This document shows positions 1 through 64,000 of a stretch of 64,000 bases of DNA, in pieces. This DNA comes from Catenulispora sp. EB89. GTDB lineage: Bacteria > Actinomycetota > Actinomycetes > Streptomycetales > Catenulisporaceae. The stretch is taken from positions 186,001 to 250,000 of the forward strand of contig NZ_JBGCCU010000003.1 of the NCBI RefSeq assembly GCF_041261445.1, read 5' to 3'. The notes under the pieces are model-generated. The model was not told the origin of the DNA, made no database searches, and saw only the letters and a list, made by a program, of their open reading frames with translations. Every line of letters starts with the position of its first letter. The stretch's first letter is position 1. The translations under genes were made by a program, and so were the position numbers.

Positions 1-83
1 GCCGGGTCGTGCAGATCGCCGTGGCGAGCAGTGGCGCCCTCCCACGCATGGCCGTCGATCCAGTGGGTGACGTGCTTGGTCAT
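1..83 (-). CDS. mmsA: Methylmalonate-semialdehyde dehydrogenase-like, N-terminus only (runs off window)
   Basis: The first 27 residues of a leftward gene are visible, beginning MTKHVTHWIDGHAWEGATAR. This resembles the N-terminus of CoA-acylating methylmalonate-semialdehyde dehydrogenases, which turn malonate or methylmalonate semialdehyde into acetyl- or propionyl-CoA. The ATG at 81-83 follows an AAGGA ribosome binding site. Everything past residue 27 is outside the window, so family membership (aldehyde dehydrogenase superfamily) is safer than the exact enzyme. Its position beside polyamine catabolism genes suits a role in amine or amino-acid breakdown. Confidence 0.6.
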   Translation of the reverse strand, partial: MTKHVTHWIDGHAWEGATARHGDLHDP

Positions 84-299
84 GGCGTTCCTTAAGGGGA
101 TGTCTGGGATGAGTTCGGCCTCAGTGATGAGTCTGCGACGGGAGGACGGGCCCGACAACGCTCAGGCTGTCAGGCGATGTGGCGAAAAGGCTGACAGCCT
201 GGCGGATCAGGCGGATCAGGCGGATCGGCCGAGGTGCGATGAGTCCGAACCTCGCCGCCGGTATGTATCTCCGACAGATCCACCGACAAGGAGAACCCC

Positions 300-707
300 A
301 TGTCAGACAATCGTGACGCGGACACGGCAGCGATCCAGGCGGTCCTGACCGCCTCCTACAAGGCGTGGGAAGCCGGCGACGCCACCGCCATGGTCGCCGA
401 CTACACCGCCGACGCCACCGCCATCATGACCGGCTCGCTCCGCGACAGCCGCGAGGTGATCCGCGAGAACATGGCCCTGGCCTTCCAGGGCCCGCTCAAG
501 GACACCTCGACCTACAACAAGCAACTGAGCCTCCGTTTCGTCGGCGGCGACGCGGCGATCGCCGTCACCGAGTCCGGCATCCTGTTCGGCGGCGAGACCG
601 CGGTCCCGGACCCCCGCAAGGTGAACGCCACCTGGGTCTTCGAGAAGCGCGACGGCCGGTGGCTGATCGCCGCGTACCACAACAGCCCGGTGTTCGCGGC
701 CGCGTAA
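300..707 (+). CDS. SnoaL-like / SgcJ-EcaC family protein (DUF4440-like)
   Basis: This 135-residue protein has the cone-shaped NTF2/SnoaL fold pattern. An N-terminal helix pair (IQAVLTASYKAWEAGDATAM) leads to the YTADAT motif and then beta strands ending in WVFEKRDGRWLIAAYHNS. Such proteins are small cytoplasmic enzymes or binding proteins, often annotated as ketosteroid-isomerase-like or calcium/calmodulin kinase association-domain-like. The substrate cannot be told. An AGGAGAA site lies just before the ATG. It stands alone, convergent with the amine oxidase gene. Confidence 0.75.
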   Translation: MSDNRDADTAAIQAVLTASYKAWEAGDATAMVADYTADATAIMTGSLRDSREVIRENMALAFQGPLKDTSTYNKQLSLRFVGGDAAIAVTESGILFGGETAVPDPRKVNATWVFEKRDGRWLIAAYHNSPVFAAA

Positions 708-728
708 CGAACCCCTGAACCGCCGCGT

Positions 729-752
729 GGCGCCCCGGCTCCCCGGGGCGCC
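729..752. terminator. Bidirectional hairpin terminator
   Basis: A perfect 10-bp inverted repeat (GGCGCCCCGG / CCGGGGCGCC) with a four-base loop sits between two convergent stop codons. It has no clear T-run, as is common in high-GC actinomycetes. Confidence 0.55.
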
Positions 753-758
753 GCGCTC

Positions 759-2138
759 TCAGGAGTCGAACCCCATCCCGAACCGGTCCAGCGTCCGCAG
801 CCACAGGTTCCGCCGACCGCCGTTGCCGTCGGCACGCCCCAGGGCGTTGCTGGTCACCGTGATCCCGAACCACTTCAACGGCTCCGGCGGGAACGGCACC
901 GGCTTGCTCCGCACCATCTTCAGCGAGGTCCGCTCGGTCTCCGCGCCCGACAGCAGGTCGAGCATCACGTCGGCGCCGAACCGCGTCGCCCCGACCCCGA
1001 GCCCGGTGTACCCGACCGCGTAAGCCACCGCGCCGCCGTGGGCCGTGCCGAAGAAGGCACAGAACCGCGAGCACGTGTCGATGACGCCGCCCCACTTGTT
1101 CATGAACTTCAGCCCCTCCAGCTGCGGGAACGTCTCGAAGAAGTGCCCGGCCAGCTTGTCGAAGGTCTCCGGCCGCTGGTCCAGCCGCGAGGAGATCTTC
1201 GAGCCGAAGTGGTAGACCGCGTCGTAGCCGCCCCACAGGATCCGGTTGTCCGCGGACAGCCGGTAGTAGTGGAAGTGGTTCGCCGAGTCGCCGATGCCCT
1301 GCCGGTGTTCCCAGCCGATCGCCGCCATCTGCGCCTCCGACAACGGCTCGGTCATCAGCGCGTAGTCGTAGACCGGGACGATGAACGGCCGCACCCGCCT
1401 CAGCAGGCTCGGGAAGGCGTTCGTCGCCAGCGCCACCTTCGGCGCCAGCACCTCGCCGTTGTCGGTCGCGACCCGCATCCGCAGGTCGTCGCGCTCCAGC
1501 ACGGAAACCGGCGACTTCTCGTGGATCCGCACCCCGAGCCGCAGGCACGCGTCCCGCAGCCCGAACGCCAGCCGCGCCGGATCGACCATCGCGCAGCCGG
1601 TCTTGTCCCACAGCCCGGCGTGGTACGTCGGCGAGGCCACCTGCGCCTGCACCGCCGCGCGGTCCAGGAACACGACGTCCTCCGACGTCTCCGCGGAAGC
1701 CAGCTCCTCGGCCTGCCATTCGGCGGTCGCGACCGCCAGTTCCCCGGAGCGCCGGAAATCGCACTCGATCCCGTAGCGCTCCAGCGTCGCCTCGATCTCG
1801 TCGAGGTTCTGGTGCCCGAGCCGCTCCAGGGTGTCCATCTCGTCGGGCCACCGGGACTCGCCGTTGTCGTAGCCGTGGGTCAGCGACGAGGAGCAGAACC
1901 CGCCGTTGCGCCCGGAGGCGGCCCAGCCGATCCGGTTCGCCTCCAGCAGCACCACGTCCCGGTCGGGATCGCGTTCTTTCGCACGCAGCGCCGTCCACAG
2001 CCCCGAGTAGCCGCCGCCGACGACGACGAGATCGGCGACCGTCCGGCCGGCCAACGCCTCCAGGGCTCCGGGGCGGTCGTGCGTGTCGAGCCAGTAGGGA
2101 GTGGGGGACGCGTCGGCCAGCAGATGGTCGTACTTCAT
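759..2138 (-). CDS. FAD-dependent amine oxidase (gamma-glutamylputrescine oxidase-like, DAO family)
   Basis: The 459-residue protein has a dinucleotide-binding Rossmann motif at about residues 37-45 (VVVGGGYSG), followed by LLEAN and GWAASGRNGG, which are typical of DAO-family oxidases that bind FAD. It most likely oxidises a polyamine or its gamma-glutamyl derivative, giving an aminoaldehyde plus ammonia and hydrogen peroxide. It is the last gene of a leftward set that also holds a polyamine ABC importer and an aminoaldehyde dehydrogenase, and this context is the main support for the substrate. A hairpin in the 111-base gap before it may set its level separately from the importer genes. Confidence 0.8.
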   Translation of the reverse strand: MKYDHLLADASPTPYWLDTHDRPGALEALAGRTVADLVVVGGGYSGLWTALRAKERDPDRDVVLLEANRIGWAASGRNGGFCSSSLTHGYDNGESRWPDEMDTLERLGHQNLDEIEATLERYGIECDFRRSGELAVATAEWQAEELASAETSEDVVFLDRAAVQAQVASPTYHAGLWDKTGCAMVDPARLAFGLRDACLRLGVRIHEKSPVSVLERDDLRMRVATDNGEVLAPKVALATNAFPSLLRRVRPFIVPVYDYALMTEPLSEAQMAAIGWEHRQGIGDSANHFHYYRLSADNRILWGGYDAVYHFGSKISSRLDQRPETFDKLAGHFFETFPQLEGLKFMNKWGGVIDTCSRFCAFFGTAHGGAVAYAVGYTGLGVGATRFGADVMLDLLSGAETERTSLKMVRSKPVPFPPEPLKWFGITVTSNALGRADGNGGRRNLWLRTLDRFGMGFDS

Positions 2139-2166
2139 GGTGCAGCGGCACCCTCTCGGAAAGCGA

Positions 2167-2191
2167 AGGGGGCGCCGGTACGACGCCCCCT
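2167..2191. terminator. Intercistronic hairpin between potC and the amine oxidase
   Basis: An 8-bp inverted repeat (AGGGGGCG / CGCCCCCT) with a nine-base loop lies in the 111-base gap between two genes of the same orientation. It could be a partial terminator or an mRNA-end stabiliser. Beside it is an AT-rich stretch (about 2193-2215) that could hold a separate promoter. Confidence 0.4.
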
Positions 2192-2249
2192 AAGGTTGAA
2201 TTGTATTGATTTGAGCTGTCGAAGGCCCCTCAGATCCGTCGCGGGACCC

Positions 2250-3056
2250 TCAGCGCGCCTTCGACGTCTTGAGCCACTTCGGCACCTCGGCGACCGCGAT
2301 GCCCGCCAGCGTGACGATCAGCATCAGCGAACCGATCACGTTGACCTGCGGCGGGATGCCCTTCTGCACGGCGTTCCAGATCCAGTACGGGAACGTCACC
2401 GAGTTGCCCGCGGTCATCTCCGTGATGATGAAGTCGTCGAAGCTCAGCGCGAACGACAGCAGCGCCGCCGCCCCGATCCCGGGCGCCACCAGCGGGAAGG
2501 TCACCCGCCAGAAGGTCTGCCAGGGCGTGGCGTACAGGTCCTGCGCCGCCTTCTCCAGCATCGGGTCCATGCCGTTGAGCCGGGACTTCACCGTGATCAC
2601 CACGTAGCTGACGCAGAACATGATGTGCGCGATGAGGATCGACTTGAAGCCGAGGAAGTCCACGCCGAACGTGTTCAGGAACAACGCCAGCAGCGTGGTG
2701 CCCATGACGATCTCGGGCGCCGCCATCGGCAGGAACAGCACGCTGTTGACGAACCCGCGGCCCTTGAAGCTGTGCCGCACGATCGCGAACGCGATCATCG
2801 TGCCCAGGATCGTGGCGACCAGCGTGGCCAGCAGCGCGATCTCCAGCGAGAGCATCAGCGGGTCGTGCAGGATGCCGTCGTCGAGCGGGTTCTTCCACGC
2901 GTCGAGCGAGAACTTCTCCCACTTCACGTTGTACTTGCCCGAGGGCTTGTTGAACGACATCCACACGACGACGAAGTTCGGCACCAGCAGGAAGAAGAAG
3001 ATCAGGAAAGCGACGATGGCGATCACATGTTTGCGGAACCAGTTGATGACAGCCAT
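2250..3056 (-). CDS. potC: Spermidine/putrescine ABC transporter permease PotC
   Basis: This 268-residue inner-membrane permease has about six hydrophobic segments and the EAA loop (EKAAQDLYATPWQTFWRVTFP), which docks the ATPase. FSFALSFDDFIITEMTAG-type sequence near residue 205 is characteristic of PotC/PotI permeases. The ATG at 3054-3056 overlaps the potB stop by one base (TGATG), so the two are probably translationally coupled. It forms the importer together with PotB, PotA and the lipoprotein PotD. Confidence 0.9.
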   Translation of the reverse strand: MAVINWFRKHVIAIVAFLIFFFLLVPNFVVVWMSFNKPSGKYNVKWEKFSLDAWKNPLDDGILHDPLMLSLEIALLATLVATILGTMIAFAIVRHSFKGRGFVNSVLFLPMAAPEIVMGTTLLALFLNTFGVDFLGFKSILIAHIMFCVSYVVITVKSRLNGMDPMLEKAAQDLYATPWQTFWRVTFPLVAPGIGAAALLSFALSFDDFIITEMTAGNSVTFPYWIWNAVQKGIPPQVNVIGSLMLIVTLAGIAVAEVPKWLKTSKAR

Positions 3057-4015
3057 CAGACGATCTCCTCCGTCCCGGCTCGCTTGATGTACGCCAGGGT
3101 GATCACCAGCGTGCCGACCATCAGCAGTACCGACAGGGCCGCGCCGTAGGGGATGTTGCCGCCGGTGCCGATCATCTGCTGCTCGATCACCGTCCCGATG
3201 ACCTTCGTCTTCGGCCCGCCGAGCATCACCGCGTTGGTGTAGTCGCCGACCGCCGGGATGAAGGTCAGCAGCGTGCCGCCGACGATGCCGGGCAGCGCCA
3301 GCGGGAACGTGACCTTGCGGAAGGTGGCCCAGGCCGAGGCGTACAGGTCCTGGCCGGCCTCGTGCAGCCGCGGGTCGATCTTCTCCATCGCGGTGTAGAT
3401 CGGCAGCACCGTGAACGGCAGGAAGTTGTAGACCATGCCGCAGACCACCGAGAACGGCGTCTGCAGCACGCTGTTGTCCGAGTACGTCCAGCCCATCCCG
3501 CTGAGCAGCGGCGTGATGTGCAGCGTGTTCATGGTGTGCACGACCCAGCCGTCGTCGGCCAGGATCGTCTTCCACGCCAGCGTGCGGATCAGGTAGCTGG
3601 TGAAGAACGGCGCGACGACCAGCGCCATCAGCAGGTTCTTCCAGCGCCCGGCCTTGAACGCGATGAAGTAGGCCAGCGGCAGCGCCAGGATCAGGCAGAA
3701 CACGGTGCACATCACCGAGTACTCCAGCGACCGGACGATCTGCTGGTGCCACTGGCTCCACACGTCGCCGAAGTTGGCCCAGCGCCAGCTGAGCACGAAC
3801 CCGGTGTCCATGTCGCCGGTCTCGACCGAGGTCGAGACGATCGACCACATCGGCACGATGAAGAACACCACCAGCCAGGCGATGCCCGGGGCCAGCAGCA
3901 GGTAGGGCAGGGTCGCCCGGCGCCGCCGCACGCGCTTGTCGGCGCGCAGTTCGGCCACGGTGGTCCCGGCGGCCAGCGCCTCGGCGGCCTCGTCGGCCAG
4001 TGTGGGGGCGCTCAC
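3056..4015 (-). CDS. potB: Spermidine/putrescine ABC transporter permease PotB
   Basis: A 319-residue membrane permease with a basic cytoplasmic N-terminus (VRRRRATLPYLLLAPG), about six transmembrane segments, and an EAA loop (EAGQDLYASAWATFRKVTFP). I start it at the GTG at 4013-4015, whose GTGA overlaps the potA stop by four bases. A longer reading frame upstream lies wholly inside potA and is discarded. It is the partner of PotC in the transmembrane channel. Confidence 0.9.
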   Translation of the reverse strand: MSAPTLADEAAEALAAGTTVAELRADKRVRRRRATLPYLLLAPGIAWLVVFFIVPMWSIVSTSVETGDMDTGFVLSWRWANFGDVWSQWHQQIVRSLEYSVMCTVFCLILALPLAYFIAFKAGRWKNLLMALVVAPFFTSYLIRTLAWKTILADDGWVVHTMNTLHITPLLSGMGWTYSDNSVLQTPFSVVCGMVYNFLPFTVLPIYTAMEKIDPRLHEAGQDLYASAWATFRKVTFPLALPGIVGGTLLTFIPAVGDYTNAVMLGGPKTKVIGTVIEQQMIGTGGNIPYGAALSVLLMVGTLVITLAYIKRAGTEEIV

Positions 4016-5175
4016 GAGGCGGCCTCCAGGTCCGCCTCCGCGCCGGCCTCGATGTCCTGCTTGCCGTCCAGGCCGAAGCCCTGCGACGGGTCCCACGACA
4101 CGACGACGTCCGAACCCGGGCGGAAGATCTGCGCGCCGTCGTTCTGCACGAACACGCCGAGCTCGTCGCAGACCGGGGCCTTGACGACGTACTGCGTGGA
4201 CACCCCGACGAAGCTGGTGTCGGTGACCACGCCGCCGGTCAGCACGTTGCGGCCGTCCGGCACCTCGTCGACCGAGGCGTGGATCGACATCTTCTCCGGG
4301 CGGGCGCCGACGATGACCTCGTCGCCGGAGGCGTGGTTGCGCGCGGTGGGGATCAGCACCCTGGTGCCGTCCTCCAGCGTGACCTGCAGGTGTTCACCAA
4401 CGGTTCCCGATGCCTTGCCCGGCAACAGGTTCGACTGCCCCAGGAAGTTGGCGACGAACGTCGTCTTCGGGTTCTCGTACAGGTCGGTCGGCGACCCGAG
4501 CTGCTCGATCCGGCCCAGGTTCATCACCGCGATGGTGTCGGCCATGGTCATGGCCTCCTCCTGGTCGTGCGTGACGTGCACGAACGTCAGGCCCACCTCG
4601 GTCTGGATCCGCTTGAGCTCGATCTGCATCTGCCGGCGCAGCTTCAGGTCCAGCGCGCCCAGCGGCTCGTCCAGCAGCAGCACCTGCGGCCGGTTGATCA
4701 GCGCCCGGCCGAGCGCGACGCGCTGCTGCTGGCCGCCGGAGAGCTGGTTGGGCTTGCGCGCGCCGATGTGCGAGAGCTCGATCAGGTCGAGCATGTCCTG
4801 GACCGGCTTCCTGACGTCCTTGACGCCGCGCCGCTTGAGGCCGAAGGCGATGTTGTCCTGGATGGTCAGGTGCGGGAACAGCGCGTAGTTCTGGAAGACG
4901 GTGTTCACCGGGCGCTTGTAGGGCCGCAGCCGGGTGATGTCGTGGTCCCCGATCAGGACCCGGCCGTTCGTCGGCTCCTCCAGACCGGACACCATGCGCA
5001 GCGTCGTGGTCTTGCCGCAGCCGGACGCGCCGAGCAGCGCGAAGAACGAGCCCTGCGGGATCGTCAGCGTCAGGTCCTTCACGGCGGCGAAGTCGCCGAA
5101 GCGCTTGGTGACGTTCACCAGCCGCAAATCACCGGCCACGCCGCCCGCGGCCGAGGTCTCAGTGTTCTTACTCAT
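4012..5175 (-). CDS. potA: Spermidine/putrescine ABC transporter ATP-binding protein PotA
   Basis: The 387-residue protein carries Walker A (GASGCGKTT, about residue 53), the Q-loop (VFQNYALFPH), the ABC signature (LSGGQQQR), Walker B (VLLLDEP) and the H-loop (HVTHD). A C-terminal TOBE-type regulatory domain fills roughly residues 255-370. It is a cytoplasmic ATPase that energises PotBC. It is co-transcribed with potB (four-base overlap) and follows potD by 65 bases. Confidence 0.92.
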   Translation of the reverse strand: MSKNTETSAAGGVAGDLRLVNVTKRFGDFAAVKDLTLTIPQGSFFALLGASGCGKTTTLRMVSGLEEPTNGRVLIGDHDITRLRPYKRPVNTVFQNYALFPHLTIQDNIAFGLKRRGVKDVRKPVQDMLDLIELSHIGARKPNQLSGGQQQRVALGRALINRPQVLLLDEPLGALDLKLRRQMQIELKRIQTEVGLTFVHVTHDQEEAMTMADTIAVMNLGRIEQLGSPTDLYENPKTTFVANFLGQSNLLPGKASGTVGEHLQVTLEDGTRVLIPTARNHASGDEVIVGARPEKMSIHASVDEVPDGRNVLTGGVVTDTSFVGVSTQYVVKAPVCDELGVFVQNDGAQIFRPGSDVVVSWDPSQGFGLDGKQDIEAGAEADLEAAS

Positions 5176-5240
5176 CTACCGCTGCCTGCCTGTCTTGCCT
5201 TCGGGGAGGGGATCGGAAAGGGGAAGGGAGGGGATCGGCA

Positions 5241-6533
5241 TCAGCCGGTGACGTCCTTGAACTGCGAGACGTACTTGTCCAGCGTCTTGAGGTCCAGGTT
5301 CTGGAACTCGTGCGCCTTGGCCTTGGTGGCCGCGTCCGGGAAGATCAGCTGGTTCTGCAGCGCGTTCTTGTCGATCGCCTGCATCGCGGTGTCCGCGCCC
5401 TGCATCGAGGGGATGTAGCTGATGTAGTCGTCCAGCGCGGCGCCGACCTTCGGCTCCAGCATGTAGTTCATGAACTTCTCGGCGTTGGTCTTGTGGGAGG
5501 CCATGGCCGGGATGCACATGTTGTCGGCGAACCAGAGCATGCCCTCGGTGGGCACCACCCAGACGATGTTCGGGTCGCCGATCTGCGCGATGTCGCCGGA
5601 GTACGCCATGCACATGGCGTAGTTCCCGTTGGTCAGGTCGTTGATGTAGTCGTTGCCGGTGAACTGCCGGATCTGGTTGTTGTCCCGGGCCTTCTGGATG
5701 TAGGCCACGGCGGCGCTGAACTGGTCGTCGGTGAACTTCGACGGGTCCGCCCCGGTGGCCAGCAGCCCGAAGCCGACGCCGTCCTCCATCTCGGCGAAGT
5801 AGCCGACCTTCCCCTTGTACTTGGCGTCGGTCATCATGTCCTTGATGGACAGCTGCTGCGCCTGGGCCGCGGTCAGGCCGGCGGACTTGAGGTTCACGCC
5901 CATCAGGGTGAAGCCCAGCGCCCACGGCACGGTGTGCTTGCGGTTCGGGTCGTACGCCGGGTTGGCCGCCTCGGGCAGCAGGTCCTTGAAGTTCGGGATG
6001 TTCGCCAGGTTCAGCGGCTCCAGGTAGCCCATCTGCCGGAGCTTGCCGATCATCCAGTCCGAGAGCACCATCAGGTCCCGGCCGGTGTCCTGGCCGGCGG
6101 CCAGCTGCTGGTGGATCTTGGCGAAGAAGTCGTCGTTGGAGTTGACGTCCTCGGTGTAGTTGACCGTGATCCCGGTCTCGGTCTTGAAGTTGTCCAGCGT
6201 CGGCCGCTTGTTCTTGTCGTTCGGGTCCACGTCGATGTAGGACACCCAGTTGGAGAAGTTGACGATCTTCTCGGTGTCCGACTTGTCGGTGCCCTCCTTG
6301 CCCTCCGACGGGGCGGCCGAGGACGACGAGCCGGAGCCGGAGCCCGCGGCCCCGGCCGAGCTGTTCTTGGTCTTCGTCGCGCACGCGCCGAGCAGGCCGG
6401 CCGCGCCCAGACCGACGCCGGCGGCCAGGAAGCCCCGGCGCGAGGCGCCGCCGCCGAGCTGGCGCTTGAAGGCTTCAGGGAAACGGTCGGCGGAGTCGAG
6501 GAACTCCTCGCGGGACCGGGATATGTCGTTCAT
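5241..6533 (-). CDS. potD: Polyamine-binding lipoprotein PotD (Tat-type signal)
   Basis: A 430-residue extracellular solute-binding protein. Residues about 31-51 hold a twin-arginine motif (SRRGFLAAG) running into a lipobox (LLGAC), so it should be exported folded and lipid-anchored. A Ser/Gly-rich linker (GSGSGSSSSAAPSEG) precedes the binding domain, which has the YTEDVNSNDDFF segment typical of spermidine/putrescine-binding proteins. I chose the ATG at 6531-6533 because the Tat signal begins soon after it. It would feed polyamines to PotBC. Confidence 0.9.
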   Translation of the reverse strand: MNDISRSREEFLDSADRFPEAFKRQLGGGASRRGFLAAGVGLGAAGLLGACATKTKNSSAGAAGSGSGSSSSAAPSEGKEGTDKSDTEKIVNFSNWVSYIDVDPNDKNKRPTLDNFKTETGITVNYTEDVNSNDDFFAKIHQQLAAGQDTGRDLMVLSDWMIGKLRQMGYLEPLNLANIPNFKDLLPEAANPAYDPNRKHTVPWALGFTLMGVNLKSAGLTAAQAQQLSIKDMMTDAKYKGKVGYFAEMEDGVGFGLLATGADPSKFTDDQFSAAVAYIQKARDNNQIRQFTGNDYINDLTNGNYAMCMAYSGDIAQIGDPNIVWVVPTEGMLWFADNMCIPAMASHKTNAEKFMNYMLEPKVGAALDDYISYIPSMQGADTAMQAIDKNALQNQLIFPDAATKAKAHEFQNLDLKTLDKYVSQFKDVTG

Positions 6534-6649
6534 GCGATGGTCCGTCCTATCACCTGTGGGGCTGAACAGCGGGCGGTTGGTGCGGGTGCAGTGCGGTGGC
6601 GGTGGCGGTGCGGTGCCGGCGTGGTGGCGGTGCGCCGGCGCCGGCGATA

Positions 6650-8128
6650 TCAGAGCTCGAAGATGGTCCGGTGCCAGGGCTTGCGGGCCACTCCGGTGAG
6701 GTCGTGCATGGTGTGCTTGACCTGCGTGTACTCCTCGAAGGAGTAGGACGACATGTCCTTGCCGAACCCAGAGGACTTGTAGCCCCCGTGCGGCATCTCG
6801 CTGATGATCGGGATGTGGTCGTTGACCCAGACGCAGCCCGCCGCGAGCTCGCGCACCGCCCGCAGCGCGCGGAGGTGGTCGCGGGTCCAGGCCGAGGCGG
6901 CCAGGCCGTAGGGGGTGTCGTTGGCCAGCGCGAAGGCCTCGTCGTCGGTGTCGAACGGCAGCGCCGTGAGCACCGGCCCGAAGACCTCGTCGCGGACGAT
7001 CTCCGAGTCCTGCGCGACCCCGGTGACCAGCGTCGGCCGGTAGTACGCGCCGGCCGCCAGAGCGCCGCCGGGAGCCTCGCCGCCGACCACGATCTTCGCC
7101 CCGTAGCCGCGGGCGCGGTCCACGAAGCCGGCCACGCTGTCGCGCTGCCGGTGGGACACCAGCGGGCCGAGGTCGGTCGCGGGGTCGAAGGGGTCGCCGA
7201 GCTTGACCTTGGCGTACAGGTCCGCGACGCCGGCCACGAACTCGTCGAAGCGGCTGCGGTGCACGTACGCGCGGGTCGCCGCGGTGCAGTCCTGGCCGGT
7301 GTTGATCAGCGAGCCGGCGACCGCGCCGTGGATCGCGGCCTCCAGGTCCGCGTCGTCGAACACGACGAACGGCGCCTTGCCGCCGAGCTCCAGGTGCACG
7401 CGCTTGACCGTGCGGGAGGCGATCTCCATGACCCGCTTGCCGACCGGGGTGGAGCCGGTGAACGACACCATCCGCACCGCCGGGTGCGCCATCAGCGCCT
7501 CGCCGGCCACCGGACCGGTGCCGACGACCACGTTGACCACGCCGTCCGGGATCCCGGCGTCGGTGCAGGCCCGGGCGAACAGCAGCGCGGTCAGCGGCGT
7601 GATCTCGGCCGGCTTGAGCACGATGGTGTTGCCCGCGGCGATCGCCGGCAGGATCTTCCAGGCGGCCATCTGCAGCGGGTAGTTCCACGGGGCGATCGAG
7701 GCCACCACGCCGATCGGCTCGCGCCGGATCGCGCTGGTGTGGTCGGCGGAGTACTCGGCCGAGGCCTTGCCCTCCAGATGGCGCGCCGCGCCGGCGAAGA
7801 ACGCGGTGTTGTCCACGGTGCCGGGGACGTCGAAGCCGGTGGACAGCCGGATCGGCTTGCCGGTCTGGCGCGACTCGGTCTCGGCGAACTCCTGAGCGCG
7901 TTCGTCGAGCAGCAGCGCGAGCCGGTGCAGGGCGGCCGAGCGCTCGGCCGGCGTGGCCCTGCTCCATTCGGGGTACGCCCGTTCGGCCGCCTCCACGGCC
8001 AGACCGGCGTCGTGCGCGTCACCGAGTACGACCTCGGCGACGGTGGAGCCGTCCGCCGGATTCGTGACCTGATGCACGACTCCTGACGATCCGGTCCTCA
8101 GTCCCCCGCCGATGTACTGGTGCACCAC
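6650..8128 (-). CDS. Gamma-aminobutyraldehyde dehydrogenase-like aldehyde dehydrogenase
   Basis: A 492-residue NAD(P)-dependent aldehyde dehydrogenase. It shows the Rossmann contact SFTGSTPVGK, the general base region LELGGKAP, the catalytic cysteine in NTGQDCTAATR, and the C-terminal EVFGPV and SGFGKDMSSYSFEEYTQ segments. The aminobutyraldehyde specificity is inferred from sharing an operon with the polyamine importer and amine oxidase. It would oxidise 4-aminobutanal to GABA, completing putrescine breakdown. It is the first gene of the leftward operon and faces the PucR gene across a 360-base divergent promoter region. Confidence 0.85.
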   Translation of the reverse strand: MVHQYIGGGLRTGSSGVVHQVTNPADGSTVAEVVLGDAHDAGLAVEAAERAYPEWSRATPAERSAALHRLALLLDERAQEFAETESRQTGKPIRLSTGFDVPGTVDNTAFFAGAARHLEGKASAEYSADHTSAIRREPIGVVASIAPWNYPLQMAAWKILPAIAAGNTIVLKPAEITPLTALLFARACTDAGIPDGVVNVVVGTGPVAGEALMAHPAVRMVSFTGSTPVGKRVMEIASRTVKRVHLELGGKAPFVVFDDADLEAAIHGAVAGSLINTGQDCTAATRAYVHRSRFDEFVAGVADLYAKVKLGDPFDPATDLGPLVSHRQRDSVAGFVDRARGYGAKIVVGGEAPGGALAAGAYYRPTLVTGVAQDSEIVRDEVFGPVLTALPFDTDDEAFALANDTPYGLAASAWTRDHLRALRAVRELAAGCVWVNDHIPIISEMPHGGYKSSGFGKDMSSYSFEEYTQVKHTMHDLTGVARKPWHRTIFEL

Positions 8129-8488
8129 GTTCTCCCTTGACGGCTTGCAAACCTTCTGTGGGCAAGGCGGTCACCCACGTTTGAGTGAGGATCGTTACAG
8201 ACATCCGGCAGAGAAACAAGGGATTCCGTCGAAGAAAATGATTCTCGCAACGAAATCGCGACCTGCCCTTGGCCTGCAGAAACCGATCCCGCGCCGCATC
8301 AGTACGGGACCGATTCGACGCAATCCCTTGCGCGGCCCGGGACGCACCTGGCAGGGTGCCTCGGCAGTGCGATCGTTCTGAACACAGTGCAAAGAACAAT
8401 GGGTTAAGCACCGCGCACCGTCGCGGCACCCCGGGCGTCCCGAAGACACCACCCGCGCCATGAGCCCCGCACGTCCCCAGGAGCCACC
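8129..8488. promoter_or_regulatory. Divergent promoter region between polyamine operon and pucR-type gene
   Basis: No gene is seen in this 360-base gap, which must hold both promoters. An interrupted inverted repeat (CTTGC at 8144-8148, GCAAG at 8162-8166) lies close to the aldehyde dehydrogenase start and could be an operator for the PucR-type regulator. AGGAG at 8479-8483 is the ribosome binding site of the rightward gene. Assigning the operator is inference only. Confidence 0.45.
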
Positions 8489-10216
8489 GTGAGCAGCGCA
8501 GACCGCCCCGAGCCGACCGCCGACACACCGATCCTGGCCGACGGCGGGACCGTGCCGACCCCCTCGATGTACGCCACCCAGTACCCGACCGTCGGCGACG
8601 TCCTGCAGCTCGGCCCGGTCAAGCAGGGCGGGCCCCGGGTGGTGGCCGGCGCCGGCGGGCTGGACCGCGTGGTGCGCTGGGTGCACGTCACCGAGCTGGT
8701 GGACGTCGGCACCATCCTGCGCGGCGGCGAGCTGGTGCTGTCCACCGGCATCGCCTGGCCCGAGGACCGCGACCGGCTCGCCGACTTCGTCGCCGACCTG
8801 GCCAAGCTCGGCGCCGCCGGCCTGGTGCTGGAGCTGGGGCGCCGCTACACCGACAGCAGCCTGCCCAAGGCGCTGCTGGCCGCGGCCGAGAAGCACAACC
8901 TGCCGGTGATCACGCTGGCGCTGGACACACGTTTCGTCACCATTACCGAGGCCGTGCACGGCCTGATCATCGACGCGCAGCTGGCCGAGCTGCGCGCCTC
9001 GGACGAGGTGCACCAGACCTTCACCGAGCTCGCCGTCGAGGGCGCCTCGCCGGACGAGGTGGTCCAGCAGATCGGCCGCATGTCCGGCTGCCCGGTGGTG
9101 CTGGAGAACCTGGCACACCAGGTCCTCACCTACTCCCAGGCCGGCGCCGACCCCTCGGTCCTGCTCGACGGCTGGGAGGGCCGCTCCCGCTCGGTGCGCA
9201 CCACCACCGGCCGCACCATCTTCGACGAGCGCTCCGGCTGGCTGACCACGGTGGTCGGCGCGCGCGGCCACGACTGGGGCCGCCTGGTCCTGATCTGCAA
9301 CGACCCGGTCCCGGTGCCGCGCCTGTCCATGCTCCTGGAGCGCGCCGCCGCGACCCTGGCCCTGAACCGGCTGGTCGAGCGGGACCGCGACTCGCTGGAG
9401 CGGCAGACGCACCGGACCCTGCTGACCGCGATCCTGTCGCACGGCCAGCCGGCCTCCGAGGTGGCGCTGCGGGCCCGGGCGCTCGGCGTGACCCTCGACG
9501 GCCGCCGGCTGGTCGGCGTGGTGCTGCGGCTGCGCACCGCCGCGCATCCCACGGCGCTGGAGACCCAGGCCCGGCTGCGCGAGCTGACCGACCAGGCCGC
9601 GGCCGCGATCCGGGACCGCCGGCTGTCGGCGCTGATCGGCACGCTGGACGAGCACAGCGTCGGCCTGCTGCTGGCCCTGGGCCCGCAGGACCGCGAGGAC
9701 GCCGCCCTGGACGGCTTCGCCGAGCGCGTCCGGCGCCTGGTCGAGCGCCCGACGTCGCCGTCCTCCGCCGACGGCTACGTCATCGCGGTCGGCACCTCGG
9801 TCGGCGCGGTGCGCGACGCGCGGCGCTCGCTGCTGGAGGCGGTGCAGGTCGCGGACGCGGCGGTCCGGCAGCCGGCCGGCCAGGCGCCGTACCACCGGCT
9901 GGTCGACGTCCGGCTGCGCGGCCTGCTGCACCTGCTGCGCGACGACGCGCGCCTGCAGACCTTCGTCGAGCGCGAACTCGGCCCGCTGCTGGCCTACGAC
10001 GCCGAGCGCGGCACGGATCTGGTCAAGATGCTGAGCGTGTACGTGGAGTCCGGCCGCAACAAGTCGGCGGCGGCTGACGCGGCGCATCTGTCGCGGCCGT
10101 CGTTCTACGAGCGGCTGCACCGGATCGAACGGATCCTGTCGGTCGATCTGGATTCGGTGGAGTCGTGTCTGGCGTTGCATGTGGCGCTGCTGGCGTTGGA
10201 GGCTATAAGGCCATGA
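8489..10216 (+). CDS. PucR-family transcriptional regulator
   Basis: The 575-residue protein has the N-terminal purine-catabolism-regulator-like domain (TVGDVLQLGPV... VVRWVHVTELVD), a central GGDEF-like region, and the C-terminal PucR helix-turn-helix (VYVESGRNKSAAADAAHLSRPSFYERLHRIERIL). PucR proteins usually activate nitrogen- or amine-catabolism genes in response to a metabolite. The divergent polyamine operon is the obvious target. The GTG start at 8489 has an AGGAG site six bases upstream. Its TGA overlaps the next gene's ATG by four bases. Confidence 0.88.
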   Translation: MSSADRPEPTADTPILADGGTVPTPSMYATQYPTVGDVLQLGPVKQGGPRVVAGAGGLDRVVRWVHVTELVDVGTILRGGELVLSTGIAWPEDRDRLADFVADLAKLGAAGLVLELGRRYTDSSLPKALLAAAEKHNLPVITLALDTRFVTITEAVHGLIIDAQLAELRASDEVHQTFTELAVEGASPDEVVQQIGRMSGCPVVLENLAHQVLTYSQAGADPSVLLDGWEGRSRSVRTTTGRTIFDERSGWLTTVVGARGHDWGRLVLICNDPVPVPRLSMLLERAAATLALNRLVERDRDSLERQTHRTLLTAILSHGQPASEVALRARALGVTLDGRRLVGVVLRLRTAAHPTALETQARLRELTDQAAAAIRDRRLSALIGTLDEHSVGLLLALGPQDREDAALDGFAERVRRLVERPTSPSSADGYVIAVGTSVGAVRDARRSLLEAVQVADAAVRQPAGQAPYHRLVDVRLRGLLHLLRDDARLQTFVERELGPLLAYDAERGTDLVKMLSVYVESGRNKSAAADAAHLSRPSFYERLHRIERILSVDLDSVESCLALHVALLALEAIRP

Positions 10217-10863
10217 GCGCCCAACAGCCCTATGACGAAGTCGCCGAACTCTACGCCGACAAGTTCAGCGGCAGTCTGTCGAGCTATCCGCTGGAGCGCG
10301 GCCTGCTCGCCTCGTTCGCCGAGCTGGCGAAGGCGGTCGGCGGTCCGGTCGGCGGTCCGGTCGGCAGCCCGGTGGCCGACCTGGGCTGCGGGCCCGGGTA
10401 CGTCACCGCGCACCTGAGCTCGCTGGGGCTGGACGCGTTCGGCGTCGACGTCTCCTCCGGCATGATCGAGCAGGCCCGGGCCCGGCATCCGGAGCTGCGG
10501 TTCGAGCTCGGGTCGATGGCCGCGCTGGACATCGCCGACGGGTCGCTGAGCGGCCTGGTGTCCCGGTACTCGATCATCCACACGGTGCCCGAGGACGTCC
10601 CCGCAATCCTCGCCGAGTTCCGCAGGGTCCTGGCGCCGGGCGGCCACGCGCTCATCAGCTTCCCGGGCACCGACGGCGCCACGCCGCCGACGGTCCCGTA
10701 CGACCACACGGTCCACACCGCCTACCGCTGGTGGCCCGACCGGTTCAGCGCCCTGCTGCACGAGGCGGGCCTGGAGGAGGTGGGCCGGTTGATCGAACGC
10801 GCGGCGCCGAACGCGCCGCGGCCGTTCCCGATGGTCAATTTGGTGGCACGCCGGGAGGCCTGA
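10213..10863 (+). CDS. Class I SAM-dependent methyltransferase
   Basis: A 216-residue methyltransferase with motif I VADLGCGPGYVTAHL, an acidic loop (FGVDVSSGMIEQAR) and a post-I region typical of the Methyltransf_11/25 group. It starts at the ATG that overlaps the PucR-type gene's stop (ATGA), which implies coupled translation. Just before motif I sits a short tandem repeat (GGPV, GGPV, GSPV) encoded by 12-base DNA repeats. The substrate is unknown. Confidence 0.85.
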   Translation: MSAQQPYDEVAELYADKFSGSLSSYPLERGLLASFAELAKAVGGPVGGPVGSPVADLGCGPGYVTAHLSSLGLDAFGVDVSSGMIEQARARHPELRFELGSMAALDIADGSLSGLVSRYSIIHTVPEDVPAILAEFRRVLAPGGHALISFPGTDGATPPTVPYDHTVHTAYRWWPDRFSALLHEAGLEEVGRLIERAAPNAPRPFPMVNLVARREA

Positions 10864-10930
10864 AATCGGGGGCGATGGGCCATGCTGGATACCGACAAGT
10901 AACTTCGGCCCACCCACGAAGGACACGTCC

Positions 10931-11410
10931 ATGGCCCCCACCCCCGAGCTCGGCGCCCCCGCACCCGACTTCACCCTGCCCGGCATCGTGCTGTCCGGCA
11001 CCGAGGTCGAGCGGCGCGACTTCACGTTGTCCGCGCACCGCGGCAAGCCGATCGTGCTCGCCTTCTACCCCGGCGACGACACCCCGGTGTGCACCAAGCA
11101 GATGTGCGCGTACAACAACGAGCTGGAGAAGTTCACCGGCATCGGCGCCGAGGTCTGGGGCATCAGCCCGCAGGATCTGGAGAGCCATGAGAAGTTCGCG
11201 CGGCGGCACGGGCTCCAGCAGCCGCTGTTGGCCGACCCGGACAAGACCGTGATCCGGCAGTACGGCGTCGCGCTGAAGGGCTTGGGCCTGAAGCGGTCCG
11301 TGTTCCTCGTCGACGCAGCGGGCGTGCTGCGCTGGAAGCACGTCGCGACCTTCGGCCTGACGTTCCAGCCGGTCGCGACGCTGACCGAACAGATCGCCGC
11401 GCTCGCCTGA
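10931..11410 (+). CDS. bcp: PrxQ/Bcp-type peroxiredoxin
   Basis: The 159-residue thioredoxin-fold peroxidase has the peroxidatic cysteine in PVCTKQMC (Cys54) and a second cysteine five residues later (Cys59), the usual PrxQ resolving arrangement. It reduces hydrogen peroxide and organic peroxides in the cytoplasm using thioredoxin. A GAAGGA site precedes the ATG. It is the first of three closely spaced rightward genes. Confidence 0.9.
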   Translation: MAPTPELGAPAPDFTLPGIVLSGTEVERRDFTLSAHRGKPIVLAFYPGDDTPVCTKQMCAYNNELEKFTGIGAEVWGISPQDLESHEKFARRHGLQQPLLADPDKTVIRQYGVALKGLGLKRSVFLVDAAGVLRWKHVATFGLTFQPVATLTEQIAALA

Positions 11411-11432
11411 GGCGGCAACTAATCTGAGGGGC

Positions 11433-11930
11433 ATGCCGCTGCCCGAAGGCCCTTACGCACGCCACACCGCCCGCGTCCTGCTGATGAACAAGGAGGACCG
11501 CCTGCTCCTGTTCAAGTACCAGGACGGCAGGCGGTCCCACACCTGGTTGACCCCGGGCGGCGGCATCGACGACGGCGAGACGGTGGACGCCGCCGCGGCC
11601 CGTGAACTGTGGGAGGAGACACGCCTGGTCGTCGCGCCTGAGGAGCTCGGCGGCCTGGTCGCAGCCACCGGCGGCTATGCCGACTTCGGGTGGAAGAAGG
11701 GCACCTTCCGCGAGGACTACTTCTTCCACCGCGTGGACACACGCGACATCGACATGAGCGGCTTCACCGCCTACGAGCGCAAAACCATCTCCGAGTACCG
11801 CTGGTGGTCGATCGCGGACCTGGAGGCCACCGACGAGCGGATCGTCCCCTGGGGCCTGGCGCCGCTGCTGACCTCGATCCTGCGCGACGGACCGCCGGAA
11901 AACCTCGTCGAGTTGCCGTGGCATCACTGA
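11433..11930 (+). CDS. Nudix hydrolase
   Basis: The 165-residue protein has a complete Nudix box (GGGIDDGETVDAAAARELWE followed by ET) at about residues 47-69, which binds a divalent metal for cleaving nucleoside diphosphate-linked substrates. The preceding YQDGRRSHTWLTPG segment is typical of the family. The substrate cannot be read from the sequence. It lies 22 bases after bcp and 13 bases before the sirtuin gene, so co-transcription is likely. Confidence 0.88.
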   Translation: MPLPEGPYARHTARVLLMNKEDRLLLFKYQDGRRSHTWLTPGGGIDDGETVDAAAARELWEETRLVVAPEELGGLVAATGGYADFGWKKGTFREDYFFHRVDTRDIDMSGFTAYERKTISEYRWWSIADLEATDERIVPWGLAPLLTSILRDGPPENLVELPWHH

Positions 11931-11943
11931 CTACGCTTTTTCC

Positions 11944-12747
11944 ATGACCACCGACTGGCGCAGCCGCAAAGGCCCGATCGGGATGCTCACCGGCGCGGGC
12001 ATCAGCACCGACTCCGGTATCCCGGACTTCCGGGGCCCCACCGGGGTGTGGACCAAGGATCCGATCGCCGAGCTGCTGTCGACGTACCAGAACTACGTCG
12101 CCGACCCCGAGCTGCGCGAGCGCTCGTGGCTGGCGCGGCGGGACAACCCGGCCCGGCACGCGGAACCCAACGCGGCGCACAAGGCGCTCGCGGAGCTGGA
12201 GCACTCGGGGCGGTCCGTGCGGATCATCACCCAGAACATCGACCGGCTGCACCAGAAGGGCGGGTCGTCGCCGCGCAAGGTGATCGAGATCCACGGGAAC
12301 ATGGCCGACGTGGTCTGCATCCGGTGCACGTACCACACGACGATGGACGCCACGCTGGAGCGCGTCGCCGCCGGCGAGGCGGATCCGCCGTGCCCGGTCT
12401 GCGGCGACATCCTGAAGGCCGCGACCATCATGTTCGGCCAGAACCTGGACCCGGCGACACTGTGGCAGGCCGAGCAGGTGGCCGAGGCCTCGGAGATCTT
12501 CCTGGCCATCGGCACCTCGCTGCGCGTCGAGCCGGCCGCGTCGATGTGCGAGGTGGCCGTGGCGCACGGCGCCGACCTGGTGATCGTCAACAACGAGGAG
12601 ACGCCGTACGACCACCTGGCCACCGAGGTGATCCGGGACCCGATCGGCGAGGCCGTGCCGCGGATCGTCGCCGAGCTGATCGCGGCCGGGAGCCAGCCCG
12701 GGAGCCGGAAGCCGGCCGAGGAGCCAACCGGGGAGCCGACCGGGTAG
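11944..12747 (+). CDS. Sir2-family NAD-dependent protein deacylase
   Basis: A 267-residue sirtuin with GAGIS (17-21), QNID (97-100), the catalytic histidine in EIHGN (His117) and a four-cysteine zinc site (Cys125, Cys128, Cys150, Cys153). It removes acyl groups from lysines using NAD. The C-terminus ends in a short repetitive tail (EEPTGEPTG) encoded by repeated GAGCCGACCGG-like DNA, which may be a late extension of the reading frame. Confidence 0.9.
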   Translation: MTTDWRSRKGPIGMLTGAGISTDSGIPDFRGPTGVWTKDPIAELLSTYQNYVADPELRERSWLARRDNPARHAEPNAAHKALAELEHSGRSVRIITQNIDRLHQKGGSSPRKVIEIHGNMADVVCIRCTYHTTMDATLERVAAGEADPPCPVCGDILKAATIMFGQNLDPATLWQAEQVAEASEIFLAIGTSLRVEPAASMCEVAVAHGADLVIVNNEETPYDHLATEVIRDPIGEAVPRIVAELIAAGSQPGSRKPAEEPTGEPTG

Positions 12748-12811
12748 CCGACCGGAGAGCTGGGTTAACCGTGGATTGACGCGAGGTTGCGCACCCCGGA
12801 GCATATGACGC

Positions 12812-13690
12812 GTGAACGTGCCCCGGGACGACGAGCCGGCGGCGGCCGGGGAGGAGCCCTGGCAGCCGCCGGTGTCGGAGTACGCGGTCTACATGACGCC
12901 GGCCGAGGAGCACCGCCGCCTCGGCCTGGCGCTGTACGGCGCCGGCTGGCACACCATCGCCGAGCACGGCATCCGCTGGGACGCCCGGGTCCTGAACTGC
13001 TACGCGCTGCACCTGGTGACCCGCGGCTCGGGCTGGATCGAGTGGGGCGACCGGCCGCGCACCCGGCTGCCGATCAAGGCGCCGGCGGCGTTCTGGCTGT
13101 TCCCCGGCCTGGTGCACTCCTACCAGCCGGACGCCGGCGGCTGGACCATCACCTGGGCCCTGTTCGACGGCCCGGCGGCGGCCGGCTACGAAAGCCTGGA
13201 CTTCCTGTCCCGCACCTCCCCGGTGGTCCCGCTCGGCGACGCGCGCCCGGTGCGCGAGCTGTTCCGCGAACTCCTCACCGTGGTCCGCACCACCGGCCCG
13301 CACTACGAGGTGTCGGCCGGAATCCTGGTGCACCGCCTGATCACCGCGGTCCGCGACAACGGCCCGGGCCTGCGCGAGTCGCGGGCGGTCCGCGCGCTCA
13401 CCGAGCACGCCACCGACCCCGTCGCGCTCCAGGACCACGCCACGCGGCTCGGGCTGACCGTGACCCAGCTGCGCGAAGAGGTGCGGCTGGCGACCGGATC
13501 GACGCCGAAGGAGTACATCCTGCGGGTCCGGCTGTCCAAGGCGAAGGACCTGCTGGCCGCGACGGACCAGAGCGTCGTGCAGGTGGCGCGGGCGGTCGGG
13601 TACGACGATCCGGCGTACTTCACGCGGTTGTTCACGCAGCGCGTCGGGCTGTCGCCGACGATGTTCCGGCGCGGCTCGCTGTCGGCGTAG
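12812..13690 (+). CDS. AraC-family transcriptional regulator
   Basis: The 292-residue protein has an N-terminal cupin-like sensing domain (about residues 40-130, including the FPGLVHSYQPDAGGW segment) and a C-terminal double helix-turn-helix ending in VGYDDPAYFTRLFTQRVGLS. AraC proteins of this build usually sense sugars and activate neighbouring glycoside hydrolase genes. The GH35 gene 72 bases downstream is the natural candidate. The GTG start was chosen because the frame begins there after a stop. Confidence 0.88.
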   Translation: MNVPRDDEPAAAGEEPWQPPVSEYAVYMTPAEEHRRLGLALYGAGWHTIAEHGIRWDARVLNCYALHLVTRGSGWIEWGDRPRTRLPIKAPAAFWLFPGLVHSYQPDAGGWTITWALFDGPAAAGYESLDFLSRTSPVVPLGDARPVRELFRELLTVVRTTGPHYEVSAGILVHRLITAVRDNGPGLRESRAVRALTEHATDPVALQDHATRLGLTVTQLREEVRLATGSTPKEYILRVRLSKAKDLLAATDQSVVQVARAVGYDDPAYFTRLFTQRVGLSPTMFRRGSLSA

Positions 13691-13762
13691 CCCCACAAAT
13701 ATCCAAGAACGACTCAGCAAGATCCATGGCCGCCCGCCCCCGGCGGCCCCGATCATCGCTGA

Positions 13763-15643
13763 GTGGCACACGAGCGCGTACTGACCGTCGAGGGCGGCAG
13801 GTTCCTGCGAGGCGGCCGGGAGCACCGGATCATCTCGGCGGCGATCCACTACTTCCGGATCCACCCGGAGCTGTGGCGGGACCGGCTGGAACGGTTGCGT
13901 GCCATGGGCTGCAACACCGTCGAGTGCTACGTCGCCTGGAACTTCCATCAGCCGGCGCCCGGACCGGCGCGCTTCGACGGCTGGCAGGACGTCGCCGGGT
14001 TCATCCGGCTGGCCGGCGAGCTCGGACTGGACGTGATCGCGCGTCCGGGTCCTTACATCTGCGCCGAGTGGGACTTCGGCGGGCTGCCGGCCTGGCTGCT
14101 GGCCGATGAGAACATGCGGCTGCGCACCACCGATCCGGCCTACCTGGCGGCCGTGGACCAGTGGTTCGACCAGCTGATCCCGGTGCTGGCCGAGCTGCAG
14201 GCGACCCGCGGCGGACCGGTCGTGGCGGTGCAGATCGAGAACGAGTACGGCAGCTTCGGCGACGACCCGGACTACCTCGGCCACCTTCGCAAGGGCCTGA
14301 TCGAGCGCGGCGTGGACACCCTGCTGTTCACCTCCGACGGCCCGCAGGACCTGATGCTGGCCGGCGGCACGGTGCCGGACGTGCTGGCCACCGTGAACTT
14401 CGGGTCGCAGGCCACTGACGGCTTCGCCACCCTGCGCCACTTCCGGCCCGACGACCCGCCGGTGTGCATGGAGTTCTGGAACGGCTGGTTCGACCACTTC
14501 GGCGAGCCGCACCACACGCGCACGCCGGAGGACGCCGCACGCACGCTGGACGAGATCCTCGCGGCGGGTGCCTCGGTCAACTTCTACATGGGCCACGGCG
14601 GCACCAACTTCGGGTTCTGGGCCGGCGCCAACCACTCCGGCGTGCTCAGCGGGGATGCGGGATATCAGCCCACGATCACCAGCTACGACTACGACGCGCC
14701 GATCGGCGAGGCCGGCGAGCTGACGCCGAAGTTCCACCTGTTCCGCGAGGTGATCGCGCGGCACCTCGGGCTGCCGGAGGTTGGCCTGCCTGAAGTCGGC
14801 CTGTCGGAGGCTGGCCTGTCGGGTGCCGGTCTGCCCGCTGCCTCGCCGCGCCTGAAGCCGCAAACCGTTGCCGCGCCTCGGATCGCGGGCCTGCGGGACC
14901 GGCTGGACGTGCTGGCGACGGCACCGGTGCGCCGCCCGACGCCGGAGTCGATCGAGAAGCTGGGCCACAGCTTCGGCCTGATCCATTACCGCCGCCGCAT
15001 CGAAGGTCCCGCGCGTACCCACACGCTGCGGATCGAGGGCGTCCGCGACCTCGCGCAGGTCTTCGCGGACGGAAAGCTGCTCGGGGTGTTGGAGCGTGAC
15101 AAGCCCGAGCAGACGCTGGATCTCCAGATCCCGGGCGGGGGCCTGGATCTGGAGATCCTCGTCGAGCCCTTCGGGCGGGTCAACTACGGCCCGCACCTGG
15201 CCGATCGCAAGGGCCTGATCGGCGGCGTGCGGCTGGACCACCAGTTCCAGTTCGGCTGGGAGCACCGGGTGCTGCCGCTGGACGACCTGTCGGGGCTGAC
15301 CGCCGCCGATGATCAGGACTCCGGGATCGCAGCGACGCCGACCTCGGGCCCCGCATTCCACCGCGCCACGGTCACCGTCACCGAGCCGGCCGACGGCTTC
15401 CTCGCCGTCCCCTCCACGGCGCGGAGCCTGGTCTGGCTCAACGGATTCCTGCTCGGCCGGCTGTGGGACCGCGGTCCCCAGGTCACGCTCTACGCCCCGG
15501 CGCCGCTGTGGCGCTCTGGCGAGAACGAGATCGTGGTGCTGGCGCTGGAGCCGACAGCGGGTGTTCAGAGCCTGGATATAGAACTGCGCGACGAGCCCGA
15601 TCTCGGCCCGCTCGCGCCGCCCTACACTCACGCGGACTACTGA
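13763..15643 (+). CDS. GH35 beta-galactosidase
   Basis: A 626-residue glycoside hydrolase family 35 enzyme. The proton donor lies in IENEYGSF (Glu161) and the nucleophile in CMEFWNGWF (Glu237). No signal peptide is visible, so it probably works on imported galactosides in the cytoplasm. After the barrel domain (about residue 340) there is a run of near-repeats of GLPEV/GLSEA, then the beta-rich C-terminal domains. It starts with GTG and follows an AraC regulator. Confidence 0.9.
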   Translation: MAHERVLTVEGGRFLRGGREHRIISAAIHYFRIHPELWRDRLERLRAMGCNTVECYVAWNFHQPAPGPARFDGWQDVAGFIRLAGELGLDVIARPGPYICAEWDFGGLPAWLLADENMRLRTTDPAYLAAVDQWFDQLIPVLAELQATRGGPVVAVQIENEYGSFGDDPDYLGHLRKGLIERGVDTLLFTSDGPQDLMLAGGTVPDVLATVNFGSQATDGFATLRHFRPDDPPVCMEFWNGWFDHFGEPHHTRTPEDAARTLDEILAAGASVNFYMGHGGTNFGFWAGANHSGVLSGDAGYQPTITSYDYDAPIGEAGELTPKFHLFREVIARHLGLPEVGLPEVGLSEAGLSGAGLPAASPRLKPQTVAAPRIAGLRDRLDVLATAPVRRPTPESIEKLGHSFGLIHYRRRIEGPARTHTLRIEGVRDLAQVFADGKLLGVLERDKPEQTLDLQIPGGGLDLEILVEPFGRVNYGPHLADRKGLIGGVRLDHQFQFGWEHRVLPLDDLSGLTAADDQDSGIAATPTSGPAFHRATVTVTEPADGFLAVPSTARSLVWLNGFLLGRLWDRGPQVTLYAPAPLWRSGENEIVVLALEPTAGVQSLDIELRDEPDLGPLAPPYTHADY

Positions 15644-15650
15644 GGTTCCC

Positions 15651-16541
15651 TCAGGCGTCCCGCTTCTTCACCACCACCAGCGCCACCACCACCGAGATCA
15701 CGACCCACCCCGCGTACACCAGCCACGCGTGCATGTCGCTCGCCGGCCACTTGCCCAGCGTCTGGTTCGGGTCCTTGTGCCAGAACGTCAGCGTGTCCTC
15801 GGAATCGCCGGGGAACAGGTGGCTGACCTCCTTGACCCAGCGGTACTTGTCGCCGCCGAAGAAGGCCGGCAGCAGGAACAGGAAGGCGACGACGGCCACG
15901 ATCGAGGCCGTCGCGTTGCGGATCAGGGCGCCGAACAGCATGCCGATCAGCGCGCAGACCGGGACCACCAAGGTGTAGGCCGCGATGGCGATCTGGGCGT
16001 TGTGGTCGGTGATGGAGACGCCCACGTGCCGGCTGGCGACCATCGCCTGGCCGCCGAGGAACGAGACCATCGCGACGATGAAGGCCAGGACCGTGGTGAT
16101 GGTGCACAGCACCGTGATCTTCGCCGCGACCACGCCCCCGCGCTTCGGGACCGCGGCGAAGGTGGTGCGGACCTGACCGGTCGAGAACTCGCCGAACATC
16201 GTCAGCGCGCCGATCGCCGCGCCGCCGAGCATCATCAGCTGCACCGCGATGCGCGACAGGGAGCGGAAGATCGGGTCGTAGACGAAGTGCCAGTGATAGC
16301 CGTTCGGTGCCACGCCGTCGGGGTGCGCCAGGTTCTGGTCCAGGTACTGCAGATCGGAGCGGACCCCGTTCAGGTTGATGAAGATGGTCGCGGCCGCCGC
16401 CACCAGCAGCACCAGCCAGGTGGAGCGCAGCGAGGCGACCTTGATCCACTCCATCCGGCACAGGTCGCGGAAGCGCGGCTTGGGTTCGCTCGGGAGCCGC
16501 GCGGAGACAGGGGTCTGCGATGCGGCGGTCAGGGTGCTCAT
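15651..16541 (-). CDS. ABC-2 type transporter permease
   Basis: A 296-residue protein with about six hydrophobic segments, the first at roughly residues 38-58 (STWLVLLVAAAATIFINLNG), in the layout of ABC-2 exporter permeases. Its ATG overlaps the stop of the ATPase gene by four bases, so the two form one exporter. The substrate is unknown. The divergent two-component system suggests control by a cell-envelope or antibiotic signal. Confidence 0.85.
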   Translation of the reverse strand: MSTLTAASQTPVSARLPSEPKPRFRDLCRMEWIKVASLRSTWLVLLVAAAATIFINLNGVRSDLQYLDQNLAHPDGVAPNGYHWHFVYDPIFRSLSRIAVQLMMLGGAAIGALTMFGEFSTGQVRTTFAAVPKRGGVVAAKITVLCTITTVLAFIVAMVSFLGGQAMVASRHVGVSITDHNAQIAIAAYTLVVPVCALIGMLFGALIRNATASIVAVVAFLFLLPAFFGGDKYRWVKEVSHLFPGDSEDTLTFWHKDPNQTLGKWPASDMHAWLVYAGWVVISVVVALVVVKKRDA

Positions 16542-17467
16542 CGGGCTTCTCCTGCGGCGTATTCGACGGCGGTCGCGGTCAGTTCCATGAACGCCTTCTC
16601 CAGCGAGGCGTTCTGCGTGGCCAGCTCGGCCAGCATGATGTTGTTGCGCCAGGCCAGCTCGCCGATCCGGGCCGCGGTCAGGCCCGAGACGGTCAGACCC
16701 GGGACGGTCGGGCCCTCGCCCCCGGCGGCGGCCTGGACCTCCGCGCCCTCGGCGGTGAGGATCGCGGCCAGCGCGGCGGACTCGGGCGCCTGCACCAGAA
16801 CGGTGGCCCGCGAGCCGCGGCGGGAGAAGTCGGCCAGCGTCTCGTCCGCGATCAGCGCGCCGCGGCCGATGACCACCAGGCGCTGGGCGGTGTGCTCCAT
16901 CTCGGACATCAGATGGCTGGAGACGAACACCGTCCGGCCCTCCCTGGCCAGCCGCTGGAACATCTCGCGCACCCAGCGCACGCCCTCCGGGTCCAGTCCG
17001 TTCAGCGGCTCGTCGAACAGCAGCACCGGCGGGTCGCCGAGCAGCGCGCCGGCGATGCCCAGGCGCTGCTTCATGCCCAGCGAGTAGCCGCCGATCCGCT
17101 TGCGGCCGGCCTCGGCGAGCCCGACCTCCTCCAGCACCTCGCCGACCCGGCGCAGCGGGATGCGGTTGCTGACGGCCAGCGACTTCAGGTGGGCCACGGC
17201 GGAGCGCCCGCCGTGGATGTCTTGCGCATCCAGCAGCGCGCCGACATGGCGCAGGCCGCGGGGCCGGTCGGCGAAGCGCAGGCCGTCGATGGTGACCGTG
17301 CCGGAGGTCGGCGCGTTCAGCCCGAGGATCATGCGCAGAGTCGTCGACTTGCCGGAGCCGTTGGGGCCCAGGAAGCCGGTCACCGTCCCGGAACGGACGG
17401 TCACGGTCAGGTGGTCCACGGCGGTCTTGTCGCCGTAGCGCTTGGTGAGGTCAGTCAGCTCGATCAC
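16538..17467 (-). CDS. ABC exporter ATP-binding protein
   Basis: A 309-residue ATPase with Walker A (GPNGSGKST), signature (YSLGMKQR), Walker B (VLLFDEP) and a 70-residue C-terminal region, as in drug/peptide ABC-2 exporters. I start it at the GTG at 17465-17467 (MIELTDLTKRYGDK), with an AGGG box about nine bases upstream. The longer frame upstream is low-complexity. It is divergent from the sensor kinase gene across 134 bases. Confidence 0.87.
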   Translation of the reverse strand: MIELTDLTKRYGDKTAVDHLTVTVRSGTVTGFLGPNGSGKSTTLRMILGLNAPTSGTVTIDGLRFADRPRGLRHVGALLDAQDIHGGRSAVAHLKSLAVSNRIPLRRVGEVLEEVGLAEAGRKRIGGYSLGMKQRLGIAGALLGDPPVLLFDEPLNGLDPEGVRWVREMFQRLAREGRTVFVSSHLMSEMEHTAQRLVVIGRGALIADETLADFSRRGSRATVLVQAPESAALAAILTAEGAEVQAAAGGEGPTVPGLTVSGLTAARIGELAWRNNIMLAELATQNASLEKAFMELTATAVEYAAGEAR

Positions 17468-17601
17468 GGGGATCACCCTGCCGGGGCGGCGCGTAGTCGG
17501 GCATCGGCCGGGGAGCGGCAATGACGAGGGCGGACTGTGGCCCCGGGATGTAAGCCCCTGAGCCGATGCGGCCACCCCGGCGGCTGTCTACGATCTTGGG
17601 C

Positions 17602-18984
17602 ATGGAGACGACGCGACGCGGCCAGTGGCTGACGGACAGCCTGTTGGTGGCCGTTTACTTGGCGCTGATCGCGTCGGTCGTGCCGTATCTGCGGGAGTAC
17701 CACACGGCGACGGTTTCCACCGGGATAGGCAGCCCGGGGAACTGGATCCTGCCGCCGGGCGAGGTGCTGGTCAACACGACCTACCGCGCCGACGGCTGGC
17801 AGCGCTCGCTGCCGGCGCTGTGCACGATCATCCTGCTGCCGCTGTTCCGCCGCCGACCGCTGGTGTTCGCCGCCGTCACGAGCGTCGCGCAGGTATATGT
17901 CGGGTCCGTGTACGCCCCCGGCGACGCCCGCTACGCGCTGCTCATAGCGGTCGACATGTGCCTGGCGTCCATCGCGCTGGCCTGGCGGCGCCGTACGTCC
18001 GTCAAGGCCGCGCTCCTCATCCTGGCCGGCGGCATCACCGCCGTCGCCGCTTTCCCGCCAGGCGCCTCGGATCTGATGCCGACCCACGTGGTCGTCATCA
18101 CCTTGATGACCATGGTGTCCTGGCTGCTCGGCAGCTCGACGCGGGAGCGCCGGGCCGGCGTCGTCCGGCAGCGCGCCGACGCCGCGGCCCAGGCCGTGGC
18201 ACACGAGCGGCTGCGGATCGCCCGCGAACTGCACGACATGATCGCGCACAGCATCGGCATCATCGCCATCCAGGCCGGCATGGGGAACCGGGTCATCGGC
18301 ACGCAGCCGGTCGAGGCGCAGAAGGCGCTGCGCGCGATCGAGGAGACCAGCCGGGACACGCTGTCGCAGCTGCGGCGGACGCTCACCGCGCTGCGGCAGG
18401 GCGAGAACACCGACACCCCGACCGATCCGGCGCCGGGCCTGGCCGACCTGGACAAGCTGGTGGCCTCGACGAAGCACGCCGGCGTGCTGGCGATCGTCGA
18501 GCAGATCGGCATGCCGCGGCCGCTGCCCGGCGAGATCGACCTGGCGGCGTACCGGATCATCCAGGAGTCGGTGACGAACGTGGTGCGGCACTCCGGCGCC
18601 CGGACGTGCCGGGTCCGGGTGGAGTTCCAGGAGAGCGCGGTGGCGATCACGGTCGCGGACGACGGGCACGGCGTGCTGGGCTCCGGCGGCACCGGCTTCG
18701 GCCTGGTCGGGATGCGCGAGCGGGTGAGCCTGGTGCACGGGACGTTCAGCGCCGGGCCCCGGGTCGGCGGCGGGTTCCTGGTGAGTGCCACACTTCCGGT
18801 GCCGGGAGGCTTCGAGACGACATACACGTCCAGCACCATCGCGCAAAACAGCGACACCGGCCCCGACAGCGACACGGGCCCCGACACAGATCGCACCCTC
18901 GACTCCGATCGCCCCCGCGACACCGATCGCAGCCTCCCCGGCGCCCGACCCGCGCCCGACCCGAACCCGGCGGTGACCCCGTGA
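17602..18984 (+). CDS. NarL-type sensor histidine kinase
   Basis: A 460-residue membrane kinase with four to five hydrophobic segments, then the HisKA_3 box [20 protein letters not shown] (phospho-acceptor His near 211) and a HATPase domain ending [13 protein letters not shown] prefer the ATG at 17602, as the start at 17566 adds 12 basic residues and has no better ribosome site. The last 45 residues are a low-complexity tail rich in Asp, Ser and Thr ([14 protein letters not shown]). Its end overlaps the response regulator gene by four bases. Confidence 0.88.
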
Positions 18985-19706
18985 CCCTCGACCAGCCCGG
19001 CGACCTGAGCGCCGACCCCACCGCCGAGCGCACCCCGATCCGGGTGATCCTGGCCGACGACCAGCCGCTGATCCGCACGGGCCTGCGGGTCCTGATCAAC
19101 GACGCCCCGGACATCGAAGTCGTCGGCGAAGCCGGCACCGGCGCCGAAGCGGTCCGCCTGGCCGCCGCGCACACCCCGGACGTCGCCGTGATGGACATCC
19201 GCATGCCGGAAATGGACGGCATCGAGGCCACCCGCCGCATCACGGAGTCCACCGACACCACCCGCGTCCTGATGCTCACCACCTTCGACGACGACGAGTA
19301 CGTCTACCCGGCGCTCCGAGCAGGCGCCAGCGGCTTCCTGGTCAAGGACATGGCCCTGGACTCCATCCTGGACGCGGTCCGCGTCGTGGCCTCCGGCGAC
19401 GCCCTCATAGCACCGAGCGTCACCCGCAAACTGATCGCCGAGTTCGCGGTCCGCCCCGAACCCCCCGGCACCGCACCGAACCGAGGCAACAAGAACCTCC
19501 TGGACGGCGTCACCGAACGCGAACGCGAAGTCCTGACCCTCGTCGGCCGCGGCATGTCGAACAGCGAGATCGCCGAGGAACTGTTCATCAGCGCGGCCAC
19601 GGCCAAGGCGCACGTGGCGCGCCTGTTCACGAAGCTGGCGGCGCGGGACCGGGTGCAGCTGGTGATCACGGCTTACGAGGCGGGGTTGGTGGCGCCTTCG
19701 CGCTGA
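18981..19706 (+). CDS. NarL/LuxR-type response regulator
   Basis: A 241-residue regulator with a receiver domain ([13 protein letters not shown], phospho-acceptor Asp72 in [12 protein letters not shown]) and a C-terminal LuxR helix-turn-helix ([20 protein letters not shown]). The GTG at 18981 overlaps the kinase stop. With the kinase it probably regulates the divergent ABC-2 exporter. The coding sequence is directly followed by a long heptanucleotide repeat region. Confidence 0.92.
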
Positions 19707-20032
19707 TGCGGCAGGCGGCTCGCGATCGCTGGCGGCTCGCGATCGCTGGCGGCTGGCTGCTGGCTTGCTGGCGGCTGGCGGCTGGCGGCTGGCGGCTGGC
19801 GGCTGGCGATCGTGGCAGCTTGCGGCTGGCTGCTTGCGGCTGGCTGCTGGCTGCTGGCTGCTGGCTGCTGGCTGCTGGCTGCTGGCTGCTGGCTGCTGGC
19901 TGCTGGCTGCTGGCTGCTGGCTGCTGGCGATCGTGGCAGCTTGCGGCATCAGTTGGCTAGTGGCTGGCTGCGGGTAGCTCGTGGCTCGTGGTTCGTAGCT
20001 CGTGGCTCGTGATCCCTACACCGATCACCCGC
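19707..20032. repeat. Heptanucleotide tandem repeat block between convergent genes
   Basis: This 326-base gene-free stretch is almost wholly repetitive. About 19,770-19,808 is built of GGCGGCT units and 19,840-19,927 of about twelve GGCTGCT units. The second array is bracketed by two copies of GGCGATCGTGGCAGCTTGCG (near 19,804 and 19,926). The end (19,975-20,010) has shorter CGTGGCTCGTGG-like repeats. A seven-base unit is not a multiple of three, so every frame gives low-complexity peptide. I see no gene, and it may act as a transcription block between the two convergent genes. Confidence 0.85.
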
Positions 20033-20605
20033 TCAAAGCGCCGCGCCCATCACCTTCGGCATCTGCTGCTCCGCGATCTGCTTGCACACCGCCGCCGATG
20101 CCCCCGGCGCGGTCCCCTTCGCCATCGGCACCGTGAGCATCACCTCGGCGTTGTTCTTCACCTGCTCGACCGTGCACGTGCTCGCGGCGAAGTCCAGCGA
20201 TCCGTAGGCGATGTCCGGCGTCAGCGTCGTGAGCTGGTTGTGCCCGAAGATGTCCCGCGCCCGCCACGCGCCGTCGTGGACCTGCTTGTCCGGGTACTGA
20301 TTCGTGGTCAGCGGGTCCATGGTGCTCTTCTGGTACAGGTCCACCTCGACGAAGGTCACGCCGTCCGCCGTCTCGCACCGGATGTTCGTGTACGCCGGGT
20401 CCAGCCCGTGGAAGGGCGCTGCGTGCGTCACGTTCTGCGCGACGTGGAATGTCGGCTTACCCTGCACCGCGCCGGCGAGCTTGTCACACGTCGGCAGCGC
20501 CGTGTAGTCGCTCGTCCCGCCGCCGCGCAGGAGCAGCGCGGTCGTCGTCCCGGCTACGGCCAGGACGACGACGGCGCCGACGATCCCCCATGTTTTAGCG
20601 CTCAC
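20033..20605 (-). CDS. Membrane-anchored or secreted hypothetical protein
   Basis: A 190-residue protein starting at GTG. One N-terminal hydrophobic segment (WGIVGAVVVLAVAGTTTALLL) is followed by an extracytoplasmic domain with four cysteines (TCDKL, RCETA, STCTVE, VCKQI), which could form two disulfides. I do not recognise the family. It begins eight bases after the end of the GH59 gene on the same strand, so both may be on one transcript. Confidence 0.6.
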   Translation of the reverse strand: MSAKTWGIVGAVVVLAVAGTTTALLLRGGGTSDYTALPTCDKLAGAVQGKPTFHVAQNVTHAAPFHGLDPAYTNIRCETADGVTFVEVDLYQKSTMDPLTTNQYPDKQVHDGAWRARDIFGHNQLTTLTPDIAYGSLDFAASTCTVEQVKNNAEVMLTVPMAKGTAPGASAAVCKQIAEQQMPKVMGAAL

Positions 20606-20613
20606 TCACCGGA

Positions 20614-23025
20614 TTATGGCACCGTCCACTGCTGGTTAACGCCGTCGTTGCAGTCCCAGATCTCCAGTTGCGTGTAGTTCGCGGTGTTGAACGCCGGGTC
20701 GTCCAGGCACTTGCCGGATCCCACGCTCACCAGCTCGCCGTTCGACTGCGGCACCCACTGTTGGTTCGTCCCGCCGTTGCAGTCCCACAGCTCCACCAGC
20801 GTGCCGTTGGCCGTGTTGTTGCCGGTCACGTCCAGGCACTTGCCGCTGGCCCCGTTGAGCTGCAGGTAGCCGTTGGCCCAGAACCAGTTCTGCGCCGCGC
20901 TGTTGTTGCAGTCGTACATCTGGACGTGGGTCCCGTCGGCCGTCGAGCCGGCGTTGTCGTCCAGGCACTTGCCGGCCTCCGCCGACGGAACCGGGCCCAG
21001 GTGCACGACCTGCGAGGAGCCCGGCGTGATGGAGAAGTTCGAGAACTCGTCCGTCTGGTACCCGGTCACGCCGAGCCCGGCCTGGCCGTTGGTCCAGGTC
21101 CCGTCGTTGACGCTGCCTACGGCGTTGCCGTCTACCGACGCGGTCAGCGTCGAGCCGTTCAGCTGGAAGGCGACCGTGTGCCACTTGTTCAGGCCGAGCG
21201 CGGAGGTCGTCCCGCTGGCCAGCGTCGTGAAGTTCCACGCGGTGTCGCTCTTCACGATCGACCACGCACCGGAGTCGCTGACCCGCAGGTGGTAGGCGTT
21301 CAGGCCGTTGTTGTTCGTGCCCTGCAGGTTCGCGCGGCCGATCAGCTCCACGCTGCTGGACTGCTCGAACAGCGCGTCGGTCTTGACCGTGTAGTTCGAC
21401 CAGGTCTGGTCGCCGATCAGCGTGTACGGCGCGTCGTACGACTCGCCGGTCCAGCGGATCGGCTGGTACGCCGCCATCTGCCGCAGGCACGACCCGGAAC
21501 GGCCGCCACCGCACGCCGTGGTCGCGAAGGCCCCGTTCATGTCCGAGAAGTAGAGCGGCGAGGTCGTGGTGGCCGGGGTGTTGAAGTTGTTCGTGTACGG
21601 CAGCGGCATCGCCGACGCGGCCGGCGGCGACGTGACGCCCTTGCCCTGGCCGGTCGTGGTGGTGAAGGTGTAGACGTAGCCGGGCTGCAGGGTCACCGTG
21701 TAGGACCCGCCGGACGGCGTGACGTCACCGCTGTGCACGAACCAGTCCGAGGAGCTGCCGGAGTTCACGTTGGTCTGCCACACGTGCACGGCCCCGGTCG
21801 ACAGCCCGCCGGCCACGTTCACCGTCATCGTCTGCGCGGCCGTGGCGTCCATGGTCTCCACCACGGTGCTGTAGTCGCTGCCGTTCGACGACTTCAGCGA
21901 CACGTAGCTGCCGTTGGCCCGGTTCCCGCCGAGGAACCCGCTGCCGGAGTCCAGGTACTTCCAGCCCGGCGCGGTGAACTGCGAGGTCTGCGCCATGACC
22001 CAGGTGGTCTTGCCGATGTAGTAGTTCCCGGACCACGGCTGGTTCGCGATCCCCAGGCCCTGGTCGGCGTAGTGCAGGTTCGGGTAGATCGCGGACACCA
22101 GCGGCCAGTTGATGTACGCGGTCATCTTGCCGTCGATGTAGTCCCGGTTCAGGGCGCGCGCGACACTCGGGGCACCGAACGTGGAACTGCCGTCCGTCGA
22201 CTCCGAGCCGTTCTCACTGGCCCACAACGGCTTGTTGAGGTTCAACGCGTTCTGCGTGCTGTTGCACGACAGGAAAGCGCTGCCGTAACCGCAGGGGTAG
22301 TGGACGCCGACGACGTCCACGGCGTTGTTGAAGCTCGAGTCCGAGGTCATGCTGTCCGCGACGTTCCACTGGTCGTCGGCCGCGACCACCTTCGTGGACC
22401 CGTAGCCGTGCGAGTTCAGCGCGCTCTTGAGGTTCTCGTACCAGCCGGTGTTGTAGCCCTTCTCGTTCCAGCCGCCGAGGTAGTCGACGGTCAGGTTGTG
22501 CTGGGCCGCGCAGCCGAACCAGTCCATCAGATAGTTGATGGTGTCGGTGGACCAGAAGCCGCCGTTGATCCAGCCCGGGGCACCCCAGGCCAGACCGTAG
22601 ATCTTGATGTTCGGGTTCCGGGCCTTGGCCTGCTCCGCGAGCCACCACTCGTAGCCCTGGTTGCAGTCCACGACGCCACGGCTGTGCTCGTGCGAGGCCT
22701 CGGCCCCGTCGGTGGAGTTCGTGTCACCGCCGATCTCGATCTTGAGGATCTGCAGCGAGGCCCCGTACCCGGGCTTGAACAGGTAGTCCAGGATCTGACT
22801 GCGCTCGGGCTCGGGGTAGTCGACCAGCAGGCGGGAGTTGCCCCCGCCGCCGCTGATCGCCCCGATGCCGTCGAAGGTGCGGCCCGTGGAGCCGCCGTCG
22901 ACGGTGACGGCGGTGGAGGTGGCCGCGTGCGCCGCCGGGGAGGCGACGGCCCAGCCGGTCAGGACGCTGAGGAGGAGGATGAAGACGGCGGCGAGCGCGG
23001 TGCGTTGTCTTGCAGCGGGGGACAT
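20614..23025 (-). CDS. Secreted GH59-type galactosidase with C-terminal ricin-B lectin domain
   Basis: An 803-residue secreted protein. A signal peptide (about 1-35, ending ASPAAHAA) leads to a GH59/galactocerebrosidase-like barrel with candidate catalytic glutamates in GGWNEKGYN (Glu188) and WASENGSES (Glu271). A beta-sandwich follows, then a ricin-type beta-trefoil (about 665-803) with three QxW repeats (QNWFW, QQWVP, QQWTVP). It probably trims beta-galactosides from glycolipids or plant glycans outside the cell. I chose the ATG at 23023-23025, since GGAG lies seven bases upstream and the signal peptide then starts correctly. A longer start at 23,079 would spoil it. Confidence 0.86.
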   Translation of the reverse strand: MSPAARQRTALAAVFILLLSVLTGWAVASPAAHAATSTAVTVDGGSTGRTFDGIGAISGGGGNSRLLVDYPEPERSQILDYLFKPGYGASLQILKIEIGGDTNSTDGAEASHEHSRGVVDCNQGYEWWLAEQAKARNPNIKIYGLAWGAPGWINGGFWSTDTINYLMDWFGCAAQHNLTVDYLGGWNEKGYNTGWYENLKSALNSHGYGSTKVVAADDQWNVADSMTSDSSFNNAVDVVGVHYPCGYGSAFLSCNSTQNALNLNKPLWASENGSESTDGSSTFGAPSVARALNRDYIDGKMTAYINWPLVSAIYPNLHYADQGLGIANQPWSGNYYIGKTTWVMAQTSQFTAPGWKYLDSGSGFLGGNRANGSYVSLKSSNGSDYSTVVETMDATAAQTMTVNVAGGLSTGAVHVWQTNVNSGSSSDWFVHSGDVTPSGGSYTVTLQPGYVYTFTTTTGQGKGVTSPPAASAMPLPYTNNFNTPATTTSPLYFSDMNGAFATTACGGGRSGSCLRQMAAYQPIRWTGESYDAPYTLIGDQTWSNYTVKTDALFEQSSSVELIGRANLQGTNNNGLNAYHLRVSDSGAWSIVKSDTAWNFTTLASGTTSALGLNKWHTVAFQLNGSTLTASVDGNAVGSVNDGTWTNGQAGLGVTGYQTDEFSNFSITPGSSQVVHLGPVPSAEAGKCLDDNAGSTADGTHVQMYDCNNSAAQNWFWANGYLQLNGASGKCLDVTGNNTANGTLVELWDCNGGTNQQWVPQSNGELVSVGSGKCLDDPAFNTANYTQLEIWDCNDGVNQQWTVP

Positions 23026-23079
23026 GAGCACGCTCCAACAAATTCGACTACGAATAAACGCCATCGATCGCAGTCGCAC

Positions 23080-23108
23080 AGGCTAAGCGCAACGTCACCC
23101 ATCGTCAA
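23080..23108 (-). promoter_or_regulatory. Candidate promoter for the GH59 gene
   Basis: Reading leftward, TTGACG (23103-23108) and TAGCCT (23080-23085) are separated by 17 bases, which matches a housekeeping actinomycete promoter. The -10 box is 55 bases from the chosen start codon. Confidence 0.5.
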
Positions 23109-23122
23109 CATCGCCGACACAA

Positions 23123-23162
23123 TCCGTCGAGAACCCGGCTCGAGTCCGTCGAGAACCCGGCT
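23123..23162. repeat. Two direct repeats upstream of the GH59 promoter
   Basis: TCCGTCGAGAACCCGGCT occurs at 23123-23140 and again, identical, at 23145-23162. The centres are 22 bases apart, about two helical turns, just upstream of the candidate promoter. This looks like a paired regulator site, though the protein is unknown. Confidence 0.6.
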
Positions 23163-23284
23163 TGAGGCGGCATTGACAGAACTCTTACATGTACTTACTG
23201 TCCGTGAGGGTTGCCCGGCGATCCACGCCCGGAGAAAGCTGAGCGTCGGGGCGGGGAACTGGTCCGCCTGCCCCGGCGCTCGAA

Positions 23285-24118
23285 TCACTCAGCGGTCGGC
23301 CCCGACGCCGTGACCAGGTGCCGGATCCGCTCGTTCGTCGCCGGATCGGCGGACGCGACGAACGGCAGCGCGTTCCCGCCCTCCAGCCGCACCGGCGCCC
23401 CGTCCAGCGCCGCGACGTGCCCGCCGGCCTCGGCGACCAGCAGCATCCCGGCGGCGTGGTCCCAGCAGTACTCCCAGGTCAGCACCATCGCCGAGCGCGC
23501 GCCGGCGGCCAGGTCCAGGTACTCGATCCCGCACGCGTCGAAGTACCGGACGTCCAGGCCCGCGTCGCGCATCGCGTCGACGCCGCGGCCGTAGCCGTGC
23601 GGCCACCAGACCGGGTGGCTGGTGGTGATCGGCAGGGTCGGGGCTGCGGGATCAGAAATCTGCGCGACGTGGACCACCTGGCCGTCGACCCGCGCTCCGT
23701 GCTCCGCCAGCGCCGTGCCGATCCGGCCCAGAACCGGCGCGTAGGACCACGACGCCAGCAACTCGCCGCCCGCGGCCAGCGCCACCAACGTGGAGAACCG
23801 CGCGGAGCCGGCGACGAAGTTGCGCGTGCCGTCGATCGGGTCGACGATCCACACCGGCGCGCTGCCGGTCAGGGCGTCCAGCATCGAGGCGTCCTCGGAG
23901 ACCGCCTCCTCCCCGACCACCACCGACCCGGGCAGGAACGCCGTCAGGCGCTCCCGCAGCAGGTCCTCGGCCTCCCGGTCGGCGACGGTGACCGGGTCCA
24001 TCGGGCCCTTCATGGCGACGTCGGAGTCCTTCAGGCTCCGGAAGCGCGGCAGGACCGCTTTCTCGTTGACGGAACGGATGATGTCTTCCACTACTGCCAG
24101 TTCCGCGAAGGAAATCAC
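23285..24118 (-). CDS. Inositol monophosphatase family protein
   Basis: A 277-residue phosphatase with metal-binding motifs GEEAV, DPIDGTRNF (about 93-101) and the late WDHAAG motif (about 218). These are the hallmarks of the inositol monophosphatase/histidinol-phosphatase/CysQ superfamily. It dephosphorylates a small sugar or inositol phosphate in the cytoplasm. Which one is not clear; a histidinol-phosphatase role is possible. It lies 48 bases after the nitroreductase gene on the same strand. Confidence 0.88.
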   Translation of the reverse strand: MISFAELAVVEDIIRSVNEKAVLPRFRSLKDSDVAMKGPMDPVTVADREAEDLLRERLTAFLPGSVVVGEEAVSEDASMLDALTGSAPVWIVDPIDGTRNFVAGSARFSTLVALAAGGELLASWSYAPVLGRIGTALAEHGARVDGQVVHVAQISDPAAPTLPITTSHPVWWPHGYGRGVDAMRDAGLDVRYFDACGIEYLDLAAGARSAMVLTWEYCWDHAAGMLLVAEAGGHVAALDGAPVRLEGGNALPFVASADPATNERIRHLVTASGPTAE

Positions 24119-24166
24119 AGATCCACTCTCGCAGAGACTGTGCCGGCCGCGTCAGTGGCGGCGTCG

Positions 24167-24823
24167 TCAAACGGCGGCGTTCTCGGTGGCAGCGTCGGCG
24201 TCCGTGGCAGCGTCGGCCTCCGCGCGCCAGCGTCCGCGATGCGCGATGTCCTCGACGGTGCGCCGCTTGATCGTCTTGCGCGACGTCTTCTGCCGGGCGT
24301 CCCGGTCCTGGTCCGGATGCCCGATCGCGACCGCACCGATCGGCGTGAAGTCCGCCGGGATCCCGAACTCGGCGCGCACGTTGTCGTTCGAGCCCGGCGG
24401 GATCCCGAAGTACAGCGCCCCGAGGTTTTCCTCGACCACCGCGAGCAGGAGCAGCATCGTCAGCATGCCGGTGTCGATGTGCCAGAACGGAACCGGCCAG
24501 CGCGCCTCGTCCCGGTCGGTCCAGCCCTTGTCGGGGCGTGCGTACCGGTCGATGTAGATCTCCTTGTTGGAGCAGGGGATCACGATCATCTGCGCGTTGC
24601 GCAGCGGCGTGCCGGCGTACTCGTCCTCCGGGTCCATCGCCTTCCAGAACGCGGCGCGGTCCTCGGCGGACTCCAGCACGAGCATCGCATAGCCCTGCGA
24701 GAACCCGGCGGACGGAGCCCGGTTCGCCGCGAGCAGCAGGCGCTCGCTCACCTCCGGGGCGATCGGCTCGGTCGTGAACGCCCGGACCATCTTCCGCTTC
24801 CGGATCACATCCTGGAACTCCAT
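24167..24823 (-). CDS. Nitroreductase family protein
   Basis: A 218-residue flavin-dependent oxidoreductase that begins EFQDVIRKRKMVRAFTTEPI and holds the FMN-contacting ANRAPSAGFSQGY segment. The C-terminal 25 residues are Ala/Asp-rich and low-complexity. The ATG at 24821-24823 starts two bases after the dnaE stop and has a GGGGGAG site within the dnaE end, so the genes are probably coupled. The substrate is unknown. Confidence 0.85.
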   Translation of the reverse strand: MEFQDVIRKRKMVRAFTTEPIAPEVSERLLLAANRAPSAGFSQGYAMLVLESAEDRAAFWKAMDPEDEYAGTPLRNAQMIVIPCSNKEIYIDRYARPDKGWTDRDEARWPVPFWHIDTGMLTMLLLLAVVEENLGALYFGIPPGSNDNVRAEFGIPADFTPIGAVAIGHPDQDRDARQKTSRKTIKRRTVEDIAHRGRWRAEADAATDADAATENAAV

Positions 24824-24825
24824 GC

Positions 24826-27800
24826 TCACTCCCCCGCTTGCGAGGGATCGGCGCCGAAGCACCCGGCACCCAGCAGGACCTTGAGATCGGAGCTCAGCGC
24901 CGGCGAGTTCGCGACCCGCAGGTTGTCGCCGAGCTGGTAGCGGATGACCTTCTCGTCGTGGCTCTTCAGGTGCATGCGCACCGGGGTGGTGCCGGGGTGC
25001 CGGGTGAGGATCCGCTTGAGGCGCTCCACGGTCGCCGGGATCACCCGGGACTCCGAGACGTGCAGGACCACCGGGGCGCTGCTGCCGGCCCCGGAGATGT
25101 CCAGGACGGCGACCTCCATCGCGATCAGCTTCGGCACCTCGTCGCGCTTGTCCAGCCGGCCCTTCACCACGACCACCGCGTCCTCGGCCAGCTGCGTGGA
25201 GTACAGCTGGTAGGTCTGCGGGAAGAACATCGTCTCGATGCCGCCCTCGAGGTCCTCGATGGAGGCCGCGGCCCAGGTGTTGCCCTGCTTGGTGACCTTG
25301 CGGGCCAGGCCGGCGACCAGGCCGGCGATGGTGACGATCGAGCCGTCGCCGCGGTCGTTCTCCCCGGTGAGCGAGGCGATCGAGCAGTCGGCCTTGGACG
25401 CCAGCAGGTTCTCCACCCCGGACAGCGGGTGGTCCGAGACGTACAGACCCAGCATCTCCCGCTCGAAGCCGAGCAGGACCTTCTTGTCCCACTCGATGTC
25501 GGAGAAGGTCATCTCGACGCCGCCGGTGATGGCGTCCTGGCCGCCGTCCAGCAGCGAGCCGAACAGCGAGTCCTGGCCCAGCGCCTCCTGCTTCTTGACG
25601 TCCACCACCGAGTCGATCGCGCGCTCGTGCTGCTCGATCAGGCCGCGGCGGGAGTGCCCCAGGGAGTCGAAGGCGCCGGCCTTGATCAGCGATTCGATGG
25701 TCCTCTTGTTGCAGACCGGGAGGTCCACCTTGGCCAGGAAGTCGTTGAACGAGGTGAAGCGGCCCTTGGCCTTGCGGGTGGCGATGATCGAGGAGACCAC
25801 GTTCTCGCCGACGTTGCGGATCGCGCCGAGCCCGAAGCGGATGTCGGTGCCGACCGGGGTGAACTGGTGCAGCGAGTCGTTGACGTCCGGCGGCAGCACC
25901 TTGATGCCCATCCGGCGGCACTCGGCCAGGTAGATCGCCGAGCGGTCCTTGTCGGTGGCCGTCGAGGTGAGCAGCGCGGCCATGTATTCGGCCGGGTAGT
26001 GGGCTTTCAGGTACGCGGTCTGATAAGCGATGAAGCCGTAGGCGACGGAGTGCGACTTGTTGAACGCGTAGTCGGCGAACGGGACCAGGACGTCCCACAC
26101 CGCCTTGGTGGCCTGGGCCGAATAGCCGTTGTCGGCCATGCCCTTCTCGAAGCCCACGTACTCCTTGTCGAGGACTTCCTTCTTCTTCTTGCCCATGGCC
26201 CGGCGGAGCAGGTCCGCTTGGGCCAGGGAGTAGCCGGCGAGCACCCGCGCGGCGGCCATCACCTGCTCCTGATAGATGATCAGGCCGTAGCTGACGCCGA
26301 GGACCTCCTTGAGCGGGTCCTCCAGCTCCGGGTGGATCGGGGTGATCGGCTGCCGGTTGTTCTTGCGCTCGGCGTAGTTGATGTGCGAGTTCGCACCCAT
26401 CGGCCCCGGCCGGTACAGGGCGATGATGGCCGAGACGTCTTCGAAGTTGTCCGGGCGCATCTGCCGCAGCAGCGAGCGCAGCGGGCCGCCGTCGAGCTGG
26501 AACACGCCCAGCGTGTCGCCCTTGCACAGCAGCTCGTAGGTGAGCGGGTCGTCGAGCGGGAACTCCAGCGTGTTGAGCTTCTTGCCGGTGGTGGTCTCGA
26601 CGTTGTTCAGGGCGTCGGTGATGATCGTCAGGTTCCTGAGACCCAGGAAGTCCATCTTGATCAGGCCGATTTCCTCGCAGGTCGGGTAGTCGAACTGCGT
26701 GATGATGACGCCGTCGGCGGGGCGCATCATGACCGGCACGTGGTCGGTGATGCTCTCCGGGGAGATGATGACGCCGGCCGCGTGCACCCCGGGCTGGCGG
26801 ATCAGGCCCTCGACGCCGCGGCCGGTGTCGATGACCTTCTTGACGTCCGCGTCCTGCTCGTACATCCCGCGGATCTCGCCGGCCTCGCCGTAGCGCGGGT
26901 GGTTGCTGTCGAACACGCCGCTCAGCGGCATCGACTTGCCCATCACGTCCGGCGGCATCGCCTTGGTGATGCGGTCTCCCATCGCGAACGGGTATCCCAG
27001 GATCCGGCTGGAGTCCTTGATCGCCGCCTTCGCCTTGATCCGGCCGAAGGTGGCGATCATCGCGACCTTGTCCTCGCCGTACTTCTCGGTGACGTAGCGG
27101 ATCACGTCCGAGCGGCGGCGGTCGTCGAAGTCGATGTCGATGTCGGGCGGGGTGACGCGGTCCGGGTTCAGGAACCGCTCGAACAGCAGGTCGAACGGGA
27201 TCGGGTCGACGTCGGTGATGCCCAGCGACCACGCGACCAGCGAGCCTGCGGCCGAACCGCGGCCGGGACCCACGGCGATGCCGTTGTCCTTGGCCCAGTT
27301 GATGAAGTCCGCGACCACGATGAAGTAGGACGGGAAGCCCATCGACAGGATGACGTCGAGCTCGAACTCGAGGCGGTCGTGGTAGGTCTTCTGATCCGGG
27401 ATCCCGGCCGGGAAGCGCTTGTTCAGTCCTTCGTAGGCGAGCTGGCGGAACCACTCGTCCTCGGTCATCCCCGCCGGCGGGTCCAGGCGCGGCATCAGGT
27501 TCCGGTAGGAGAACATCCCCTCCGGGTTCACCTTCTCCGCGATCAGCAGCGTGTTCCGGCAGCCTTCCTGCCAGATCTCGTCGGTGGCGGCGATCGCCCG
27601 CATCTCGTCGGCGGACTTCAGGTAGTAGCCGTCGCCGCCGAACCGGAAGCGGTCGGGGTCGGCGATGTTCGAGGCGGTCTGGATGCACAGCAGCGCGTCG
27701 TGCGCGGTGGACTCGTGCTGGTAGGTGTAGTGCGAGTCGTTGGTGACCACCGGCGGGATGTTGAGCTTGCGGCCGATCTCCAGCAGGCCCTCGCGGACCC

Positions 27801-28398
27801 GGGTCTCGATGTCGAGGCCGTGGTCCATCAGCTCGAGGTAGAAGTTGTCCTTGCCGAAAATCTCCTGGTACTGCGCGGCGGCGGCGTAGGCCTCGTCGAA
27901 CTGCTCCAGGCGCAGGCGGGTCTGGACGAAGCCGGAGGGGCAGCCTGTGGTGGCCATGAGACCGGCGGAGTGCTCCGCCATGAGCTCGGCGTCCATGCGC
28001 GGGTACTTGCGGGCGAAGCCCTCGGTGAACGCCCGCGAGGAGAGCTTGGTGAGGTTCTGCAGACCGGTGACGTCCCGGGCCCAGATCGTGGCGTGGCCGT
28101 AGAGGCCACCGCCGGAGACGTCGTCCGATTTCTGGTGCGGCTGGCCCCAGCGGACCGGCTTCTGGTTGTAGCGCGACTCGGGCGCCACGTACGCCTCGAT
28201 GCCGAGGATCGGCTTGATGCCGGCGCCCATCGCCTGCTTGGTGAAGTCGGCCGCGCCGTGCATGTTGCCGTGGTCCGTCATCGCCACCGCGGGCATGCCC
28301 AACTCGGTGGCGTGTTTGAACATGTCCTTCAGCCGCGCCGCACCGTCGAGCATCGAATACTCGGTGTGAACGTGCAGGTGGACGAAGGAATCGGACAC
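24826..28398 (-). CDS. dnaE: DNA polymerase III subunit alpha
   Basis: A 1190-residue replicative polymerase. It opens with the PHP domain (FVHLHVHTEYSMLDGAARL), has the catalytic aspartates in PDIDIDFDD within the polymerase domain, and ends with an OB-fold region (GSIVTIAGLVAGLARKVTKQ). Length and order match actinobacterial DnaE1. I chose GTG at 28396-28398, because GCAGGAGG lies at ideal distance and the PHP motif starts eight residues later. It leads a likely operon with the nitroreductase and phosphatase genes. Confidence 0.97.
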   Translation of the reverse strand: MSDSFVHLHVHTEYSMLDGAARLKDMFKHATELGMPAVAMTDHGNMHGAADFTKQAMGAGIKPILGIEAYVAPESRYNQKPVRWGQPHQKSDDVSGGGLYGHATIWARDVTGLQNLTKLSSRAFTEGFARKYPRMDAELMAEHSAGLMATTGCPSGFVQTRLRLEQFDEAYAAAAQYQEIFGKDNFYLELMDHGLDIETRVREGLLEIGRKLNIPPVVTNDSHYTYQHESTAHDALLCIQTASNIADPDRFRFGGDGYYLKSADEMRAIAATDEIWQEGCRNTLLIAEKVNPEGMFSYRNLMPRLDPPAGMTEDEWFRQLAYEGLNKRFPAGIPDQKTYHDRLEFELDVILSMGFPSYFIVVADFINWAKDNGIAVGPGRGSAAGSLVAWSLGITDVDPIPFDLLFERFLNPDRVTPPDIDIDFDDRRRSDVIRYVTEKYGEDKVAMIATFGRIKAKAAIKDSSRILGYPFAMGDRITKAMPPDVMGKSMPLSGVFDSNHPRYGEAGEIRGMYEQDADVKKVIDTGRGVEGLIRQPGVHAAGVIISPESITDHVPVMMRPADGVIITQFDYPTCEEIGLIKMDFLGLRNLTIITDALNNVETTTGKKLNTLEFPLDDPLTYELLCKGDTLGVFQLDGGPLRSLLRQMRPDNFEDVSAIIALYRPGPMGANSHINYAERKNNRQPITPIHPELEDPLKEVLGVSYGLIIYQEQVMAAARVLAGYSLAQADLLRRAMGKKKKEVLDKEYVGFEKGMADNGYSAQATKAVWDVLVPFADYAFNKSHSVAYGFIAYQTAYLKAHYPAEYMAALLTSTATDKDRSAIYLAECRRMGIKVLPPDVNDSLHQFTPVGTDIRFGLGAIRNVGENVVSSIIATRKAKGRFTSFNDFLAKVDLPVCNKRTIESLIKAGAFDSLGHSRRGLIEQHERAIDSVVDVKKQEALGQDSLFGSLLDGGQDAITGGVEMTFSDIEWDKKVLLGFEREMLGLYVSDHPLSGVENLLASKADCSIASLTGENDRGDGSIVTIAGLVAGLARKVTKQGNTWAAASIEDLEGGIETMFFPQTYQLYSTQLAEDAVVVVKGRLDKRDEVPKLIAMEVAVLDISGAGSSAPVVLHVSESRVIPATVERLKRILTRHPGTTPVRMHLKSHDEKVIRYQLGDNLRVANSPALSSDLKVLLGAGCFGADPSQAGE

Positions 28399-28509
28399 AG
28401 GGATCCTCCTGCGGGTGGGGCGGGCGCGGCTCCGGCAGTCTACGAGATTTACTTGATCCAAGGTTCCTCTCGGGGTGGGTTCGAAGCCCGCCGCAGGTAA
28501 GGAGTACAA

Positions 28510-28743
28510 GTGAAGCTCGGGCGTGTCGCGTCGTGGTTCCTGGTGGCGTTCGGAGTGTGGTCAGTGATCATCTGGCCGCGCTTCATGGAGGCGATCTGGG
28601 ACGACAAGAGGTCCTGGAACAACGGACCCACTTCGTTCTTCCTGGTGCACGCGGTTCTGGTGACGGTGTCGATCGTCGCGGGCGTGGCGATCGGCGTGAT
28701 CGGGTGGCGCTCGGTGCGCGGGCTGCGCAAGATGAACGCGTGA
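28510..28743 (+). CDS. SCO4848-like small membrane protein
   Basis: A 77-residue protein with two hydrophobic segments (VASWFLVAFGVWSVIIW and VLVTVSIVAGVAIGVIGW) and a basic end. It matches the pattern of the short SCO4848-type membrane proteins that are conserved in actinomycetes and have no known role. The GTG start follows AAGGAG. Its stop overlaps the next gene by four bases (GTGA). Confidence 0.75.
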   Translation: MKLGRVASWFLVAFGVWSVIIWPRFMEAIWDDKRSWNNGPTSFFLVHAVLVTVSIVAGVAIGVIGWRSVRGLRKMNA

Positions 28744-29912
28744 CTTCACACGGGGCGCTTTCGGTAGACGACGACCAACGCCGCGCGCGCCTGGCGACGC
28801 GGCACCTGCTGGCGCCGGGCACGGCCGCGCCGACCCCGGAAGCCGTGACCGACGCCCTCGTCGCGCTGCACTCGACGGACGCCGCCTCGGTGTATCTCTC
28901 GGCGATGGCGCGCCTCCAGTCGCCGTCGATCTCGGAGGTCGAGCGCGCGCTCTACGACGACCGGACCCTGGTGCGGATGCACGGCATGCGCCAGACGCTG
29001 TTCGTGTTCCCGACCGAGCTGGCGTCGGTGGTTCAGGCCTCGACGACCCGCGAACTGTGGCTCAAGGAACGCGGCCTGCTGCTGAAGAACGCGGTGGCCG
29101 CGGGCCTCGACGAGGCGTGGCTGGAGAAGGTCGAGGCGGCGACGATCGCCGAAGTCCGCCGCCGCGGCTCGGCGACCGGCGCGGAACTCGGCAAAACCGT
29201 GCCGGGCCTGCGGGACCAGGTGCTGTACGGCAAGGGCACGAAGTGGGAGGCCTGGCAGCCGGCCTCCGGCCGCGTCCTGCGCGTCCTCGGCTTCGACGGC
29301 GCGGTGGTCCGGGGCCGGCCGGTCGGCACCTGGCTGTCGAGCCAGCACCGCTGGGAACCGGGCACCGGCCACGCGGACATCGCTGTCCCGGAGGCCCAAG
29401 CAGAGCTGGCGCGCTGCTGGCTGCACGCGTTCGGGCCGGCCACGGAGGCGGACCTGAAGTGGTGGACCGGCTGGAAGGTCACCGACGCCCGCAGGGCACT
29501 GAAGGCGATCGGGGCCACGCAGGTGGCACTGGCCGACGGCACCGGCTGGCTCCTCCCGGACGACCTGGACCCGCTCCCGGCGCCGGAACCCTGGGCCGCC
29601 CTCCTCCCCGCCCTGGACCCGACGACGATGGGCTGGCAGGGCCGCGACTGGTACCTCGCCGAGGAGATCAAAACGCAGCTCTTCGACCGCGCCGGCAACG
29701 CCGGACCGACGCTGTGGTGGAACGGCGAGATCGTCGGCGGCTGGATCCAACTCCCGGACGGCACGATCGCTACGAAGCTGCTGCGCGACGTCGGCCGGGA
29801 GGGGCAGAAGGCGATCGCGGCCGAGACCGAGCGGTGGCAGGCGATTCTGGGCGAGGTGCGGGTGACGCCACGGTTCCGGACGCCGGTGGAGCGGGAACTG
29901 AACGTGACCTGA
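28740..29912 (+). CDS. Winged-helix DNA-binding protein (HTH_42 / AlkZ-like)
   Basis: A 390-residue protein with the layout of the winged-helix family that includes AlkZ/YcaQ DNA glycosylases. It begins with ARLATRHLLAPGTAAPTPEAV and contains VRMHGMRQTLFVFP and, near the end, LWWNGEIVGGWIQLPDG. Members bind DNA, and some unhook interstrand crosslinks. I cannot show the catalytic residues here, so the repair role is inference. The GTG start overlaps the SCO4848-like gene. Confidence 0.75.
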   Translation: MTSHGALSVDDDQRRARLATRHLLAPGTAAPTPEAVTDALVALHSTDAASVYLSAMARLQSPSISEVERALYDDRTLVRMHGMRQTLFVFPTELASVVQASTTRELWLKERGLLLKNAVAAGLDEAWLEKVEAATIAEVRRRGSATGAELGKTVPGLRDQVLYGKGTKWEAWQPASGRVLRVLGFDGAVVRGRPVGTWLSSQHRWEPGTGHADIAVPEAQAELARCWLHAFGPATEADLKWWTGWKVTDARRALKAIGATQVALADGTGWLLPDDLDPLPAPEPWAALLPALDPTTMGWQGRDWYLAEEIKTQLFDRAGNAGPTLWWNGEIVGGWIQLPDGTIATKLLRDVGREGQKAIAAETERWQAILGEVRVTPRFRTPVERELNVT

Positions 29913-30106
29913 GCTTCGCTCGCACGTCCGCCTTCCGCCGGCTGGCCGGCCGCCCCGCCGTTGCTGCCACGCGCCGCTGACCAGCTGGTTGTTGCCCGCG
30001 CCCGGGCACTGCTGATCGCCTTCCCGACCGTCCATCCTCCGTGCTCGTCCCCTGCTCCGCCACACATTCCTTGACAGGCATATAACCGCAGAGGCACACT
30101 CGCCTC

Positions 30107-30424
30107 ATGACCGTCGCCGCAGCATTCCAAGCCCTCGGCGAGCCGCGCCGGCTGGCCATCGTGGAACTCCTCCGCGAGGGCGAGAAGTCGGTCGGCGAGT
30201 TGTCCGAGCGCCTGGGCGCGAGCCAGCCCGCGGTGTCCAAGCACCTGCGGGCGCTGCGGGAGGCCGGGCTGGTCGAGGTGCGGCCCGACGCGCAGCACCG
30301 CTTCTACCGCATACGGCCCGAGCCGCTCGCCGAGGTCGACGACTGGCTGGCGCAGTACCGCTGGCTGTGGACCCGCAGTCTGGACCGCCTGGAAGCACAT
30401 CTGGAAGACCGGAGGAAGACATGA
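30107..30424 (+). CDS. ArsR-type helix-turn-helix regulator
   Basis: A 105-residue winged-helix protein (FQALGEPRRLAIVELLREGE, recognition region LGASQPAVSKHLRALREAGL). It has no metal-binding cysteine pair, so it belongs to the non-metal ArsR group that often pairs with AHSA1/SRPBCC proteins. Its stop overlaps the following gene (ATGA), and the pair is probably autoregulated. Confidence 0.88.
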   Translation: MTVAAAFQALGEPRRLAIVELLREGEKSVGELSERLGASQPAVSKHLRALREAGLVEVRPDAQHRFYRIRPEPLAEVDDWLAQYRWLWTRSLDRLEAHLEDRRKT

Positions 30425-30930
30425 GCGAGGCATCGTTGACGACCGGGGGTACGCAGGGGGCCGCGATCCGTCTGGAGCGCGTCCTGCCCGATCCCCCACA
30501 GGTCGTGTGGCAGGCCCTGACCGAGCGCGAGCAGCTCAAGAAGTGGTTCCCGTGCGACGTGGTCGTCGACGGCGAACGCTGGGTCCCCGGCGCCGGGATC
30601 ACCTTCCCGTTCGGGCCCGAGCCCGACGCCTTCACGATCAAGGGCGAGGTCCTGGACGTCCGCGAGCCGGAGTCCCTGTCCTTCACCTGGGGCGAGGAGA
30701 CACTGCGCTTCACGCTCACCCCGCACGGCACCGGCACCCTGCTCGTCCTCGTCGACGAGCTGCGCCCGGCCGTCGCCGCCCGCAATGCCGCGGGCTGGGA
30801 AGCGTGCCTGGACCTGCTGGCCACCGGCACCCGCGACAAGGACGCGTGGCAGCCGCTGTTCGAGCACTACACGGCCGTGTTCTCGCCGACGCTCGGCGAG
30901 CAGGAGGGCCCGCCGGCCGGGATGGCGTGA
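30421..30930 (+). CDS. SRPBCC/AHSA1-type protein
   Basis: A 169-residue START-like fold protein (LERVLPDPPQVVWQALTERE, then KKWFPCDV and LSFTWGEETLRFTLTPHGTG). AHSA1-type proteins bind hydrophobic ligands in a deep pocket. The ligand is unknown. It is translationally coupled to the ArsR gene, and the regulator probably represses the pair until a ligand appears. Confidence 0.85.
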   Translation: MSEASLTTGGTQGAAIRLERVLPDPPQVVWQALTEREQLKKWFPCDVVVDGERWVPGAGITFPFGPEPDAFTIKGEVLDVREPESLSFTWGEETLRFTLTPHGTGTLLVLVDELRPAVAARNAAGWEACLDLLATGTRDKDAWQPLFEHYTAVFSPTLGEQEGPPAGMA

Positions 30931-31037
30931 GCCGACACGGACGTCACCTTTTCGGATCAAGGGACCGAACCCGCAACCGACCGGATCCGTTTCCTGCTGG
31001 AAGCAGTACCACTCGGACCTGCCCAGAAGGAACATCC

Positions 31038-32213
31038 ATGTCTGATACCCGCATGCCCTCCCCCGCGCGGCCCCTCCTACGGTCCCCGTGGACCCGGCGG
31101 CTGGCCACCGCGGCCGTGGCCGCGACATGTCTCACCCTCGCCGCCGCGCAGTCCGGCGCCACCGCGACCGCGTCCGCCCGCTCGCCCTTCGTCGGCCCGC
31201 TTCACACCGTCTCCACCATCGCCTCGACGGTCCCGGCGAACGGCGACGTCAACCCCTACGGCGTCGCCGTCGTCCCGCGCAGCGTCGGACGCCTGCACGG
31301 CGGCGACGTCCTGGTCAGCAACTTCAACGCGTCCTCCAACCTGCAGGGCACGGGCACCACGATCGTCCAGGTCGCCCCGGACGGCACCGCGTCGCCGTTC
31401 GCCGCGATCGACCCCGCGCACCTGCCCGGCGTGTGCCCCGGCGGCGTCGGCCTGACCACGGCCCTGTCGGTCCTGCGCAACGGCTGGGTGATCGTCGGCA
31501 GCCTGCCCACGGCGGACGGCACCTCCGCGACCGCGCAGTCCGGATGCCTGCTCGTCCTCGACAGCCGCGGCCGGGTCCAGGAGACGATCACCGGCCACGG
31601 CCTGAACGGCCCCTGGGACATGACCGCCCTGGACCTCGGCGACGTCACCGAGCTGTTCGTCACCAACGTCCTGAACGGCACCGTCGCCGCGAACGGCGCG
31701 ACGGTCCACCACGGCACCGTCGTCAGGCTCCTGATCAGCTCGGGCCCCGACTACCCGCCGACGGTCCTGGACTCCCGCGTCATCGCCTCCGGCTTCGGCG
31801 AGCGCACGGACCCCGCCGCCCTGGTGGTCGGACCGACCGGCGTCGCGCTGGACCGGCAGGGCACCCTGTACGTCGCGGACTCCGTCGGCGACCGCGTGGC
31901 GGCGATCCCGAACGCGACCTGGCGCGGGACCGACGCCGGAGCCGGCCGCACCGTCACCGCCGGCAACGCGCTCAACACCCCGCTGGGCCTGGCCGTGGCG
32001 CCGAACGGCGACGTGCTGACCGTCAACGCCGGCGACGGCAACCTGGTGGAGACCACCGGCGACGGCACCCAGATCGCCAAGCGGACGCTGGACACCAACG
32101 GATCGCCCTCCGGCGCCGGGAACCTGTTCGGCCTGGCGGTCGCGCCCGACCGGCGGTCGCTGTACTTCGTCGACGACTTCTCGAACACGCTGAACCGCTT
32201 GTCAGCACCCTGA
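31038..32213 (+). CDS. Secreted NHL/beta-propeller-like protein
   Basis: A 391-residue protein with a signal peptide (hydrophobic LATAAVAATCLTLAAA, cleaved near residue 45). The rest is a series of beta-propeller-like repeats (NPYGVAVV, GPTGVALDRQGTLYVADS, TPLGLAVAPNGDVLTVNAGD, GLAVAPDRRSLYFVDD). It is probably an extracellular binding or lactonase-like propeller with an unknown ligand. The ATG follows AGAAGGAA. Confidence 0.72.
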   Translation: MSDTRMPSPARPLLRSPWTRRLATAAVAATCLTLAAAQSGATATASARSPFVGPLHTVSTIASTVPANGDVNPYGVAVVPRSVGRLHGGDVLVSNFNASSNLQGTGTTIVQVAPDGTASPFAAIDPAHLPGVCPGGVGLTTALSVLRNGWVIVGSLPTADGTSATAQSGCLLVLDSRGRVQETITGHGLNGPWDMTALDLGDVTELFVTNVLNGTVAANGATVHHGTVVRLLISSGPDYPPTVLDSRVIASGFGERTDPAALVVGPTGVALDRQGTLYVADSVGDRVAAIPNATWRGTDAGAGRTVTAGNALNTPLGLAVAPNGDVLTVNAGDGNLVETTGDGTQIAKRTLDTNGSPSGAGNLFGLAVAPDRRSLYFVDDFSNTLNRLSAP

Positions 32214-32226
32214 CACCAACGACGCG

Positions 32227-32500
32227 TCACGCCTTGACGCGCGCATCGATCAGCCGGGTGAGCGAGTAGCGAACCGGAACGAACGGTGCCCGGAGCGCGC
32301 CCCGCGCGGCGGCGGTCACGACGGCGATGCCGATCGTGGCCGCCGCCGGGATCTGTCCGTCCTCTGGTCGAAGCCGAAACCCAGCTCCACAAAGGCATTC
32401 ACAACCTCCGGACGATCGACGGCGAGCGCCACGGTGTGCTGAAGCAGCCGATCTCCACCACCGCAGGGCCTTTGCCAGTCCAGGTAGTGGGAGTAATGGG
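32227..32500 (-). pseudogene. Decayed GNAT-like acetyltransferase remnant
   Basis: Two leftward reading frames join into one plausible C-terminus. One frame gives LLQHTVALAVDRPEVVNAFV and ELGFGF, typical of the last GNAT strands. The other gives RAPFVPVRYSLTRLIDARV and a stop at 32227-32229. A frameshift lies near 32,365-32,380, and no start codon fits. I read it as the tail of a broken acetyltransferase gene. Family assignment is tentative. Confidence 0.35.
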
Positions 32501-32935
32501 AGCGTCTAAAGGCACGCTTTTAGCCGCGTGAACCGTCGCCAACAATTGCGCGGCGGGCTCCTCAAGCCACTGCACGAAATCGACTATGTCCATTATTATC
32601 AGCACCCCCATGCATTCGCTGCCCGCGACCGGATCGCACCGACTCTGGCTCAGCGCACCAGCCTCTTGAGTCGATCATCGATGGTCGGGCATCCTGGAAG
32701 GCTTGCCAGGCGCCGAGACAGACCGGCGCCTCTATCGCCCTGCGCGCATTTAAACCGCGCACTCCTGCGACAGGCCCTGTTCATCTAAAAGTTCTGTCAA
32801 ATACCCTATGCGCCTTAAGTGCTGATCTGTACTTTCCCTTGTGGGTTCAGCCCTGTCAGGGGCTCCGCCCGGCCCTCACAGCCTCATCGCCCTCAGCCAC
32901 AAACCCATCCGCCACCTCTCTGCAGGAGAACCGGA
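32501..32935. other. Gene-free stretch of lower GC
   Basis: Together with the remnant before it this fills 722 bases between two secreted-protein genes. The part from about 32,560 to 32,860 is visibly AT-richer than its surroundings. I see no credible reading frame, repeat or strong terminator. GGAG at 32,925-32,928 is the ribosome site of the next gene. Confidence 0.5.
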
Positions 32936-34711
32936 ATGCTCAAATCCGCCATCCGCCGTTTCGGCCTCGGCGTGGTCGCCACCGCGACCGCCGCGTCCGG
33001 CGTGCTGCTGGCGCCGGCCGCCCACGCCGCCGGCACCTACCGCCTGTTGATCCTGCCCGACCAGGGCGAGAACGCGATCTACAGCTTCATCAACAGCGCC
33101 ACCAAGAGCATCGACGTCACGATGTACGAGCTGCGCGACACCACCGTCACCACGGCGCTGGTGAACAAGTACAAGGCGGGCGTCAAGGTCCGGGTGATCC
33201 TGGACGGCAAGCAGACCTCGGTGAACAGCGCGGCCTACAGCGCCCTGCAGGCCGGCGGCGTGCCGGTCGTCTACAGCTCCTCGGCGTTCACCTACACGCA
33301 CCAGAAGACGATCACCGTCGACGGCGCGACGTCCTGGATCAGCACCGGCAACCTGGACAGCACCTACTACGCGACCTCACACGACTACTCGGTCTTCGAC
33401 ACCGACCAGAACGACGTGGCGGCCGTGGAGCAGGTCTTCGGCGCCGACTTCACCGACACCTCGATCACCCCGAGCGACGGCGACAACCTGGTCTGGTCGC
33501 CGACCGACTCCCAGACCCACCTGCTCGCGCTGATCAACGGCGCCACCAGGACCCTGGACGTGCAGGAGGAGGAGTTCGGCGACCCGGCGCTGGTCAGCGC
33601 GATCGTCGCGGCGGCGCAGCGCGGCGTGACGGTGCGCTGCGTGCTGGAGAACACCGGCGGCAAGTACAACAGCCAGATCAGCCAGGTCGAGGCGGCCGGC
33701 GTCAAGGTCACGCAGTACACCTCGCAGACCGGTTTCTACGTGCACGCCAAGGCGATCGTCGCCGACTACGGCACCTCCAGCGCGAAGGTGTTCCAGGGTT
33801 CTGAGAACTTCTCGGACAACTCGCTGAACAGCAACCGCGAACTCGGCCTGATCATCTCCGACTCCGGCGTCCTGACCGGCATCGAGAACACCTTCACCGC
33901 CGACTTCAACCAGACGCCGAGCAACGGCGGCGGCGGCACCTCGACCGTGACGGTCAGCAACCCGGGCAACCAGACCGGCACCGTCGGGACCGCGGCCTCC
34001 GTGCAGGTCACGGCCGCCGACTCGGCCGCCGGCCAGACCCTCGCCTACGCAGCCACCGGCCTGCCCGCAGGCCTGGCGATCAACAGCGCGACCGGCGCCA
34101 TCTCCGGCACCCCGACCACCGCCGGCACCAGCTCGGTGACGGTCACCGCCACCGACGGCACCGGCGCCTCCGGCAGCACCACCTTCAGCTGGGTCATCAG
34201 CGCGGCCGGCGGGACCGGCGGCGGCTGCACCGGTGCCGGGCAGCTGCTGGGCGACCCCGGCTTCGAGGACGGGACCGGCGACGCCGCGTGGACCGCGTCC
34301 TCCAGCGACATCATCACCAACGACGCGACCGACGAGCCGGCGCACTCCGGTTCGTGGGACGCGTGGCTGGGCGGCACCGTCAGCACGACTGACACGCTGT
34401 CGCAGTCTGTTGCGATTCCGAGCGGGTGCTCGACGTACACGTTCAGCTTCTGGCTGCACACCGACACCACCGAGACCAGCAAGACCAAGGCTTACGACAA
34501 GCTGACGGTGCAGGTGCTGGACGGTTCGGGCAACGCGCTGGGGACGCTGAAGACGTTCACCAACCTGAACGCCAACAGCGGGTACGCGCAGCAGAGCGTT
34601 TCGCTGGCTCAGTACGCCGGGAAGACTGTGACGCTGCAGTTCACCGGGACCAACGACTACGAGGACCCGACCTCGTGGGTGATCGACGACACCGCGCTCA
34701 CCGTCAGCTGA
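32936..34711 (+). CDS. Secreted phospholipase D-like protein with Ig-like and jelly-roll domains
   Basis: A 591-residue secreted protein. After a signal peptide (1-31) come two HKD motifs: His122-Lys124-Asp129 in THQKTITVD and His270-Lys272-Asp277 in VHAKAIVAD. These make one PLD active site for phosphodiester cleavage. A putative-Ig domain follows (about 345-425, [20 protein letters not shown]), then a carbohydrate-binding-like beta-sandwich (about 435-591). It could cut phospholipids or nucleic acids outside the cell. The ATG is preceded by GCAGGAGA. Confidence 0.87.
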
Positions 34712-34733
34712 GGCTGAACTCTGGACGCTAGTT

Positions 34734-34779
34734 GAAGGCCGCTCCCGGTCGCCTTTCACGGCGGTCGGGAGCGGCCTTC
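34734..34779 (+). terminator. Strong hairpin terminator
   Basis: A perfect 14-bp inverted repeat (GAAGGCCGCTCCCG / CGGGAGCGGCCTTC), extended inward by two G-T pairs and four more pairs around a short loop, lies 23 bases after the PLD stop codon. It also separates the convergent NmrA gene. Confidence 0.85.
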
Positions 34780-34826
34780 TCGCGTCTCCGGTCGGGACTG
34801 ACCTTCTCAGTGCCCTGTTGCCTGCC

Positions 34827-35660
34827 TTAGAAGGCGTCGGCGTGCTCCTCGACCCAGCTGCGGAAGTCGCGCGCCTTGTGTCCGGTGAGCGTCTCGACGT
34901 CCGGGCTCACCGCGTGCGGGTACTCCAGCGACCGCTCCCAGAACTTCAGGATGTCGGCCAGGATCGGGGCCGGGACGAAGGCCCCCATCTGCCGGCGCAC
35001 CTGCTCGACGTCGATCTCGACGTAGCGGATCGGCCGGCCCAGCACCTCGCCGAGGATGCGCGCCTGGTCGGCGTGCGTCAGGAGCTCCGGTCCGGTGATC
35101 TGGTAGGTCTTGCCGTCGTGGCCCTCGGCGGTCAGGGCGGCCACGGCGGCGTCGGCGATGTCGGCCTCGTGGACGACGGGTGCCGCGGCCTCGGCGTAGG
35201 CGCCGCAGATCTCGTCGCCGTTCTTGGTCTGGTAGCCCCACGGCAGACTGTTGGCGGCGAAGGTGTTCGCGCGCAGGAAGGTCCAGCGCATGCCGGAGGC
35301 GCGGAGCAGCTGCTCGATCTCGAAGTGCCGGCTGGCGATCGGGCCGTCCTGAACGTCCAGGTCGTCGTCGACGGCTCCGGACGACAGCAGGACCACGTGC
35401 CGCACCCCGGCGGCCTCGGCCGCGGCGACGAAGTCCGCGCCGAGCCCCGGGGCCGGGAACAGGTACACCGACTCGACGCCTTCCAGCGCCGGGCCGAGCG
35501 AGGCCGCATCGCTCAGGTCCCCCTCGACGGCCTGGACTCCGAACGGCCACTCGGTCTGCGAAGGCCGGCGGCTCAGCGCCCGCACGTCGTGGCCCTCGGC
35601 GGCCAGCCGCTCCACGACGATCTGCCCGACGTTCCCGGTCGCACCCGTAATCAGGATCAT
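34827..35660 (-). CDS. NmrA-like NAD(P)-binding protein
   Basis: A 277-residue atypical short-chain dehydrogenase starting ILITGATGNVGQIVVERLA, the N-terminal TGATGxxG cofactor motif. The usual YxxxK pair is not evident, as in NmrA/quinone-reductase-2-like proteins that bind NAD(P) or reduce quinones. It is divergent from the WYL regulator across 121 bases and is probably its target. Confidence 0.85.
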   Translation of the reverse strand: MILITGATGNVGQIVVERLAAEGHDVRALSRRPSQTEWPFGVQAVEGDLSDAASLGPALEGVESVYLFPAPGLGADFVAAAEAAGVRHVVLLSSGAVDDDLDVQDGPIASRHFEIEQLLRASGMRWTFLRANTFAANSLPWGYQTKNGDEICGAYAEAAAPVVHEADIADAAVAALTAEGHDGKTYQITGPELLTHADQARILGEVLGRPIRYVEIDVEQVRRQMGAFVPAPILADILKFWERSLEYPHAVSPDVETLTGHKARDFRSWVEEHADAF

Positions 35661-35781
35661 GAGGTCTCCAGCCCTAGCTGCGTGAACGGTGTCCCCCTCG
35701 GACCCGCATAAGGAACACTAGGAGGACTTGCGGACAGCTTCTGTCCTCGTTTCGAGCCGGATTCCGGGGAGTTGGGAAAGC

Positions 35782-36729
35782 ATGCTCCAGACCTCAGCGC
35801 GCCTGCTCCGCCTGCTCTCACTGCTCCAGTCCCGCCCCGACTGGCCCGGCGCCGAACTCGCCGAGCGCATGGAGGTCACCACCCGCACAGTGCGCCGCGA
35901 CGTGGACCGCCTCCGCGACCTCGGTTACCCAGTCGAATCCACGCCGGGCATAGCCGGCGGCTACCGCCTCGGCGTCGGCGCGGCCCTGCCCCCGCTGCTC
36001 CTGGACGACGACGAGGCGGTCGCGGTGGTGGTCGGCCTGCGCGGCTCGGCGGCAGGCTGGGTGACCGGGATCGAGGAGAGCTCGCTGCGAGCGCTGAGCA
36101 AGATCGAGATGATCCTGCCCTCACGTCTGCGGCACCGAGTGAGCAGCCTCCAGTCGGCGATCATGCTGCTCCCCGGCGACTGCCCGGTCGTGGACGCATC
36201 GCTGCTCACGGCCCTGGCCACAGCCTGCCGCGCGCACGAAGGCGTGCGCTTCGGCTACCGGGACACCACCCGCCGCGTCGAGCCCTACCGCGTGGTCCGG
36301 GCCGGACGGAACTGGTACCTACTCGCCTACGACCTCGACCGAGACGACTGGCGCACCTTCCGCGTAGACCGCGTCACCGGCCCGATCCAACCAGGCGCAC
36401 GCTTCACACCGCGAGCCGAGCCGGAGGGAGGCACGGAGACGTACGTGTCGGACTCGCTGACACGCGCACCGTACCGGTATCAGGCCACGATCCTGTTCCA
36501 CGCACCACTGGAGAAGGTGGCACAGACCACGACACCGACCGCCGGACGACTCGAGGCACGCGACGAGCATTCGTGTTTGTACTACACAGGCGCCGAGGCG
36601 CTGGACACGATCGCAATCTACATCGCGCTGAAGGGGATTGACTTCGAGGTGCTGGAGCCGCCGGAGCTTCGGGAGTTCGTCGCCGATTTGGGGACGCGGT
36701 TGAGTCGCGCTGCTGCTGGAGGCCGGTGA
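35782..36729 (+). CDS. YafY-type HTH/WYL-domain transcriptional regulator
   Basis: A 315-residue regulator with an N-terminal HTH_11 domain (AELAERMEVTTRTVRRDVDR) and a WYL domain (about 145-230, RVEPYRVVRAGRNWYLLAYD). WYL domains bind ligands, sometimes nucleic acids. I start at the ATG at 35,782 with GGGAAAG upstream. A TTG 54 bases earlier has AGGAGG too close to be useful. It probably controls the divergent NmrA-like gene. Confidence 0.86.
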   Translation: MLQTSARLLRLLSLLQSRPDWPGAELAERMEVTTRTVRRDVDRLRDLGYPVESTPGIAGGYRLGVGAALPPLLLDDDEAVAVVVGLRGSAAGWVTGIEESSLRALSKIEMILPSRLRHRVSSLQSAIMLLPGDCPVVDASLLTALATACRAHEGVRFGYRDTTRRVEPYRVVRAGRNWYLLAYDLDRDDWRTFRVDRVTGPIQPGARFTPRAEPEGGTETYVSDSLTRAPYRYQATILFHAPLEKVAQTTTPTAGRLEARDEHSCLYYTGAEALDTIAIYIALKGIDFEVLEPPELREFVADLGTRLSRAAAGGR

Positions 36730-36971
36730 GGGGCGGCGACGGCAGTGGCGATGTCAGTGATCGGGGTGGGGTGTCGGTGATAGCGGCGGGGTGTCGGTGG
36801 CGCGTGCTATATCTGCGTATAAGGGGCGATAATTCCCTAACAAAATGCCGCCACGCTCGGCCCAACAGCCGCATCGCCAGCCAAGGCCACCGAGGCCCCG
36901 GTTCTCACCGGACCCGGAAACCCGGCCGCACCAGGCACGCTTCGCCGCACCGCCGCTCACCACCGCGCACC

Positions 36972-38441
36972 TCACCCCCCACCCGGCCACCCGTCCTGCC
37001 CCGTCATGGCCCGAGGATCCACAATCGCGTCGAACTCCTCCGTCGTCAGCCACCCGCTCCGCACCGCCGCGTCGCGCAGCGTCGTGCCCTCGGCGTCGGC
37101 GGTGTGCGCGATCTGCGCGGCGCGGTCGTAGCCGATCTCCGGGGTCAGCGCCGTCACCAGCATCAGCGAGCGCCCCAGGTCGTGGTCGATGCGTTCGCGG
37201 TCGAGTTCGATGCCTTCGATGCAGAAGACGCGCAGGTTGCGGATCGCGTCGGTGAGGATGCGCGCGGAGTGCAGGAACGAGGAGGCGATCAGCGGGCGCA
37301 TGGTGTTGAGTTCGAAGTTGCCCATGCCGGCGGCGGTGGCCAGGGCGCCGTCGTCGGCCATCACCTTCAGGCAGACCATCATCGTGGCCTCGCACTGCGT
37401 CGGGTTGACCTTGCCCGGCATGATCGAGCTGCCGGGCTCGTTCTCCGGCAGCCGGAGTTCGCCGAGGCCGTTGCGGGGGCCGGAGCCGAGGAAGCGGATG
37501 TCGTTGGCGATCTTCAGCAGCGGTGCCGCGACGCCGCGCAGGCCGGCCGAGGCCGCGACCATCGCCTCGGCGCCGGCCAGGGCGGCGAACTTGTTCGGTG
37601 CGGTGACGAAGGGCTGGCCGGTGAGTTCGGCGAGTTCGGAGGCGAAGCGTTCGGCGAATCCGGGCGGGGCGTTCAGGCCGGTGCCGACCGCGGTGCCGCC
37701 GGCGGCGAGTTCGTGCAGGCCCGGGAGCGCGGATTCCAGGCGGTCGGTGGCGGCGGCGATCTGGGCCGCGTAGCCGGACCACTCCTGGCCGACGGTGAGC
37801 GGGACGGCATCCTGCAGGTGCGTGCGGCCGGTCTTGGGGACGTCGGCCCACTGCCGCGCCTTGTCGTCCAGCGCCGCGTGCAGGTTCCTGAGTTCGGGCA
37901 GCACGTGGTTCTGCAGCGTCAGCACCGCGGCGACGTGCGTCGCGGTCGGGAAGCTGTCGTTGGAGGACTGGCCGAGGTTGACGTGGTCGTTGGGGTGCAC
38001 CGGGGACTTGGTGCCGAGCGTGCCGCCGGCCAGCTGGATCGCGCGGTTGCTGATGACCTCGTTGACGTTCATGTTGGTCTGCGTCCCGGAGCCGGTCTGC
38101 CAGACGTAGAGCGGGAAGTGCTCGTCGAGGTCGCCGGCGATCACCTCGGAGGCGACCCGGGCGATCAGGTCGGCCATCCACCGCGGCAGCCGTCCGGCCT
38201 CGCCGTTGACCAGCGCGGCGGCCATCTTCACGAAGCCGTACGCGTGGTGGATCTCCTGCGGCATGTGGTCGTCGCCGACGGTGAAGTGCTCCAGCGACCG
38301 CTGCGTCTGGGCGCCCCAGTACTTGTCGGCGGCCACGTCGACCGCCCCCATCGCGTCGGTTTCCCGCCGCGTCCCGGCCGCGTCGATGCCCACTGGGAGG
38401 TCCAGGATCTCCGGAGGCGTCTCCTGCTGCGAGTTCGTCAT
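36972..38441 (-). CDS. fumC: Class II fumarate hydratase
   Basis: A 489-residue fumarase of the aspartase/fumarase family. It carries GSGTQTNMNVNEVISNRA, the substrate-site TGRTHLQDA and the signature GSSIMPGKVNPTQCEA. It converts fumarate to malate in the TCA cycle as an iron-free tetramer. The ATG at 38439-38441 has GGAGG a few bases upstream. About 240 bases downstream of it hold no gene. Confidence 0.95.
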   Translation of the reverse strand: MTNSQQETPPEILDLPVGIDAAGTRRETDAMGAVDVAADKYWGAQTQRSLEHFTVGDDHMPQEIHHAYGFVKMAAALVNGEAGRLPRWMADLIARVASEVIAGDLDEHFPLYVWQTGSGTQTNMNVNEVISNRAIQLAGGTLGTKSPVHPNDHVNLGQSSNDSFPTATHVAAVLTLQNHVLPELRNLHAALDDKARQWADVPKTGRTHLQDAVPLTVGQEWSGYAAQIAAATDRLESALPGLHELAAGGTAVGTGLNAPPGFAERFASELAELTGQPFVTAPNKFAALAGAEAMVAASAGLRGVAAPLLKIANDIRFLGSGPRNGLGELRLPENEPGSSIMPGKVNPTQCEATMMVCLKVMADDGALATAAGMGNFELNTMRPLIASSFLHSARILTDAIRNLRVFCIEGIELDRERIDHDLGRSLMLVTALTPEIGYDRAAQIAHTADAEGTTLRDAAVRSGWLTTEEFDAIVDPRAMTGQDGWPGGG

Positions 38442-38552
38442 GCAACCTCCACCCGGAAACGCCAGAATCCAATGCTGTAACGCTATCCGGCCAGCGCTGA
38501 CTGTGCCTTCCAGGAAGTACTGAACCCCCCCGACCGGGGGTAGGAGGTGACC

Positions 38553-39209
38553 GTGTACGACACGACAATGTCCCGACGGGGCTATGGGATCTCGACGAAC
38601 ACCCTGTTCGCCCGGACCATGGGCTTCGTCGCCGCCACGGCGGCACTGTTCGCGCTCGGCGCCTACGCCGGCCGGAACCTTTCCAACGCCGCGGTGTTCA
38701 TCGGCTTCATCGCGGCCTTCGTGTGCCTGATCGCGATGCGCTTCACCGCCGCGCGCTCGCCGCAGGCCACCGTCGTGCTCCTCGGCGCCTTCGGCCTGCT
38801 GATGGGCATCGCGATGTCCCCGACGCTGGTCTACTACGCGACCGTGAACCCCAAGGCGCTGTGGCAGGCGGGCGCCGCGACCGCGCTGTTCATCGGAGCG
38901 CTGGGCTCGGCCGGGTACGCCACCGAGCGCGACCTGTCCGGGGTGGCCCGCGCCAGCTTCTGGGCCCTGGTGGCGCTGCTGGTCTTCGGGGTGGTCGCGA
39001 TCTTCGTGAACATCCCGCACGCCTCGGTGATCTACAGCGTGGCCGGCCTGGTGATCTTCGCCGGGTTCACGCTGGTGGACTTCCAGCGGCTGCGCCGGAC
39101 CCAGAACATCGCCTCGGCACCGCTGCTGGCCGCGTCGATCTTCCTGGACATCCTGAACGTGTTCCTGTTCTTCCTCAGCCTCTTCGGCGGCGGCGGTCGC
39201 CGGAACTGA
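38553..39209 (+). CDS. Bax inhibitor-1-like membrane protein
   Basis: A 218-residue protein with about seven hydrophobic segments and the family's late features (LVDFQRLRRTQNIAS, then LAASIFLDILNVFLFFLSLF). Bacterial BI-1/YccA-like proteins are inner-membrane channels or protease modulators; the role here is unknown. I start at GTG 38,553 because AGGAGG (38,542-38,547) is five bases before it. The upstream GTG at 38,547 overlaps that site. Confidence 0.85.
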   Translation: MYDTTMSRRGYGISTNTLFARTMGFVAATAALFALGAYAGRNLSNAAVFIGFIAAFVCLIAMRFTAARSPQATVVLLGAFGLLMGIAMSPTLVYYATVNPKALWQAGAATALFIGALGSAGYATERDLSGVARASFWALVALLVFGVVAIFVNIPHASVIYSVAGLVIFAGFTLVDFQRLRRTQNIASAPLLAASIFLDILNVFLFFLSLFGGGGRRN

Positions 39210-39224
39210 CCAAACTCCGCGCTG

Positions 39225-39276
39225 AACCGCCGGCTCGGCTCCATTTAGGCGACACGGAGCCTTGACCGGCGGTTTT
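39225..39276 (+). terminator. Hairpin terminator with T-run
   Basis: AACCGCCGG and GGCTCC pair with GGAGCC and CCGGCGGTT across a small internal loop, and TTTT ends the structure. It follows the BI-1-like gene by 15 bases. Confidence 0.75.
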
Positions 39277-39339
39277 GCGGTGTGAAGCGGCCCCGTCCCG
39301 GCGACCATATAGAGACAGGAGTCGCGAAGGGGTCAAGGA

Positions 39340-40569
39340 ATGGCAGCGGGCCGGGCAGCACAGATCAAGACCATCATCGCCCTCTGCTCGGCCTCCCTGC
39401 TGCTCACGGTCGGCGGCGCGGCGAGCTACGTCTACCTGCACCTCAACGGCAACATCGAGACCGCCGGCGACCTGAACACGCTGACCGACCGCCCCAAAGC
39501 CGGCCCGCCGGTCAACATCCTGCTGCTCGGCTCCCAGACCCGCGACGGCCAGACCGGCCAGTTCGGCGGCTCGGACGCCACCGGCAGCTTCGGCGGCGCC
39601 ACCGGCACCGACCTGTCGGACACCTCGATGCTGCTGCACGTCTCCGGCGACCGGAAGTACGCCCTGGTGGTGTCCATCCCCCGCGACACCATCGTGAACC
39701 GCCCGCCCTGCCCGACCCGCGACGGCACCGGCACCATCCCCGGCCAGGCCGGCGCGATGTTCGACGCCTCCATGAGCCTGGGCGGCCCGCTGTGCACGGC
39801 GGCGACCGTCGAACAGTTCTTCGGCGTCCGCGTGGACCACTTCGTCCGCCTGGACTTCAACGGCTTCCGCAAGATCGTCACCTACCTCGGCGGTGTCGAG
39901 GTCTGCATCCCGCCCGGCGGCATCGACGACCCCTACAGCCACCTGAACCTCCCGGCCGGCCGGCACGTGGTCACCGGCGACGAGGCGCTGGCCTTCGTCC
40001 GCGACCGGCACGGCATCGGCGACGGCAGCGACCTGGGCCGCATCGAGATGCAGAAGATGTTCCTGACCTCGCTGATCACCAAGATCGAGGACAGCGGCAC
40101 GCTGGCCGACGCCGGCCGGCTCTACCAGCTCGCGGACATCACGACCTCGTCGATCACCACCGACCAGGCCCTCGGCTCGGTCTCGGCGCTGCTCGACCTG
40201 GCCGGCCAGGTGCAGGGGCTGAAGCCGCACGACATCAACTTCATCACGCTGCCGACAGTGCAGGACCCGAACGATCCGAACCGGGTGGATCCGGCCCCCT
40301 CCGCGCAGACGGTGTGGGGCCTGATCAACGCCGATCAGAGCTTGCCGACGGGCCCCGGCACTGCGACAGCCAGCCCTGCGACTCCATCGCCGACCGCCTC
40401 TCCAGCACCGAACACTGTTGCCCAGCCGTCCGGCTCTCCGAGCTCGGCACCGTCCCTGGCGCCGTCCGTGACACCGTCCCCGGCGCCGCCGACCGATCTC
40501 AAAGACCGGCCGGCCGACACCGACATCTGCTCCGACCTGCCGCAGCCGAACAACGCCGCAGCAGGCTGA
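39340..40569 (+). CDS. LytR-CpsA-Psr (LCP) family cell-wall glycopolymer transferase
   Basis: A 409-residue protein with an N-terminal membrane anchor (TIIALCSASLLLTVGGAASYVY) and an LCP domain (NILLLGSQTRDG, DTSMLLHVSGD, ALVVSIPRDT, ALAFVRDRHG). A Pro/Ser/Thr-rich tail from about residue 335 ends in a segment with one cysteine. LCP enzymes attach teichoic-acid-like or arabinogalactan polymers to peptidoglycan on the outer face of the membrane. It ends two bases from the convergent second LCP gene. Confidence 0.9.
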   Translation: MAAGRAAQIKTIIALCSASLLLTVGGAASYVYLHLNGNIETAGDLNTLTDRPKAGPPVNILLLGSQTRDGQTGQFGGSDATGSFGGATGTDLSDTSMLLHVSGDRKYALVVSIPRDTIVNRPPCPTRDGTGTIPGQAGAMFDASMSLGGPLCTAATVEQFFGVRVDHFVRLDFNGFRKIVTYLGGVEVCIPPGGIDDPYSHLNLPAGRHVVTGDEALAFVRDRHGIGDGSDLGRIEMQKMFLTSLITKIEDSGTLADAGRLYQLADITTSSITTDQALGSVSALLDLAGQVQGLKPHDINFITLPTVQDPNDPNRVDPAPSAQTVWGLINADQSLPTGPGTATASPATPSPTASPAPNTVAQPSGSPSSAPSLAPSVTPSPAPPTDLKDRPADTDICSDLPQPNNAAAG

Positions 40570-40571
40570 TC

Positions 40572-41852
40572 TCAGTTCACGCAGGCGATCCCGTCCTCGG
40601 TCGTCCCATCGGAAGTCGTCCCGTCAGCCTGCGGCAGCGCGGCGAGTCCAGCCCTCGCGACCGAAGCCTGACGCGTCTGTCCCGTCTGCCCCGCCTGCCC
40701 CGGCCCGGCCTTGGCATCCGAGAAGTACACCTTCATCGCCGCCTGCACCTTCGCCGGATCGACCAGGTTCACGTCCTCCCCGTCGCGGGTCGCGAACCCC
40801 TCGATCGGCAGCGTGTGGAACTGGATCCGGCCGGCCTTCAGGCTCCCGGCCTTGGAGATCAGCGACAGCACGTCGAAGCCGTCGTCGACCACGACGTCCC
40901 GCTTCACCGCGCCGACCAGCCCGGACAGCCTGCCGACGTCGGACAGCACCCCGTCGTCGGACAGCTTCCGCTGCACCGCCGCCAGGAACGCCTGCTGCCG
41001 CCGCGTCCGGTCCAGGTCGCCGCCGGGCAGCCCGTGCCGCTGCCGGACGAACGCCAGCGCCTTCGACCCGTCCAGGGTCTGCACGCCGGCCGGGAAGTCG
41101 GCGCCGGAGTAGTCGTCCTGCACCGCCTTGTTCAGGCACACGGTCACCCCGCCGAGCGCCACCGCGACGTCGTAGAACCCGGCCAGGTTCACCTCGGCGA
41201 AGTGGTCGATCGGCACGTTCAGCAGCCCCTGCACCGCCGCGATCGCCGAGGCCCGCCCGGCCTCGCGCCCGGCCGCCTCCAGCGCGTCGCCGGTCGGCCC
41301 GTTTCCGGCCTTCACCAGTGCCGACTCCGCGGCCGCCTTGGCCCGGCCGTAGGCCTCCTTGATCTTGTGCCAGCCCAGGTTCGGGATGGCGACCCAGTCG
41401 TCGCGCGGCACCGACACCGCGGTGGCCGGCGAGCCGTCGGCCGGGACGTGCAACAGGATCAGGGTGTTGGTGTTGTACCCGCCGACGTCGCTGGAGGAGC
41501 CGGCGTGCAGCTTGTCCAGCATCGCGGCCGGCAGGTCGTGGCCCTGGTTGTCGCGCCGCGAGTCCAGGCCCATCAGCAGGATGTTGACCGAGCCGTCGTG
41601 CGACTTCGGGATCGTGCCGCCGAGCGCCGCCGAGCGCTGGAAGCCGCCGAGCACCGCGGCTCGCAGCCACGCCCCGGTGAGGCTGACCAACAGCACCGAC
41701 ATCGACATCGTCGAGGCCGTGGCCCACAGCCAGCGGGAGCGCCGGCTCCGGCGGACCGGCGGCCGCGGTCGGGGACCGGGCCGCTGCCTGGCCCCGGAGC
41801 GGGGACCGTGCGGTCCGGCTGCGTTCGGCGTTCCCGCTGATGGTTGGTGCAC
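40572..41852 (-). CDS. LytR-CpsA-Psr (LCP) family protein
   Basis: A 426-residue LCP protein with an Arg/Pro-rich cytoplasmic N-terminus, one membrane anchor (about 45-65), and LCP motifs (NILLMGLDSRRD, NTLILLHVPAD, AVSVPRDDW, ALAFVRQRHGLPGGDLDRTRRQQ). The arginines of RTRRQQ contact the polyprenyl phosphate in this family. It differs clearly from its convergent neighbour, so the pair is not a recent duplication. Confidence 0.9.
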   Translation of the reverse strand: MHQPSAGTPNAAGPHGPRSGARQRPGPRPRPPVRRSRRSRWLWATASTMSMSVLLVSLTGAWLRAAVLGGFQRSAALGGTIPKSHDGSVNILLMGLDSRRDNQGHDLPAAMLDKLHAGSSSDVGGYNTNTLILLHVPADGSPATAVSVPRDDWVAIPNLGWHKIKEAYGRAKAAAESALVKAGNGPTGDALEAAGREAGRASAIAAVQGLLNVPIDHFAEVNLAGFYDVAVALGGVTVCLNKAVQDDYSGADFPAGVQTLDGSKALAFVRQRHGLPGGDLDRTRRQQAFLAAVQRKLSDDGVLSDVGRLSGLVGAVKRDVVVDDGFDVLSLISKAGSLKAGRIQFHTLPIEGFATRDGEDVNLVDPAKVQAAMKVYFSDAKAGPGQAGQTGQTRQASVARAGLAALPQADGTTSDGTTEDGIACVN

Positions 41853-41941
41853 ACATCCAGCAAACCGCTTGAAGCCACGTCGACTTGAGCCGACACGCCA
41901 TGAAACCGATGTTTGCCATGGTTCGGATATTTTAGGCGCTT

Positions 41942-42802
41942 GTGAGCCTCTACACGTCCATGCGCCACCCCCACGTCCACGTGCGGCTCCGGCATGGCCA
42001 CGCCCGCGTCGAGCACGAGTACGCCGGGGCCGGCGGACGGCTCGCGGCCTGGCTCACGCGGCGGCTGGGGTCGATGGGCACGGTCTACGCGTGCGTGGCG
42101 ATCACCGTGGCGTGGATGCTGCTGGGCTCGCGGGCGTTCTTCGGGTTCGACCCGTATCCGTACCCGTTCATGCTGTTCCTGGGCAACGTGGTGCAGCTCC
42201 TGCTGGTCTTCGTCATCCTGCTCGGCCAGCAGGTCCTGGGCCGGACCGGCGACCGCCGCGCGCGGCAGACCTTCGAGGACGCCGAGGCGATCCTGCACGA
42301 CTGCGAGCAGATCCAGAACCACCTCATCGCCCAGGACCTGCACCTGGCATCCTGCGTGGTCCTCGACGAGATCGAGCAGGGCCAGCTGACGGCCGCCGCC
42401 GAGCGCTTCGCGACCCCGCCGTCGATGGCCGACGAGCACGTCGGCGTCAACGCCCGGCTCGCGGCCCGGATCACGGAGCGCTGCGGCACCATGGGCGCCT
42501 TCTACGTCGCGACGCTGTTCCAGCTGGTGTGGATCGCCCTGGCGCGGGCCGGGGTGCTGCGGTTCGACCCGTATCCGTTCGCGTTCCTGCTGTTCCTGTC
42601 GAGCCTGGCGCAGCTGCTGCTGATGTTCGTGATCATGCTCGGCCAGCAGGTGCTGGGCCGCGCCGCCGACCGGCGCGCGGAGATGACGTTCCGCGACGCC
42701 GAGGCGGTGCTGCGGGCCTGCGAGCGGCTGCAGGCGCACCTGCGGGCCCAGGACCTGGCGATCCGGCACGTGGTGGACCACATGACGGCGTGCGGGAACT
42801 AG
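41942..42802 (+). CDS. Doubled DUF1003-type membrane protein
   Basis: A 286-residue protein made of two tandem copies of the same module. Copy one (about 35-140) has FDPYPYPFMLFLGNVVQLLL and LGQQVLGRTGDRRA. Copy two (about 172-275) has FDPYPFAFLLFLSSLAQLLL and LGQQVLGRAADRRA. Each module has two membrane helices and a soluble amphipathic tail with EDAEAIL or RDAEAVL. DUF1003 proteins are normally single-module with unknown function. A His-rich N-terminus (HPHVHVRLRHGHARVEH) may bind metal. Its stop overlaps that of the next, convergent gene. Confidence 0.8.
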   Translation: MSLYTSMRHPHVHVRLRHGHARVEHEYAGAGGRLAAWLTRRLGSMGTVYACVAITVAWMLLGSRAFFGFDPYPYPFMLFLGNVVQLLLVFVILLGQQVLGRTGDRRARQTFEDAEAILHDCEQIQNHLIAQDLHLASCVVLDEIEQGQLTAAAERFATPPSMADEHVGVNARLAARITERCGTMGAFYVATLFQLVWIALARAGVLRFDPYPFAFLLFLSSLAQLLLMFVIMLGQQVLGRAADRRAEMTFRDAEAVLRACERLQAHLRAQDLAIRHVVDHMTACGN

Positions 42803-43569
42803 ATGACACCACCGGCGACGAGCCCGCCGACGAGCACCAAGGTCCCGGCGGTCAGCAGGTTGGCGCCCCGGTCGATCCACGGCGCGGTCAGCAGCCTGGC
42901 GCCGGCCGCGGTGGCGGTGGTCAGCCCGACGATCGTGGCCACGGTGACCGTCGCGAACACGAGCAGCGAGGTGACCGAGGCGGCGACGCCGACCGCGCCG
43001 GCGGCCAGGAAGACCGGCAGGATCGTCAGATCCGGCGAGGCGGCCGCCCCGAACGGCACCAGGAACGCGGCCAGGCCGCGGGCGTCGCGGTGGTTGGTCG
43101 CGGCGCCGTGTGCGTGGCCGTGATCATGGCTGTGCTCGTGCTCGTGGCCGTGCTCGTGCTCGTGCTCGTGCTCGTGGCCATGGCCGTGGTCATGCGTGGG
43201 GCCATGTCCGCGGCCATGTCCATATCCATGCCCGTGCTCGCCGTCATGGCTGTGCCCATGACCACGCCCGACCAACTCCATGACCAGGAACGCCGCCCCG
43301 GTGACCAGCAGAATCCCGCCGATCACCAGATCGGTGTGCCGGGACACCGTGTCCCGGAACTGCAATCCGACCAGCACCAGCACCGCACCCATCAGCAACG
43401 ACACCAGAACATGCGTGACCCCGGCGGCCAACGACAGCCGCACCGTCCGGCAGGTCGGGTAGCGCCGGGTCCGGGACAGCACCGCGAGCGGCATCCAGTG
43501 GTCGGGCAGCACGGCGTGGCCGAACCCGACTCCGGCGGCGGCGAACATGAGGGCGGGGAGCGTCTTCAC
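42799..43569 (-). CDS. Histidine-rich nickel/cobalt permease-like protein
   Basis: A 256-residue membrane protein with about six hydrophobic segments. GFGHAVLPDHW near the N-terminus gives the HX4DH metal signature of the NiCoT/NicO (RcnA-like) transporters. A central loop of about 55 residues is nearly half histidine (HGHEHEHEHEHGHEHEHSHD). It probably moves Ni, Co or another transition metal, with the loop as a metal buffer. The start is uncertain: GTG 43,569 fits the first membrane helix, and ATG 43,599 is possible. Confidence 0.8.
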   Translation of the reverse strand: MKTLPALMFAAAGVGFGHAVLPDHWMPLAVLSRTRRYPTCRTVRLSLAAGVTHVLVSLLMGAVLVLVGLQFRDTVSRHTDLVIGGILLVTGAAFLVMELVGRGHGHSHDGEHGHGYGHGRGHGPTHDHGHGHEHEHEHEHGHEHEHSHDHGHAHGAATNHRDARGLAAFLVPFGAAASPDLTILPVFLAAGAVGVAASVTSLLVFATVTVATIVGLTTATAAGARLLTAPWIDRGANLLTAGTLVLVGGLVAGGVI

Positions 43570-43716
43570 GGCAGCCACTATAGCTTCCCATCTTCGCATT
43601 GACGAATATGAGCAACTATTGCCACCCACTCTCACCTGCGAAAACTTTGCAGTTGCGAGATAGCCTGCGCGCAGATAGTCTGTGCATAGACCAATTCACC
43701 ACGGGAGGGGAACACC

Positions 43717-44136
43717 ATGTGGGACTACGAATACAGCGCCACCGCCGAGGTCACGCCGAACGCCGTCTGGACGCTCTGGGCCGACCCGCTGGGCTGGCAC
43801 GCCTGGAACGACGGCGTCGGCGAGGTCGAGCTGCACGGCCCGTTCGCCGCCGGCACCGCGTTCACGATGACGCCGCCCGGCGAGGACACGATCCACATGA
43901 CCATCACCGAAGTGGTCCCGGACCAGGCATGGATCGACGTCTGCGAGGTCCCGGGCCTGCTCATCACCACCCACCACCTGATCGAGGACCTCGGCGCCGG
44001 CCGCACGAAGGTCACCTACCGCACCGAGATCACCGGCGAGGCGGCCGACGAGCTCGGACCGGAGATCGGCCCGCAGATCTGCGCCGACTTCCCGGACGTC
44101 GTCACCAAGCTGCTGGCACTGGCGGCGAGCGCCTGA
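43717..44136 (+). CDS. SRPBCC family protein
   Basis: A 139-residue START-like protein (YSATAEVTPNAVWTLWADPL, GWHAWNDGVGEVELHGPFAAG). It resembles polyketide-cyclase/dehydrase-type proteins that bind small hydrophobic molecules. AGGGGAACACC precedes the ATG. It is coupled to the MarR gene that follows (TGATG), so the regulator may sense this protein's ligand. Confidence 0.84.
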   Translation: MWDYEYSATAEVTPNAVWTLWADPLGWHAWNDGVGEVELHGPFAAGTAFTMTPPGEDTIHMTITEVVPDQAWIDVCEVPGLLITTHHLIEDLGAGRTKVTYRTEITGEAADELGPEIGPQICADFPDVVTKLLALAASA

Positions 44137-44582
44137 TGAGCGAAGGTGCAGGCGGCCCCGGAGACCAGCCCGGCTTCCTCCTCTGGCGCGTCACCCTCCG
44201 GTGGCAGCGCGAGATCGCCGCGGTCCTGGCCCCCCTGGACCTCACGCACGTCCAGTTCGTCCTCCTCGCCTGCACCTTCTGGCTCAACGACCAGGGCCTG
44301 ACCCCCAACCAGGCCACGGTCGCCGAGCAGGCCGGCACCGACGTGAAGATGACCTCGCAGGTGATCCGCACCCTGGAAGCCAAGGGCCTGGTCACCCGCG
44401 AGGTCGACCCCGCCGACACCCGCGCGCGCCGACTGCGCGTCACGGCCGCCGGCGCCGACCTCGCACCGCGCGCCATGGCGGCGGTGGAGGCGGCCGACGC
44501 AGCGTTCTTCGATCCCGTCGCGCGTCCGGACGCCGTCAGCATGCTGAGCAAGCTGGCGCGCTTCGGGCACTCCGACCGATAG
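44136..44582 (+). CDS. MarR-family transcriptional regulator
   Basis: A 148-residue winged-helix protein (LTHVQFVLLACTFWLNDQGL, recognition region GTDVKMTSQVIRTLEAKGLV, wing VDPADTRARRLRVT). It probably represses its own SRPBCC operon. Its start overlaps the SRPBCC stop by one base. Its stop directly abuts a leftward TetR pseudogene. Confidence 0.88.
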   Translation: MSEGAGGPGDQPGFLLWRVTLRWQREIAAVLAPLDLTHVQFVLLACTFWLNDQGLTPNQATVAEQAGTDVKMTSQVIRTLEAKGLVTREVDPADTRARRLRVTAAGADLAPRAMAAVEAADAAFFDPVARPDAVSMLSKLARFGHSDR

Positions 44583-44835
44583 CTCAGCCCACTGCGGCGG
44601 GAGCCTCGGCGGACGTCTCGGCCGACGTCTCGGCAGGCGTACCCGCAGAATCCCCCGCTGCTGCTCCCGGTCCGCGTCGTCCATCACCCGCATGATGTCC
44701 GGGCTGATGAACTCCCAGAACGCGGCCATGTGCACGATCAGCCTCGTTCGTGAACTAGTGGTAGACCTGCGCCTTGTTGGACTGTGCGCTCGCAGCGATG
44801 CGGTCCACCCTGGTGGCTTCAGCGTCGCGCTGCAT
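44583..44835 (-). pseudogene. TetR-family repressor, dead (internal deletion, nonsense codon, frameshift)
   Basis: Reading left from ATG 44,835 gives MQRDAEAT joined straight to RVDRIAASAQSNKAQVYH. Intact TetR proteins of this type have about 20 residues of helix 1 between these two parts. The next codon, which should be the Tyr of the invariant YHYF motif, is TAG. Past it the remaining text is split between frames: VHMAAFWEFISPDIMRVMDD in one, and a tail ending ETSAETSAEAPAAVG plus stop in another. The gene thus has three separate lesions. An operator-like palindrome lies 22 bases upstream of the ATG. Confidence 0.75.
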
Positions 44836-44856
44836 GAACGCAACCTAACGCACCAT

Positions 44857-44874
44857 CAACTAACTATTTGGTTG
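44857..44874. promoter_or_regulatory. TetR-type operator candidate (copy 1)
   Basis: On the lower strand the sequence is CAACCAAATAGTTAGTTG, an imperfect palindrome with seven of nine pairs matching. It covers the ABC-F stop codon and sits just upstream of the TetR pseudogene's start, where an autorepressor would bind. A nearly identical copy is present at 46,667-46,684. Confidence 0.6.
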
Positions 44875-46486
44875 AATTGAGCACCCCGGCCCGCAGCTCG
44901 ATCCTCCGGTCGACCCCGATCTCCTCCAGGAACCGCTCGTCGTGGCTGACCACGACGAAGGCCCCCTGGTAGGCGTTCAGCGCGTTCTCCAACTGGCCAA
45001 CGCTGACCAGGTCGAGGTTGTTCGTCGGCTCGTCCAGCAGCAACAGGTGCGGCGCCGGCTCCGCGTACAGCACGCACGCCAACGTCGCGCGCAGCCGCTC
45101 GCCGCCGGACAGCACACGCACCGGCAGGTGGATGCGCGCGCCGCGGAACAGGAACCGTGCCAGGACGTTCAGCCGCTGGTTGTCGGGCAGCGACGGCGCG
45201 AACGCCGCGAAGTTCTCGGCTACCGTCTTGTCGTCGTCCAGCAGGTCCAGCCGCTGGGACAGGTACGCCACGCGGCCGTCGGCACGGCGGATCGTCCCGC
45301 CGTCCGGCTCCAGATCACCGTGGATCAGCCGCATCAAGGTCGACTTGCCCGCGCCGTTCCCGCCGGACAGCGCGATGCGCTCCGGCCCGCGGATCGCCAG
45401 GTCGACGCCGTCCCCGGCGAAGATCTCGGTCTCGCCGAGCCGCTTGCGCAGCTGCTCCCCCACGAACAACGTGCGCCCCGCGGGCACCTGCGTGTCGGGC
45501 AGCTCCAGCGCGATGCCCTGGTCGGCGCGCACGGCCTTGGCCGCCTGGTCGGCGCGCTCCTTCGCCTCGGTGACCCGTGAGGCGTGCATCGTCTGCGCGC
45601 TGCCGGCGGCCTTCTCCGCGCTGCGCTTCATGTTCCCGGCGAAGAGCTTCGGCAGGCCGGCGTTCTTGAGGTTCTTCGCCGCGGTGCCGGCGCGCCGGTC
45701 GGCCCGCTCGCGCGCCTGCTGCATCTCGCGCTTCTCGCGCTTGAGTTCCTGCTCGGCGTTGCGCAGGTTCCGTTCGGCCGATTCGCGCTCGGCGGCGACG
45801 GCCTCCTCGTAGGCGCTGTAGTTCCCGCCGTAGAACCGGATCTCGCCACCTTCGAGCTCTGCGATGCGGTCCATCCGGTCCAGCAGCTCGCGGTCGTGGC
45901 TGACCACCAGCACGCAGCCGCGCCAGCCGTCCAGGACGTCGTAGAGCTTGTGCCGCGCGGCGACGTCCAGGTTGTTCGTCGGCTCGTCGAGCAGCAGCAC
46001 GTCAGGAGTCTGAATCAGCAGCGCGGCGAGCCCGAGCGAGACCACCTGGCCGCCGCTGAGCGCACCGAGCGGTTCGCGCAGCGAGACGTGCCCGAGGCCG
46101 AGCCGGTCCAGCTCCGCCCGCGCGCGCTCCTCGACGTCCCAGGCGTCGCCGATGGTGGTGAAGTGCCGCTCGTCGGTGTCGCCGGACTCGATGGCGTCCA
46201 GCGCCGCGATCACCTCCGCGATGCCGATCACCTCGGCGACCGTGCGGCCGGCGGTCAGCGGCAGGTCCTGCGGCAGGTAGCCGAGGACGCCCTCGACACT
46301 GATCGAGCCGGCGGTCGGCGTCAGCGCGCCGCTGATCAGCCGGAGCAGGGTGGACTTGCCGGCTCCGTTCGGGGCGACCAGGCCGACGCACCCGGCCTCG
46401 ACGCTAAAGCTGAGGTCGTGGAAGACGGGGGTGTCGTCCGGCCAGGTGAAGGACAGCCCGGAGGCGACAACAGGGGATTGAGACAT
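44864..46486 (-). CDS. ABC-F family ATPase (ribosome-protection type)
   Basis: A 540-residue protein with two ABC domains and no membrane segments. The first has NGAGKST (40-46), LSGGQ and [12 protein letters not shown]; the second has [17 protein letters not shown] and [13 protein letters not shown] charged linker (about 235-315, [19 protein letters not shown]) joins them. ABC-F proteins act on the ribosomal E site, and many displace macrolides, lincosamides or pleuromutilins. Which drug, if any, cannot be told. A leader peptide and hairpin precede it, and operator-like palindromes flank it. Confidence 0.88.
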
Positions 46487-46532
46487 GACGGTGCCCTTGA
46501 AGGAGTGAAGTGGGATGGAACGACAAAGGGAA

Positions 46533-46566
46533 CCGAGCCGCGGATCACAGATCAGAACGCGCTCGG
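46533..46566 (-). promoter_or_regulatory. Candidate attenuator hairpin in the ABC-F leader
   Basis: In the leader RNA, CCGAGC plus GCG pair with CGC plus GCTCGG, with one bulged base and a 15-base loop. The stem is followed by TTCCCTTTG. It lies between the leader peptide and the ABC-F start, the position expected for ribosome-mediated attenuation. Stability was not computed. Confidence 0.45.
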
Positions 46567-46579
46567 GAACCCGGCCATC

Positions 46580-46609
46580 TCAGTGCGAGATGTCGTCGTC
46601 GCCCAACAT
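46580..46609 (-). CDS. Nine-residue leader peptide MLGDDDISH upstream of ABC-F gene
   Basis: ATG at 46,607-46,609 is preceded by a strong AAGGAG site (46,616-46,621) and the frame ends after nine codons with TGA. It begins 121 bases before the ABC-F start codon. A short, well-initiated peptide followed by a hairpin is the usual layout for antibiotic-induced ABC-F genes, in which a stalled ribosome reshapes the leader RNA. The peptide's function is inferred from this layout. Confidence 0.6.
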   Translation of the reverse strand: MLGDDDISH

Positions 46610-46666
46610 GTCGAACTCCTTGTTTCGGGATTTCCAGCACCGTAACACGAGCCGTGCGGACAAAGT

Positions 46667-46684
46667 AACTGACTATTTGGTTGA
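46667..46684. promoter_or_regulatory. TetR-type operator candidate (copy 2)
   Basis: AACTGACTATTTGGTTGA matches AACTAACTATTTGGTTGA at 44,858-44,875 at 17 of 18 positions. This copy lies about 46 bases upstream of the leader-peptide ribosome site, where it could cover the ABC-F promoter. Two such sites would let one repressor control itself and the ABC-F gene. Confidence 0.6.
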
Positions 46685-46800
46685 CAGCGCCGCCTCAAAG
46701 AACCCAGCTCGCACCTGTACCGGATCTTCCCGAAGCCCTCTAGCGAACTGCTTCAGGTCGGTGACGGCAGTGGAGTCGCCGTAGAGCTTGTAGGCGGCGC
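46673..46800 (-). pseudogene. C-terminal gene fragment, unidentified
   Basis: The leftward frame gives a protein-like end, YKLYGDSTAVTDLKQFARGL followed by REDPVQVRAGFFEAALSTK and TAG. Upstream of about 46,800 the frame loses its protein-like character, and no start codon is convincing. I cannot name the family. It may be the tail of a deleted gene, perhaps a second casualty of the rearrangement that killed the TetR gene. Confidence 0.3.
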
Positions 46801-46963
46801 AGGGTCGGGACGGCGAACCGGTCGGCGGGCCGAGCTCGGACCCCCTGTGATGGCTTCTCCGACTGGGAGTCAGATGACCGATGTCACCGCCTGTGCGGCC
46901 GGGTGACAGTGATTCCGCAGCACAACACCCAGCCTGAAACCCAGTCCTCGAAAGGGATCTGCC

Positions 46964-47824
46964 ATGGTCACTCTCCGCACCCGCCGCAAGCGGCGGTTCG
47001 CCGCCGCCTCGACCGCGGTGGTCGGCGCCGCCGCGGCGCTCGGCGCGTTCGCGCTCGCCGGCACCGCCGACGCCGCTTCCAGCCGTTCCGCCTCGGCCGA
47101 CCGCGACCACGGTCCGAAGCCGACGGTCGTGTTGGAGCACGGTGCGTTCGCGGACGCCTCCAGCTGGGACGGCGTCATCAAGGACCTCCGCCACGACGGC
47201 TACCCGGTGGTCGCGGCGGCGAACCCGCTGCGCAGCCCCGCCTCCGACGCCGCTTCCCTGCGCGCCCTCATCGAGCACCTCAAAGGCCCGGTCATCCTGG
47301 TCGGCCACTCCTACGGCGGCTCGGTCATCAGCGAAGCCGCAGCCGGCGAAACCAACGTCAAAGCCCTCGTCTACGTCGCCGCGTTCCTGCCCGCCGTCGG
47401 CGAAAGCGCCCTGCAACTGACCAACCTCTACCCCGGCTCCACCCTGCCCGCCGCGCTCGACCCGGTCACCGTCACCAACCCCGACGGCAGCACCAGCACC
47501 GACCTGTACATCCAGCAAGACAAGTTCCGCCACCAATTCGCCGCCGACGTCCCCGCCGACCAGGCCGCGCTCATGGCCGAAACCCAGCGCCCCATCGCCC
47601 AGGCCGCGTTGGAGGAAAAGGCCACCGTCGCCGCCTGGAAGACCATCCCCAGCTGGGACATCGTCACCACCCAAGACCTCAACATCCCGCCGGCCGCGCA
47701 GGAATTCATGGCCAAGCGCGCCAACGCACACGTCACCGAAGTCGCCGCCTCGCACTCCGTCGCGGTCTCCCACCCCGACCTCGTGACGTCGGTCATCGAG
47801 TGCGCCGCCCGCGCGACCCGCTGA
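46964..47824 (+). CDS. Secreted alpha/beta hydrolase
   Basis: A 286-residue esterase-like protein. A basic N-terminus (RTRRKRRFAAAS) and hydrophobic stretch to about residue 38 form a signal peptide, perhaps Tat-type. The nucleophile is Ser116 in VGHSYGGS, and the late His lies in VAASHSVAVSHPD. The pattern matches EstC/salicylate-esterase-like hydrolases of small esters. The substrate is unknown. AAAGGGATC precedes the ATG. Confidence 0.85.
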   Translation: MVTLRTRRKRRFAAASTAVVGAAAALGAFALAGTADAASSRSASADRDHGPKPTVVLEHGAFADASSWDGVIKDLRHDGYPVVAAANPLRSPASDAASLRALIEHLKGPVILVGHSYGGSVISEAAAGETNVKALVYVAAFLPAVGESALQLTNLYPGSTLPAALDPVTVTNPDGSTSTDLYIQQDKFRHQFAADVPADQAALMAETQRPIAQAALEEKATVAAWKTIPSWDIVTTQDLNIPPAAQEFMAKRANAHVTEVAASHSVAVSHPDLVTSVIECAARATR

Positions 47825-47868
47825 CCACCGCTCCCCCGACACGCACTGGAAAGTAAGAGAGCTCACTC

Positions 47869-48315
47869 ATGGATCTGAAGCTGGAAGTCGTGATCGTGCC
47901 GGTGTCCGACGTGGACCGCGCGAAGGCCTTCTACACCGAGAAGCTGGGCTGCCGCCTCGATGCGGACTTCCCGATCGAGGACGACTACCGGATCGTGCAG
48001 GTCACGCCGCCGGGCTCGGAGTGCTCGATCATCTTCGGCACCGGCCTCACCCCCACCGCGCCCGGGACGTACCTGGGCCCGCACCTGATCGTCACCGACA
48101 TCGTCGCGGCCCAGGCCGAGCTCACCGAGCGCGGCGTCGCGGTCAGCGGGCCGTTCCGGGACGTCACCGGGGCGTTCCACCGCGCCGGCGACGCCAAGCG
48201 GGTCCCCGGCCCGAACCCGGAGCGCCTCAGCTACGGGAGCTTCGCGTCGTTCGAGGACCCGGACGGGAACCAGTGGTTCCTGCAGGAGGTCTCGCAGCGC
48301 GCGCCCGGCCGCTGA
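47869..48315 (+). CDS. VOC (glyoxalase/bleomycin-resistance fold) family protein
   Basis: A 148-residue protein with paired beta-alpha-beta-beta-beta modules (VVIVPVSDVDRAKAFYTEKL at the start, FASFEDPDGNQWFLQEV at the end). VOC proteins are metal-dependent isomerases, dioxygenases or drug binders. This one resembles the uncharacterised glyoxalase-like group. It lies 44 bases after the hydrolase and may share its transcript. Confidence 0.85.
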   Translation: MDLKLEVVIVPVSDVDRAKAFYTEKLGCRLDADFPIEDDYRIVQVTPPGSECSIIFGTGLTPTAPGTYLGPHLIVTDIVAAQAELTERGVAVSGPFRDVTGAFHRAGDAKRVPGPNPERLSYGSFASFEDPDGNQWFLQEVSQRAPGR

Positions 48316-48334
48316 GCCGTCCCATCCCCTGACT

Positions 48335-48374
48335 GCCGAGGGGGCGGCCCTCCCCCGTTCCCCGCCCCCTCGGC
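48335..48374 (+). terminator. Hairpin terminator
   Basis: A perfect 13-bp inverted repeat (GCCGAGGGGGCGG / CCGCCCCCTCGGC) with a 14-base loop follows the VOC gene by 19 bases. CTTTT lies seven bases beyond it. It separates the VOC gene from the flavoprotein gene. Confidence 0.7.
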
Positions 48375-48395
48375 TGAACCCTTTTGGAGACACCG

Positions 48396-49865
48396 ATGCC
48401 AGGCACCACCACCCGCACCTTCGACGTCATCGTGATCGGCGCCGGCCCGGTCGGCGAGAACGTCGCGGACCGGACCACCGCCGCCGGTCTGGACACCGTG
48501 ATCATCGAGTCCGAACTCATCGGCGGCGAGTGTTCGTACTGGGCTTGCGATCCCAGCAAGGCGCTGCTGCGTCCGGCACTGCTGCACAGCGATCTGCGCG
48601 GCGTCCCGGGCCTGGAACGCGCGGCGGATCAGGCCCTTGACACCGCGGCGGTGTTCAAGCACCGCGACACGATGGCCGGCGACTGGGACGACAGCAGCCA
48701 GGTGGAGTGGCTGGACCGGGCCGGGATCAGCCTGATCCGCGGGCACGGCCGGCTGGCCGGTCCGAAGGAGGTGACCGTCACGACGCCGGAGGGCGACGTG
48801 CTGCTGGTCACGGCGCGGCACGCGGTGGCGGTGTGCACGGGGACGTCGGCGGCGCTGCCGCCGCTGCCGGACCTCGACGCGCTGCGGCCGTGGACCAGCC
48901 GGGAGGCGACGAGCGCGAAGACGGTGCCGGCGCGGCTCGCGGTGCTCGGCGCCGGGGTCGTGGCGGCGGAGATGGCCACGGCGTGGCAGGCGCTGGGGTC
49001 GCAGGTGACGCTGATCGCGCGGGAGCCGGGGCTGCTGCCGCGGGTGGAGGAGTTCGCCGCGGAGCTGGTGACGGAGCGGCTGCGGGAATCAGGGGTCGAG
49101 TTCCGGTTCGATTCGGGGATCGCGGCGGCTGTGCGGCGCGATGTTTCCTCGGGTTCTGATTCGAGCGAAATAGACATCACGCTGGTCGACGGCACCGAGC
49201 TCGTCGTCGACGAACTGTTGCTGGCGACCGGCCGCGCGCCCCGGACCGAGGACGTCGGCCTGGAGACCGTGGGCCTGCGGCCCGGCGACTGGCTCGCGAC
49301 CGACGACATGTTCACCGTCGACGAGGTCGCCGGCGAGTGGCTGTACGCGGTCGGGGACGTCAACCGGCACGCGCTGTTCACGCACCAGGGCAAGTACCAG
49401 GCGCGGATCGCCGGCGCCGTCATCGCCGCCCGCGCGCATCGGCGTCCGCTGGACATCCGGCGGTGGAGCCGGTTCGTGGGCACAGCCGACCGGGCCGCGG
49501 TGCCCCAGGTGGTCTTCACCGATCCGGAGATCGCGAGCGTGGGGCTGACGACGGCCGAGGCCGAGCGGACGGGCCAGGTCGTGGACGTCGTGGACTACGA
49601 GATCGGCCACGTCGCCGGGGCGGTGCAGTACCGGACCGACTACCGCGGCCACGCGCGGCTGCTCATCGACCGCAAGCGGCAGACCGTCGTCGGGGCGACG
49701 TTCGCCGGGCCGGGGGTCGCCGAACTGCTGCACTCGGCGACGATCGCGATCGCCGGCGAGGTGCCGGTGGAGCGGTTGTGGCACGCGGTGCCGGCGTTCC
49801 CGACCATCAGCGAGGTGTGGCTGCGGTTGCTGGAGACGTACCGGGACTCGTCGGCGGCGGTCTGA
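48396..49865 (+). CDS. Pyridine nucleotide-disulfide oxidoreductase, atypical
   Basis: A 489-residue FAD/NAD(P) flavoprotein (FDVIVIGAGPVG, second Rossmann LAVLGAGVVAAEMA). The redox pair is present as GGECSYWACDPSK (Cys46, Cys51) in place of the usual GGTCLNVGCIPSK. The C-terminal base motif HxHPTxSE is changed to WHAVPAFPTISEVW, so the proton-relay histidine appears missing. It is therefore unlikely to be a standard lipoamide or mercuric reductase. The ATG at 48,396 has GGAG six bases upstream. Confidence 0.86.
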   Translation: MPGTTTRTFDVIVIGAGPVGENVADRTTAAGLDTVIIESELIGGECSYWACDPSKALLRPALLHSDLRGVPGLERAADQALDTAAVFKHRDTMAGDWDDSSQVEWLDRAGISLIRGHGRLAGPKEVTVTTPEGDVLLVTARHAVAVCTGTSAALPPLPDLDALRPWTSREATSAKTVPARLAVLGAGVVAAEMATAWQALGSQVTLIAREPGLLPRVEEFAAELVTERLRESGVEFRFDSGIAAAVRRDVSSGSDSSEIDITLVDGTELVVDELLLATGRAPRTEDVGLETVGLRPGDWLATDDMFTVDEVAGEWLYAVGDVNRHALFTHQGKYQARIAGAVIAARAHRRPLDIRRWSRFVGTADRAAVPQVVFTDPEIASVGLTTAEAERTGQVVDVVDYEIGHVAGAVQYRTDYRGHARLLIDRKRQTVVGATFAGPGVAELLHSATIAIAGEVPVERLWHAVPAFPTISEVWLRLLETYRDSSAAV

Positions 49866-49890
49866 AGTTGCGGCGATCTAGAGTTGCGTT

Positions 49891-50535
49891 GTGATCGATG
49901 CCGAAGCCGCGGGCCCGGTACTCCGCAGCGCCTCCGGTACGGCGCTGACGGCGAAGGGGCGCGCCACGCGGGCCCGCATCATCGAAGGCGCGGCCGAGGT
50001 GCTGCGCGAGTCCGGCGTGGAGCTGGCCACGCTGGACGACGTCATGGCCCGCACGCACACCAGCAAGAGCCAGCTGTTCCACTACTTCCCGTCCGGCAAG
50101 GACGAGCTGCTGCTGGCGGTCGCCGGCTACGAGGCCGACCGCGTGTTGGAGCATCAGGAACCGTTCCTCGGCTGCCTGGACACCTGGGAGGCGTGGGAGC
50201 GGTGGCGGGACGCGACCGTCGAGCGCTACGAGGAGCAGGGCGACCGGTGCCCGCTCGGGACGCTGTCGCTATACTTGGGGCGGAGCACGCCGGGGGCGCG
50301 GGCCGTGGTCGTGGCGCTGCTGCGGCAGTGGCAGGCGGCTTTGGCCGGCGGCGTGCGCGCGCTGCAGGAAGCCGGCCGGCTCCCCGCGTCGGTCGACGCC
50401 GACGAGCGCGCGGCCGCACTGTTGGCCGCGGTTCAGGGCGGGGTGGGGATTCTGCTGGCCACCGGCGAGGTCTACCACCTGCGCGTCGCGCTGCATCAGG
50501 CGGTCGCCGACCTTCGGCGGCTGGCGACACCGTAA
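49891..50535 (+). CDS. TetR-family transcriptional regulator
   Basis: A 214-residue regulator with the N-terminal HTH (ARIIEGAAEVLRESGVELAT, LDDVMARTHTSKSQLFHYFP) and a C-terminal ligand domain of the TetR_C_16/LmrA type. GTG start with no strong ribosome site. It is followed after 75 bases by an SDR gene in the same direction, which it may regulate. Confidence 0.88.
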   Translation: MIDAEAAGPVLRSASGTALTAKGRATRARIIEGAAEVLRESGVELATLDDVMARTHTSKSQLFHYFPSGKDELLLAVAGYEADRVLEHQEPFLGCLDTWEAWERWRDATVERYEEQGDRCPLGTLSLYLGRSTPGARAVVVALLRQWQAALAGGVRALQEAGRLPASVDADERAAALLAAVQGGVGILLATGEVYHLRVALHQAVADLRRLATP

Positions 50536-50610
50536 GAGTGGACTTGCTGGTCCATTTTTCCCCTCGCAGAGTGGGTTCCGCAGGTTGGAACGAGAACTCA
50601 GGAGTGCGAG

Positions 50611-51375
50611 ATGAGTGGACGTCTGCAGGGCAAGCGCGCGCTGGTCACCGGCTCGACCAGCAACATCGGCCGCGCCATCGCGGAGGCCTTCGGCGCCGAG
50701 GGGGCGCACGTGATCGTGTCCGGCCGCGACACCGCGCGCGGGGCCGAGGTCGTGGCGGGCATCCGCGCGAAGGGCGGTCGCGCCGACTTCGTCCGTGCCG
50801 ACCTCGACGGGAGTCCCCAAGCCTCCCGCGCGCTGGCCGAGGAAGCCGAAGCCCTCCTCGGCGACACGGTCGACATCCTGGTCAACAACGCCGGCATCTA
50901 CCCGGCCGGCACCACCGTGACCACGGACGACGAGACCTTCGACCGGGTGTACGCGGTGAACGTCAAGGCGCCCTTCTTCCTGACGCAGGAGATCGCGCCG
51001 CAGATGGCGGCAGCAGGCGGCGGCACCATCATCAACCTGGGCTCGTGGGTCGCGCGGCTCGCCGTCCCGGTCGGCGCGCTGTACGCGTCGACGAAGGGCG
51101 CGATGGAGACCCTGACCCGCGCCTGGGCTGCGGAGTTCGGGCCGCAGGGCGTGCGGGTGAACGCGGTGTCGCCGGGCGTGATCCTGGAACCGGTGCCGGG
51201 CCGGCCGCACCCCGGCGAGGTGATGATGAACGGCACTCCCGCCGGACGTCTCGGGAAGCCGCAGTACGTCGCGGATGCGGTGGTGTACCTCGCCAGCGAT
51301 GAGGCTTCTTACTTGCACGGGACTGTGCTCGACGTGGACGGCGGACGGACGGCGGTGGCAGTCATCGCCGCTTAG
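50611..51375 (+). CDS. Short-chain dehydrogenase/reductase
   Basis: A 254-residue classical SDR with TGSTSNIG (13-20), NNAG (92-95) and the catalytic Ser145, Tyr158 and Lys162 (YASTK). It ends in the usual DGG motif. It is an NAD(P)H-dependent oxidoreductase of unknown substrate and sits downstream of a TetR gene. Confidence 0.9.
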   Translation: MSGRLQGKRALVTGSTSNIGRAIAEAFGAEGAHVIVSGRDTARGAEVVAGIRAKGGRADFVRADLDGSPQASRALAEEAEALLGDTVDILVNNAGIYPAGTTVTTDDETFDRVYAVNVKAPFFLTQEIAPQMAAAGGGTIINLGSWVARLAVPVGALYASTKGAMETLTRAWAAEFGPQGVRVNAVSPGVILEPVPGRPHPGEVMMNGTPAGRLGKPQYVADAVVYLASDEASYLHGTVLDVDGGRTAVAVIAA

Positions 51376-51409
51376 GACTGCTTAGGACGGCTTAGGACTC
51401 AGCCTTGGC

Positions 51410-52186
51410 TCAGTCCAACGCTTCCTGAACTCGCTGCACGACGCGCCACATCGGCGTGCCGCGGCGTGCGACGACGACCATGACGTCCTCTTCCGGCTCC
51501 GCGGCGCCCGGGGCGGAGGGGACGTCGTCGGTGTAGGTCGCGCGGACCCATTCCAGGGCGTGTTCCACCAGCTCGGCGGGGTCGCCGTTGCCGTCGGAGC
51601 GGAGCCAGCCGCGCAGGGCGTGGTTGTGGGCGGCGACGACGGCTGCCGAGACGACGTCGGCGCGCAGGTCGCCGTCGGCGCGTCCGGCGTAGCGGGCCCG
51701 GAGGAAGGCCGCCAGGGCGCTCTCGTAGCGGCGGACGACGGCCAGTTCGTGCGTGCGCAGGGCCGGGACCTGGCGCGTCAGCCGGTAGCGGGCCAGGGAG
51801 AACTCGGGGTCGGCCGCGTACATGGCCAGGACCATGCGGGCGGCGTCGCAGACCCGGGCGACGGGGTCCTGGGCGAAGCCGGACTCGTCGGCGAGGAAGG
51901 CGGACATGCGGGCCAGGGTGCCCTCGTGGTCGGGGAAGACCACTGACTCCTTCGAGGGGAAGTAGCGGAAGAAGGAGCGGCGGCCGACGCCGGCGCGGGC
52001 CACGATGTCGTCGACGGTGGTGGCGTCGAAGCCGTGCTCGGCGAACAGGGCCACGGCCGCCTCGACCAGGGCGTCCCGCATCGCCGGGCGGGGCTCGGCG
52101 GCGGTGGCGGAGTCCCTGGCGGGGGCGCCGGCGGGCGCGCCGGCGGCGGCGCTGCCGAGGGCGCGGTCGGGCTGGTCGGCGGGCAT
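51410..52186 (-). CDS. TetR-family transcriptional regulator
   Basis: A 258-residue regulator with an Ala/Pro-rich N-terminal extension of about 35 residues, then the HTH (AVALFAEHGFDATTVDDIVA, RAGVGRRSFFRYFPSKE). The C-terminal half resembles MftR/TetR_C_17-like ligand domains. The start is uncertain; an upstream GTG at 52,207 or a shorter one at 52,081 is also possible. No target is obvious. Confidence 0.85.
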   Translation of the reverse strand: MPADQPDRALGSAAAGAPAGAPARDSATAAEPRPAMRDALVEAAVALFAEHGFDATTVDDIVARAGVGRRSFFRYFPSKESVVFPDHEGTLARMSAFLADESGFAQDPVARVCDAARMVLAMYAADPEFSLARYRLTRQVPALRTHELAVVRRYESALAAFLRARYAGRADGDLRADVVSAAVVAAHNHALRGWLRSDGNGDPAELVEHALEWVRATYTDDVPSAPGAAEPEEDVMVVVARRGTPMWRVVQRVQEALD

Positions 52187-52288
52187 GGGTGGACGGTAAC
52201 ACCGCACCGGACCGCCGCCGAAGCCGATGCGGCCTGAGTCACACGAGTGCGTATCCCCCTTGCCATTCCCCGGCCGCTACTTCGCGAT

Positions 52289-53230
52289 TCACAGATAGTC
52301 CGCCGCATTGGTATCCACGATCATCTTCGCCTGATCATCCGACAATCCCGCCGCGAGGATGTACTCGATGTGGTCCCGCAGCGAAGACCCCTGCTCGAAC
52401 GGGTAGTCGGTCCCCAGTAGCAGGCGCTCGGCGCCGACCACCTCCGCCGTCAGGCGCAGGGCGGCCGGAAGCGGGTTGGCCGTGTCGTAGGCGATGCCGC
52501 GCATCAGCTGGCCGGCGCTCGGCGCGTCCTTCGGGAGGTACCAGTCCCGGTACCGGTCCAGGCGCTGGATGAGGAACGGTAGGTAGCCGCCCATGTGCGG
52601 GGCGATGATCCGGATGCCGGGGTACTTCACGGTGATCCCGGCCTGGAACAACTGCAGGATCGCGGTCGAGACCTCCGCCGCGTCGCCGATGACCGGCCCG
52701 AGCTTGGCGGACTGCATCAGCGGCGACCCGACGGCGTCCCCGACGGGATGCACGAACAGGACCGCCTTGCGCCGGTTCAGCGCCGCGAAGAGCGGGTCGA
52801 AGTCGGGGTGGCTAAGCGGCCGGCCCAGGATCGAGGTGCCGACCGCCGCGCCCGGCATGCCGTCCTGCTCCATGGCCCGGTTGAGCTCGTCGACGGAAGC
52901 CAGGATGTGCGGAAGCGGCAGCGTGGCCAGGGCACGGAGGCGCTCGGGGTACTGCTCGACGATGTGGGCCAGCGCGATGTTCGCACACCTGGCCGCCTCC
53001 ACAGACGCCGTCGGATCGCCGGTGTAGGGCCCCTGCGGGCAGGTCGAGAGCAGCTGCACATCCACCCCGACCGCGTCCATCGCCGCCAACCGCAACCGCA
53101 GCTCACGCTCACTATCGCCCCCACCAAGCGCACGAACCCCCTGCGTCCCGGCACCACCGTCACCCCGCAGATCGTCGAGCAGATCGAGGTAGAGGGCGGG
53201 AAACAGGTGCGCGTGGACGTCGACTCTCAT
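52289..53230 (-). CDS. Amidohydrolase-2 (ACMSD-like) family protein
   Basis: A 313-residue metal-dependent hydrolase or decarboxylase. The barrel opens with the metal motif DVHAHLFP (HxH), with FVHPVGD and IIAPHMGGYLPFL later, and ends with LLGTDYPFEQG. The family includes aminocarboxymuconate-semialdehyde decarboxylase and related ring-cleavage enzymes. The substrate is unknown. I start at the ATG at 53,228-53,230 because HxH must lie near the N-terminus. Confidence 0.86.
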   Translation of the reverse strand: MRVDVHAHLFPALYLDLLDDLRGDGGAGTQGVRALGGGDSERELRLRLAAMDAVGVDVQLLSTCPQGPYTGDPTASVEAARCANIALAHIVEQYPERLRALATLPLPHILASVDELNRAMEQDGMPGAAVGTSILGRPLSHPDFDPLFAALNRRKAVLFVHPVGDAVGSPLMQSAKLGPVIGDAAEVSTAILQLFQAGITVKYPGIRIIAPHMGGYLPFLIQRLDRYRDWYLPKDAPSAGQLMRGIAYDTANPLPAALRLTAEVVGAERLLLGTDYPFEQGSSLRDHIEYILAAGLSDDQAKMIVDTNAADYL

Positions 53231-53433
53231 GCCGCCAGGCTGGCGTGACGCCCGCCCCGGGGCGTCCCGGAACCCCCCGCCCACCCGCCGTCCGGACGAA
53301 GCACCGCACCCCGTTGCCCCGAACGGCTGCCTCCGCCAGCACACACCAAGCGCCGGTACCGAAGGCTCATACATGGCCCGCACACAAGGCCCGGCGCCAC
53401 CCGGCCCGGGCCCGTTCAGAAAGGCGGAACGCC

Positions 53434-53850
53434 ATGGCCGACACCCCGGACCTGGGCAAACTGTGGAAGCAGCTGACCGACAACGTCGGCGGCGGCATGA
53501 GCGAGGCCCTCGACAAGCTGAAGAAGAGCAGCATCGGCGAGCAGGTGCAGAGCTGGATCGGCAAGGGCGAAAACAAGCCCGTCAACGCCGACCAGGTCAC
53601 ACAGGCGATCGGCCAGGACCAGATGGAGCAGATCGCCCAGCAGGCAGGCACCACCCCCGAGCAGGCAGCCCAAACGATGGCCGAAAAGCTCCCCGGCATG
53701 GTCGACAAGATGACCCCCGACGGCCAACTCCCCGACCCCCAGTCCATCAGGGACAACGTAGCCGGCGCCGCCCAGAACACCCAGAACGCGGCCACGGCCA
53801 CCGGCCAAAGCGCCATGCCCCGCAGCACCCCCACCCCGCCCGCAATGTAG
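53434..53850 (+). CDS. YidB/DUF937-like protein
   Basis: A 138-residue protein with a DUF937/YidB-type core (VNADQVTQAIGQDQMEQIAQ, then QAGTTPEQAAQTMAEKLPGM and VDKMTPDGQLP), followed by a disordered Ala/Gln/Pro tail. The function of the family is unknown. AAAGGCGGAA lies upstream of the ATG. The region before it (53,231-53,433) shows no other gene. Confidence 0.75.
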   Translation: MADTPDLGKLWKQLTDNVGGGMSEALDKLKKSSIGEQVQSWIGKGENKPVNADQVTQAIGQDQMEQIAQQAGTTPEQAAQTMAEKLPGMVDKMTPDGQLPDPQSIRDNVAGAAQNTQNAATATGQSAMPRSTPTPPAM

Positions 53851-54085
53851 CCACCCGCAGGCACCTACACCAGCCAACCAACGGAGCCCCCAGCACCACC
53901 GGGGCCCCAAGGCACCAAAGCACCACCCACGGCCGGACCCCACACCCCGGGGCCCGGCCGCGCCACGCCCAAAACCCGCAGGTAGCGAATCGATTTCCCA
54001 TCCAGCCGCAGCTCTGGCTAATATAGGCAACGCCCGCCGGGGAGATCAGCAAGATCGATCGGACGATCTCGCCGGGGGACCAGAT

Positions 54086-54158
54086 GGGGCTTTAGCTCAG
54101 TTGGTAGAGCATTTGTCTGGCAGACAAAAGGTCAGGGGTTCAAGTCCCCTAAGCTCCA
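54086..54158 (+). tRNA. tRNA-Ala (anticodon GGC)
   Basis: A full cloverleaf can be drawn. The acceptor stem GGGGCTT pairs with AAGCTCC, including the G3-U70 wobble that marks alanine tRNAs. The anticodon stem is TTTGT/ACAAA around CTGGCAG, and the T arm is AGGGG TTCAAGT CCCCT. The anticodon GGC reads GCC. The discriminator is A and CCA is not encoded. Its 3' end is repeated in degraded form 2.3 kb away. Confidence 0.96.
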
Positions 54159-54167
54159 CACAGTGGT
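54131..54167 (+). other. Candidate attachment site at the tRNA-Ala 3' end (attL-like)
   Basis: The tRNA 3' portion and the bases after it (GGTCAG, TTCAAGT, AGCTCCACACAGTGG) recur as GGTCAG, TTCGAGT, AGCTCCACATAGTGG at 56,401-56,446. tRNA 3' ends are standard targets of tyrosine integrases, and an integrase remnant lies just beyond the second copy. Confidence 0.5.
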
Positions 54168-54214
54168 ACGAATCAGCTCGTTCCGGATATCTCTGGAACG
54201 AGCTGATTCGTTTG
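54168..54214 (+). terminator. Terminator after tRNA-Ala
   Basis: A perfect 17-bp inverted repeat (ACGAATCAGCTCGTTCC / GGAACGAGCTGATTCGT) with a 10-base loop begins ten bases after the tRNA and is followed by TTG. It is one of the strongest hairpins in the window. Confidence 0.8.
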
Positions 54215-54333
54215 ATCCGGGCAGGCGTAGCTCGCAGAGGACTGGAGAGCGGTCCACCGTGGGAGCGCCGCTGCTGCCGCGACTGGTTCGACGGCATCCG
54301 CGTTTACGGCGCCGAGCCACATATATTGAGGCC

Positions 54334-54654
54334 ATGACGGTCTCGCAGCCCGACTTGGATTGTGTCGCGGCCTGGTGTGAGCAGCAGGTACCTGTCCGTG
54401 TCCGCGACCAGGTTGCCTTCGGCTACACAACGCGAGGGGCGTCCATCACGCTCCTCGAGCGGCGCGCGCCGTGGGACGGAGTGGGCGGTTGGACAGCCCG
54501 GCCGTTTGCCCAATTGCGCCATGTCGGCTCGGCTTGGCGGCTGTACTGGCCCGATCGCAACACTCGGTGGCACCTTCGCGAGGAGTTTCCCGCTGCGCGT
54601 GACATCCAGACCCTCCTCGATATCGTCGCGGACCCGCGCTCCGGCTTTGAGTGA
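54334..54654 (+). CDS. DUF3024 family protein
   Basis: A 106-residue protein matching the DUF3024 pattern: VRDQVAFGYTTRGASITLLE, RRAPW, WTARPFAQLRHVGSAWRLYW and PDRNTRWHL. Function is unknown. It stands between the tRNA gene and the degraded tRNA 3' copy, so it is probable island cargo. The ATG at 54,334 was chosen because the motif starts soon after it; no clear ribosome site is visible. Confidence 0.75.
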   Translation: MTVSQPDLDCVAAWCEQQVPVRVRDQVAFGYTTRGASITLLERRAPWDGVGGWTARPFAQLRHVGSAWRLYWPDRNTRWHLREEFPAARDIQTLLDIVADPRSGFE

Positions 54655-54680
54655 TCCGCGTCAGCCCACGGGTGTGGGAC

Positions 54681-56090
54681 TCACTCCCGGATCTGCGCCA
54701 TCGGGTTCCCGATCTGATCTCTCAGATCGGTATCGGGAGTCACCACGCTGTCGGCGTACGCCCGGACTCGGGCGGCCACGGTATCCGGTAAGCCGACTTG
54801 ATCGGTCAACCAGGCCGCCAGGTCCGGGATGGTTCGTAGGAGAATGTCGGCGAAGTCGGCGTTGTAGAGGTCGTGGATGCCGACGGCTGTCAAGGCGATC
54901 CGGTGCGGTGAGCAGGTGTAGGCGAACTCTGGGAACTCTTCGCTGAGCCAGGTGAAGGCAAGCTCACGGTAGACCTCCGCTTCCGTGAGCGGTTCGTCGT
55001 CGGCTGGGAAGTCCTCCGGCACCACGCTTCGACCGGGCCGATGTTCGGCGCGCCAGGCCATGAACTCGGCAATCCAGACGTCCTTGTCGACCTCCTGTTC
55101 CGGCAGAACCGTCGCCGTGGACCCGCCACCGTCCAGATGCTCCGAGCGGCACAGTTCCTGTGCCAGCCGGCGGCACCGGTGGAATTCCGCGTACTGCGGT
55201 TCCGACTCCCCTCCGGGACGGAACATGGAGGACGGCCCTGGGAGGATCCGTTCCGCCAGGTGAGCGTCGGACACTGGTTCGAGCTGGGCTCCGCTCGTGG
55301 CGTCCGGCCCGACCGCCGAGCGCCACGCGGCGAACGCCTGCTCGGCATCTCGGAAGTACCCGGCTCCGACGGTGTAGGGCTCGCCACCGCACACGTCGAT
55401 GTCCCACAGATACCAGCGGTCGGTGCCGTCAGCTGCCGCGAACGGAGCGGTTATGGCGAACCTGGTGCCGAAGACGTCCCGGCACCATTGCGCCGCCGCG
55501 GTCGGCGCCGCAACGATCGAGCCCTCGGGAAACGAAGCGACCGCGGTCCGCAGATCCTCGACGGCTCCGACGGGGATCCGAGCAGCTGGGTGCGGGACGA
55601 TCCTGGCCAACGCCACCAGCAGGCGCCACGTGCCGTCGCGATCGCTCGGCTCGTCGGTGGCCGCGACGGCTTTGACCGCCGCCAGGCAGGTCGCATCGGT
55701 GATTGCGTCGAGGAGTTGGTCCGGGTTGTAGGCGTCGAGAATCTCTGTTTCGCCTGATTCTCGTCGCGCGTCGGTCGAAGCGTCTTGGGCTGCTAGTGCC
55801 CGGCCCAGACGGCGGCACAGCTCGTCCTCGATCCATGACACCGTCTGGTCGGCAGCCGCCAGATCCGCGATGATCGGTTTGGCGTCGACTTTCGCGTGCC
55901 CTGTCCGCACCCGGTCGAGCTGCTGTCGATACTCCGCGAACGGATTCGTTGAGTGCGGCCACGCAGATCTGGCGGCGTGCTCCTGCCCTGCCTCTTCCTC
56001 CTCGAGGCGCCGAACGGCTGGGTTCCCCGAACGGCTCGCGCGGCTGGCCGGACGCTTGGGCTTCTTCTTGCGAGGTTTGGAAGCAGGCAC
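54681..56090 (-). CDS. Hypothetical protein with a basic tail, island cargo
   Basis: A 469-residue soluble protein I do not recognise. The N-terminus is strongly basic (KPRKKKPKRPASRASRSG), then Glu-rich (RRLEEEEAGQEHAA), and the rest looks globular, with WYLWDIDVCGGEPYTVGAGY near the middle. The basic start recalls proteins with SEC-C-like or nucleic-acid-binding tails, but no zinc motif is evident. It is convergent with the DUF3024 gene and lies inside the tRNA-associated segment. Confidence 0.65.
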   Translation of the reverse strand: MPASKPRKKKPKRPASRASRSGNPAVRRLEEEEAGQEHAARSAWPHSTNPFAEYRQQLDRVRTGHAKVDAKPIIADLAAADQTVSWIEDELCRRLGRALAAQDASTDARRESGETEILDAYNPDQLLDAITDATCLAAVKAVAATDEPSDRDGTWRLLVALARIVPHPAARIPVGAVEDLRTAVASFPEGSIVAAPTAAAQWCRDVFGTRFAITAPFAAADGTDRWYLWDIDVCGGEPYTVGAGYFRDAEQAFAAWRSAVGPDATSGAQLEPVSDAHLAERILPGPSSMFRPGGESEPQYAEFHRCRRLAQELCRSEHLDGGGSTATVLPEQEVDKDVWIAEFMAWRAEHRPGRSVVPEDFPADDEPLTEAEVYRELAFTWLSEEFPEFAYTCSPHRIALTAVGIHDLYNADFADILLRTIPDLAAWLTDQVGLPDTVAARVRAYADSVVTPDTDLRDQIGNPMAQIRE

Positions 56091-56400
56091 GCCCTGATTC
56101 TAAGAAGTCGTCACCCATCGGCGTGGGGATTCGGTTCATCCGCCCAACCGCGATCGTGGATACGACGCAGCGCACGATGCGGCTCGCGCCGCTGAGGACA
56201 TTCGATCCGGCGCGCTGGTGAGACGGATCAAATCGATCCGCCGACCTGTCTCAAGAAAAATCTATGCGATGTCCACACCTACGATTTTCTGGAAGGCTAC
56301 CCGACAGCGCCGTGGAACGACCGGCTGCGAGGCAGATTCCATGCTGACGGAGTCTCAGTTGGCCAACCGACCGACGACGACCCGGATCAGCGTTGCGGCA
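56091..56400. other. Gene-free stretch of the island
   Basis: This is the first half of a 616-base gap between the hypothetical gene and the integrase remnant. I see only short, unconvincing frames. The rest of the gap holds the degraded tRNA copy, a hairpin, and about 230 featureless bases (56,476-56,706). Confidence 0.45.
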
Positions 56401-56446
56401 GGTCAGCGGGTGTTCGAGTAGCGCAAGATCAGCTCCACATAGTGGA
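56401..56446 (+). other. Degraded tRNA-Ala 3'-end copy (attR-like)
   Basis: The string contains GGTCAG, a T-loop-like GTTCGAGT, and AGCTCCACATAGTGG. The last part matches the tRNA-Ala end and its flank (AGCTCCACACAGTGG) at 14 of 15 positions. The T stem no longer pairs. It lies 260 bases past the stop of the integrase remnant, in the usual attP position for actinomycete integrative elements. Confidence 0.5.
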
Positions 56447-56448
56447 AA

Positions 56449-56475
56449 GCGGCACCCTCCCTCGGAGGGTGCCGC
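56449..56475. terminator. Hairpin terminator beside the attR-like site
   Basis: A perfect 12-bp inverted repeat (GCGGCACCCTCC / GGAGGGTGCCGC) has a three-base loop. It could end transcripts of the leftward integrase gene. Confidence 0.7.
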
Positions 56476-56706
56476 ATTGCTGTTCAGGGCGTCGCGCCGC
56501 AGGTCGCCACCGTTTTCCAGCCCCACCGCCACGAAGGCTTTTGTCTCACTGCGGTTCGCCACTGATTACGCTTTGTCGGTGATCGCGAACTATTCGCGAA
56601 CTGATCTTGGTGAGACTTCGGTCGCGGCACGTTCTACGGGCGTACCTGACGTCACCGAGCCCAGTGAACTTGCCGCGGAATTTCGCGGCGACACTGGCGG
56701 GGCGGA

Positions 56707-57360
56707 TCAGCTCCTAACAGCCTCGATCTCTTCATGCGACAAGCGGCGCACAACGGTGTTCGGAGGACGGTAGAACTCGATCCCGCCGTCTTCGGTGCGC
56801 CGGCACAGCAGAGGTTCCTCCTGAGTAGCCCCTTTGTTCGATCCCGAAGCGAGTGCTTCCTCAACCCGTCGTAGGTCGCGTTCCTCCTGCCCGTCGATGC
56901 ATTTGGCGTAGACGGACAGCAGGACGTCCACGCTGTGGCCGGCCCATTCGGCGACCTGCGGGGCGCTGACGCCGGCATTGAGCCACGTCGAGACGGCGGC
57001 ATGACGCAGGTCATAAGGTCGTTTACCCAATGGGGAGTCGAACTCATCGCGGGCGAGTACTGCCTTGCGGGCCTTGGACCACAGGTCAGCGAAGGTGGCA
57101 TACCGAATGGTCTGCCCGTCGGCACGGACGAACAGGCGGCCGTCCGGCGCGGCGCCGAATTGCTTGAGGTGAGTGCGCAGGCATGCGACCAGTTCGGGGG
57201 GTGCGGGAACGCTACGGCTTTCGTGTTTGGCGCGGTATTTGAGGGTCTTTCGAGAACTGTCGTCGCCGCTGTCAGTCCACTCGCTGCCGACATAGGGGCT
57301 GGATTCCGCGAAACAGAGCCGACCTCAGCCTGTCTCCGGCAGCAGACAGTCCTGCCTGCG
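56707..57360 (-). pseudogene. Tyrosine-recombinase (phage-type integrase) remnant, 5' part lost
   Basis: The leftward frame encodes the catalytic half of an actinomycete integrase. It runs from RRQDCLLPETG at the IS border through GSEWTDSGDDS, KYRAKHESRSVPAPPELV and DLRHAAVSTWLNAGVSAPQV to AEWAGHSVDVLLSVYAKCID. The DLRHA arginine-histidine, the later GHS histidine and the nucleophile Tyr in SVYAK are intact. A TGA replaces the expected Trp codon after PETG (about 57,325). The N-terminal half is missing: the frame stops at the left end of the IS element, and no matching piece lies on its other side. Confidence 0.8.
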
Positions 57361-57387
57361 TAAGAGTCCGTTGTTCAACCGAGCATG
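57361..57387 (+). repeat. IS left terminal inverted repeat
   Basis: Starts TAAGAGTCCGTTGTTCAACC and ends GAGCATG. It pairs with 58,956-58,982. Confidence 0.85.
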
Positions 57388-57493
57388 CTCTTTGAGCTGG
57401 GAAAATAGTTCGGGTTTCGGCGCGTGAACGGTGCGTGGGGGCGGTAGGGCCTGCGGTGACGGTTCGGGGTGGGTTCGGCCGGGGAGGCGTGTG

Positions 57494-57940
57494 ATGGTTT
57501 CGGTGGATGGTCTGCTGGATGCCCATGAGGTCGCGGTGCGGGCACGAGTGGAGGAACTGCGGGTCCTGCTGGCCGATGCCGAAAGAAACCTCGAGCATGT
57601 GGCCATCACCCGGGACACGTTGCGGGTCGTGGTGGCCAATCGTGCGGCCGTTAGCGGCGGCGGGAGGGGATCGGCTGGCCAGGGCCCTGTGATGGCGTCG
57701 GGGGTGGCGGTGCCGTCTCGGCGGGAGGGTACGACCGAGCAGGTGCTGCCGGAGGGCTATCGCGGTTTGTGGCTGGCGGGCAGGTCGGCCGGTGACGGGG
57801 TGCGGGCCGGGGAGTTGGCCCGCGCGTTGGGGCTGCCGGCGACGGACTCGGCGCGGGAGCGGCTGCGAGGCAAGCTTAAACGGCTGGTCGCGCGGGGTTG
57901 GGCGGTCGAGGCGGCGCCGGGGGTGTTCCGGGTAGTGTGA
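57494..57940 (+). CDS. IS passenger protein, coiled coil plus winged-helix-like end
   Basis: A 148-residue protein. Residues about 5-45 are a heptad-rich helix (EVAVRARVEELRVLLADAER). The C-terminal half (GVRAGELARALGLPATDSAR, ERLRGKLKRLVARGWAVE) resembles a small winged helix. GGGGAGG precedes the ATG at 57,494. It lies wholly between the terminal repeats and is not a transposase. A regulatory role for the element is plausible but unproven. Confidence 0.65.
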   Translation: MVSVDGLLDAHEVAVRARVEELRVLLADAERNLEHVAITRDTLRVVVANRAAVSGGGRGSAGQGPVMASGVAVPSRREGTTEQVLPEGYRGLWLAGRSAGDGVRAGELARALGLPATDSARERLRGKLKRLVARGWAVEAAPGVFRVV

Positions 57941-57955
57941 CCGCTCCTTGCGGGT

Positions 57956-58862
57956 TCAGCGGTGGGCCAGGCGCCGGGTCATCACGACGGTCAGCGCCCA
58001 GTAGACCATCGCCTCGTGCGTGTCGGCACGTCTTTCGTAGTCCCGCACGCACCGCCGTCGCCTGGTGATCCAGGCTAGGGTGCGCTCGACCACCCAGCGA
58101 CGCGGCAGCACCTGGAACCGGTGCTTGTCGGTGCGTTTGACGATCTGAAGGCGTAGTCCGGCGAATGTCTCAGCGACCCAGGACACCAGCCGGCCGGTGT
58201 AGCCGGCGTCGGCCCAGACCAGTGCGATGCGCGGGCAGGCGGTCCGCAGCCGTTGAAGCAGTGGTCCGGCGCCGTCGCGGTCGTGGAGGTCGGCGGCGGC
58301 GACCAGCACCGTCAACAGCAGCCCGATCGTGTCGACGGCGATGTGCCGTTTGGTCCCGTCGATCTTCTTGCCTGCGTCGTAGCCACGCCGAGACCTGCCC
58401 ACCGTCTCGGCCGCGCGCAGCGACTGGGAGTCCACGACCCCGGCGGTCGGGTCCGGCGACCGGCCCAGGGTCCCACGGACCGCCCGGCGCAGCCGATCGT
58501 GCAGCACCGCCAGCAGTCCCTGATCGCGCCAGCGGCGGAAGAACCGGTATACCGTCGGCCAGGCCGGGAAAGTCGATCGGCAGCGCACGCCACTTCGTTC
58601 CGTTGTCGACCAGGCAGGCCACCGCGTCGATCATCTCCCGATGGCAGTAGCCCTCCGGGCGCCCGCCCCGGCCGTCCATCCAGGCCGGCACCGGGATCAT
58701 CGGGGCGATCACAGCCCACTGGGCATCGGTCAGATCCGTCGGGCAGGCGCGCTGGCGCACCGGGCGATCGGCCGCGTTGCCATGGCGATGAGCCAGGCAA
58801 ACACAGCACACGGCGCGCCGCGCGGCTCCGGCCCCGCCGATGGCGTCCAAAGAAGACACCAA
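57956..58862 (-). CDS. IS5-family transposase in two overlapping frames
   Basis: Frame A (58,862 to the 58,580s; a GTG at 58,760 is a likely start) gives the N-terminal domain CPTDLTDAQWAVIAPMIPVP to NGTKWRALPIDFPG. Frame B (58,588 to 57,956) continues PAWPTVYRFFRRWRDQG with the catalytic residues in GVVDSQSLR, LVWADAGYTG and RWVVERTLAWITRRRR (DDE). The frames meet at GACTTTCCCGGCC and joining them needs a +1 shift. Programmed frameshifting is known in this IS group, so the enzyme may be active. A simple indel is the alternative. Confidence 0.82.
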
Positions 58863-58955
58863 GGCCTCCGGCAGCTCGGTTGCGTAGACACCAACCAGCT
58901 ACACCGGAGGCCTTGCCCTACTCACCGATCACCCGAACGAGACCATCACAGCCTC

Positions 58956-58982
58956 CATGTTCGGTTGAACAACGGGCTCTTA
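58956..58982 (-). repeat. IS right terminal inverted repeat
   Basis: On the lower strand it starts TAAGAGCCCGTTGTTCAACC and ends GAACATG. It differs from the left repeat at two positions. Confidence 0.85.
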
Positions 58983-58996
58983 CATGCGATATCGCG

Positions 58997-60565
58997 TCAG
59001 GCGCGGTGTGACGGCCGACGGCGGACCAGCAACGTGCCGCCGATCAGGGCGAGTGCGCTGAGTGGAATGAGGACGAGGACATCGGTGCCGGTGTGGGCCA
59101 GCGCCTTGCCGCCTGCTGCGGACTGGCCGGCTGTGGTGGCGGCGGTCGTGCCGCCGGTCGTGCCGGCCGAGGTGCCGCCGGTTGTCCCACCGGTGGTGCC
59201 GCCGGTCCACCCGCCGGTCGTCCCGCCGGTCGCGCCACCAGTCGCGCCGCCGGTCGTCCCGGCCGTGGTACCACCAGTCGTCCCGCCGGTCGCGCCACCA
59301 GTGGTCGGACCGCCAGTCGTGCCGCCGGTAGTGCCTGCGGTCGTTACGCCAGTCGTACCGCCAGTCGTACCGCCAGTCGTCGTTCCGCCGGTGACCCCAC
59401 CGGTGGTGCCTCCGGTCGTCCCGCCGGTGGTGCCGCCGGTCGTGCCACCAGTGGTCGGACCGCCAGTCATGCCGCCGGTGGCGCCTGCGGTCGTTCCGCC
59501 GGTGGTCCCGCCGGTCGTCGTTCCGCCGGTGGCGCCACCAGTGGAGCCTCCGGTCGTCCCGGCCGTGGTACCACCTGTGGTCCCGCCGGTCGTGCCACCG
59601 GTTGAGCCACCGGTTGTGCCCGCAGTCGTTCCACCGGTGGTCGGGCCACCGGTCGTGCCGCCAGTCGTCGGGCCACCCGTGGTGCCACCTGTGGTGCCGC
59701 CGGTCGTCGGGCCGCCAGTCGTACCACCGGTGGTCGGGCCACCTGTGGTCCCGCCGGTCGTCGGGCCAGCCGTGGTGCCACCCGTGGTCGTGCCGCCCGT
59801 CGTGCCGCCGGTGGTCCCGCCGGTCTGGCAGGTCGGACGGGTGATGGTGTTGGTGTCGAGGGTGACCGACCCGTTCCGGGCCAGGGCACGGCCGTCGATC
59901 GTCGCGCTGGTGGTGACCGAGATCGACGTCAGGGCCAAGATGGTGCCCACGAACGTGGTGCCCGTGCCCAACGTCGCCGAACTGCCCACCTGCCAGTACA
60001 CATTGCACGGCTGGGCACCGTTGATCAGCAACACCCGACTGGCCGAGGCCGTGGTCAGCGTCGACCCGATCTGGAAGATGAACACCGCGTTGGGATCACC
60101 GTGCGCATCAAGCGTGAGCGTCCCGGTGAGCCCGATCGACGACGAAGCCGTGTAAACACCCGGCCCCTTCGTCAAACCACCGAGATCCCCCGCGACCGCG
60201 GCACTCGACGGCTGGCCCGCCGCGTCGTTGTACGCGATCGTCAAATCCGACTGCGCCTGCAGCGCCGCGGCATCAGCCGCATGCACAGCTCCGGCAACCC
60301 TGCCCGGAGGAAAACCGGTCACCGAGGCCCGCCCCGCCGGGCTCACCCCCAAATCCCCGGTGATCGTGGTGGGTCCCGTATTGGTCACGCCCTGACCGGC
60401 CAGCACCGCATAAGACTCCGCAGTCCCCAGCCCCACAGCCGTAGCAGCGTTCACCCGGGCTGGAAGGAACACCGCCCCGGCGACCACCAGCGACACGAGC
60501 AGACCCCCACAGACCCGGGCGGCGAACCCGTGACGGTGAGATCTAGCAGACAAGCTAGCTTTCAT
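58997..60565 (-). CDS. Cell-wall-anchored ice-binding-like (DUF3494) adhesin with Thr-Gly repeats
   Basis: A 522-residue surface protein. A signal peptide (1-41) precedes a DUF3494 beta-solenoid domain (about 42-245, AESYAVLAGQGVTNTGPTTI to LALTSISVTTSATIDGRALA). About 210 residues of TTGG-type repeats follow. The end is a sorting signal: LAHTG (489-493), a hydrophobic stretch and RRRPSHRA. LAXTG is the class E sortase motif of streptomycetes. The stalk would lift the solenoid off the wall, perhaps for adhesion to ice or other surfaces. The ATG at 60,565 has GTGGAG upstream. No sortase gene is in the window. Confidence 0.88.
   Translation of the reverse strand: MKASLSARSHRHGFAARVCGGLLVSLVVAGAVFLPARVNAATAVGLGTAESYAVLAGQGVTNTGPTTITGDLGVSPAGRASVTGFPPGRVAGAVHAADAAALQAQSDLTIAYNDAAGQPSSAAVAGDLGGLTKGPGVYTASSSIGLTGTLTLDAHGDPNAVFIFQIGSTLTTASASRVLLINGAQPCNVYWQVGSSATLGTGTTFVGTILALTSISVTTSATIDGRALARNGSVTLDTNTITRPTCQTGGTTGGTTGGTTTGGTTAGPTTGGTTGGPTTGGTTGGPTTGGTTGGTTGGPTTGGTTGGPTTGGTTAGTTGGSTGGTTGGTTGGTTAGTTGGSTGGATGGTTTGGTTGGTTAGATGGMTGGPTTGGTTGGTTGGTTGGTTGGVTGGTTTGGTTGGTTGVTTAGTTGGTTGGPTTGGATGGTTGGTTAGTTGGATGGATGGTTGGWTGGTTGGTTGGTSAGTTGGTTAATTAGQSAAGGKALAHTGTDVLVLIPLSALALIGGTLLVRRRPSHRA
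59120..59825 (-). repeat. Degenerate 12/15-base tandem repeats coding for Thr-Gly stalk
   Basis: The repeats encode GGTT, TTGGPTTGG and TTGGSTGG blocks of the adhesin. Third-position variation is frequent, so the array is old or has been homogenised unevenly. The reverse strand of the array is also open and would give a Pro-Val repeat, which is a by-product. Confidence 0.85.
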
Positions 60566-61301
60566 GATGACTCCACAATCCTTCAGAGACGTTCCGGCAT
60601 GTTCCACACTGACGCCTTAAACCCGAGAATCCATTCATCGGCTTTTTGGGCCCTTCGACCACCGAGGAAGACTCCGGACTTTTACGTATGAGCGGAACTA
60701 GGGAAAGTGGAACCATAGCCCTGAAAATGGGAATCAAAACGCACACGGAAGGCTTGACCGAAGAGTTATTAATCACGAATGAGTGAACGGCATTACGCCA
60801 TCTCAGGGACCCACCACGAGAACGGGACAGCCGCCACTCAGACACCTACAGGTCACTGAGCAGGCCTGGACCGCGCGAGGCTCGCCACGCGGAACAACCC
60901 GATGGCGACGCAACGGCAAGCCTCCGGAAGCGTTGCGTTATGGGCAATGAAGAGGGAAGGCGATGGGATCGCCTGGCGGAGGCTGCCGGAATCGGTGGCG
61001 TGATCCCCCGCCCTAGATGATTGAGTCCAAGGGCTCAGTCATCTAGACCTCCAGAATCAGGAGGCTACTTCGAGAGCCCATGTGACGACGCCGGCAGGCG
61101 ACTGCCAACCCTCGAACGGCCCAATCGGACCCGACGAACCCTGATGCCTAAACGCCCGCCGTGACCAGGGATGCAACCCTCTCGAGCCGAAGCGGCGGTC
61201 TCATCTACACACGAATTTCAACGTTTTGCGCATCTTATTCTGTAAAGATTGACATGTAGCGGTTACCTCCGCTGTCACCGTGGGTTGGGAAGGTCGAAAG
61301 T
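60566..61301. other. 736-base intergenic region between divergent surface genes
   Basis: It lies between the leftward adhesin gene and the first rightward WxL-like gene and holds no credible gene. The adhesin side (about 60,600-60,800) is AT-richer and probably has its promoter. The middle (60,870-61,065) is rich in complementary segments and is described separately. GGGAAGG near 61,287 is the ribosome site of the rightward gene. Confidence 0.6.
60870..61065 (+). ncRNA. Candidate structured RNA with a pseudoknot (leader or sRNA)
   Basis: Perfect complementary blocks are seen. ACGCAACG (60,908-60,915) pairs with CGTTGCGT (60,931-60,938). The loop sequence AGCCTCCG (60,919-60,926) pairs with CGGAGGCT (60,977-60,984), which makes a pseudoknot. 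AGGCGAT pairs with ATCGCCT (60,958-60,974). TAGATGATTGAG pairs with CTCAGTCATCTA (61,014-61,045) with one G-U. CCTCC pairs with GGAGG (61,048-61,064). The strand is assumed from the downstream gene. I match it to no known riboswitch class. Confidence 0.4.
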
Positions 61302-61829
61302 ATGCACAGGAACCGCATTGCCGTACTTGCTGCCGGAGTGGCGATGGTGCTCGGCACCGCGAGTCCGGCGCTGGCGGCCAGCTCCGGCACCACGGTCATC
61401 ACGTTCACGGTGAGCGCCGGCACATTGGACATCACCGTCCCGGCCGGGCCCGTGTCCATCGGCACCGTGACCCCCAGCACCTCGGCGCAGACGATCGGCC
61501 CCACCCCGCTGGGGAACGTCGAGGTGTTGGACAACCGTGGCGGGACCACCGGCTGGACGGCGACCGTGAGCGGGACGAACTTCGTCGGCCCCTCGACCGT
61601 CCCCATCAGCGCCGCCAGCTACACCACTCCCACCGCCACGGTCACCGGCACCGCCACGGTGGCCAACACGTCGGTCAACCCCCTGACGAACACCGCGAGC
61701 AACGTGCAGGTCGCGACTGCCGTCTCCGGAATCAACACCGCGACCTGGAACCCGACCATCACGATCGTCATTCCGGCGAACACGCTGGCCGGAACCTACA
61801 CCAGTACCCTGACTCACTCGGTCTCCTGA
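61302..61829 (+). CDS. Secreted WxL-like surface protein (copy A)
   Basis: A 175-residue secreted protein with a signal peptide (1-25, ending SPALAA). The beta-rich body has GGTTGWTATVSGTNFVG and closes with TATWNPTITIVIPANTLAG and TYTSTLTHSVS. The Trp-containing motif and the final AGTYT.TLTHS strand recall the C-terminal half of WxL domains, which bind peptidoglycan. It is a paralogue of the gene at 62,914-63,501. GGGAAGG lies upstream of the ATG. Family assignment is by pattern only. Confidence 0.7.
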   Translation: MHRNRIAVLAAGVAMVLGTASPALAASSGTTVITFTVSAGTLDITVPAGPVSIGTVTPSTSAQTIGPTPLGNVEVLDNRGGTTGWTATVSGTNFVGPSTVPISAASYTTPTATVTGTATVANTSVNPLTNTASNVQVATAVSGINTATWNPTITIVIPANTLAGTYTSTLTHSVS

Positions 61830-61865
61830 CCACGACACCCTGGCACGATAGAGACCTTCGGCGAA

Positions 61866-62882
61866 GTGCGAAAACTCTTCCCCCACTCGACGCTGGTGGC
61901 TGCGACCCTGGTCGCAGCCATCGCCGCGTTCACCCCGACCGCCCACGCCTCGACCCGGGCCGACACCGATGACCCCGCGGGCGGATTCGGCATCCGCCTG
62001 CTGGACGTTCCGGTATCAGAAGCGGACAACCCCCGAGCGATGCAATACGTCATCGACCACCTGATGCCGGGTACGACCATCCGCCGGCGGGTCGAGGTGT
62101 GGAACAAGTCGGAGTCCAGTCTCCACGTCAAGATGTATCCGGACGCGGCCCACATCGCTGACGGGTCCTTCACCGGCGACGACGGTCACACAGTCAGCGA
62201 CCTGACCACCTGGACGACGCTGAACGAAGACAGCCTGGACATCCCGCCAGGCGCCCGCGCAGCCGACACCGTGACGATCTCGGTGCCGGACGACGCCGCC
62301 CCGGGCGAGCGATACGCGGTGATCTGGGCCGAAGTGGACACACCCGGCACCAGCGGCGTCATCCTCGCCAACCGCGTCGGGACCAGGATCTATCTGTCGG
62401 TCGGGGGCCACAACCCTCCCCCGTCGAACTTCACCGTGGACACCCTCACAGCCCAGCGTGACCTCTCGGGCAAGGCACTGGTGCAGGCCATGGTCCACAA
62501 CACGGGCGGACGAGCCATCGACCTGTCGGGCGGCCTGACCTTGACCGAGGTCTCGGGCGCACTGTCAGCCGGACCCTATCCCGCCCGGCTGGGCACCACC
62601 CTGGCACCGGGACAATCCGAGCCGGTGACGATCCCCGTGACCGACCCGGTCGGAGCCGGCCCGTGGAAGGCCAAAATCGAGCTGAGGAGCGGACTGCTCG
62701 ACGAGACCTACCAGGCGCAGATCACGTTCCCGAACTCCGCCGGCTCCGCCGTACCGGCCGCGGCACAACGGGCACTCCACGGAAGCGGCAACCATCTGAC
62801 GCTCGCCTTGGGCAGCGGTCTGGCCGCAGCACTGCTTGCCGTAGCCGCACTCACCTATCACCGACACAGAAGAAGAGCCTGA
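61866..62882 (+). CDS. DUF916-like WxL-partner protein, membrane-anchored
   Basis: A 338-residue protein with a signal peptide (1-28), a beta-sandwich region like DUF916 (FGIRLLDVPVSEADNPRAMQ, HLMPGTTIRRRVEVWNKSES, then RVGTRIYLSVGG), and a second domain (about 190-290). One transmembrane helix (LALGSGLAAALLAVAALTYH) ends in HRRRA. In Firmicutes DUF916 proteins are partners of WxL proteins in wall-bound complexes. Here it begins 36 bases after WxL-like copy A. The GTG start has only a weak ribosome site. Confidence 0.72.
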   Translation: MRKLFPHSTLVAATLVAAIAAFTPTAHASTRADTDDPAGGFGIRLLDVPVSEADNPRAMQYVIDHLMPGTTIRRRVEVWNKSESSLHVKMYPDAAHIADGSFTGDDGHTVSDLTTWTTLNEDSLDIPPGARAADTVTISVPDDAAPGERYAVIWAEVDTPGTSGVILANRVGTRIYLSVGGHNPPPSNFTVDTLTAQRDLSGKALVQAMVHNTGGRAIDLSGGLTLTEVSGALSAGPYPARLGTTLAPGQSEPVTIPVTDPVGAGPWKAKIELRSGLLDETYQAQITFPNSAGSAVPAAAQRALHGSGNHLTLALGSGLAAALLAVAALTYHRHRRRA

Positions 62883-62913
62883 ACACGCCGGCTGGGCGGT
62901 GTTACAACACGTG

Positions 62914-63501
62914 TCACAACACTGAGTGCGTCAGCGTCCCGGTGTATGTGCCGGCCAGCGCACCGGCCGGCAGGTGAACGATGAGGGTGGGGTTCCACGT
63001 CGCGGAATTGGCGACGAGGCCGACCCCGCTGAGGCTGTACGCCGTTCTGGACGTGCTGAGGCTCTGCGCATTGGCGGCGGTGGCCTGACCGGGGGTGAAT
63101 CTGCTGAGGATCAAGCCAGTGGTCGCGGTGGCGATCCCCGACCAGTAGGACACGTCGACGTTGGGGATCGTTTGGGCGGGCGTGCCGGTGCCGGTGATGA
63201 AGCTGGTGGAGGTCACCGATGCCGTCCACCCCTGGGTGATGATGCCGGACTGGGTGACTTGGACCGCCCCCACGCTTGCGGTGATCGTCCCCCCTGGGGC
63301 AGCGCTGCCCAGCGACGCCGCGGCGGGGACCGTGATCGACAGGGGATCGCCGGCATCGACCACGGCTGCCGCGGTGCTCCGCGCGTTCTCAGTGAACGTG
63401 GTATCCGTGGTCCCGCTATTGGCCGCCGATGCCGGACCGACAATACCCACCGCCGAGAGCACCCCCGCGATCAGTGGGGTGATAAAACTATGTTGGTGCA
63501 T
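62914..63501 (-). CDS. Secreted WxL-like surface protein (copy B)
   Basis: A 195-residue paralogue of the 61,302 gene, on the opposite strand and convergent with the DUF916-like gene (31-base gap). Signal peptide 1-26, then a short insertion (ARSTAAAVVDAGD) absent from copy A. The shared features follow: WTASVTSTSF, ATWNPTLIVHLPAGALAGTY and TLTHSVL. AAGGA lies upstream of the ATG. The two copies have diverged strongly, so they probably have distinct roles. Confidence 0.68.
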   Translation of the reverse strand: MHQHSFITPLIAGVLSAVGIVGPASAANSGTTDTTFTENARSTAAAVVDAGDPLSITVPAAASLGSAAPGGTITASVGAVQVTQSGIITQGWTASVTSTSFITGTGTPAQTIPNVDVSYWSGIATATTGLILSRFTPGQATAANAQSLSTSRTAYSLSGVGLVANSATWNPTLIVHLPAGALAGTYTGTLTHSVL

Positions 63502-64000
63502 TCCATGTTCCTTACCGAAGTCCGCACAAGCAGCGCTGATCGCCGAGCTTTGCGAAAGCTACCACCCGCCAGATCACCCGAAGCGTCTCGGCACGCCCGA
63601 AGCTGAATTCATGGAGCCCCGCCGAGTATGCCCGCGTGGCCCGCCGAAATCGACGGCCTGATCCACCCGCATACACGCAGCTCGGCGATGTATCAGCATT
63701 CTGACGAAACAACTGCGCCTGCGCTTCGATCATGTGCTTCCAGGCACTGGTCGGTGAGGAGCCGCTGAAGCTCAAGCCTCGCGCACGACTGCCGCCTGGC
63801 CGAATCGCCAAGTTCACACTGAGGGGGCTCGACTGCTGAATTGGTCGCCGACCATCAAGGCGGCGACCTGCTGGCTCTTGCCGCCGCAGCGGATCGGCGG
63901 AGCATTCAGCACCTGCCTGGTCGACGGCACCGTCCACCCGAACTGGGACTGGAGATCGGTTCGGCGACCTGTACTTAGCCAAGGCCTGCCACCCCAGGCA
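63502..64000. other. No gene recognised to the end of the window
   Basis: The 499 bases after copy B hold several open but low-quality frames on both strands. None has a ribosome site, recognisable motif or protein-like composition. The promoter of copy B should lie near 63,520-63,600. Confidence 0.45.

Follow-up and report, generated by a model that had tools for sequence, protein, structure and literature searches.

Loss of a TetR repressor gene beside a TiaA-like ABC-F gene in Catenulispora, with two presumed operators left in place

The window analysed here is a stretch of 64,000 nucleotides from Catenulispora sp. EB89, whose genome comprises 11,900,167 bases. Within it lie an ABC-F gene with a short leader uORF, the remains of a tetR gene, and two closely similar sites, one before each gene. 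The features are listed below in window coordinates.

44864-46486, minus strand: TiaA-like ABC-F gene encoding a ribosomal-protection-type ATPase of 540 aa, identified by profiles
44583-44835, minus strand: tetR pseudogene, identified by alignment to three intact orthologues
about 44811-44835, 44751-44810 and 44643-44742, minus strand: surviving pieces of the tetR remnant
44755-44757, minus strand: in-frame TAG in the recognition-helix region of the remnant
44856-44875, plus strand: site 1, a palindrome preceding the dead tetR and overlapping the final ABC-F codons, the stop included
46665-46684, plus strand: site 2, an imperfect palindrome that lies upstream of the -10 region of the ABC-F gene
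46639-46644, minus strand: TACGGT, the likely -10 element of a putative ABC-F promoter
46580-46609, minus strand: leader uORF MLGDDDISH, tiaAL-like
46533-46566, minus strand: leader hairpin, a candidate attenuator stem
44136-44582: MarR-family gene, convergent with the tetR remnant

Along the minus strand the order is site 2, the -10-like TACGGT, the uORF, the hairpin, the ABC-F gene, site 1 and the tetR remnant. An Rfam scan of 44500-47000 gave no match at E values up to 1. An open stretch on the minus strand (46676-46798, PCAAYKLYGDSTAVTDLKQF...) ends within site 2 and has no Pfam match at 0.1. Upstream of site 2 the window genome is scarcely alignable to that of its nearest relative, C. rubra, which suggests a rearrangement there.

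The ABC-F protein scores 391.3 bits against NCBIfam NF000355 (cut-off 380) and matches ABC_tran (PF00005) in two stretches, giving two ABC domains together with the family profile. Resistance to ribosome-targeting antibiotics is its putative function. No solved structure was found at 1e-60, a very strict threshold. The C. rubra protein is 96% identical to that of the window, and dN/dS between the two genes is 0.14, indicating purifying selection in a pair that has no repressor. TiaA (SCO0636) of Streptomyces coelicolor, which has the leader tiaAL, is likewise a ribosomal-protection-type ABC-F, and its leader peptide MVGDDDISG compares with MLGDDDISH in the window (PMC12421871). The likeness to TiaA was assessed through a Streptomyces tendae gene that is 70% identical to the window's and has the same leader, MVGDDDISG, as tiaAL. 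Unlike the TiaA locus of S. coelicolor, the window locus appears to have had an additional TetR layer, since lost.

The tetR remnant begins at an ATG (44833-44835, minus strand) and is identical to the intact sister tetR (locus L023) at 241 of 278 aligned columns, non-coding flanks counted. A profile of this TetR type matches a piece of it with an E value of 3.9e-7. Codons ~9-29 are gone through a 60-bp in-frame deletion, and a second deletion, of about 281 bp and not a multiple of three, has removed the middle of the gene. The TAG occupies the position of the second Tyr of the YHYF motif, as that motif stands in the three intact copies, and the 3ʹ end is altered, with loss of frame. The first-pass annotation had described a deletion, this stop and a lost frame; all are present, but there are two large deletions and not one. 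With no functional tetR reading frame left, the window copy is, judged by its sequence, a pseudogene. Elsewhere in the genome there is no TetR of the 67-79% identity class, and the best intact match is 41% identical. The C. rubra tetR is even more deleted, with about 43 bp kept and other breakpoints. No large deletion is common to the two remnants and the TAG occurs only in the window strain, which argues that the lesions arose independently; an earlier hit common to both genes is possible. We rejected assembly error as the source of the broken gene on account of the several independent lesions and of the separate deletions in C. rubra.

The genus sample comprised 10 Catenulispora genomes: that of the window (G000), one that we take to be C. 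acidiphila (G001), C. pinisilvae (G002), C. pinistramenti (G003), C. rubra (G004), and G005 to G009. At E <= 1e-100, ABC-F genes were found in nine of them, in 10 copies; the tenth genome, G007 (77% complete), had no copy at that threshold. In C. acidiphila, G008 and G009 the ABC-F gene is followed immediately, in the same orientation, by an intact TetR gene of 191-192 aa, an arrangement that the first-pass annotation had suggested looking for in relatives. All three proteins carry both PF00440 (TetR_N) and the TetR_C_21 repressor domain (PF17926). C. pinisilvae, C. pinistramenti and the more distant copies in G005 and G006 (81% complete), which have other genomic surroundings, show neither this TetR nor the sites at their ABC-F genes. 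In a tree of 21 ABC-F proteins, none of them a named TiaA, the five loci at which TetR or a remnant of it is present fall into a single clade (98/96), whose internal branching order the tree leaves open. This clade is sister to C. pinisilvae and C. pinistramenti, and genes from Actinomadura lie outside. In three Actinomadura species (L084, L085, L086) the ABC-F protein is 84% identical to that of the window, and these genes are nearer to it in the tree than are the copies from Catenulispora MAGs. Horizontal transfer is a possible source of this similarity.

How widespread is the TetR? In 293 genomes sampled from the order, a match at 1e-30 was found in 22, and proteins of at least 65% identity only in C. 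acidiphila, G008 and G009, each of which has the ABC-F neighbour and one paralogue at that level. For other genera we used 74 actinobacterial loci, namely the best 80 of 279 relatives minus six that repeat the genus loci; in three of the 74 there was under 1 kb of downstream sequence. Matches to the subfamily TetR profile at most 1 kb from the ABC-F gene were found in 2 of the 74 (L103, L151) among composition-filtered genes and in 3 (L101, L103, L151) with the filter off, although TetRs of other types near these loci may go unseen because the subfamily profile misses them. The best matches of these three to the intact TetRs cover 16-98 residues at 27-44% identity. None of the 74 has the palindrome near the ABC-F ends at up to 3 mismatches. 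Since C. pinisilvae, C. pinistramenti and the 74 other loci have neither the palindrome nor a close relative of the TetR, the TetR seems to be a layer specific to one lineage, acquired within Catenulispora and lost again in the branch that leads to the window strain and C. rubra. One gain and one later loss in that branch would be the simplest account, for which five loci provide the basis. It is possible that the TetR is older and that C. pinisilvae and C. pinistramenti have lost it. The first-pass annotation had counted relatives lacking any TetR here as evidence against a lost repressor; C. pinisilvae and C. pinistramenti do lack this TetR, but they branch outside the TetR-bearing clade.

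Site 1 (AACTAACTATTTGGTTGA, 44858-44875) and site 2 (AACTGACTATTTGGTTGA, 46667-46684) are identical at 17 of 18 positions, as the first-pass annotation had reported. At up to 3 mismatches the 18-mer has 2 matches in the window, compared with 0.00 expected from 100 shuffles, and the whole genome contains the same two and no others (reversed control, 0). As a 20-base sequence (44856-44875), site 1 fits the palindrome TCAACYAAN4TTRGTTGA at 16 of 16 positions, and site 2 misses 3 of the 16. Searched for on its own at 3 mismatches, this palindrome occurs at 10 places in the window genome compared with 8 for a control pattern, and across the genus at 1-11 places per genome compared with 0-8, which is background. 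Hence, it is not symmetry that speaks for site 2 but its agreement with site 1 at 17/18 positions, together with its conservation. Elsewhere in the C. rubra genome the palindrome occurs with 1 mismatch at C57:78221.

The intact loci show where the sites belong. The palindrome precedes tetR in all three, with 0-1 mismatches, and lies either between the ABC-F gene and tetR or over the ABC-F end. Site 2 is the same in the window, G008 and G009, and has one base changed in C. rubra. In C. acidiphila the promoter site is strongly diverged, with 5 mismatches to the 18-mer, and is absent from the list of 3-mismatch palindromes. The expectation that the palindrome would stand at both promoters thus holds for tetR in 3/3 intact loci and for the ABC-F gene in 2/3, C. 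acidiphila being the exception. A third palindrome, with 1 mismatch, lies upstream of site 2 at 42 bp in G009 and 45 bp in G008. This arrangement is that of a local autoregulatory TetR/AcrR protein of the TetR_C_21 type, with TetR_N and TetR_C_21 in the orthologues and the palindrome at their own start. It departs from such local repressors in that the window copy is a pseudogene and that an ABC-F translation factor is the presumed target. Sites 1 and 2 are presumed to be repressor-binding sites. The idea that a single repressor controlled both itself and the ABC-F gene gains support from the palindromes at the intact loci.

Are the sites still in use? Between G008 and G009, both with intact tetR, 1 of 60 site positions has changed compared with 41 of 320 fourfold sites (p = 0.005); the sites are constrained in this pair. 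For the window strain and C. rubra, both with dead tetR, the figures are 3 of 40 and 38 of 316 (p = 0.29), and the drift in the two pairs (3/40 and 1/60) does not differ significantly (p = 0.30). Such counts tend to be low, the sites having been chosen for their similarity. Both sites also overlap other sequence, site 1 the ABC-F stop codon and site 2 a promoter element. Since drift in the dead pair is indistinguishable from that at synonymous sites, retention of the operators can be attributed to recency, with no need for selection. The earlier statement that the ABC-F gene had kept both operators is therefore accurate as to their presence, but their retention does not show that they continue to be used.

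The leader is far more widely distributed than the TetR. The uORF is recognisable in all 10 genus loci, being shortened to MLSDDITH in C. pinisilvae and C. pinistramenti, and a pattern search found it in 63 of the 74 loci from other actinobacteria. That of the window is of the MxGDDDISG type, with His in place of Gly as the last residue. In nine aligned leaders most pairs of the hairpin are kept, and the two outer pairs are broken in C. pinisilvae and C. pinistramenti. Two-sided (compensatory) changes are absent from these nine, so covariation adds no support to the hairpin, which is conserved in sequence. Of three leader segments compared with shuffles, only that of 64 nt folds better (z = -2.40); those of 108 and 138 nt do not (z = 0.02 and -0.85). 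For tiaAL of S. coelicolor, toeprinting shows stalling in the presence of lincosamides, pleuromutilins and streptogramins A (PMC12421871). The S. coelicolor tiaA promoter is constitutive in reporters, and regulation was seen only in the translational reporter, the transcriptional one being constitutive (PMC12421871). The attenuation step may therefore not be transcriptional. On present sequence evidence the uORF is older than the TetR layer. Because it is so widespread and so like tiaAL, the ancestral layer was most probably leader control, and the TetR a short-lived addition.

From the decay of tetR, its intact orthologues, the palindromes and the leader, all of them present in the sequences themselves, we infer repression, de-repression, attenuation at this locus, and the number and order of events. 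We propose that a TiaA-type ABC-F gene that already had its leader gained a local autoregulatory TetR within Catenulispora. The TetR would have bound the 20-bp palindrome of site 1 at its own promoter and repressed itself, and would have bound the weaker copy, site 2, over or next to the -35 region, blocking the ABC-F promoter; in G008 and G009 the third site would add to this action. Deletions, different ones in the window strain and in C. rubra, would then have destroyed the repressor gene in the branch to which both belong. Its loss would have freed the ABC-F promoter, leaving expression to be set by the promoter and uORF-based attenuation, as in relatives without the TetR. This present state is predicted because every one of the ten genus loci has a recognisable uORF, and the ABC-F gene now probably relies on the older ribosome-stalling leader alone. 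We consider the whole account, from gain of the TetR and dual-site repression to its loss and the leader control that remains, to be probable. Several points count against it: C. acidiphila has an intact TetR and no recognisable site 2; site 2 is asymmetric, with a number of mismatches that is background for the palindrome; the order of gain and loss is read from five loci; the hairpin gains nothing from covariation, nor do the longer leader segments from folding; the transcriptional reporter of tiaA was constitutive; and the drift of the sites is not significantly different in the dead and the intact pair. The facts given in the first-pass annotation were right, and so, as far as the sequences tell, was its history.

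What else could site 2 be? It could chiefly be a promoter element, either a WblC/WhiB7-type AT-rich box or -35 context, in which case site 1 alone would have been an operator and tetR would have regulated only itself. In promoters activated by WblC/WhiB7 a poor -35 and a TANNNT -10 are preceded by an AT-rich element, the motif being GAAAWY at 3 bp before the -35 (PMC7157823), with 16-19 bp to TANNNT in the form applied here. Compared by eye, the window has a weak match (AAATAGT), and C. acidiphila, C. pinisilvae and C. pinistramenti have fair ones. In an alignment of ten loci anchored on (G/A)TGTTA, a motif that served as the anchor and is not itself a result, the sequence that follows is TTACGG or TTACGT in 8/10, TTACCG in C. 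rubra and TTAGCG in G006b. The AT-rich stretch under site 2 recurs, as AATAAT, AATAAA or AAAAAT and with a spacing to the -10 that is the same to within 1 bp, in C. acidiphila and in the TetR-less C. pinisilvae, C. pinistramenti and G006b. The divergence of the promoter site in C. acidiphila and the background frequency of 3-mismatch palindromes fit this reading too. However, the match of site 2 to site 1 at 17/18 is seen only in the TetR clade, the promoters of C. pinisilvae and C. pinistramenti do not have the TCAACC and GTTAC flanks, and G008 and G009 have the clear third palindrome nearby. Hence, we regard a purely promoter-related role as rather unlikely.

It is also unlikely, in our judgement, that another TetR has captured the orphan operators and keeps the ABC-F gene repressed. 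The candidate, on contig C26 of the window genome (C26:146298-146855; L080 3290-3904), is of the same subfamily and 41% identical, one of five TetR_C_21 proteins in that genome. Residual cross-repression by this protein is possible because its recognition helix is nearly the same (SNKAQIYRYF compared with SNKAQIYHYF) and two sites upstream of its start share the half-site TTAGTTGA. Site 2 of the window is unchanged relative to G008 and G009, and C. rubra, which has no TetR match at 1e-30, differs from the window at 2 positions of site 1 and at 1 position of site 2, as cross-capture would lead one to expect. On the other hand, the other half of the C26 protein's own operator is different (TTTCCTAA), C. 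pinistramenti, which has the same homologue, lacks sites of this kind at the ABC-F gene, C. rubra has candidates too (three TetR_C_21 proteins), and no excess conservation of the sites is detectable between the window strain and C. rubra. Near the start of the C26 gene TTTCCTAANNNNTTAGTTGA occurs twice, in inverted orientation and 46 bp apart. A homologue with sites also occurs in C. pinistramenti and, in modified form, in G008. A combined version, in which site 2 was built on the older AT-rich promoter element, placing the repressor over an activator site, and the orphan operators are perhaps read by the C26 protein, strikes us as doubtful. That the 18-mers recur by chance or without any connection, and that the TetR regulated nothing here, is highly improbable; we found nothing in favour of this reading, and we rejected chance similarity on the basis of the shuffles, the presence of only two matches in the genome, and the conservation of the sites at the same two places in sister species.

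What is the significance of a repressor lost in this way? In itself, the case is one of ordinary regulator decay over a conserved leader, and it is useful mainly for comparison of the sister species. Together they form a natural experiment within one genus, in which the same leader uORF is combined with an ABC-F gene that has no such TetR, an intact one or a dead one. The sister species could reveal how much a transcriptional repressor contributes where ABC-F genes are already under ribosome-mediated attenuation. Among the matches listed, no title or opening of an abstract describes TetR control of an ABC-F gene or of tiaA, and the terms "TetR family" and "repressor" are absent from the main text of PMC12421871.

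Other TetR genes occur in these genomes. The paralogues in C. acidiphila, G008 and G009 (L077 4890-5468, L078 4834-5409 and L079 4719-5312) are 67-69% identical, each begin at a copy of the palindrome with 2 mismatches (3/3 genomes), and lie, by eye, near an alpha/beta-hydrolase-like gene. Catenulispora ABC-F genes may be repeatedly acquiring TetR neighbours. Upstream of the ABC-F gene of C. pinisilvae is a TetR-like gene with TetR_C_14 (L082 1712-2422), distinct from the repressor considered here, and a TetR-like gene also lies upstream in C. pinistramenti (L083 2896-3756). The MAG G005 has a gene with TetR_C_13/TetR_C_6 (L028 4993-5604, minus strand) some 300 bp upstream of its ABC-F gene and in the opposite orientation.
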